Below, piece after piece: positions 1 to 31,724 of a DNA stretch of 31,724 nt (within the stretch, counting starts at the first letter, position 1; every line of letters starts with the position of its first letter). A program made the position numbers and the translations under genes. The notes under the pieces are model-generated. The model worked only from the letters and a program-made list of their open reading frames with translations. It was not told the DNA's origin and did not search any database. This stretch comes from Deltaproteobacteria bacterium (GTDB taxonomy: Bacteria > Myxococcota_A > JAADFL01): contig JAADFL010000044.1 in NCBI GenBank assembly GCA_013152945.1, positions 1 to 31,724 of the forward strand. The letters are read 5' to 3'.

Positions 1-1
1 T

Positions 2-76
2 GGGACGTATAAATTGCGGGTATTGGCCGGGGTAAGATGCGAAGAGGCTCCTTGCAAAAGAGTTGGGCCGGGATAG
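2..76 (+). CDS. Possible C-terminal tail of a gene cut by the window edge
   Basis: One forward frame is open from the window edge to a TAG at 74-76 and would encode about 24 residues, beginning Gly-Thr-Tyr-Lys-Leu-Arg-Val and holding two Cys. A Gly-x-Tyr-x-Leu-x-Val strand is common at the end of secreted beta domains, but a run this short can easily be chance. No family can be named, and the other frames cannot be excluded. Confidence 0.25.
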   Translation, partial: GTYKLRVLAGVRCEEAPCKRVGPG

Positions 77-118
77 CTGATTAATAGTCCCTGCCCTCAT
101 GAAATGAACACTGGATCT

Positions 119-160
119 TGTACTTGCCAAAGGCCAAGGAGCGTACATTTCCTGTTTTTT
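119..160 (+). terminator. Weak stem-loop followed by T-rich run
   Basis: TGTAC (119-123) can pair with GTACA (143-147). Inside it, TTGCC and GGCCAA can partly pair around an AAA loop. A T-rich stretch ending in six T follows at 148-160. This could terminate a gene entering from the left edge. The stem is short and bulged, so the call is tentative. Confidence 0.25.
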
Positions 161-242
161 ATGGTTTCATATGTGTTGTTTGCCATGCCTGGTGCTGAAA
201 ACCTTTCATCCAAATCAACAATATAAACCCTTTGCAGGTTAT

Positions 243-259
243 TACATGCATGCCATGTA
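243..259. promoter_or_regulatory. Perfect inverted repeat upstream of the BI-1 gene
   Basis: TACATG (243-248) and CATGTA (254-259) are exact inverted copies around the 5-base centre CATGC. The site lies about 150 bases upstream of the BI-1-family start, in the upstream intergenic stretch. It could be an operator half-site pair or a small hairpin. No regulator is encoded nearby. Confidence 0.3.
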
Positions 260-272
260 TTAATTCGGCCCT

Positions 273-374
273 AAAAAAAGCAAAACATGAAAAATCAACT
301 TGGGTAGGGGGGCATGGGTAGGGGGGCATGCAAAAAAGTGAAACATGAAAAATCAACTTGGGTAGGGGGGCATG
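273..374. repeat. Imperfect 44-base direct repeat with a partial third copy
   Basis: Copy A (273-316) and copy B (331-374) differ at about three positions. Each runs from an A-rich start through CATGAAAAATCAACTTGGG to TAGGGGGGCATG. Between them, 317-330 repeats only the last 14 bases (GGTAGGGGGGCATG). Each unit therefore ends in a six-G run followed by CATG. The array ends 23 bases before the Shine-Dalgarno of the next gene, so it lies in its leader or promoter region. Confidence 0.85.
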
Positions 375-409
375 CATCGTGTAATATTCCTGGTGCTAAG
401 GAGGTTGCC

Positions 410-1132
410 ATGATGAATAAGATGGAAAATGTTATTCCCGATTACGCCGTATCTCTAGCAACTGGTTCCGAACGTAGCGAATTCATCCGGCGTACTTATA
501 CTCACCTGGCCGGGGCAATCCTGGCCTTTATCGTGATCGAGTACTTGCTGCTGGTGCCGTTCAAAGAAATAACCCTACCCCTAATCCAAAGCATGCTTGG
601 CAGTCGCTACGGTTGGTTACTGGTACTGGGCTTGTTCATGCTGGTCGGGTACATCGCCGACCGCTGGGCCCGTTCTACACAATCGAAGAACATGCAATAT
701 GCCGGGCTCGCACTGTACGTTGTGGCAGAGGCCGTAATCTTCCTGCCCCTTCTCTATGTAGCCGCATATTTTACTTCGCCCAATGTGCTCCCAACCGCCG
801 CAGTGCTTACATTGTGTCTCTTTGCCGGCCTGACTGGAACCGTGTTCATCACAAAGAAGGATTTTTCCTTCATGCGTGGAATACTCACTATCGGGAGCTT
901 CGTGGCACTGGGAATCATTGTCTGCGGTGTGTTATTCGGCTTCGATCTTGGAACTTTCTTCTCTGTGGCCATGATCGCCCTTGCCGGTGGTTACATCCTG
1001 TATTACACCTCGGCAGTCATGAAATACTATCGGACCGATCAGTACGTTGCTGCGTCCCTGGCCCTTTTCGCCGCCGTTGCATTGATGTTCTGGTACGTGC
1101 TGCGATTACTCATGGCACTGAACCGGAGATGA
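410..1132 (+). CDS. Bax inhibitor-1/YccA family membrane protein
   Basis: This 240-residue integral membrane protein belongs to the Bax inhibitor-1 (TMBIM/YccA) family. The N-terminal FIRRTYTHLAGAIL segment is the family's typical entry into the first helix, and about seven hydrophobic segments follow. Bacterial members sit in the inner membrane; some are linked to Ca2+ leak or to FtsH (YccA), but the role here is unknown. The start is ATG 410, which has AAGGAG at 398-403; a second ATG follows at 413. An in-frame upstream extension to 314 would translate the direct repeat and is not supported. The length is normal for the family. The gene stands alone, with a direct repeat just upstream. Confidence 0.85.
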   Translation: MMNKMENVIPDYAVSLATGSERSEFIRRTYTHLAGAILAFIVIEYLLLVPFKEITLPLIQSMLGSRYGWLLVLGLFMLVGYIADRWARSTQSKNMQYAGLALYVVAEAVIFLPLLYVAAYFTSPNVLPTAAVLTLCLFAGLTGTVFITKKDFSFMRGILTIGSFVALGIIVCGVLFGFDLGTFFSVAMIALAGGYILYYTSAVMKYYRTDQYVAASLALFAAVALMFWYVLRLLMALNRR

Positions 1133-1287
1133 AATCTCAAGTATGAAGGCCTTCGAACATTCCATTAAAATCGTTACAGAATATTTTAGCTTGTTCTTTC
1201 TGCATATCAATCTGCAACTCCAGCCGCATTAACCTTGAATATATCACCAATTGACGTAGAATCAACTCAAGGTAATCGATTCGAGTT

Positions 1288-1303
1288 CCTCCTCAACCGG
1301 AGG
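1288..1303 (+). promoter_or_regulatory. Hairpin containing the Shine-Dalgarno of the VWA surface protein
   Basis: CCTCC (1288-1292) is complementary to GGAGG (1299-1303) across a 6-base loop, and GGAGG is the ribosome-binding site of the gene starting at 1310. Just upstream, AACTC (1264-1268) can pair with GAGTT (1283-1287). Folding of the second stem would hide the ribosome-binding site. The stem is only 5 bp, although all G-C, so a role in regulation is an inference. Confidence 0.35.
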
Positions 1304-1309
1304 TGTGTC

Positions 1310-3412
1310 ATGAAACGCCGGGCTTTTTCATTTATCATTTCCACCTTTATCTTGTATGCCTTTGCGGCACAATCAGGCCAATTCAAGAATGACCTGCTTA
1401 TAATCGTGGATACTTCCAGCTCAATGTGCTGGGATGCCTCGGGCAACAGGACCTGCGGTGACGGGTCCAGGGAATACCCGGGCATAGATACCAACAACAA
1501 TGGACTGGCAGATGACTCCAGGATGTTTATAACAAAAAACGCACTTAGAACGCTATTGGACAAGAAAAGCGACATAAGACTGGGGCTTATGAGGTATTGG
1601 CAAAAAGAAGGCAGCAAGATTAATAGGGGTGATGAATACAGGGTGGCCGGCGCGCCGTGCCGTGAGGTGGCCCGACCGGATGAAATGCCTTTACTTAACT
1701 ACGACGGCAGGGAGAACTGTAAACATGGCGGCCAGGTTATTGTTCCGATTGCAGACGACAACCGCCAGACAATACTTTCCTGGATAGACAACACGGAGTC
1801 ATGGCCTCAAAACAAGGAACTTCGTGCCCAGGGATTTACGCCCTTGGCTATGTCACTCGATTCGGCAAAGACATATTTCTCAGACGAGGTTATACCATCC
1901 GACGAGAATCGTGACTGCAAAACCTTCAACGTGCTGATAATCACTGACGGCGAGGACACATGCGGCGGAGACCCGGTCGCAAGTGTAAAAGCTTTGCGCA
2001 GCATTCTCTATAACAACGAGAATTACGATGTAAGGACCTTTGTCATTGGTTTCGGCAGCCAGATGGTGGGCTCCGGAACCTTGGATGCAATGGCAAGAGA
2101 AGGAGGAACAGCAGTAGACGATCAGGGTAACCTGGATCCAAACTTCGGGCATGCATATTTTGCAAGCGACCAGGACAGTCTGGAAGCAGTATTGAAAGCC
2201 ATACTGGAATCCGCTCTAAAAGACGAAGTATGTGACGGCAAGGACAATGATTGTGACGGCCAAATCGACGAGGACCTCTGGAAGGTCTGTTGGACCGAAT
2301 GCGGCATAGGTGCAGAGGGATGCGTAGGGGGCGAATGGAAAGGTTGCACGGCACCAAAACCGCAAACCGAAATATGCGATCACCTCGACAATGACTGCGA
2401 TGGACAGGTGGATGAAGGACTCACCAATGCCTGTAAAACATGCGGAAAACCGCCCGATGAAATTTGTAACGGCATTGATGACGATTGTGACGGCCAAATC
2501 GATGAGGACAACCCCTGTCCGGGGGACGAGATTTGCAAGTACGGTGAATGTCTTGAACGATGTGATTTCGGCGAATGCCCAAGCGGCTTTGTTTGCGAAC
2601 AAAATTATTGTGCACCAAGGAACTGCACTTCCGATGCAGACTGCCTAAAACCCCGGACCTGCAAGCGGGGTCATTGCGCCTCTCCCTGCGCCTTTATGGA
2701 TTGCGGCCCGGGAGCCTCTTGTGTAAACGGCGAATGCGTAGAGTCTTCATGCAATGCAACAGGATGCCCGGACGGAGAAATTTGCGAATGGGGTGAATGC
2801 GTACCTGATCCATGTGCCGGAGTAAATTGCGGCGACAACCAATACTGCAGGATGGGAGAATGCCGTGATTCATGCGCATGGGTCGATTGTGAACAGGGGC
2901 AAACATGTGTAGACGGTCATTGCGCCATCGATCCCTGCTTTGGCAAGGATTGCGGCGCCGGCCTGAAGTGCGTGGACGGAAAATGTGTATCCGACCCATG
3001 CTACTATGTTTCATGTAACGGAAATGAAGTATGCCGCTCCGGCAAGTGTATGCGGGACCCTTGTGAAAGGATAAACTGTCCGGAAGGCGAACATTGCCAG
3101 GATGAACAATGTGTACTGGGGACTGAAGGCGACACCGATACGGACACCGATACGGACACCGATACGGATACCGATACGGATATGGACACGGATGCGGACA
3201 CTGATACGGATATGGACACGGACACGGATACCGATACGGATACGGACACTGATACGGATACGGACACTGATACAAAAAGTAATAACGGCAATGCTTCGCC
3301 AAGTTCAGGATGCGGATGCTCCTATCGTGACACAACCGGCAGCGCCTCAACGGGTACTGCGCTTCTTGCATTCTTCATGCTCCTTTTCGTAATGCTTGGG
3401 AAAAAAAGGTAA
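1310..3412 (+). CDS. Secreted VWA-domain protein with MopE-type motifs, Cys repeats, Asp-Thr stalk and MYXO-CTERM-like tail
   Basis: The 700-residue product begins with a signal peptide (about 1-20). A von Willebrand A domain spans about 28-300, with an intact MIDAS D34-x-S36-x-S38 motif. Three MopE-type putative metal-binding motifs, of the form C-[DN]-x3-[DN]-D-C-D-G-[QV]-[IV]-D-E, lie near 305-323, 353-371 and 383-401. Nine tandem C-x4-C-x5-C-x4-C units occupy 418-601, and an Asp-Thr stalk 608-655. The end is Ser-Gly-Cys-Gly-Cys, a hydrophobic helix and Gly-Lys-Lys-Arg, which resembles the MYXO-CTERM sorting signal processed by myxosortases. A cell-surface, metal-dependent adhesion or binding role is likely; the ligand is unknown. 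ATG 1310 has GGAGG seven bases upstream; the in-frame start at 1235 lacks this and would bury the signal peptide. Confidence 0.85.
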   Translation: MKRRAFSFIISTFILYAFAAQSGQFKNDLLIIVDTSSSMCWDASGNRTCGDGSREYPGIDTNNNGLADDSRMFITKNALRTLLDKKSDIRLGLMRYWQKEGSKINRGDEYRVAGAPCREVARPDEMPLLNYDGRENCKHGGQVIVPIADDNRQTILSWIDNTESWPQNKELRAQGFTPLAMSLDSAKTYFSDEVIPSDENRDCKTFNVLIITDGEDTCGGDPVASVKALRSILYNNENYDVRTFVIGFGSQMVGSGTLDAMAREGGTAVDDQGNLDPNFGHAYFASDQDSLEAVLKAILESALKDEVCDGKDNDCDGQIDEDLWKVCWTECGIGAEGCVGGEWKGCTAPKPQTEICDHLDNDCDGQVDEGLTNACKTCGKPPDEICNGIDDDCDGQIDEDNPCPGDEICKYGECLERCDFGECPSGFVCEQNYCAPRNCTSDADCLKPRTCKRGHCASPCAFMDCGPGASCVNGECVESSCNATGCPDGEICEWGECVPDPCAGVNCGDNQYCRMGECRDSCAWVDCEQGQTCVDGHCAIDPCFGKDCGAGLKCVDGKCVSDPCYYVSCNGNEVCRSGKCMRDPCERINCPEGEHCQDEQCVLGTEGDTDTDTDTDTDTDTDTDMDTDADTDTDMDTDTDTDTDTDTDTDTDTDTKSNNGNASPSSGCGCSYRDTTGSASTGTALLAFFMLLFVMLGKKR
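3131..3274 (+). repeat. Hexanucleotide tandem repeat encoding (Asp-Thr)n, copy 1
   Basis: The 144 bases are built from GAY-ACN or GAT-ATG/GCG units with a 6-base period. They encode a stalk of alternating Asp and Thr with scattered Met and Ala. Because 6 is a multiple of 3, gain or loss of units changes stalk length without shifting the frame. Similar tracts occur at 12967-13158 and 30454-30546. Confidence 0.95.
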
Positions 3413-3526
3413 TCGTCACTTTCCCGTTTGCCGGGGATTATGATCATTCGATTGACACCAAAGCCTGTTTCATGGCAAACAGGTTTTTCTGTTCGGCACA
3501 ATGAAAATTCGTGGAGGGTACATCAA

Positions 3527-3895
3527 GTGACGAAGCGAATACTGGTTATCGATGACGATAAGCAATTGAGAAAATTACTAAAGGATATTTTGTCTAAAGC
3601 ATCCTATGATGCAGAGACTGCTGCAAATGCATTTCAGGCCCTGGAAATCCTCGCAGACAATCACTTTGACCTGGTTCTCATGGACCTGATGATGCCAAGC
3701 ATGGATGGTTACGAGCTTTTTTCCATCCTCAGGGAGGATGCTGCTACAAAGAATATCCCTGTAATAGCCGTGACTGCGCTCGACGATCCCAGGAACAAGG
3801 AAAGAATCCGGGAGATTGGCTTTTTTGCCCATGTTGCAAAGCCTTTTGAAATGGAAGAATTGATGGCTATTGTTAAAAAAGCCCTGGCCACTTGA
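3527..3895 (+). CDS. Single-domain response regulator (CheY-like receiver)
   Basis: The 122-residue protein is a stand-alone receiver domain. The acidic pocket is D9-D10-D11, the phospho-acceptor is D53 in LVLMDLMMP, and the switch residues T83 and K105 (KPF) are present, so it should be phosphorylatable. It has no output domain, so it probably passes phosphate on or binds a partner protein. The start is GTG 3527, with GGAGGG at 3512-3517. An upstream in-frame start at 3428 would add 33 residues before the beta-1 strand and is not supported. No histidine kinase is encoded in the window. The gene follows the VWA protein after about 115 bases and converges on the MFS gene. Confidence 0.88.
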   Translation: MTKRILVIDDDKQLRKLLKDILSKASYDAETAANAFQALEILADNHFDLVLMDLMMPSMDGYELFSILREDAATKNIPVIAVTALDDPRNKERIREIGFFAHVAKPFEMEELMAIVKKALAT

Positions 3896-3929
3896 TCGGA
3901 GCCCCTGTGCTTGGACGTACCGGTAAATT

Positions 3930-5426
3930 TTATTTTTTCGAAGTCTTGTAATTCCAGATCATTCCGATAATTGAAACAAGTCCGACCAGCCCGAGTATGC
4001 ACCAAATTATCCAGGGATGGTACTCCTTCCAGAGCAAATCCACTGCCTGGTGCTCTGAAACACCGGCACGTTTCGCCAGGGTGGGAATGATATCGGATGG
4101 AGACAAGGCCTGTACCTGTGCTGTAGTCATGTTCAGGTGCTCGACCAAGTAGTTCTTCGCCAACTCCGCCTTGGAGGAAAATGCATCGTACAGCGGACCT
4201 GAAACAAAATTACCGATGCCCCAGCCGAATGCAAAGGGCATGTTGGAATACCCCATGTACTGGGCCTTCTTGTCGGGCGGAGCGGTCATTCCGACGTACT
4301 CTGAAAATTTTGGGCTACAGATGATTTCGCCTATGGCGAAAACAAAGATAAAAAATGCCGCTATTAACCCAACATTGGTGACACCTGCACCAATAAAACC
4401 AATAAGGCCGATTATCATGCCAAGCACCAGAGAGGTCATCATCTTGTACCTGCCGAAGAACCACGACAAGGGTATTACGAACAGGATGATGGTGAATGAG
4501 TCTATGTTTATAAGTATTTCCGGTTTGGCTGCACCCGATGCTGTCACGAAACCATGCGCTCCTTCACCAAGCACGGAAAACAGGAAAGCACCAACATCTG
4601 TCGTATCCACCCATTCATCTATGAAATTCGGCAGCAGATCCCAGAGTTGCATAAACATGAACCAGAATCCCGACACAACCAGGAGAAACCTGAACATGGA
4701 CTGATCGTGCCAGAGTTGCTTCATCGTATCTATAAACACCTTTGCCGAACTTTTTTCCCCGGCCTTGGGATCCCTCTCCGGTTCCCTGAATAAAATGAGA
4801 CAAAATGCAAGGTTCAAGGCGGTAACTATTGCAGCGCCATAGAATACATGACTCCACGTGGGATTTAATACAGGATCACCCCTAAGCCAAGCTGCAGCCA
4901 TTGGAGCAAGAAATCCACCTATGTTGACCACCCAGTAGAATATTCCGAAACCAAGACCGGAATTGCTTTCGTCCAGGGCCTTTGCAACCGCGCCCTGTAC
5001 AGGAGGTTTAAAAACCGCCGTGCCCATGCCTACCAACATGGCTGCCATCATCATGATCCAAAACCGGAGGGCGTGTGAATCTCCTGCGAGCCCGATAATG
5101 TTGGCCATAAGAATATAACCCAGGAAGTTCAGAGTGAAGGCCACCACAAGACTCTTCCTATATCCATATGCATCGCTATACCCTCCCGTCACCATGGGAA
5201 GCAGGCATTGAATCCATGCCCATACGCCGAATATGATGCCTTTTTCAGTCATGGAAAGCTGTAACACGGATTTGGGGCTGAACATGTACAACGGAAGTAT
5301 GGCCCTTACCCCGAAAAAGGCCAGCCTTTCCATTGCCTCGGACGCATTGGAAATCCAAAAATTGTAACCCATGGCCCTTACCTGGGCCCAGGCGGAAATC
5401 TTCTTTTTTGTTTCTTCTTCAACCAT
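3930..5426 (-). CDS. MFS transporter related to the proton-dependent oligopeptide (POT/PTR2) family
   Basis: This 498-residue polytopic inner-membrane protein carries a variant of the POT signature, E30-x-x-E33-R34 followed by two Phe and Gly39; the family form is ExxERFxYYG. A GMGTAVFKPPVQG segment resembles the POT motif after the fourth helix. Family members import di- or tripeptides with protons. A large hydrophilic stretch and a C-terminal helix followed by Lys residues are also present. ATG 5426 is preceded by GGTGGAG on the coding strand. The gene is last in a minus-strand run, 48 bases after the methyltransferase stop. The substrate is inferred from the family only; another MFS specificity is possible. 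Confidence 0.75.
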   Translation of the reverse strand: MVEEETKKKISAWAQVRAMGYNFWISNASEAMERLAFFGVRAILPLYMFSPKSVLQLSMTEKGIIFGVWAWIQCLLPMVTGGYSDAYGYRKSLVVAFTLNFLGYILMANIIGLAGDSHALRFWIMMMAAMLVGMGTAVFKPPVQGAVAKALDESNSGLGFGIFYWVVNIGGFLAPMAAAWLRGDPVLNPTWSHVFYGAAIVTALNLAFCLILFREPERDPKAGEKSSAKVFIDTMKQLWHDQSMFRFLLVVSGFWFMFMQLWDLLPNFIDEWVDTTDVGAFLFSVLGEGAHGFVTASGAAKPEILINIDSFTIILFVIPLSWFFGRYKMMTSLVLGMIIGLIGFIGAGVTNVGLIAAFFIFVFAIGEIICSPKFSEYVGMTAPPDKKAQYMGYSNMPFAFGWGIGNFVSGPLYDAFSSKAELAKNYLVEHLNMTTAQVQALSPSDIIPTLAKRAGVSEHQAVDLLWKEYHPWIIWCILGLVGLVSIIGMIWNYKTSKK

Positions 5427-5474
5427 ACCTATTCTCCACCCATTGCACTCCGCCTTGTTTAAAGCCGGACTATT

Positions 5475-6752
5475 CTACAACACACGCAAAAACCAGCACT
5501 TCAAATACTCTGTTTCAGGCACGCCGAGACGTACCGGATGATCTCTTCCTGCACCACGCTTTTCCAAGACCTGAATCGTTCTGCCTGTATCTGCTGCAGC
5601 CGCAGACAAGATGTTATCGAATTCAAACGCATTTACGTGAGGAGAGCAACAACAAGTTATGATAACACCGCCACGTTCAACCAATTTCATGGCCCTCAAG
5701 TTTAATTCCTTGTATCCCCGCAATGCAGAGTCCAGAGAGGATTTCTTCTTTGCAAGGGATGGCGGATCTAGAACCACGACCTGGTATCTGTCATTGGAAG
5801 CATCCCTGTCCCTCAAGTAATCAAAGGCATTGGCTTTTACGACTTTGATTCTGTCTGCAAGACTATTACGTTCCGCATTCATGCCTATCACGGCACATGC
5901 GTCATCACCGGCCTCGACCGATGTTACCCGTGACGAACCCGCTCGAGCCAAATTCAGTGCAAACCCACCGTGATAACTAAAAACATCGAGTGCCGGGCCC
6001 ATCGCATATTTCCTGGATTCCAGGTGGTTCTCCTGCTGGTCCAGAAAATCACCTGTTTTTTGCCCCCTGACCAAGTCTGTTGTGAATACCAGGTCGTTCC
6101 ATTCGCCATAGGTAACCGGAAGGCCTGCTCCTTCGATATCTGTTCTCTCCTCCAGTTTGCAACCAAAACCATTTGTTTCGAATACTTTGATATCCTTTTG
6201 TAGGCTTTCATGCTTCCTTGCCGAAGCATCATTTCGAAGCACTAGATTCTTTATTCCATTTTCAAACCACTCTGTCTTGCCCGCCACCTCCACCAGTAAT
6301 TCCAATATCATGTCCAACATGGATTCCAGGGCCGAGGAAAGAACTTGTATCGAAAGGGAATCCTTGTACAAATCTACGAACAAGCCCGGTAGTCCATCCG
6401 CCTCACCATGAACCCACCTGAACGCACTGCCCCTTGGAAAAATATTCACCCTGTATACCAGGGCGCGTTCAAGCATGCCCATAAACCAGGTCCTATCTAT
6501 TCTTTCTCTGCCACGGGTCAATGTCCTAATCCAAAGATCACTTGCATTGCTATAGAGTCCGCGGCCCAGCCACTGCCCGTTTGGACCACGAATGCCGACT
6601 ATCGACTTATCCGGGCAGTCCTTTGACAGTCTCATCACATCCGACTTGAATATCCATGGATGGCCGGACAACAGCCTTGCCATTCCCCTACTGCTCAGAA
6701 ATGCTACTGGTTCGGCACCTCGGAATTCATTACGAGCTTTTCCGTAGTTCAT
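5475..6752 (-). CDS. Class I SAM-dependent rRNA methyltransferase, RlmI-like (PUA plus Rossmann domain)
   Basis: The 425-residue protein resembles RlmI, which makes 5-methylcytosine in 23S rRNA. A PUA-like RNA-binding domain covers about 1-90 (HPWIFKSDV near 31-39). The catalytic half has [13 protein letters not shown] (231-243), SAM motif [12 protein letters not shown] (256-266), DPPS (329-332) and a Cys cluster T-C-C-C-S (366-370) where the family has its catalytic Cys. Length is slightly above RlmI (about 396). The start ATG overlaps the aspartokinase stop by four bases (ATGA), which indicates translational coupling. The exact target base is inferred, since several 23S enzymes share this fold. 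Confidence 0.85.
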
Positions 6753-7972
6753 AGAATTTCCGATGAGCCGTTATTACTGTATAGGCCTATGAATTCATCG
6801 TGGAGCAACCTTGTAACCTGATGGACCTTCACGGTTTCAACAAGGAATGTGATTCTGAATCGCGAAGTACCGGCGAGTAGGGGCTCGACCTTGTTCTTGC
6901 GTAGCAAGTCGATTGCTCTTCGGAAATTCGCATGACTCGTGTTAATGCCTTCACCGAGTAATGACACTGCTCCGAGATCATTTCTAACCAGAAGGTCATC
7001 ACCAAATTCCTGATCAAGTATCTCCGTCAACCCATTGGACGCTTTTGCCGTGTCCCCGGCCGAAAGCAACAGGCTGACCATTCCGTCCCCCATTCCGGTT
7101 TCAGAAAAGAGCACCAGTTGTTTCCCGCAAAGTCCCTTGTCATCCAGGAAGGACAGCAAGTCTTCCAATATATTCATCCTGCCTTCCAGCAGCATTACGT
7201 TGTCCTCGTGTGTTATTCCGGCGACCCTGTTGAGCGAAGACAGAGGCATTTTTCTTACCACTGTTCCCCCCTCCCCTTTTGCGGAACGCAAATACAGTGC
7301 AATCCCGCTTTTCTTGGCAAATTCCACTGCATCCGCAGCCAACACCCTGGCTCCTGATTCGGACATCTCCTGCATGACCTCGTAACCGATTTCATCGAGC
7401 CTTATGGCTTTATGGACCACTTTCGGATCTGCTGAATATACACCGTCCACGTCTGAACATATCTCGCAATATTCAGCGCCGAGAGCTGCAGCCAGGGCAA
7501 CGGCCGTGGTATCGGAACCGCCCCTGCCAAGAGTGGTTATCTCCCTCTTGTAACTCATTCCCTGGTATCCTGCGATCACGACTATCCTGTTACGATCCAA
7601 TTCGTCCTGCACCCTTACCGGCCTCATCTCTATGATACGAGCCCTGTAGTGAGCGTCATTAGTGATAATCCCGCATTGTGAACCTGTAAGCGATATGGCG
7701 TCCCTGCCAAGCCTCTGCAACGCCATGCAAAGCAATGACATGGTTATCCTCTCACCAACAGAGAGCAACATGTCCAGTTCTCTTTCCGACGGCTGCGGAT
7801 CGACCTTTTTGGCAAGGTCCAACAGTTCATCAGTGGTCTTTCCCATGGCCGACACCACCACTACTATCTTGTTCCCCTTGTCGGCGATTTTTGAAATTCT
7901 ACTCGCAACCTCCCGGATCTTCTCCGGCGTGGCCACGGATGAACCACCATATTTTTGCACTATTACAGGCAC
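6749..7972 (-). CDS. lysC: Aspartate kinase (aspartokinase)
   Basis: Aspartokinase phosphorylates L-aspartate, the first step towards lysine, threonine, methionine and diaminopimelate. The 407 residues match the usual length of the monofunctional enzyme. The N-terminus [15 protein letters not shown] is the family's signature, and the amino-acid kinase domain runs to about 245 with [18 protein letters not shown] inside. Two C-terminal ACT-type regions (about 260-407) would bind the feedback inhibitor. The start is GTG 7972, with GGAG about 7 bases upstream. It lies 59 bases after the thioredoxin-fold gene and overlaps the methyltransferase gene by four bases. No other lysine or threonine pathway gene is in the window. 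Confidence 0.95.
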
Positions 7973-8031
7973 AAACTATCTCCATTCCATAGTCACACCA
8001 GGGTCTCTCACCTCGTTACCTGATTATCTTA

Positions 8032-9036
8032 TTACTTTTTCCCCTCTTTATTTGCACGTCTTTCTTTTGCCTTCATGCTCGGTTTGACTTTCAGACCCAG
8101 GCGATCCAATTCCTCGAAAAGCCTCTCGGTAAGCGATGCAGGATCCCTGAAGGCCACATATTCCCTGCCGTTTATATACACTGCAGGCACACCGTCTATA
8201 CCCAACTTGTTTCCTTCCTTGACATCATGGTCTATGGGCTCCAAGGTCGACGGATCATCCAGGCCGGTTCCTTTCATGCCGAGTTGCTTTGCAAGCTTGG
8301 CAAGAGCCTTGGGCTTCAGGTCCGGCGGTTTCGAAGTTAACCTTTTATATACTTCCCAAAACTTGCCCTCCCGGAAAGCCTGGACTCCGAACCTTGCAGC
8401 TCCGAGGGCGAACGGATGAAGTTTTGAAATAGGAAAAAACTTGTATCCAAGAGCCACCTGATCCGGAGAAAAATTTTCTATTATCCCCTTTAGGACAACT
8501 GCCGTCTGCCTACAGTACGGGCACTCGAACTCAGAAAATTCCACCACAATCACAGGGGCCTTGGGGCTTCCAAGTACAGGTCTATCCTTGAGGTCTATTT
8601 GTTTTACCGGATTTTCAAAGGATGTCTTCCTTCTTTTGAGTTCCTCCAATATTTCATTTTGCTTGAAGCCGGTGGCAGCCATTCGTGCCGCAGCCCACCA
8701 AAGCCGCTCTGCGAACCTGCTCGGCTGTTTTTCGGCCAGGCAACATGAAATAGTCTTGTTGCAATCACCGTATGATTCAGCCTTGGCAATGACATCTAGT
8801 AAAAGTTTATTTTCCTTGTCCTTCAACTTGGGATGATGCTTAAACTTGTCAGGCAATTCACAGTCTGTGATGTGTTTGCCGGTTATTGCCGAACCGGCAC
8901 CGGTTTTCGTTGCAGACCCAGCCGGTCTGGATAAGAAAATAGATAACAACATGAATCCTACAGTGGCCGTCCTTGTTTTTATCTGCCGTGTGCCAGCCTG
9001 TATCCGTGTTCTTTCTCCTGCATATCCTGTAAACAT
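8032..9036 (-). CDS. Secreted thioredoxin-fold (DsbA/DsbG-like) protein
   Basis: This 334-residue exported protein has a hydrophobic signal segment (about 24-42) after an unusually long basic n-region. The C-terminal half is a DsbA-type thioredoxin domain: FSEFECPYC with C172-P-Y-C175, and the cis-proline loop Gly-Val-Pro284-Ala. The CPYC active site and the VVEFSEFECPYC context resemble periplasmic disulfide oxidases or isomerases. An extra region (about 55-145) holds four Cys (59, 92, 98, 99), so this domain may itself be a redox partner. The C-terminus is strongly basic. ATG 9036 has AGAGGTG upstream. It is the first gene of the minus-strand run and has its own promoter. A thioredoxin-like exchange role in folding the many Cys-rich exported proteins here is an inference. 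Confidence 0.82.
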   Translation of the reverse strand: MFTGYAGERTRIQAGTRQIKTRTATVGFMLLSIFLSRPAGSATKTGAGSAITGKHITDCELPDKFKHHPKLKDKENKLLLDVIAKAESYGDCNKTISCCLAEKQPSRFAERLWWAAARMAATGFKQNEILEELKRRKTSFENPVKQIDLKDRPVLGSPKAPVIVVEFSEFECPYCRQTAVVLKGIIENFSPDQVALGYKFFPISKLHPFALGAARFGVQAFREGKFWEVYKRLTSKPPDLKPKALAKLAKQLGMKGTGLDDPSTLEPIDHDVKEGNKLGIDGVPAVYINGREYVAFRDPASLTERLFEELDRLGLKVKPSMKAKERRANKEGKK

Positions 9037-9073
9037 GATGATTCACCTCTCAAACGTCTACATCGTCCATGTC

Positions 9074-9102
9074 TTTGTAAAAGCCTAAATATTTATTGTC
9101 AA
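9074..9102 (-). promoter_or_regulatory. Sigma70-like promoter for the thioredoxin-fold/aspartokinase run
   Basis: On the minus strand the -35 is a perfect TTGACA (9102-9097), followed by a 17-base spacer and TACAAA (9079-9074) as -10. Transcription would begin near 9067, giving a leader of about 30 bases before ATG 9036. This is the best-looking promoter in the window. The divergent methyltransferase gene shares this AT-rich interval; its own possible -10 (TATATT, 9115-9120) has only a poor -35. Confidence 0.6.
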
Positions 9103-9154
9103 TAAAGGGTTTGATATATTAGTTTTTATTTTGCTTTCAGTAGAGGTTCGATTT

Positions 9155-10048
9155 ATGAACGCAATGGATTTAGACATGGAATACAAGACAAATAGAAATA
9201 TACCGATTGAAATCAGGTTGATGGATTGCATCCAGGGAATGTCAGAATTGAACGACTCTTCAGTCGATGTCGTTGTAACATCCCCCCCATATAATCTTGG
9301 AATAGGGTACTCGAGGTACCGTGACGACATTCCAAGACAGGAATACCTCGAGTGGACGAATTCATGGATCGGACAAGTCGCAAGGGTCATGAAGAGACAA
9401 GGTTCCTTCTTCTTGAATGTTTCCGGTTCACCCACCGACCCTTGGCTTCCATTCCAGGTTCTTGAGCAAGCCGGCAGGCATCTTAAGCTTCAGAATGTTA
9501 TACACTGGGTCAAATCCATAGCTATCGATCGAGGCGATATGGGAAATTATCAGGGCAGGCCCGCCAAGCTGGCTGTCGGCCACTACAAGCCCATTAATTC
9601 GAATAGATTCCTAAATGATGCTCATGAGTATATATTTCATCTCACCAAGGCAGGCACCACCAAATTGAACAAACTTGCAATCGGAGTCGAGTACACGGAC
9701 CAGAGCAACAAAAGCAGGTGGAAAAACGCGGGGAAAGGCCTGCGAGGCAGGGGAAACGTATGGTTCATCCCTTACAAGACCATAAGAATGAGAGCTAAAG
9801 ACAGGCCTCACCCTGCCACTTTTCCCGTAAAACTACCAAGGATGTGCATTCAACTTCATGACACGAAAGGGACGGATATGGTGCTGGATCCGTTTCTCGG
9901 TCTTGGAAGCACTGCCCTGGCCTGTATTGAATTGGATGTACCGTTCCTGGGATTTGAAATAGATGAAGTATATTTTAAAGAAACTCAAAAGAGAATCGAA
10001 AGCCAACTCGCGAAAACAATGCCTTTCGATTTCAAACCCGAATCATGA
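9155..10048 (+). CDS. Orphan DNA methyltransferase, beta class (N4-cytosine or N6-adenine)
   Basis: The 297-residue enzyme transfers a methyl group from SAM to DNA. The catalytic motif IV, TSPPY (42-46), comes before the SAM-binding motif I, DPFLGLGST (245-253), which is the beta-class order. Ser-Pro-Pro-Tyr at motif IV is most common in N4-cytosine enzymes, though some N6-adenine ones share it. HPATFPVKLP (219-228) is the usual motif X region. The target-recognition part is the middle, roughly 120-215. ATG 9155 has AGAGG at 9142-9146; a TTG at 9131 would include that ribosome-binding site. No restriction endonuclease gene is adjacent, so it may act as a solitary regulatory or protective methyltransferase. 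Confidence 0.88.
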   Translation: MNAMDLDMEYKTNRNIPIEIRLMDCIQGMSELNDSSVDVVVTSPPYNLGIGYSRYRDDIPRQEYLEWTNSWIGQVARVMKRQGSFFLNVSGSPTDPWLPFQVLEQAGRHLKLQNVIHWVKSIAIDRGDMGNYQGRPAKLAVGHYKPINSNRFLNDAHEYIFHLTKAGTTKLNKLAIGVEYTDQSNKSRWKNAGKGLRGRGNVWFIPYKTIRMRAKDRPHPATFPVKLPRMCIQLHDTKGTDMVLDPFLGLGSTALACIELDVPFLGFEIDEVYFKETQKRIESQLAKTMPFDFKPES

Positions 10049-10212
10049 TTTTCCTTTCTTCCAAATAAATCTTTTCCATTTTTTAATCGCTGTACTGTCT
10101 CAAATGCCTGGCCAAGCAGTATCATGGGTGAAGATATGGTCGCGGGCTGTTTTTTGTGGGGCACCTAGCGCATGGAAATAACAAGGGAATCATCATGGCA
10201 TCGAAATCAACC

Positions 10213-10257
10213 TCGGTGGGGATGCTCGGTGTGGGGATGCTCAGGCGGGGATGCTTC
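10213..10257. repeat. Short degenerate tandem repeat, unit about 14 bases
   Basis: Three G-rich units, TCGGTGGGGATGC, TCGGTGTGGGGATGC and TCAGGCGGGGATGC, follow one another, with a partial fourth (TTCGGTGC). They lie between the ends of two convergent genes (10049-10277), a 229-base gap with no gene or clear terminator. The repeat is not coding in any supported frame. Confidence 0.7.
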
Positions 10258-10277
10258 GGTGCTTAAAACCCTCGCCC

Positions 10278-10820
10278 CTACTCGATTACTTTGGAGACCT
10301 TGTCTATCGGCAACCTTTCAGGTTTACCGGGGCCTTCAGCAGGCTTTCCTATTGCCACGAGCGCCACCGGCCGGCGAAATTCAGGCAAGGATAAGACCTT
10401 GGAGACCATTCGTTCATCAAAAGCCCCCACCCATGAACTTCCGAATCCCAATGCATGGGCGGCAAGAAGCATATTCATGGTTGCTGCAGCAGTATCTTGC
10501 AGACAATACAGACTCACACCTCTTTCCCCATAGGCAGTCATGGCACGGCCCAGGTCTGCACAGACCACGATTACAACAGGTGCTGTAGCCAGGAATGCCT
10601 GTCCGAGTGCAGCTTCAGCTAATTTCCTCCTGACATCCGGATTTCTGACGACAAGGAAGTGCCATGGTTGTGAATTTCCGGCATTGGGTGCATGAATGGC
10701 CGCTTTCAAGAGACTTTGCACAACTGTTTCTGAAACAGGATCATCTCTAAATCGCCGTATGGTCCTTCTTGTTGTTATTACTTCCAGAACATGCCTTATT
10801 GCATCACTGTTGCGACCCAA
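10278..10820 (-). CDS. Nitroreductase-family flavoprotein
   Basis: The 180-residue protein belongs to the FMN-dependent nitroreductase family. TTRRTIRRFRDDPV near residue 16 is the FMN-phosphate binding start, and APNAGNSQPWHF is the usual second flavin motif. GFGSSWVGAF lies where the family binds FMN. Such enzymes reduce nitro compounds or quinones with NAD(P)H; the natural substrate cannot be told. The start is TTG 10820, supported by GGAGG six bases upstream on the coding strand; no in-frame ATG precedes the flavin motif. It begins 17 bases after the stop of a small lipoprotein gene, so the two are probably cotranscribed, an unusual pairing of a cytoplasmic enzyme with exported proteins. 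Confidence 0.88.
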   Translation of the reverse strand: MGRNSDAIRHVLEVITTRRTIRRFRDDPVSETVVQSLLKAAIHAPNAGNSQPWHFLVVRNPDVRRKLAEAALGQAFLATAPVVIVVCADLGRAMTAYGERGVSLYCLQDTAAATMNMLLAAHALGFGSSWVGAFDERMVSKVLSLPEFRRPVALVAIGKPAEGPGKPERLPIDKVSKVIE

Positions 10821-10837
10821 AGCAAGCCTCCGATCTC

Positions 10838-11080
10838 TTATTCATCATCCTGGGAACCTAAATCCAAAGATCTGCAATGTCCCTTCAAACAAACTTCCTT
10901 CTCGCGGCAGTCACAGTCCCACCTGCACCCGTCAACGCAGAATCCTCCTTCGCATACAAGTAACTTCGGACAGTCTGCATCAGACCTGCAGGCACCCGAA
11001 CCTGAAACGCAAGCAGAGAACATTGCCGTCATTGACAACGTGAAAAAAATCAAAACCAACGAAAAAACGAGACGATTCAT
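10838..11080 (-). CDS. Small Cys-cassette lipoprotein
   Basis: The 80-residue precursor has a hydrophobic signal and a likely lipobox Phe-Ser-Ala-Cys24. After it comes CRSDADCPKLLVCEGGFC, the same four-Cys cassette found after the lipoprotein Cys in neighbouring exported proteins, then a second group of Cys (about 51-69). It ends in a short acidic tail. The product is probably anchored to a membrane on its periplasmic or outer side. ATG 11080 lies 9 bases after the LRR stop, with an AGGT upstream. The function is unknown; the gene sits between an LRR lipoprotein and a nitroreductase in one probable operon. Confidence 0.75.
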   Translation of the reverse strand: MNRLVFSLVLIFFTLSMTAMFSACVSGSGACRSDADCPKLLVCEGGFCVDGCRWDCDCREKEVCLKGHCRSLDLGSQDDE

Positions 11081-11089
11081 CTTTTTTAC

Positions 11090-11845
11090 CTAGTTGCCGT
11101 CGTCATCTTTATCACAGTCGGTAAACACTGTCGCACCCCTTGAACGAAGCTCCTCAATGTTGGAGCCCTGGGCCTGGCAATCAAGAGAATTTCCTTTCAA
11201 GTCCACCAAATCGCCTTTTCCGATTCCCGGGTTTTCCACAAGTGCTTCCAGGTTGCTAATATTGTTTTCCGCCAGATTGAGAGTCGACAACTCCAACAGG
11301 CCTGACAACGGCTTAAGGTTTGCCACATGGTTTTTCCACAACTGGAGACTCTGAAGTTGTAAAATCTCCGCCAACGGGGTCAAATTCGACACCCTGTTTT
11401 CATTGAGGTGAAGTTCCAGTAAAGAAGGATGTCCGGACAAAGGCGACAGGTTGGCGACCCGGTTGTTGTCGAGATATAGTTTTTTTAAAGTTATGAAACA
11501 TTGAAGGCCGGAAATATTGGAAACGTTTTTGTTGGCAACATCCAACTCGGTCATCCCCTGGATGTCCCGGTAAACCAATTCCCGGTCCTCCGGCAACCCG
11601 AGGAGATCCCTGACGGCTTGCCTTAGATTCCTGTCGGGAAGCATGTGCCAACTCTTGTCTTCCGGGTCAGTTACAGGATCTACACAAGTATCGGGAATAC
11701 AGTCACCGAACTTGCACACAAGGCCTTCATCGCAGTCAGCAGCAGTTGCACATTCTTCTTCCCCACGGCAACCAATGAGGTTATGCGCAACCAATGATGA
11801 TAAAATAACGGCCATAACAATAAATAACATATTAAGACAACGCAT
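11090..11845 (-). CDS. Leucine-rich-repeat lipoprotein (internalin-like repeats)
   Basis: This 251-residue precursor has a clean lipobox Leu-Ile-Gly-Cys26. A four-Cys cassette follows (about 32-49). Residues about 95-215 form LRRs of the 22-residue bacterial internalin type (L-x-x-L-x-L-x-x-N-x-[IV]-x-x-L), including SLLELHLNENRVSNLTPLAE. A C-terminal Cys pair and an acidic tail (KDDDGN) cap the repeats. Such LRRs bind proteins, so a surface interaction role is likely. ATG 11845 is preceded by a strong GGAGGT. It heads the minus-strand run with the small lipoprotein and nitroreductase genes. No membrane helix beyond the signal is seen. Confidence 0.85.
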   Translation of the reverse strand: MRCLNMLFIVMAVILSSLVAHNLIGCRGEEECATAADCDEGLVCKFGDCIPDTCVDPVTDPEDKSWHMLPDRNLRQAVRDLLGLPEDRELVYRDIQGMTELDVANKNVSNISGLQCFITLKKLYLDNNRVANLSPLSGHPSLLELHLNENRVSNLTPLAEILQLQSLQLWKNHVANLKPLSGLLELSTLNLAENNISNLEALVENPGIGKGDLVDLKGNSLDCQAQGSNIEELRSRGATVFTDCDKDDDGN

Positions 11846-11909
11846 GCGGTTACCTCCAAGCCAGCCGATCCAACCGAAAAATGAATATAAAAAGTTGACC
11901 GGACACAGC

Positions 11910-11938
11910 TTGCAACATTAACCTTAGAACAGGATAAA
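11910..11938 (+). promoter_or_regulatory. Candidate promoter for the small secreted protein
   Basis: TTGCAA (11910-11915) and GATAAA (11933-11938) are separated by 17 bases. Each matches four of six consensus positions. Transcription would begin near 11945, right at the first of two hairpins. The match is fair rather than strong. Confidence 0.33.
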
Positions 11939-11942
11939 GAAA

Positions 11943-12006
11943 AGCTCCTGGCCGGGCAAGCAAATTAATTCGCCGGGAGCTCGAACAGGGCACATGGGTT
12001 GCCCTG
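11943..12006 (+). promoter_or_regulatory. Two tandem hairpins in the leader before the secreted-protein gene
   Basis: The first hairpin pairs AGCTCCTGGC (11943-11952) with GCCGGGAGCT (11972-11981), with one G-T wobble and a 19-base loop. The second is a perfect 7-bp stem, CAGGGCA (11986-11992) with TGCCCTG (12000-12006), around CATGGGT. It ends four bases before the AAGGAGG (12011-12017) of the next gene. No T-run follows, so neither is a standard terminator. They could be a 5' stabilising structure, a protein binding site or an unrecognised riboregulator; no known riboswitch consensus was recognised. Confidence 0.45.
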
Positions 12007-12023
12007 GAAAAAGGAGGGTGACC

Positions 12024-12551
12024 ATGAAAATCACCTCATGCGAGCATAATGGGCATAGTGAAACGAATCTGAATGCCACCTTGTTTTTCTTATCGGCACT
12101 TTTGTTTTTTACAACATTGCCGTTGAGCACTGAAGCCAAAGATCCGCTGGCTCCGCTCAAGGGCAGGATAATAATCAATCCATCGACAATATATGTACCT
12201 GATAACAGTGAAGACTTTGTAAGAAGCATGCTGGATCAACACAATCCGGTAATAAAACCCGATTTCAACGGCCAATACAAGATTCATTACATCGCATTCT
12301 TCAAGAATAAGCCCAATACGAAGAAATTATTCGTAATCGTGGGATCAAAAGACGGTGAGGTGCTCCAGATGGCGGAGGTGCCGATAAAACCAGATCAAAC
12401 TACATTGCAATCTTTCTTGATTGTGGAAGGAAAGCCTAAACCCGGCAAGACTTACAAATTGAAGGTGCTCAAGGTGAAAGGGAAGAAGGAAAAGATAATT
12501 GCAGAGGAAACCGTGCATCTTAAGCTTGTGGCAGGTAACGGCGGAAAATAG
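12024..12551 (+). CDS. Small secreted protein of unknown function
   Basis: The 175-residue precursor has a signal peptide whose core (LFFLSALLFFTTL) ends near residue 38 (STEA). The mature part looks like a beta-sandwich with a Lys-rich C-terminal half. It has no Cys in the mature region and no lipobox. By memory its layout resembles conserved hypothetical exported proteins of Myxococcota, but no named family can be given. ATG 12024 has AAGGAGG six bases upstream, so the in-frame start at 11994 is not used. The gene precedes the VWA/ASH lipoprotein by 187 bases, and that gene has its own possible promoter, so cotranscription is uncertain. Confidence 0.72.
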   Translation: MKITSCEHNGHSETNLNATLFFLSALLFFTTLPLSTEAKDPLAPLKGRIIINPSTIYVPDNSEDFVRSMLDQHNPVIKPDFNGQYKIHYIAFFKNKPNTKKLFVIVGSKDGEVLQMAEVPIKPDQTTLQSFLIVEGKPKPGKTYKLKVLKVKGKKEKIIAEETVHLKLVAGNGGK

Positions 12552-12619
12552 CTAAAAGAACCTGGATCCGCCTCTAACAAACTAATTTGAGCTTCGGCCA
12601 ATAAATCGCCGTTGTCAAC

Positions 12620-12648
12620 TTGACCAAATATTATTTAATCATTAGAGT
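12620..12648 (+). promoter_or_regulatory. Candidate sigma70-like promoter for the VWA/ASH lipoprotein
   Basis: TTGACC (12620-12625, five of six consensus) is followed by an AT-rich 17-base spacer and TAGAGT (12643-12648, four of six). The start would lie near 12655, leaving a leader of about 84 bases before ATG 12739. An overlapping TTGTCA/TTTAAT pair is an alternative. Confidence 0.42.
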
Positions 12649-12738
12649 TTCAAAAGGTAGGTGCTGAAATCCCCGATCTTTACATTGTACCGGCTCGTGA
12701 TCTGAATTTCTTTGGTCCGGGCACCGGGAGGTGATGAC

Positions 12739-15114
12739 ATGAAGATACCACGCATCGTAGCGACACTCGTCCTGACATTGGCTCCCTTATCCATGTTAAA
12801 CACATCCGGCTGTGGAGAAACCACGAAATCACAATGCACCCAAAATGGCGACTGTGCCTTTTACCAAGTTTGTGAAGGCGGCGCTTGTCAATCAATCCCC
12901 TGTAGTGAAGACAAGGATTGCCCGATAAACAGCAGTTGTGTCAACTTCAAGTGCGCGCCTGCAGGAGACGCGGACACTGACACAGACACCGATATCGATA
13001 CGGATACTGACACAGACACGGACACTGACACCGATATTGATACGGACACTGACACAGACACTGACACCGATATTGATACGGACACAGATACGGACACCGA
13101 CACAGACGCCGATATTGATACGGACGCAGATACGGATACTGATACGGATACTGATACGGCTCACCCGGCAATTGCAACAATTCCCACCATTCTTGATTTC
13201 GGGTACGTTCCGGGTGGACGAATAAACATGTTGTCAGTATTGGTAAAGAGCATTGGTAAAAAGGCTCTTGTTGTTGATTCAGTAAAACTTTCCCAAGAAT
13301 CAAGCCCGAATTTTTCCCTGGATTTGGGCAATACAGAATTTCCGCTTTCGCTGAAACCTGGCGGCAGTTGGTCTTTCAAGACTGTCTATGCCCCGCCGGT
13401 GGATGCGGAAGAAACCGGGAAAATCATAATAAAGTGTAATGATCCCGGCAAGTCACAGGTCGAGATTCCGGTGTCGAGCAAATTGAAAGGCACCCCGTGG
13501 ATTGAAACAGACCCGGCAAAGAACCAAGGCCTGGATTTCGGCCGGGCAAGGATAGGAGACCAGGTAATAAAGAATGTGAAAATATTGTCAACCGGGACAC
13601 GAACACTGGACGTCAACGGACTTACAATAACCGGAAACGGGCGGAATGCCTTTAGTGTGGATGCCTCTGTAATACTGCCGATCCCGGTAACGCCGGGCGG
13701 AGAATATGATTTGCCTTTGATATTCAAGCCAACCGATGAAAAAGTTTTCAATGCGGAATTGAACATACAAAGTAATGCTCAAAATGACCCGTCGATAAAA
13801 ATATACCTCCTTGGCACGGGAATCGGGTCGGACTTACAAATATACCCTTCAAGCCTGGAATTCGGTCAGCAACCCGCCGGTTGCGGCAGTCCTTTTATTA
13901 ATGTCTATGTGTATAACCGTAGTGATAATGATATACAATTGACATCACTCGATATCGATCCACAAGGCAGTGATTTCTCCATAGAAAATCCACCCAGCTT
14001 GCCTTACTTGCTGGATGCCATCAGCGGTACATTGATTATCCGGGTGGTATATTCTCCCTTGGATCAGGGAGTCGACAGTGCAAACCTGGTGCTTAAGGCC
14101 AATTACTCGTCCGGGCCGGAGGCCGGAAATTCGCTCCCGGACTCACCGTTCGAAATACCGATGCACGGTGAGGGAATCGGCCAGGAAAGGCAAGACATAT
14201 TCACCCAGGCCGCAATATACGGCAAGGTCGACATACTATGGGTCGTGGACAACTCGGGATCCATGTCTGACAACCAGAAAAATATCGGCGACAATTTTCA
14301 GAAATTCATCGACGTAGCCGTGCAATACGATGCAGACTATCATATCGGCGTGATAACCACCGACGTTGACGATTCTTCACAGAAAGGAAAGTTGCAAGGC
14401 ACGCCGAAATTCATTGATAAAAACACACCCAACCCGGCAAACGCCTTCAAATCGAATGTAATGGTAGGGGCAAACGGCTCTGCCACGGAGCAGGGCCTAT
14501 ACGCATCTTATCTCGCGTTCAAGGATACGGCCGCAGCCAGCTACAACCAGGGTTTTCTGCGAGACGATGCAAGATTGGCTGTAATCTACGTCAGTGATGA
14601 GCAGGATCAGTCTGAATGCACCAGGTTCATATGCAACGATAGCACAGGCGACGGTTACAAGCCTGTATCGACATATGTCAACTTCCTGAAAAACCTGAAG
14701 CACTTTGTACCGGGCCAGGTTGTGCTGTCAGCTTTTGTCATGGTACCTCCGGGAAACTCTTGCGCAGAAGGAGCCACGCCTGGAACCAGGTACATAGAAG
14801 CGGCCCAGGACACAGGGGGAGTCGTTGAGTCCATTTGCGCCCCGGACTGGGCTCAATCGCTCCAAAACCTGGGATTGAACGCATTCGGGCTGCCGGACAC
14901 TTTCTACTTGTCCAGTGAGCCTGGCCAGGGAACAATAACCGTGTTCATAGAGCCAAGCGATCCGAATGATCCCAGGGGCGCCAGATTCCAGGTCCCGGAG
15001 GATACGAGCAACGGCTGGAAATATTGGCCCGGGCCGCCTTCCATCAGGTTCTATGGCAACCAGGTCCCGAAACCGGGCGACAAGATCGAAGTCAATTACA
15101 AGGCGTGCCCCTAA
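12739..15114 (+). CDS. VWA-domain lipoprotein with Cys cassette, Asp-Thr stalk and ASH-like repeats
   Basis: The 791-residue precursor has a signal peptide ending in Thr-Ser-Gly-Cys25, an acceptable lipobox with Thr at -3. Two four-Cys cassettes (about 34-73) follow, then an Asp-Thr stalk (77-140). Three ASH/HYDIN-type immunoglobulin-like repeats span about 144-490; each begins with a Leu-Asp/Glu-Phe-Gly strand and ends in a Gly-x-Gly or Ser-Lys strand. A VWA domain (from about 498) carries WVVDNSGSM, an intact MIDAS D-x-S-x-S. The C-terminus has a further beta domain ending in KACP. It is probably displayed on the outer surface. ATG 12739 has GGGAGG just upstream. Its ligand is unknown. Confidence 0.85.
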   Translation: MKIPRIVATLVLTLAPLSMLNTSGCGETTKSQCTQNGDCAFYQVCEGGACQSIPCSEDKDCPINSSCVNFKCAPAGDADTDTDTDIDTDTDTDTDTDTDIDTDTDTDTDTDIDTDTDTDTDTDADIDTDADTDTDTDTDTAHPAIATIPTILDFGYVPGGRINMLSVLVKSIGKKALVVDSVKLSQESSPNFSLDLGNTEFPLSLKPGGSWSFKTVYAPPVDAEETGKIIIKCNDPGKSQVEIPVSSKLKGTPWIETDPAKNQGLDFGRARIGDQVIKNVKILSTGTRTLDVNGLTITGNGRNAFSVDASVILPIPVTPGGEYDLPLIFKPTDEKVFNAELNIQSNAQNDPSIKIYLLGTGIGSDLQIYPSSLEFGQQPAGCGSPFINVYVYNRSDNDIQLTSLDIDPQGSDFSIENPPSLPYLLDAISGTLIIRVVYSPLDQGVDSANLVLKANYSSGPEAGNSLPDSPFEIPMHGEGIGQERQDIFTQAAIYGKVDILWVVDNSGSMSDNQKNIGDNFQKFIDVAVQYDADYHIGVITTDVDDSSQKGKLQGTPKFIDKNTPNPANAFKSNVMVGANGSATEQGLYASYLAFKDTAAASYNQGFLRDDARLAVIYVSDEQDQSECTRFICNDSTGDGYKPVSTYVNFLKNLKHFVPGQVVLSAFVMVPPGNSCAEGATPGTRYIEAAQDTGGVVESICAPDWAQSLQNLGLNAFGLPDTFYLSSEPGQGTITVFIEPSDPNDPRGARFQVPEDTSNGWKYWPGPPSIRFYGNQVPKPGDKIEVNYKACP
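12967..13158 (+). repeat. Hexanucleotide tandem repeat encoding (Asp-Thr)n, copy 2
   Basis: The 192 bases (64 codons) have a basic 6-base period. A higher-order period is also visible: the block starting GATATYGATACGGA recurs at 12991, 13033, 13069 and 13111, that is every 36-42 bases. This suggests growth by duplication of longer blocks as well as slippage of single units. The frame stays open throughout. Confidence 0.95.
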
Positions 15115-15442
15115 GCATTTTTTCTTGTTCTTTTCCCTGCCCTGATTTCTCTCCAAAGGTGATATTTTTCAATCCGGATATCCCGCCTCATCCTGTACCA
15201 TTCTGTTGGTTGTACGATTCAAGTGTATATTACAATAGAAAACGCAGTCAGTCACATCTCGGCTAATTTAGTCCGGCCGAATTCGAGAGACTCACCGGGA
15301 AGACAACGACTGTGGCAGCACAAATCGACCTGTCTATTTTTAGGGCAAGGTCAAATCTGCACTCAAGTTTAAAGCAACCAATCCGAATTTAATAATTAAG
15401 GGCCGGCTGCAAATACAGCAGCCCGCTCTGCCCGGAGTGTTC
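15115..15442 (+). other. Intergenic region before the HDOD gene
   Basis: This 328-base gap has no supported gene. An AT-rich patch near 15225-15236 (TATATTACAAT) could be a -10 region, but no -35 at good distance was found. Near the gene, GGCTGC (15405-15410) and GCAGCC (15418-15423) form a 6-bp hairpin with a 7-base loop, about 20 bases before the start. No riboswitch consensus or terminator was recognised. Confidence 0.4.
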
Positions 15443-16315
15443 ATGGCAAACGACAAGTTGGCAAAGGTTGTCAAGGCGATTGAGAGTTCGGACCTGGGGT
15501 CCATTAAGGTCATCCTGTCCGGCCTCGTAAAGCTGGCCAACGATCCTATGGCCAATATCAAAGATCTGCAGAATATCATCAAGCTGGACCCGCCGTTGGC
15601 GGGAAAGATCCTGTCTGTCGCCAATTCCGCGTACTATGCTACGCAAAGAAGATTCAACAACATCGAACAAGCAGTCATATGGATTGGACTTGAAGCAGTC
15701 AAAGAAATTGCATTGAGTCAATTCGCCTGTGATATTTTCACAATGAATTCGAAAAAACATCGAATCCGCTCCAGGTTATCATTGTGGCGGCATAGCCTTG
15801 TAGTGGCCATATTGGCAAAGCTGATATACAGGCGGGAATTGGGTAAACCTGGAGGAAATGCATTTACCGCCGGAATAATTCATGATATCGGATTAATCTT
15901 CGAAGACCAGCACTTAAACGGAGATTTCGTGACAGTACTTGAAGAAATGGATGAATATGATGGTTCCATAGTCGACATTGAACAGAAGGTCCTGGGGTTC
16001 GATCATGCAGGTCTGGCTATGACCATCGCCAACAGATGGGATTTCCCATCTGACATCGCCTTTGCTTTGGCAGGCCACCACGGCCCTGATTCAACTCCGT
16101 CGAATTTCCGTATGCTGACAAATGTCATTTTCCTGTGTGACAATGTAAGCCATGACATGGGATTCGGTTTCTATGAGTTGAGCCAGGAGCAGGTAAATGA
16201 AAACATCAAGAATTCCCTGGAATTACTCCAAATAGATGAGCATAGCCTGGACCTCTTGTCCGAGGATGTAAACTTTGAACTCGATAACATGCTGAAAAAC
16301 TTTTCACCTTTTTAA
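15443..16315 (+). CDS. HDOD-domain signalling protein
   Basis: The 290-residue protein is almost entirely an HDOD domain (about 20-220), a relative of HD phosphohydrolases that lacks full catalysis in many members. The KLDPPLAGKILSVANSAYY and IEQAVIWIGLEAVKEIAL segments (near 47-92) are typical. An HD pair is present at 147-148 (IIHDIGLI), and a later HH appears in LAGHHGP. HDOD proteins regulate motility, stress or cyclic-nucleotide responses through protein contacts; the partner here is unknown. ATG 15443 follows CCGGAG; a GTG two codons earlier would also be in frame but overlaps that site. The gene stands alone with about 240 bases on its right. Confidence 0.88.
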   Translation: MANDKLAKVVKAIESSDLGSIKVILSGLVKLANDPMANIKDLQNIIKLDPPLAGKILSVANSAYYATQRRFNNIEQAVIWIGLEAVKEIALSQFACDIFTMNSKKHRIRSRLSLWRHSLVVAILAKLIYRRELGKPGGNAFTAGIIHDIGLIFEDQHLNGDFVTVLEEMDEYDGSIVDIEQKVLGFDHAGLAMTIANRWDFPSDIAFALAGHHGPDSTPSNFRMLTNVIFLCDNVSHDMGFGFYELSQEQVNENIKNSLELLQIDEHSLDLLSEDVNFELDNMLKNFSPF

Positions 16316-16554
16316 AACATCTTTTGACATTGTTCGCTTCAAGGGCCGGGGTTTATTTACGCCTACATTAAGTTAAACAAACCAAGGCCGGTATAAATGT
16401 TTTTCTAAAGTTCGGAAAAAACTTGAACAACTCGTTGATAAAATGGCATTAGTGATCCGTAACCCGGTGCTTTGAAATCAAAAATTTGCGGCATAATAGG
16501 CGTTATACGGGAAAGAATCCGAATTGAGCCTGCTTAACCCATGAGTTTTACGGA
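16316..16554 (+). other. Intergenic region with an imperfect inverted repeat
   Basis: GGCCGGGGTTT (16344-16354) and AAACCAAGGCC (16379-16389) match as an inverted repeat at 9 of 11 positions, with a 24-base loop and a T-run (16400-16404) downstream. It could be a weak terminator for the HDOD gene. Near 16473-16500, TTGAAA and TAATAG are 16 bases apart and may be a poor promoter for the permease gene. Confidence 0.3.
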
Positions 16555-18783
16555 ATGACTAGTAAGGGCATGAATGAAAAAAAACTGGGATTGCTTGGAG
16601 CCACAGGCATAGGCATTGGGGCCATTGTCGGTGGCGGCATCCTGGCCTTGGCCGGCGTGGCGTTCGCCACTACCGGCCCGAGTGCAATCGCAGCATTTGC
16701 AGGCAACGGCTTACTGGCATTGCTTACAGCCCTTTCATTTGCCGAATTGTCTGCCAGGTTCCCGGAGCCGGGCGGCACGTATACCTTTGCTCGCAAGGTT
16801 CTGACCGTGGAAGCCGCCTTTGCCGTGGGCTGGGTCGTATGGTTCGCATCAGTGGTGGCAGCCGTCCTGTATGCTCTTGGATTTGCTGCATTCCTCGTGC
16901 CGGTACTGGAACACATTTGGACCGCAACCGGTGCTGCACCACCAACATGGCTTGGCAGCCGTTTCACCATGCTGATTTACGCACTTGGTGCAGTGGGATT
17001 TTATACATGGAGCTTGTCACGTTACAGTAGAGGCGGTCGTCCATGGGCTACAATCGGCAAACTGGTCATGTTCGGCATCCTGCTTGTGGGCGGCGCCTTT
17101 ATGCTGGCGATTCAACCGCCGGGTAAATCTGAACTTTCGGCAAGCTTTCGTCCTTTCCTGGCAAACGGCGTACAAGGTTTATTGCAAGCAATGGGCTATA
17201 CCTTCATTGCGTTGCAGGGCTTCGACTTGATTCCGGCGGTTTCCGGAGAAATCAGACAACCAGAGAAAACAGTACCCCGTGCAATGATTGTCTCACTTCT
17301 CACAGCCCTGGCAATCTACCTGCCTCTCTTATTTCTTATCATCACTATCGGCACTCCGGGACGTCCCGTGGCAGAGGTGGCCAGGGACAATCCTGAAATC
17401 ATTGTTGCAACTGCCGCACACAACTTCCTCGGTCCTGTAGGTTACTGGCTTGTGATTCTGGCAGGACTGTTGTCCATGCTTTCGGCACTACATGCCAACC
17501 TCTTCGCAGCATCCCGTTACGCAATGGCAATGGCTCGTGACCGTACGCTGCCGCACCGGTTCGGCAAACTGGTGCCGGGCCGGCATACCCCGGTCCGGGC
17601 GATTAGGCTCACCGGCGCAATGGCGGCCCTTGTGCTGGTCGCAGTCCCTGATGTGGCTGCAGCGGGCGCCATGGCAAGCCTGATTTTCCTTGCAAGTTTC
17701 GCCCTGGCACACGGAATTGCTTACTTGGCCCGGCGCAGGGTCGGCGCAAACAGGGCTTTTCTTACTCCCGCCTTCCCACTTGTTCCGGCTGTCGGCGGTA
17801 CAGCATGTGTTGCCCTGGCATTATTCCAGGCATTGGCGGTTCCGGCTGCAGGGGCCCTGGCCGCGCTTTGGCTCAGCCTGGGCGCAGTGCTCTTTGTTAC
17901 CCGGATCGGGGCAAGGGCCAGGGTTTTCGATGCTTCATCCGAGGCAATGGATCCGCAACTCGTAAAATTGCGCGGACGTAGTCCCCTGGTGCTGGTCCCC
18001 ATCGCCAATCCGGCTAATACAGAGACATTGGTAACAATGGCCAATGCCCTCGCACCGCAGGCAGTAGCCAGAGTGCTGCTTTTATCGGTCGTGCGTCCAC
18101 CCGAAAATTGGGTCAGCGGCGAGCAGCCTCAACAGTTGACTGATGCCCAGTCAATCCTGGGCAGCGCCTTGTCTACGGCATTTGCAGTTAAGTCAGCGCC
18201 CCAGGCATTGATCACGATTGGTGAAGATCCATGGAAAGAAATCGCCGATGTGGCAAGCAGTTACAGGTGTGAAAGCCTGTTGCTCGGCTTGGGGAACCTT
18301 GAAGAAGACCTTATGACCGGACCGCTGGAAAAACTGATAAGCGAGGTTGAAACAGATGTTGTAATACTCCGCGCGCCCGGTCGCTGGGATCCTAAGTCTG
18401 CGGAAAACATACTTGTACCGAGCGGCGGCAGGAGGGACCAGAGTCCCATCCGTGCACGCCTGCTCGGCAGCATTTGCAGGTCAGGCAAACACGAGGTTAC
18501 CTATCTACGGGTCCTGACTGAAAACCAGGACGCTGAAACCGAAATCCGAATAAAGCGAGAGCTAAAGAAATTGGCCCGCGACGAAGCACCGGGAATAAGC
18601 CACGTGGAAGTCTTTCACAGTCAGGATCTTGTGGCTAAAATCACGGATAGGGCCCGTGCAAGCGATTTATTGATACTGGGGCTGCAGCGACTCGGACGAC
18701 GCAACAAGGTATTTGGAGAGCGGGTGCTCGAAATTGCCCGCCGCACGGATTGTCCACTAATGATGATCAGCCGTCGCAGTTAA
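16555..18783 (+). CDS. APC-family amino-acid permease with a C-terminal tandem universal-stress-protein-like region
   Basis: The 742-residue protein has two parts. Residues about 10-440 form an APC-superfamily permease of about 12 helices: GLLGATGIGIGAIVGGGILAL is the substrate-binding start of helix 1, and ELSARFPEPGGTYTFARK the conserved loop after helix 2. Residues about 471-742 are cytoplasmic and resemble two USP domains (starts near LVLVPIANP and ENILVPSGG); the second ends in the typical CPLMMISRR strand. USP domains often bind ATP and may gate or regulate transport. ATG 16555 has a poor ribosome-binding site; ATG 16570 with TAAGGG is an alternative, removing five residues. The substrate is not determinable. 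Confidence 0.87.
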   Translation: MTSKGMNEKKLGLLGATGIGIGAIVGGGILALAGVAFATTGPSAIAAFAGNGLLALLTALSFAELSARFPEPGGTYTFARKVLTVEAAFAVGWVVWFASVVAAVLYALGFAAFLVPVLEHIWTATGAAPPTWLGSRFTMLIYALGAVGFYTWSLSRYSRGGRPWATIGKLVMFGILLVGGAFMLAIQPPGKSELSASFRPFLANGVQGLLQAMGYTFIALQGFDLIPAVSGEIRQPEKTVPRAMIVSLLTALAIYLPLLFLIITIGTPGRPVAEVARDNPEIIVATAAHNFLGPVGYWLVILAGLLSMLSALHANLFAASRYAMAMARDRTLPHRFGKLVPGRHTPVRAIRLTGAMAALVLVAVPDVAAAGAMASLIFLASFALAHGIAYLARRRVGANRAFLTPAFPLVPAVGGTACVALALFQALAVPAAGALAALWLSLGAVLFVTRIGARARVFDASSEAMDPQLVKLRGRSPLVLVPIANPANTETLVTMANALAPQAVARVLLLSVVRPPENWVSGEQPQQLTDAQSILGSALSTAFAVKSAPQALITIGEDPWKEIADVASSYRCESLLLGLGNLEEDLMTGPLEKLISEVETDVVILRAPGRWDPKSAENILVPSGGRRDQSPIRARLLGSICRSGKHEVTYLRVLTENQDAETEIRIKRELKKLARDEAPGISHVEVFHSQDLVAKITDRARASDLLILGLQRLGRRNKVFGERVLEIARRTDCPLMMISRRS

Positions 18784-18876
18784 AATCGCACCCTTGGGGA
18801 CATGCGATCCGGTTGATTTTCATGAATCCAGTCCTCCTGTAGCCACATGGAAGTCATGAATGACCGAAACATCATA

Positions 18877-21324
18877 TCAGGGCCGGCGGGGTCTGGGGCC
18901 ACGAGGCGAAATGACGAGCCATAATGCCAATACAAGGACAGGCCAGCCGGTAAAGCCGAAACCGGTTTCAGCCGCGCAACCGCATCCTTGAGAACCGGAA
19001 CTTGAGTTACGGCCGCCCTCTTTCGCGCCAGAGCCATCGGTTGCCACCTCTTGTTCCCGGTTTTCGGAAAATGTCTCATATTCATCGAACTCGACTACCG
19101 TGTCGTCGTTGCTGTCCGCTTCGGACTCCAAGCGGGCATCCCCTGGTTGCTCCTCTGCATAGCCTTCAGGTGGAAGCTCCAACTCCGGCCATTCGAACTC
19201 GGCACCTTCTTGCGGCAAGGTGATCTCGGCCGTATTACTGGGTTCTGACCTTCCTGCCGCATTGAATGCCATGACCCTGAAGGTATAGGTTTGTCCATGC
19301 TCCAGGTCACCCAGCAAAAAGCTCGCTTGTGCGATTCTTCCAACCTCTGACCAGGAAGGACTCGGCACGAACACGTAACATGTACCGTCGTAAACACCGT
19401 CGTCACAACCCAGCGTAACCTGTCCGGCCTTCTCTTTGTGCATCTTCCATATCTTCCAACCCGAAAGCACGCTTGAGTCGCAGGTCATACCGGCATCAAT
19501 CCAGGCAGGCCCCATCCATGATGCCTTCGCGCCATTGTATCTCGGATCCAAGGGTAGGTATACGTCGCAACCTGACGACACCTGAACCACGTACTTACTG
19601 TTCAACGGCGGCTGTTGCCTGTCGTTCCTGGCAGTAAGCAGCCTGGTCATGCCCCGGAGTTCCTCCGGCACCCTGGACCAGGTGTCGGACCTGTCGTTCA
19701 CAACGAGTGCTCCTTCTTTAAAAGAGTTTTCAGAGCCCTTCACCTCAACGGTCGGATACGTGTTCCCGCCATTATACTCTGCAAGATCAATCGACAAATC
19801 CGGTGTCCCGGCAAGACTCTCCACGATAAAGCCATCCTCACTGTCAGAGTTGTCTTTCCATTCGAGCAAAACGCGGTCCGGGCCCGCAAGCCTGGCCGTC
19901 AGGCCGGTGGGTGCCATGGGTGGACCAATTCCGGATATTGTGCTTGCCTCATTTGATTGTTCTCCCTCCATGCCCGCACCGTTCACTGCTGAAACCTTGT
20001 AGTAATAACCGGTCTTGGCCTTCACGGCCTTGTCAACGTACGTGGCGGGGCCCTGCACCGAAGCCAAAAAAACCTCTTCCCCCGGGGATTGCGATCGGTA
20101 GATCCTGTATCTTGACACTCCTGTCTCCGGGTCCGCAGCCGCGTCCCAGGTCAGCACGATCTTTGGACCGTCCTCACCCAAGGCGGAAAGGTTCGACGGT
20201 GCCGAGGGTGGAGTCGAGTCGATGCCTCCCGCCGCTTCCACCAATAGGCGTAACACCTCGTTTAAAGGATGAGGCTCACTTGGGTAACTGTCCAGCTTGG
20301 TGTCATTCCACGATAGGACGATGTCCAGCTCGGGAACGACCGCCATCCCCCTTTTCCCATTCTTGTGCCCGAGACAGGTAAAGGTGTGCTCGGGACCGTC
20401 AGGCCACATGCGTTTTCCGTCACGGCCAACGCCGTTTATCCACCAGAGCCATGAGTACGAGCCGTCGTGATCCGCCTGGTTGTCCGGCACGGCGGTGGAG
20501 CCTATTGTACGCTGGCCGGAAATCATGTCTGCGGCATGGGCGGATGTCCTTGGTATTGACAACGGCAATGGGCTGGACACGGCCATGCGGGCATGTTCCT
20601 TGCTAATGATCTGGACACCGTTCCAGTTTCCCTCGCGCAGGTACAAGAGTCCCAGCCTGCAAAAGTCACGGGGGGACACTGCCAGGCGACCTGCCCTGTC
20701 CCTGGTCCCAAAGGCCATGAACGTGGGCGAATCCTGGCAACCAATCTTGTCCGACAACAAGGGATGGAACACGGTTGTGTCCACGTTGTCGTACGTTGCG
20801 CCGTAAACCTTTAGGAAGAGTGTATCCCAGAACAGGGCCATCTGCCAGTCGTTGTAGTCAAATGCAGTTCCAGGTTTTTCGGTGACTCCATAGCAGGATA
20901 TTTGGTTGGCCAGGTGCCTGAAAGTAATGTCCCTGTCCTTGTAACCCAGGGACGAGTTTATCTGGCCCAGCCTTGGTTCGAAGTCCATAGCCTTTGTATC
21001 CAGGCTCTGCAGGCGTCCTTGCTCGACCGCCATAAACAGAAAGGTGCTGTACCATGGCTTGGCGGCCGAGGCCACGTCACCTCTCCGCTTGTAGTCCCCC
21101 CATGTGTAGACCATGTAACCATGGCGTGTGATGCAACCCCTGCCGCCCAGGTACCCGGCGATACCGTCCAACTTGCCCTTGTCCAGGCCCACCTGAGCCG
21201 GAGTCCGTGTTTCCCAGTCCGTTCCCGGGAAGACTTGGGCAACTGCTGTTGGGGTATACGCTACCGCGAGTAGAGACACCATCATGAGTGCGTCGAGAAT
21301 AATACCTTCCAAGTGTGATCTCAT
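18877..21324 (-). CDS. Secreted serine hydrolase (class C beta-lactamase fold) with FN3 modules and MYXO-CTERM-like tail
   Basis: The 815-residue precursor has a signal peptide ending near AVA29. Residues about 35-365 are a penicillin-binding-protein/class C beta-lactamase fold, like 6-aminohexanoate hydrolases: nucleophile motif S86-A-A-K89, Y157-x-D159 in place of Y-x-N, and GHKNGKRGMAVVPELDIV (319-336) at the third motif. An FN3 domain follows (about 371-467). A second FN3 seems split: its start is 468-503 and its end 666-704, with about 160 residues between. Next is an acidic linker, then Gly-Cys-Gly-Cys, a helix and PRGPRPRRP. AAAGGAG precedes ATG 21324. It is separated from the ABC importer by 135 bases. 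The substrate is unknown; esterase, amidase or peptidase activity is equally possible. Confidence 0.83.
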   Translation of the reverse strand: MRSHLEGIILDALMMVSLLAVAYTPTAVAQVFPGTDWETRTPAQVGLDKGKLDGIAGYLGGRGCITRHGYMVYTWGDYKRRGDVASAAKPWYSTFLFMAVEQGRLQSLDTKAMDFEPRLGQINSSLGYKDRDITFRHLANQISCYGVTEKPGTAFDYNDWQMALFWDTLFLKVYGATYDNVDTTVFHPLLSDKIGCQDSPTFMAFGTRDRAGRLAVSPRDFCRLGLLYLREGNWNGVQIISKEHARMAVSSPLPLSIPRTSAHAADMISGQRTIGSTAVPDNQADHDGSYSWLWWINGVGRDGKRMWPDGPEHTFTCLGHKNGKRGMAVVPELDIVLSWNDTKLDSYPSEPHPLNEVLRLLVEAAGGIDSTPPSAPSNLSALGEDGPKIVLTWDAAADPETGVSRYRIYRSQSPGEEVFLASVQGPATYVDKAVKAKTGYYYKVSAVNGAGMEGEQSNEASTISGIGPPMAPTGLTARLAGPDRVLLEWKDNSDSEDGFIVESLAGTPDLSIDLAEYNGGNTYPTVEVKGSENSFKEGALVVNDRSDTWSRVPEELRGMTRLLTARNDRQQPPLNSKYVVQVSSGCDVYLPLDPRYNGAKASWMGPAWIDAGMTCDSSVLSGWKIWKMHKEKAGQVTLGCDDGVYDGTCYVFVPSPSWSEVGRIAQASFLLGDLEHGQTYTFRVMAFNAAGRSEPSNTAEITLPQEGAEFEWPELELPPEGYAEEQPGDARLESEADSNDDTVVEFDEYETFSENREQEVATDGSGAKEGGRNSSSGSQGCGCAAETGFGFTGWPVLVLALWLVISPRGPRPRRP

Positions 21325-21459
21325 GGTACGCTCCTTTCCATGTGGACCCGATGCCTGTTCAGCATCTTTCCAGATCTAATCTTTTTCAGATGGTAATGTC
21401 CAGACCGAGGCGTGGAGGAAATTGCCGCGCCAAGACAGGACGTTGCCCTGGAAAAACAA

Positions 21460-22314
21460 TTACCCCTTAACACTTCCTGCCGTTAGGCCGCTTACCAGGT
21501 TTTTTTGCAATGCAAAGAAAAGGACCACAACCGGAATCGAAACCAGTATGGAACCTGCTGCAAAATGTCCCCATTCCGTATGATATGCGCTCACATAGGA
21601 TTGGATTGCAACAGGCAAGGTGTACATCTCTTCCTTGCTCATGAATGTTGCTGCAAGGATGAACTCATTCCATGCAGTCATGAAACTGAACAAGGCGGTA
21701 ACAGCAATCGCAGGTTTTGCAAGAGGCAACATGATTGTCCAGAAAATCCTGAAGGTGGATGCTCCGTCTATCCTGGCCGCATCTTCAAGTTCCCTGGGAA
21801 TCGTATCGAAGTATCCCTTGAGCATCCAAACACAAAAGGGAATTGCGGTAGTGGAATATACCAGGGCCAGTCCCAACAACCTGTTTAACAGGCCGAGTCT
21901 GTCCATAATCACGTACAAGGGTATCATCATCAGAGTGCCTGGAAACATTTGTGTAACCAGGAAAGCCATCAACCCCTTTTCCCTTCCGGGGAACCTGAAC
22001 CTGGAGAATGCGTATGCAGCCGTGCATGCCAGCAGCACACCAAGCAGAGTGGTCGTGCCGGCAACCAGTGTGGAGTTAATAGTCCACCTTAGAAAGAGGC
22101 TTTTACCGTTCCTGTCTTGTTTTGTGAGCAGGTCCTTGAAGTTATCCAGCGTGGGTTCCTCGGGAATGGGGTTCAATGAAAGAGTGAAACCCTGTGTGCC
22201 GGTCAGGGACAACTTCACCACCCACATGACCGGGTACAGGGTCGCAACCGTAAAGGCAACAAGGAATAGATGCGTTACGAATTTCTTTCCTATTCCGCGT
22301 CCGCTTCCGGCCAT
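21460..22314 (-). CDS. Carbohydrate ABC importer permease, MalG-like
   Basis: The 284-residue inner-membrane protein has six predicted helices. It has the EAA loop that docks on the ATPase (E177-DAARIDGAS), followed by the MLPLAKPAIAV strand-helix typical of MalG. It forms the transport channel together with the MalF-like partner. The chosen start, ATG 22314, has AAGGGAAGGG upstream and gives the usual MalG N-terminus. The TTG at 22341 overlaps the upstream stop but has no ribosome-binding site. Substrate is probably an oligosaccharide from the family, but this is not shown by the sequence. Confidence 0.88.
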   Translation of the reverse strand: MAGSGRGIGKKFVTHLFLVAFTVATLYPVMWVVKLSLTGTQGFTLSLNPIPEEPTLDNFKDLLTKQDRNGKSLFLRWTINSTLVAGTTTLLGVLLACTAAYAFSRFRFPGREKGLMAFLVTQMFPGTLMMIPLYVIMDRLGLLNRLLGLALVYSTTAIPFCVWMLKGYFDTIPRELEDAARIDGASTFRIFWTIMLPLAKPAIAVTALFSFMTAWNEFILAATFMSKEEMYTLPVAIQSYVSAYHTEWGHFAAGSILVSIPVVVLFFALQKNLVSGLTAGSVKG

Positions 22315-22337
22315 GTGATTGCCCTTCCCTTTCTTTC

Positions 22338-24314
22338 TCAAGTCTTCTGCATGCTACTTTGCGTGGCCCTTGTAAGCCTGCTTGTAACAAGAGTATAGGC
22401 CAGGAGTATTACGAATATTACACTCGAATAGGCTGCGGCATATCCGTACCGGTCTCCCCGTTCAAAGGCCCACCTGTAGGCCTCTGTTATCAGGATGTCG
22501 GTTGCACCCGAAGGCTCACCACCTGAAACCAGGTAGATTATATTGAACTGGTTGAAGGTCCATATCGATCCGAGAATGACCGCCGGGAACAATGCAGGCT
22601 TGAGCAACGGCAAGGTAATGCTCCGGAAACGCCGCCACCTGCCTGCGCCGTCCACCTTGGCTGCCTCGTACAATTCGGACGGTATACTCTGCAAGGCTCC
22701 GAGCGACACGACCATCATGAACGGAAATCCGAGCCATGTATTTGTTACGAGGTTCGCTGTGAACGCGGTAGCAAAACTGCTGAACCAGGCTACACCGTCA
22801 GGTCCTGTCAATCCCAGGCTTGCGAGCAATGCATTGATCGCCCCGAATTGCTGGTTGAACATTCCCTTCCATATCAAGGCGGTGACATAGTTCGGGATGG
22901 CCCATGGCAATATCAACAACACGCGGTAAACCGCCTTCATTCTTAAAAAAGGGCTTTTCAGGATCAGGGCCAGGGCCAGTCCGATGCTCACATGCAATAC
23001 CACGTTTGCCGCTGTCCAGAGTATGGTGACCAAGAGTGTGAAATAAAAGCTCAACGGATTGGTTATCGGCCGGTTTTCCGAAAGGAGAATGTCCCTGAAA
23101 TTTGTTATTCCAACAAAAGAAAAGGTGCCTCCCGAATGCCTAAAAAAGCTCAAGCCAATACCAAAGGCAAAGGGTGCAAGCACGAGCATCAGCATTCCAA
23201 GGCCTGCAGGTGCTGTATATGCATAAGCAGCGGAATGCTTGGCAAGTGCTGAAAATGCCCTGCCTGCCCTTCCGGTCGCTCCCCATGCATATATCAACAA
23301 CGCCAACAACAGCAGAGGCAACAAGATAACAGCCTGGCTGTTTCCTATCTCGCGCCTGTTCTCAGGCTCGACATTTACCTTGAGAACACCGTTGAAAGGA
23401 CTGATATTCAAATGCGGATCCAGGCGACCGTCCAGCCCCGTGCTCATGTCCTCGGCCAGGCCCTGCAAATACCTGTTCGATCCCGGCAAGGTGAAAATTA
23501 TTGATTGGGCCGTAGATTCCATCCGGATCGAAGCCCTTGCCTCCATCTTGCCCGCAGATGCAAAATAATCATTCAAAACCGCATACCAGGCCCCCATTGC
23601 CACGGCCGCAATCAGTATGAAAGCACTCACGCCCCGAGCCCTGGGCGCCGCCCAGGCAAATGCAGTAAAGATGGCCATACCGAATACAACGGCTGCAGCA
23701 AGAGGCATGAAGGGAACAGGCCTGGTATGCAAGACCGGTGTAGCCTTTACATGAACCGTGAACACGTGTCCTGCAGCATCTTTTCTGGCGACCACTACCT
23801 CGATTGTCTTTCCAATGCCCGGTTCATCATACTCTTTCATCAATGCAGGCCCGGGTTGGTGCCTCCCTCTTTTGAGGCCGAACACCACTTTTGTCCTTTC
23901 ATCATGCAATCTCTTGTCGCTGTAAGATCTCGGGTCTAGGGGTACGCCGGTCCTGGATGAATCCGTGCTCGCAATGAAGCGTTCCCGCCTTCGAAACGGC
24001 AGCGGATCATCCTTGGTTTCGGAAATCACATTGATCGACAAGATACCGGGCGATGTCTTCTTCACCTTTTCAAGCAATGCGGAAAGCCGCTTAATTCCAA
24101 GCTCGTCATAGCCTGCGAGCACAGATGCCCGTGCAAGGCCCCTGGCCTGTGCCAGGAAACACCTGCCGTCCAATTCAGCCGCCCTTATTGCTTCCTGTCT
24201 TTTCTCGATTACACCGGCCCCGGCTGTAATGACGGTCACACCGATAAAGAAAGCAATCAGGGCTCCCCTTGCACTGGAATTCCCGTTTCCTGCAGATCGA
24301 TTATCCACGGTCAA
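22338..24314 (-). CDS. MalF-like ABC permease with an extra N-terminal membrane and Cache-like extracytoplasmic half
   Basis: This 658-residue protein is about twice the length of ordinary MalF-type permeases. The C-terminal part (about 365-650) is a standard sugar permease with its EAA loop Y549-EAAKVDGAGRW. The first 340 residues are extra: a helix at 17-36, an extracytoplasmic region (37-200) whose layout (LLEKVKKTSPGILSINVIS then FIASTDSSRTGVPLDP) resembles Cache-type sensors, helices near 202-222 and 229-247, a second exposed region (about 248-327), and a helix at 328-346. Unlike E. coli MalF, whose insert is a loop between helices, this one is N-terminal. TTG 24314 has AGGAG eight bases upstream, overlapping the ATPase-gene stop; GTG 24308 is an alternative. 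Confidence 0.83.
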   Translation of the reverse strand: MTVDNRSAGNGNSSARGALIAFFIGVTVITAGAGVIEKRQEAIRAAELDGRCFLAQARGLARASVLAGYDELGIKRLSALLEKVKKTSPGILSINVISETKDDPLPFRRRERFIASTDSSRTGVPLDPRSYSDKRLHDERTKVVFGLKRGRHQPGPALMKEYDEPGIGKTIEVVVARKDAAGHVFTVHVKATPVLHTRPVPFMPLAAAVVFGMAIFTAFAWAAPRARGVSAFILIAAVAMGAWYAVLNDYFASAGKMEARASIRMESTAQSIIFTLPGSNRYLQGLAEDMSTGLDGRLDPHLNISPFNGVLKVNVEPENRREIGNSQAVILLPLLLLALLIYAWGATGRAGRAFSALAKHSAAYAYTAPAGLGMLMLVLAPFAFGIGLSFFRHSGGTFSFVGITNFRDILLSENRPITNPLSFYFTLLVTILWTAANVVLHVSIGLALALILKSPFLRMKAVYRVLLILPWAIPNYVTALIWKGMFNQQFGAINALLASLGLTGPDGVAWFSSFATAFTANLVTNTWLGFPFMMVVSLGALQSIPSELYEAAKVDGAGRWRRFRSITLPLLKPALFPAVILGSIWTFNQFNIIYLVSGGEPSGATDILITEAYRWAFERGDRYGYAAAYSSVIFVILLAYTLVTSRLTRATQSSMQKT

Positions 24315-24325
24315 TCTCGATTCTC

Positions 24326-26851
24326 CTATTCCCTTTCGCCGCTTGCTTTTTCCCTGGTTGTCTTGTCGCCCGATCCGGGATTGCCGGTAACCGTTATGTA
24401 CCTCCTGATTTCATCGACAGCATCCAGGATGGCCTGACGTGGCTCCATCCTGCCTGAATTGGAATTGCTTAGTGCCCTGTCCATTGGTGTCCAGACGAGT
24501 CTCATGGCAGGAATGTTGGGCATGAGCACCGAACGATCCACTTGTGCCCGAAACACGGCCAGAACCGGGTCTTTCCTTGCCTGTTTGTTATTGTATGGTT
24601 CGATATTCGCTACGTTCTGACCTGCCTGAAGCAAACGGAACAAGGCGCTTTCGTCCGTAGTGAGATATTCAGCCACCCGGAACGCTTCTTTCTTGACCTT
24701 TGATCTCGAGGAAATCATGAAGCCTTCTGCCGTCAGGAACGGCATTCCGGGTATGCCCGTGGAATCGACCTCCGGCAGCAATGCAACACCGTACTTGATC
24801 TTTTTCGAGATCTGCCCCCTGAACCACGGGCCGCTTATCACCATGGCGGCTTTACCCTGGTTGAATAACGCAGATGTCAGGACAGCATCGACTTCAGGCG
24901 GCACAATCTTTGCCTTGTTGCGTATCCATGAAATGAATTTGAAAGATTGCAAAGCCCCTTTTGATGGGATGGCCAGCCTTCCCTTGTCATCGAAAATCCT
25001 TGCGCCGTAACCATGGAACCACACTGAGTGAAAAAACAGCTTGTTGTACTCGTATACAAGGCCGAATTTCTTCTTTTTCCTGTTTGTCAACTTTTTTGCC
25101 AGCTTAATCATTTGACTGGTGGTGGATGGAGGAGTGTTTACCAGTTTCCTGTTGTAATACAAGGCCAAGGTCTTGAAGGCAACAGGAAGACCGTACAACG
25201 ACCCCTTGTAGGTGAGAGCTTCGAGCGTCTTTGGAAAGAAACGCCTGGTAATTCTTTCCCCGGTCCAGAATTCTATGGGCTCGATGAGCCCGGCGTCAGC
25301 CCAATCGCCTACCCGGTCGTGCGCAAACAGGAACAGGTCCGGGCCCTGCCCTCTCGGCAATGCGGCATTCAGCTTGTCCACGAAAGAATCGTATGGAATG
25401 GCAAGGCTCTCCACCAATATCTTTGATTGGACCTGGTTGAACCTGGAAATCAGCTTTTCCAGGGCCTTTTTTTCCTGGTCCTGGTAACTATGCCAAAGAA
25501 CGACATGTTTTCTCGGCGCCGGTTCTGCCTCAAGTGGTTCTTCGCCGGTTATTCCCTGGTCCGGGCCCGGAGGCAGGGTGAAGTAAACCAGGCCCGCGAA
25601 CAGCGCAAGAAGCAGGATCACCGCCACCTTGGGCCAAAAAGAGGTGACCCGGCCCGCCTTGGTCTTTGTCTTTACGCCTGGACCGGCTTTTGTCTTTTCC
25701 GCAGGCTCGTTATCCGTGTCCGCACTCTTTACTGCCGGAACTTCCGTCCCTGCAGGCTCGGAAAGCAGGGACCGTCTCGTATCCTTGTCAAAAAGATGGA
25801 TCTTATCTTCTAATGGAACAAGTCCGACGGTCTCACCGACTTTCGGCGCTTGCTCGGGAGCAAGCCTCACTGTGATGCCGGTTTCGCCCACCATGCCTGT
25901 AACCATGACCTCTGCGCCCATTTGTTCGACGACCTCTACCCGGCAGGTGATCAGGGATTCGTCATCATTGGATTTTGCAAGCCTGAAATGTTCCGGCCTG
26001 ATTCCCATTACGAGGTTCCTGGATCCTTGAGATGCCACGGCCTTTAGCAGCTTTTTTGGAACCGGTATGCAAAATCCTTCGCCTAGAAGGGATGTTTCCG
26101 GCCCCGTACCCATGACTTCGGATGGCAGAAAATTCATGGACGGCGAGCCGATAAACCCTGCCACGAACGCGTTGTGGGGCCTGTTGTATACCTCCATTGG
26201 ACTGCCTACCTGCTGTATCTGCCCGTTATCGAGCACAACGACCCGGTCCGCCAAGGTCATTGCCTCGACCTGGTCGTGAGTGACATAGATCATGGTGGCC
26301 CCGAGTTGCCTGTGCAGGCGTGCGACCTCGGCCCGCATCTGGACCCTCAACTTCGCATCCAGGTTGGACAATGGTTCGTCGAACAGGAACAGGGAAGGTT
26401 TTCTAACTATGGCCCTTCCCATTGCCACTCTTTGTCTTTGTCCGCCGGACAAGTCTTTGGGCAACCTGTCGAGCAGTTCATCAAGTTCCAGGATCGCAGC
26501 CGCTTCCTCAACCCTTTTTTTAATCTCTTCGCGATCAAATCTCTTCAATCGGAGCCCGAATGCCATGTTCTGGTAAACGGTCATATGAGGGTACAGGGCA
26601 TAAGACTGGAATACCATTGCTATATCCCTGTCCTTGGGTGCCAGGTCGTTTACCAGCTCATTACCTATCCAGATTTCGCCGTTTGTTACGCTTTCCAGTC
26701 CTGCAATCATCCTCAAGGTGGTTGATTTTCCACATCCTGAAGGGCCTACCAAGACCACAAGCTCGCCATCGGAGATATCCAAATCAGTGGGTTTAACCAC
26801 CAAAAAATCGCCGTACTTTTTTTCAACCCCTAATAGCCTGACCTGGGCCAA
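24326..26851 (-). CDS. Fused ABC importer ATPase (MalK-like) and membrane-tethered solute-binding protein (MalE-like)
   Basis: One open frame of 841 residues joins two normally separate subunits. Residues 1-365 are a complete MalK-type ATPase: Walker A GPSGCGKST (36-44), Q82, signature LSGGQ (134-138), Walker B ending D158-E159, H192, then a TOBE-type regulatory end. A Lys/Glu/Pro-rich linker (about 366-404) leads to one helix (405-426), then an acidic Pro-rich spacer and a MalE-like binding protein (448-841), with VLWHSYQDQEKKALEKLI and GKAAMVISGPW. The helix puts the ATPase inside and the binding domain outside. The start is TTG 26851 with AAGGAG; it yields MAQVRLLGVEKKYG, the usual MalK beginning. 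A GTG at 26890 is less likely. The stop overlaps the ribosome-binding site of the MalF-like gene. Confidence 0.9.
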   Translation of the reverse strand: MAQVRLLGVEKKYGDFLVVKPTDLDISDGELVVLVGPSGCGKSTTLRMIAGLESVTNGEIWIGNELVNDLAPKDRDIAMVFQSYALYPHMTVYQNMAFGLRLKRFDREEIKKRVEEAAAILELDELLDRLPKDLSGGQRQRVAMGRAIVRKPSLFLFDEPLSNLDAKLRVQMRAEVARLHRQLGATMIYVTHDQVEAMTLADRVVVLDNGQIQQVGSPMEVYNRPHNAFVAGFIGSPSMNFLPSEVMGTGPETSLLGEGFCIPVPKKLLKAVASQGSRNLVMGIRPEHFRLAKSNDDESLITCRVEVVEQMGAEVMVTGMVGETGITVRLAPEQAPKVGETVGLVPLEDKIHLFDKDTRRSLLSEPAGTEVPAVKSADTDNEPAEKTKAGPGVKTKTKAGRVTSFWPKVAVILLLALFAGLVYFTLPPGPDQGITGEEPLEAEPAPRKHVVLWHSYQDQEKKALEKLISRFNQVQSKILVESLAIPYDSFVDKLNAALPRGQGPDLFLFAHDRVGDWADAGLIEPIEFWTGERITRRFFPKTLEALTYKGSLYGLPVAFKTLALYYNRKLVNTPPSTTSQMIKLAKKLTNRKKKKFGLVYEYNKLFFHSVWFHGYGARIFDDKGRLAIPSKGALQSFKFISWIRNKAKIVPPEVDAVLTSALFNQGKAAMVISGPWFRGQISKKIKYGVALLPEVDSTGIPGMPFLTAEGFMISSRSKVKKEAFRVAEYLTTDESALFRLLQAGQNVANIEPYNNKQARKDPVLAVFRAQVDRSVLMPNIPAMRLVWTPMDRALSNSNSGRMEPRQAILDAVDEIRRYITVTGNPGSGDKTTREKASGERE

Positions 26852-26886
26852 TGCAATCTCCTTTTTTAACAATTGTTCACCCGGAT

Positions 26887-26926
26887 CCACTACCGCAGGG
26901 CACTGCTCTAGTCAAGCAACCGGTTG
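26887..26926 (-). promoter_or_regulatory. Possible promoter and palindromic operator for the ABC importer
   Basis: CAACCGGTTG (26917-26926) is a perfect 10-base palindrome with a central CG, like many LacI-family operators. One base inside it, on the minus strand, TTGACT (26915-26910) could be a -35, but the -10 17 bases on (TAGTGG, 26892-26887) is poor. The site is about 65 bases upstream of TTG 26851. Placed upstream of -35, it would suit an activator, but no regulator gene is seen. Confidence 0.33.
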
Positions 26927-26996
26927 GAGCCTTTTCTCCGGGAACCTATTCACATCAATGAAAAAGAAAGGCGACACAGCAGGGGATGAGCCTCTG

Positions 26997-27986
26997 TCAA
27001 GCGTGCTTGACGAATCTTTTGCCGTGTTCGAGCACCTCGACTATCTTTTCTTCTTTCACAAGACCGGCAACTACGGCGGCAATCTCTTCACGATCTTCCG
27101 ACAAGGATGCGGCAAGGTTTTCTACTGTCTCCGGTCTCCTGCTCACAATCTCCAGGACACGCTCCGCCAGGGCCTGCCTGTCAGTATTGCTTGTAGTCTT
27201 TGCATGTCTGTTTTTAGCATTCCCGTCGGCATTTCCGGGCCTGAAATCTGCAATCGCCTTTACATCCGTTCCACTCTTGCCGATAATTCCTACAGCCTTG
27301 TCAAGCACTTCCAAACAAGCCTTTTTCGCCCACTCTTCAGAACCCGGCCTTGCAACCGTGTTCAGTTGGACCTGGTCAGGCTTTATCCTGTCTATTGCAC
27401 GGGCAAGCTCTTCAAGGTGATTCTCCTGGTCGTTCAACCCGTCTACCAGCAATATCTCGAGCCAAATCTTACCCGGGTACTCCTTTCTAAACCGTACCAG
27501 ACCCTCGATTATCTCTTTGATGTCCAGGCTTGGAACAGGCCTGTTCACGAGTCTGAAGATCTTTTGATTTGCTGCATCCAGGGATGGCAGGACCACATCC
27601 AGGTCCAAGAGCCTCTCCCGCACCTTTGGATCGCTGAACAAGGTTGAATTTGTCAACAAAGCAAGTGGAGTTGCGGTTCGCTTCTTCAAGTAATCGATTA
27701 TATCTTTAATCTTGTTGTTGAGCGTAGGTTCTCCATACCCGGAAAAGGTTATGTACTCCGTTTCCACGCCTGATTCGAGCCAGATGCCCAGTTCCGTGAT
27801 TACACTTGCCGCAGGAACCCACTCGGCCTGCTTGATAGTCTTCTTGTCTGTCTTTTTGACTTCACAGTAAACACAATCAAGGGAACAGACCTTTTTCGGA
27901 ACCAGATCAACGCCAAGTGAAAGGCCGAGCCTGCGGGATGGCACGGGTCCGAACAGGTATTTGTACTTTGTTATTGGTTCTTTCAT
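26997..27986 (-). CDS. Radical SAM protein with C-terminal winged-helix-like region
   Basis: The 329-residue protein has the radical SAM cluster C34-x3-C38-x2-C41 (KKVCSLDCVYCEV), followed by a Gly-Glu-Pro loop (FSGYGEPTLN). The N-terminus LFGPVPSRRLGLSLGVDLVP identifies the COG0731-type family of wybutosine-synthesis-like proteins. The C-terminal part (about 260-329) looks like a small winged helix. The reaction is not known for such bacterial members. ATG 27986 overlaps the beta-helix gene stop by four bases (ATGA), showing translational coupling. A role in tRNA modification or in regulating the glycan block are both speculative. Confidence 0.85.
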   Translation of the reverse strand: MKEPITKYKYLFGPVPSRRLGLSLGVDLVPKKVCSLDCVYCEVKKTDKKTIKQAEWVPAASVITELGIWLESGVETEYITFSGYGEPTLNNKIKDIIDYLKKRTATPLALLTNSTLFSDPKVRERLLDLDVVLPSLDAANQKIFRLVNRPVPSLDIKEIIEGLVRFRKEYPGKIWLEILLVDGLNDQENHLEELARAIDRIKPDQVQLNTVARPGSEEWAKKACLEVLDKAVGIIGKSGTDVKAIADFRPGNADGNAKNRHAKTTSNTDRQALAERVLEIVSRRPETVENLAASLSEDREEIAAVVAGLVKEEKIVEVLEHGKRFVKHA

Positions 27987-29806
27987 GTTTGTTTTCTCTT
28001 GTTGCGCCTCGAAAATAACGTTATCAACAGGACAAAGAACAGGTTTTCCATGGCCAGGCCATTACCTTGCATGCTTCCAGAGCAACCGCACGAGCCTGTT
28101 GGGCCGCCACTATTGGAAATTTTGTCGTCATTTCGCTTAGTTGTATCCGTTTCCTCATCTGATATCTTGTCAATACCGTCTAACTTAATAATATCACTAT
28201 CGATATAAGCTTGTTCATTGGAATGTTCACCTTCAATACCATTGTCTGCATCTACGTAATTCTGCTGGTCGCCTGCATCTGCGCTGTTCTCGGCAGCAAA
28301 TTCGTTTTCAGGATTGATTTCTGCCTCGCTTGCAACCTCGTTATGAACTTCCTGTTGCTTGCAACCACCGGGCGGGCAGTACTCGAAGGCCCCGAGATCG
28401 ATTGTTCCCCGAGCAGGCCGCGGTTCACCCGATTGGTGCAGCACGTATTGCTTCAATACAGGGTATTTTTCCGCAGCCCGGGCCAATGCTCCCCCTGCGT
28501 CGATTGCCGCCGATTCCGGGGCCAAACGAAAGTCCTGACCTGATAGATCGCTAAAACCCGGACTATTACCTGTCAGGTTTTCTCCATTATCCACGATTTG
28601 GCCATTGAAGTTGTCGTGTGAATTTCTCCAGCCTGAATTCAGCCAGTTATGAGACATGAGCAACACTCCGTTCGAGGCCAATAACGCAAGCCTGGAACCG
28701 CCTGCTGTTGCATAGACTATGTTGTTGCGCATGTCGCAATGCTCGTCATTGGTCGACAGGCGGACAAGTGTGGTGTTCCCGTTTCTTGTTGACACTATCG
28801 TGTTGTTGTAGAGGTACAGAGTTCCCTTCCGGTATATGGACGTATCTCCACTATCGCCGCCGTAGTGGATTATCTGGCTGTTGCCCTCCCCTTCCGCCTC
28901 GACCAGTACGTTTCCGTAGACGAATGTGCTGCGATACGCCGGGTCGTCAGGCACTGCCCGGCTGTCTTCGCCATCCACCAAGTCGAGTTGGCGATTGCCG
29001 TTCTCTATCCAGTTGTAACGCACCACCAGGCCTGCGGACCGGTCTTTCAGGTTATTACCAAGGCAGCCCTTTCGAAGCGGCCCATAGTGATTAAACTGAA
29101 AAATTATACCCCTGGCGGACGTATAGCTGTTGTGCTCGTAAATGTCGTTTTCGATTCCATTGTCGTACAGGTAGTTTCCTTCCACGAGTATATCTCGTGT
29201 CTCGCCGTTGAATACGCCTATGAACAAGCCGTTGCCCGAGTCGTGCAGGACACAATTTCTTATGGTGATGTGCCTGCCTACCTCAATGTATATGGATGCC
29301 GCATTCTTGTCGTAAGCTGTGGACCCGTTCCTGCCCGTAAACCTGTATGGCGGCCTGCCTGACCGAATATCGAGGTTTTCGATTGTTATGAAGCTCGGGA
29401 CACATGCCGGCGGATCGCAGGCAGGATGGTTTGCCCCGCCGATCTTTACAATGCCTCTGGACCCGTTCCAGAAATTGAGCCCGGACCTGGTGGTCGCATC
29501 CCTGCCGTCTATTACGGGCAGTTCCTTGTTAGGTCCTGCGATGCCCCTAATGACGAGAGGTTGCTGCTCTGTCGCTTCGGTTGTAATGATTATCTTGCTC
29601 TTGTAAGGCTCGGGCCGCCAATGGACCAAAACCCTGTCTCCTGGAGCCAAAGACTCCCATGGAACCTTATCCAGGTCTTCAAGGGCCTGGCCCGGGCCGA
29701 CTTCATAAGTTGCAGCCCAAACCGGGCTTGCTGAAAACAGGCACAAAAACAGAATCACAAGCTCGAGTCCTGTTTTGTAACAAGGCAAATGTCTCGTTTT
29801 TATCAT
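27983..29806 (-). CDS. Secreted right-handed beta-helix protein with MYXO-CTERM-like tail
   Basis: The 607-residue precursor has a signal peptide (cleavage near VWA31). Residues about 120-450 repeat the short strand-turn pattern of parallel beta-helices, with many Asn-ladder steps such as IENLDIRSG, IRNCVLHDSG, VEGNYLYDNG and LYNNTIVST. This fold is shared by polysaccharide lyases, epimerases and glycosidases, so a carbohydrate substrate is likely, but catalytic residues cannot be assigned. An acidic linker (about 480-565) leads to a tail with Gly-Ser-Cys-Gly-Cys, a hydrophobic helix and a RRNKRK end. GAGGGG lies upstream of ATG 29806. It is the first gene of the block ending in the ABC importer. 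Confidence 0.83.
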   Translation of the reverse strand: MIKTRHLPCYKTGLELVILFLCLFSASPVWAATYEVGPGQALEDLDKVPWESLAPGDRVLVHWRPEPYKSKIIITTEATEQQPLVIRGIAGPNKELPVIDGRDATTRSGLNFWNGSRGIVKIGGANHPACDPPACVPSFITIENLDIRSGRPPYRFTGRNGSTAYDKNAASIYIEVGRHITIRNCVLHDSGNGLFIGVFNGETRDILVEGNYLYDNGIENDIYEHNSYTSARGIIFQFNHYGPLRKGCLGNNLKDRSAGLVVRYNWIENGNRQLDLVDGEDSRAVPDDPAYRSTFVYGNVLVEAEGEGNSQIIHYGGDSGDTSIYRKGTLYLYNNTIVSTRNGNTTLVRLSTNDEHCDMRNNIVYATAGGSRLALLASNGVLLMSHNWLNSGWRNSHDNFNGQIVDNGENLTGNSPGFSDLSGQDFRLAPESAAIDAGGALARAAEKYPVLKQYVLHQSGEPRPARGTIDLGAFEYCPPGGCKQQEVHNEVASEAEINPENEFAAENSADAGDQQNYVDADNGIEGEHSNEQAYIDSDIIKLDGIDKISDEETDTTKRNDDKISNSGGPTGSCGCSGSMQGNGLAMENLFFVLLITLFSRRNKRKQT

Positions 29807-30045
29807 CTATATTACCCCTCTGGTTACTTGCTTACCGGCCAGGTTGAAATCTTCAAGCTGTTTCAAGATATGACATACATCCGATTCACGAGACAGATCA
29901 AGCCACAACCCGCATAGCCGTATTATTCGAAACCACGGGCAATGAAAAAAATATTTGTGCAACATGCAGAGTAATGCGGAGATCTTGTCCTCCTTGTATT
30001 ACAGGGAAATTTCTGCGAAAATAAAACAACATGTCAGGAGACCGG
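29807..30045. other. Divergent intergenic region
   Basis: These 239 bases separate the beta-helix gene from the lipoprotein gene on the other strand and should hold both promoters. No consensus -35/-10 pair stands out on either strand. A short repeat of TTGAAA and TTTCAA elements is seen near 29845-29875, too weak to call as an operator. Confidence 0.3.
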
Positions 30046-30831
30046 ATGAAGACAAGGATAAAGAAACATGGTTTCCATTCAGGAAAAATCGCAGGTTTCA
30101 TATCCTACATCTATACTTCCATTAATTATTCTTTCTTGGTCGCTGCCTATCTTGTACTAATGTCTTCGACCCCGGGCTGCTCGGACAATACAAGGTGCAA
30201 GGTTGACAAGGATTGTTCCGCTTCCCTGCTCTGCCGCGAAGGGCATTGCGTGGATCCCTCGAGGATTTGTGGAGACCGACTCTGCCCCGAGGGACAGGAA
30301 TGCATGGATGGTAAATGCAAGGTCCCCTTGTCCGAAGAAATGCCGGCTGAAGAACAAGGCGAGGCTGATGCAGAATCAATTACAGAAAAAGGCGCGGAGC
30401 ACGATGCAGAACAAACTGCAGACCAGGCGGACAAGACAGGTGAATCATACAGCGATACTGACACTGATACAGATACTGATACAGATACGGATACTGATAC
30501 GGATACTGAGGATACTGATACGGATACTGACACAAATACAGACACAGGCTCGGACAGGGACCAAGACTCTGTCCCTGACAGCACTGATAACTGCCCTGAC
30601 GTTCCGAACAGGAGCCAGGAAGACACTGACGGCGACGGCCTCGGTGATGCGTGTGATCCAAGGTACAGAGAGTTCGATTATTCACTTACCGGAAGTCTCA
30701 TACCTGCGGCAGGGGGAACATCCGGAACACAGGATTATTCCATGTTCTCGAGAATACCTGCCGGGACCGGCAAGGCCATGAGTGACGGCAATTACACCCT
30801 TGTCGGCGCAATTTTCAGTGGTTGTCATTAG
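30046..30831 (+). CDS. Cys-cassette lipoprotein with Asp-Thr stalk and thrombospondin type 3-like Ca-binding repeat
   Basis: The 261-residue precursor has a long n-region and hydrophobic segment ending in Thr-Pro-Gly-Cys45, a probable lipobox. A four-Cys cassette and a second shorter one follow (about 50-85). An acidic linker and an Asp-Thr stalk (137-167) come next. DQDSVPDSTDNCPDVPNRSQ and DTDGDGLGDACD (about 171-202) form a thrombospondin type 3-like Ca2+ repeat. The C-terminal 55 residues contain a GNYTLVGAI strand found at the end of other exported proteins. ATG 30046 has AGGAG upstream; ATG 30031 is in frame but lies before it. The next gene starts 11 bases on. Confidence 0.78.
   Translation: MKTRIKKHGFHSGKIAGFISYIYTSINYSFLVAAYLVLMSSTPGCSDNTRCKVDKDCSASLLCREGHCVDPSRICGDRLCPEGQECMDGKCKVPLSEEMPAEEQGEADAESITEKGAEHDAEQTADQADKTGESYSDTDTDTDTDTDTDTDTDTEDTDTDTDTNTDTGSDRDQDSVPDSTDNCPDVPNRSQEDTDGDGLGDACDPRYREFDYSLTGSLIPAAGGTSGTQDYSMFSRIPAGTGKAMSDGNYTLVGAIFSGCH
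30454..30546 (+). repeat. Hexanucleotide tandem repeat encoding (Asp-Thr)n, copy 3
   Basis: The 93 bases encode alternating Asp and Thr with single Glu and Asn interruptions. It uses GAT-ACT and GAT-ACA units more than the GAC-ACC units of the other tracts. It is the shortest of the three, and the only one followed directly by a Ca-binding repeat. Confidence 0.93.
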
Positions 30832-30842
30832 GGGAGGCAAAA

Positions 30843-31709
30843 ATGAGAGTCTCTGATTTACTTGTTTCCATGACCACGGCAATTTGTTTCCTGGGCCTGC
30901 CTGATTCAGCCCATGGCGAAGCCCCGAGCGTAATGGTTTACCAGGGATTCCTGTCAAGTGCTGGCGGACAGGCTATAACCGATGTGGTTTCCATTACCTT
31001 CAGGCTCTATGACAGCAAGGTTGGAGGCAACATGCTTTGGGAGGAAACGCATGACAATGTAAATGTCGAAAGCGGCCTGTTCACGCTGGTAATCGGGACA
31101 AAGGTTCCACTTGATCCGGCCCTGTTCAGTGCTCCGGATCGTTTTCTCGGGGTGGCGGTAAACAACGGCACAGAGATGACGCCAAGGCAGGAAATAGGCA
31201 GCGTACCATACTCATTGCAATGCATACAGGCTGAAGACGCCCGCACCCTTGCGGGCCATGGGCCTGATTATTTTGCAAGGGCATCGGACATCAAGCCTGC
31301 CGACATTACCGTGGGATTGGATTTCAACCAGAACACGAATAGTGTGAGATTGAGTACAAAGGCACAGGACATTACTTCCGTCACCATTTCAGCGCCCACT
31401 TCCGGCTGGATCCAGGTAACCATAACCGGCCAGTTCATCGCCTATCACGACAGCAATAATTGTGATACATTTACTTGCCAGGCGGCTGTGTCGCTTACCT
31501 CCGGCAAATATGACGGTTCCCATGGCATTACCTGGGTCACGCAATCATGCTCGACAGACAAGAATGCCTTTTCCACGATGGCCATGTTCCAGGTTGACCA
31601 GGGAGACACAACGATCTACTACACTGCGTTGGCAACCAATTCATGGGCGAGCTATTGCAATTTGAACAATGCCATTATTTCAGCATTGTTCGTTCCTCAC
31701 AAATATTGA
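30843..31709 (+). CDS. Secreted protein of unknown function, deltaproteobacterial tail-fibre-like type
   Basis: The 288-residue precursor has a signal peptide ending near AHG26. The first 110 residues (VMVYQGFLSSAGGQ, ITFRLYDSKVGGNMLWEE and EMTPRQEIGSVPYS) match a layout common in large exported proteins of Myxococcota, where a short beta domain is followed by a variable region. The variable end (about 165-288) has a beta-rich pattern with two Cys pairs. AGGGGAGG precedes ATG 30843, which is 11 bases after the lipoprotein stop, so the two genes form an operon and may act together at the surface. Function unknown. The gene ends at 31709, close to the window end. Confidence 0.8.
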   Translation: MRVSDLLVSMTTAICFLGLPDSAHGEAPSVMVYQGFLSSAGGQAITDVVSITFRLYDSKVGGNMLWEETHDNVNVESGLFTLVIGTKVPLDPALFSAPDRFLGVAVNNGTEMTPRQEIGSVPYSLQCIQAEDARTLAGHGPDYFARASDIKPADITVGLDFNQNTNSVRLSTKAQDITSVTISAPTSGWIQVTITGQFIAYHDSNNCDTFTCQAAVSLTSGKYDGSHGITWVTQSCSTDKNAFSTMAMFQVDQGDTTIYYTALATNSWASYCNLNNAIISALFVPHKY

Positions 31710-31724
31710 GATCCGTCCCCCTCC

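Follow-up and report, generated by a model that had tools for sequence, protein, structure and literature searches.

On the minus strand of the window (the whole stretch of DNA analyzed, 31,724 nucleotides), one gene encodes a MalK-type ATPase and a MalE-like solute-binding domain, with a predicted membrane helix between them, and genes for two permeases follow it. The features of this region, all on the minus strand, are as follows:

24326–26851, minus: fused MalK–TM–MalE gene, 841 aa with a TTG start (open reading frame and translation, Pfam domains)
26858–26863, minus: Shine-Dalgarno-like AAGGAG, read from the sequence, with the TTG start 6 bases downstream
25766–26851, minus: MalK part, residues 14–375, an ABC ATPase followed by an OB/TOBE regulatory domain (ABC_tran, OB_MalK, TOBE_2; PDB MalK chains)
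25628–25765, minus: inner linker, charged and of low complexity, 46 residues (376–421, from the codon listing), modeled as disorder
25571–25627, minus: single predicted membrane helix, residues 422–440 (Kyte-Doolittle), a low-confidence helix in the model
25508–25570, minus: outer linker, short and acidic, 21 residues (441–461, from the sequence)
24386–25507, minus: MalE-like solute-binding domain of the SBP_bac_1/SBP_bac_8 type, residues 462–835 (SBP_bac_1, E = 8.7e-33, 115 bits)
22338–24314, minus: malF-like permease, 658 aa (BPD_transp_1), starting 11 bases past the fused gene
21460–22341, minus: malG-like permease, 293 aa (BPD_transp_1), overlapping malF by 4 bases

Residues are numbered in the translation P0001, which begins at GTG 26890; numbering from the TTG start is obtained by subtracting 13. 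The minus-strand frame is free of stops from GTG 26890 down to the stop at 24326, and the plus-strand frame at 24326–26851 contains many. Within the open frame, TTG 26851 is the likely start codon, because the AAGGAG motif precedes it at this short distance and MalK relatives start there. Pfam domains in P0001 were ABC_tran (33–174), OB_MalK (248–302), TOBE_2 (296–367), and SBP_bac_1 (473–748), all above their curated cut-offs. A first-pass annotation of this DNA had described an ATPase, a linker, a helix, and a binding domain in a single stop-free frame at 24326–26851; open reading frame analysis, Pfam, and hydropathy confirmed this arrangement and its coordinates, with the strand corrected to minus. 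That a frame of more than 840 codons with two full-length domains in register arose by chance is out of the question.

Both halves carry the hallmarks of intact proteins. The MalK half matched PDB MalK chains with E values of 1e-105 to 1e-121, and the translation contains intact ATPase motifs (GPSGCGKST, the LSGGQ signature, LFLFDEP, and THD), as the first-pass annotation had stated in general terms. A MalK-type C-terminal domain is also present, with OB_MalK scoring 44.1 bits against a cut-off of 27 and TOBE_2 scoring 40.5 bits against a cut-off of 21. Residue 375 lies near the end of the relatives’ MalK, and the binding domain begins at 462. When each half was aligned with more than 110 relatives, there was no deviation at any column conserved at ≥95%, be it the 90 such columns of the MalK half or the 26 of the MalE half, in agreement with the earlier description of both domains as complete. 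The two halves show no marked break in GC or GC3.

A structural model was built from residue 376 onward using 54 sequences. In this model, the binding domain reached a pLDDT of ~97, with low confidence for the linkers and the helix. The modeled binding domain aligned with the maltodextrin-binding protein 2zyk_A over 373 residues at 2.4 Å (VIA-align Z of 45.5), and with 6ffl_A, the MalE domain of Bdellovibrio bacteriovorus, at a Z of 43.8. Because maltodextrin-binding proteins are the closest structures solved, the substrate is likely to be maltodextrin. A full-length AlphaFold model, made from a five-row alignment of relatives read through from K across the stop into E, had too low a quality for further use (mean pLDDT 46), and an alignment combining K-only and E-only rows was dropped as it laid the two halves over each other.

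The junction between the halves was then examined. Strong hydrophobicity occurs in the fused protein only at residues 413–443, with a core at 422–440 that has a 19-residue Kyte-Doolittle mean of 2.47. Of the 23 residues that precede the helix, seven are K/R, and on its other side come D/E residues, a charge pattern that fits an orientation with the N-terminal side inside and the C-terminal side outside. The topology proposed from the first pass, with the ATPase inside and the binding domain outside, agrees with this pattern, which is a property of the sequence alone. The helix occupies the position of the relatives’ signal peptide and is probably a descendant of the MalE signal peptide, judging from the sequence. 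Among the MalE N-termini of 130 relatives, an AxA-type motif follows the hydrophobic core in 80 and a lipobox-type motif in 40. A motif search of the fused protein found no [AVST]xA in residues 430–455 and no lipobox cysteine after the helix. In lipid-anchored relatives, 7 to 107 residues (median 27) separate the lipobox-like cysteine from the domain, and the outer linker is of plausible length, since its 21 residues fall inside this range.

The probable origin of the helix raises the alternative that the single chain is cut near it by signal peptidase or another protease, such that MalE is released and MalK is left with a membrane tail. Cleavable signal peptides are found in most relatives, which favors such processing, but the missing cleavage motifs speak against it, as does the hydrophobic core, which is stronger than that of all but 3 of the 130 relatives. 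We therefore regard cleavage as improbable and favor an uncleaved helix.

The codon listing shows no in-frame ATG, GTG, or TTG between residues 370 and 421, and the first GTG lies within the helix. Separate translation of the binding domain from a normal start codon, together with a signal sequence, is thus not possible. Having no start codon before the helix also means that more has happened here than the loss of the malK stop ahead of a complete malE.

To place this architecture among its relatives, we surveyed related operons. Loci that recurred between searches place the genome in the phylum of the Myxococcota records. Among ~160 related loci checked by open reading frame, this locus alone has a K–E fusion; the search for other proteins with an ABC ATPase, a helix, and a binding domain in this order, as suggested in the first-pass annotation, thus returned none from these loci, and the description of the arrangement as unusual was well founded. 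No uninterrupted full-length match was found in ~1,300 scanned genomes, a figure to be read with the limit that, where open reading frames were unchecked, a fusion could be missed if its halves were listed as two matches. The matches in the survey came from outside the source’s own genus and family. In 57 relatives and 377 genomes of the source phylum, G045 was the sole near full-length match, and there a TGA parts K and E. Across 80 loci from GTDB species of several phyla, 44 had separate K E F G genes, 7 had an E–F fusion, and none had a K–E fusion; of the source-phylum loci read in detail, 28 of 60 had an E–F fusion and none a K–E fusion. The 349 genomes of Pseudomonadota (the phylum of a Microbulbifer record) yielded no uninterrupted full-length match, and none of 16 suspicious places in that phylum proved to be a fusion when their open reading frames were checked. 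Four long matches came from 247 genomes of an Acidobacteriota record’s phylum and 193 of a Bdellovibrio record’s phylum, in all of which a stop at the boundary keeps the genes separate, and no match above threshold was seen in 124 genomes of a Cloacimonadota record’s phylum. Long open frames crossing stops also appeared among the best matches listed (G003, 825 aa), and checking the suspicious ones by open reading frame gave no fusion. On plasmids, the best places covering both halves were annotated as two genes. The K–E architecture is so far known from one genome.

MalE–MalF fusions are common in this survey and span several phyla, including in Microbulbifer (L044:4614–6887, L046:4095–6518, L098:2875–5496, and L218:2650–5193, among others). 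The trees of the two halves gave slightly different placements with weak to moderate support: the MalK half grouped with L034 and L127 (support 82), and the MalE half with L086, L101, L164, and L167 (support 85); we base no conclusion about the origin of the fusion on this difference. In L034, L127, and L145 the genes run E K F G as opposed to K E F G; two of these, L034 and L127, lie nearest to the MalK half in the tree.

K and E share a frame in many relatives and are sometimes parted by a single stop. Examples with malK and malE in the same frame, a stop between them, and no fusion are L033:1070–3766, L042:5418–7952, L102:5288–7855, and L215:1471–3906. With a shared frame and one stop between, fusion is a short step, and one sighting of so short a step suggests, although from limited sampling, that the K–E fusion is rarely kept. 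The same closeness lends some weight to the possibility that the join was introduced in error during sequencing or assembly, and that in the real genome a stop parts malK from a malE gene of its own. All of the relatives have two genes, and the fusion is supported by only one of the 218 contigs in a draft MAG. Correcting one base could give back the stop, but it would leave malE with no start before the helix and no cleavage motif after it. Nor does base composition mark a boundary between the halves, and a repeat-driven misjoin is unlikely because the junction DNA is found only once in the genome. Taken together, we consider an error of this kind to be unlikely. In all homologues examined, the two proteins are encoded by two genes, an outcome that the first-pass annotation had named as one that would refute the fusion; we do not take it as a refutation because this locus has neither the stop nor a malE start codon nor a cleavage site for the signal peptide. 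For a genuine fusion, the simplest history would be that the malK stop, the malE start, and the cleavage site were all lost, by which the signal peptide would have turned into an anchor.

Downstream of the fused gene, the two permeases have MalF and MalG as their best NCBIfam matches, both below the equivalog cut-offs. The MalF-like permease (22338–24314) has an N-terminal extension of ~345 residues ahead of the conserved permease domain. There is no separate solute-binding protein (SBP) gene in the mal operon, and no second ATPase gene adjoins the fused gene. Elsewhere in the genome there is only one other SBP_bac_1/SBP_bac_8 gene, which lies on a different contig and so leaves no obvious free substitute for the tethered domain. 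Elsewhere in the window, 16555–18783 encodes an amino acid permease (AA_permease) that carries a universal stress protein domain (Usp) at its C terminus. Two large secreted-type proteins (18877–21324 and 27983–29806) have ends that resemble MYXO-CTERM sorting signals, with a Cys-rich motif, then a hydrophobic helix, and last a basic tail. In a lipoprotein-like protein at 30031–30831, a long run of Asp-Thr repeats (DTDTDTDT...) leads into a DxDxDG stretch that resembles a calcium-binding motif.

The content of the operon bears on whether the binding domain is external at all. In the cyanobacterial proteins NrtC and CmpC, an ABC ATPase is followed in one chain by a C-terminal SBP-like domain, which is cytoplasmic and regulatory and has no membrane helix; these systems have a separate SBP, NrtA or CmpA, and NrtC and CmpC are partnered by a second ATPase, NrtD or CmpD (PMC11349869, PMC6603209). 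They provide a precedent for a regulatory SBP-like domain behind an ATPase, by which the binding domain described here would remain in the cytoplasm as a sensor of the ATPase (PMC11349869, PMC6603209). However, those systems retain a secreted SBP, and none is encoded in this operon, the only other such protein being that on another contig; in addition, a strong hydrophobic helix with positive-inside charges stands ahead of the domain. A cytoplasmic sensor is accordingly the least probable of the alternatives and, in our view, very unlikely.

We consider it probable that malK and malE have merged in a MalFGK2-like importer, and that the uncleaved helix anchors MalE outside, with two copies per transporter. 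With only slightly less confidence, we propose that this represents a new importer design, in which an external binding domain hangs from the ATPase by its own helix, and the MalK dimer fixes two receptors and provides a physical link across the membrane between receptor and motor that bypasses the permease. MalFGK2 is known to work with a pair of MalK subunits bound to MalF and MalG, while a single MalE at a time docks on the outside. In the fused importer, the MalK dimer would sit in the cytoplasm beneath MalF and MalG, and from each MalK C-terminus a flexible linker would lead to the membrane helix, formerly a signal peptide and now a signal anchor, and on to MalE in the periplasm. Given that MalK forms dimers, each importer would carry two permanently attached MalE domains, 1:1 with the ATPases. 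The tethered domains could alternate in docking on MalF/MalG, and ATP hydrolysis would be set off by MalE in its closed, loaded form, by analogy with E. coli. Expected effects would be a high local receptor concentration, no pool of free receptor, and a ratio fixed at 1:1. In this scheme, we infer that the gene is expressed, how the protein lies in the membrane, its dimer stoichiometry, its substrate, and that it transports.

If true, such a fusion occurring in nature would supply the one type of attachment still missing for binding proteins, that to the ATPase. It would also make it possible to test whether type I import depends on tethering and a receptor:ATPase ratio fixed at 1:1, as opposed to the site of attachment. 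The operon family, with its separate, E–F, and K–E states, would form a natural series for this question of attachment.

Binding proteins have so far been found free, lipid-anchored, or fused to the permease. The system described here shares with E. coli MalEFGK2 a MalK with OB/TOBE, a MalF, a MalG, a MalE-fold domain, and adjacent genes. MalE of E. coli is a free periplasmic protein with its own gene, whereas the MalE domain described here is connected to MalK by a membrane helix. A MalE–MalF fusion is known in Bdellovibrio bacteriovorus, and we take the 6ffl binding domain to be part of that protein, with which the PDB names agree. The E–F fusions of Bdellovibrio, Myxococcota, and others are like the present protein in belonging to the same transporter family and in having a permanently tethered binding domain. 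They differ in that the domain is on the permease MalF, with one per transporter, and not on MalK, where there would be two if MalK dimerizes. OpuA and GlnPQ have binding domains covalently attached to the permease, with two or more per importer (PMC11065425, PMC8025302). In those systems, attachment is to the transmembrane subunit and involves other SBP families, whereas here an SBP_bac_1 domain is on the ATPase and malF is a separate gene.

The first-pass annotation had named only permease fusions as precedents. NrtC and CmpC need to be added to these, since both are ATPases that carry an SBP-like domain at the C terminus, in the same ATPase-then-SBP order as the fused protein. Unlike NrtC and CmpC, the fused protein has a hydrophobic helix (422–440) between its domains and a binding domain of the SBP_bac_1/SBP_bac_8 type, and it has neither a separate SBP in its operon nor a second ATPase gene beside it. 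In the literature searched, mostly papers outside subscription, we found no description of a protein with an ATPase, a helix, and an external SBP. The fused protein shares its order with NrtC and CmpC and its tethering with OpuA, yet lacks a defining feature of each; on its sequence, it is therefore filed as a putative component of a MalEFGK2 (type I, CUT1) importer with a new attachment of the binding domain.
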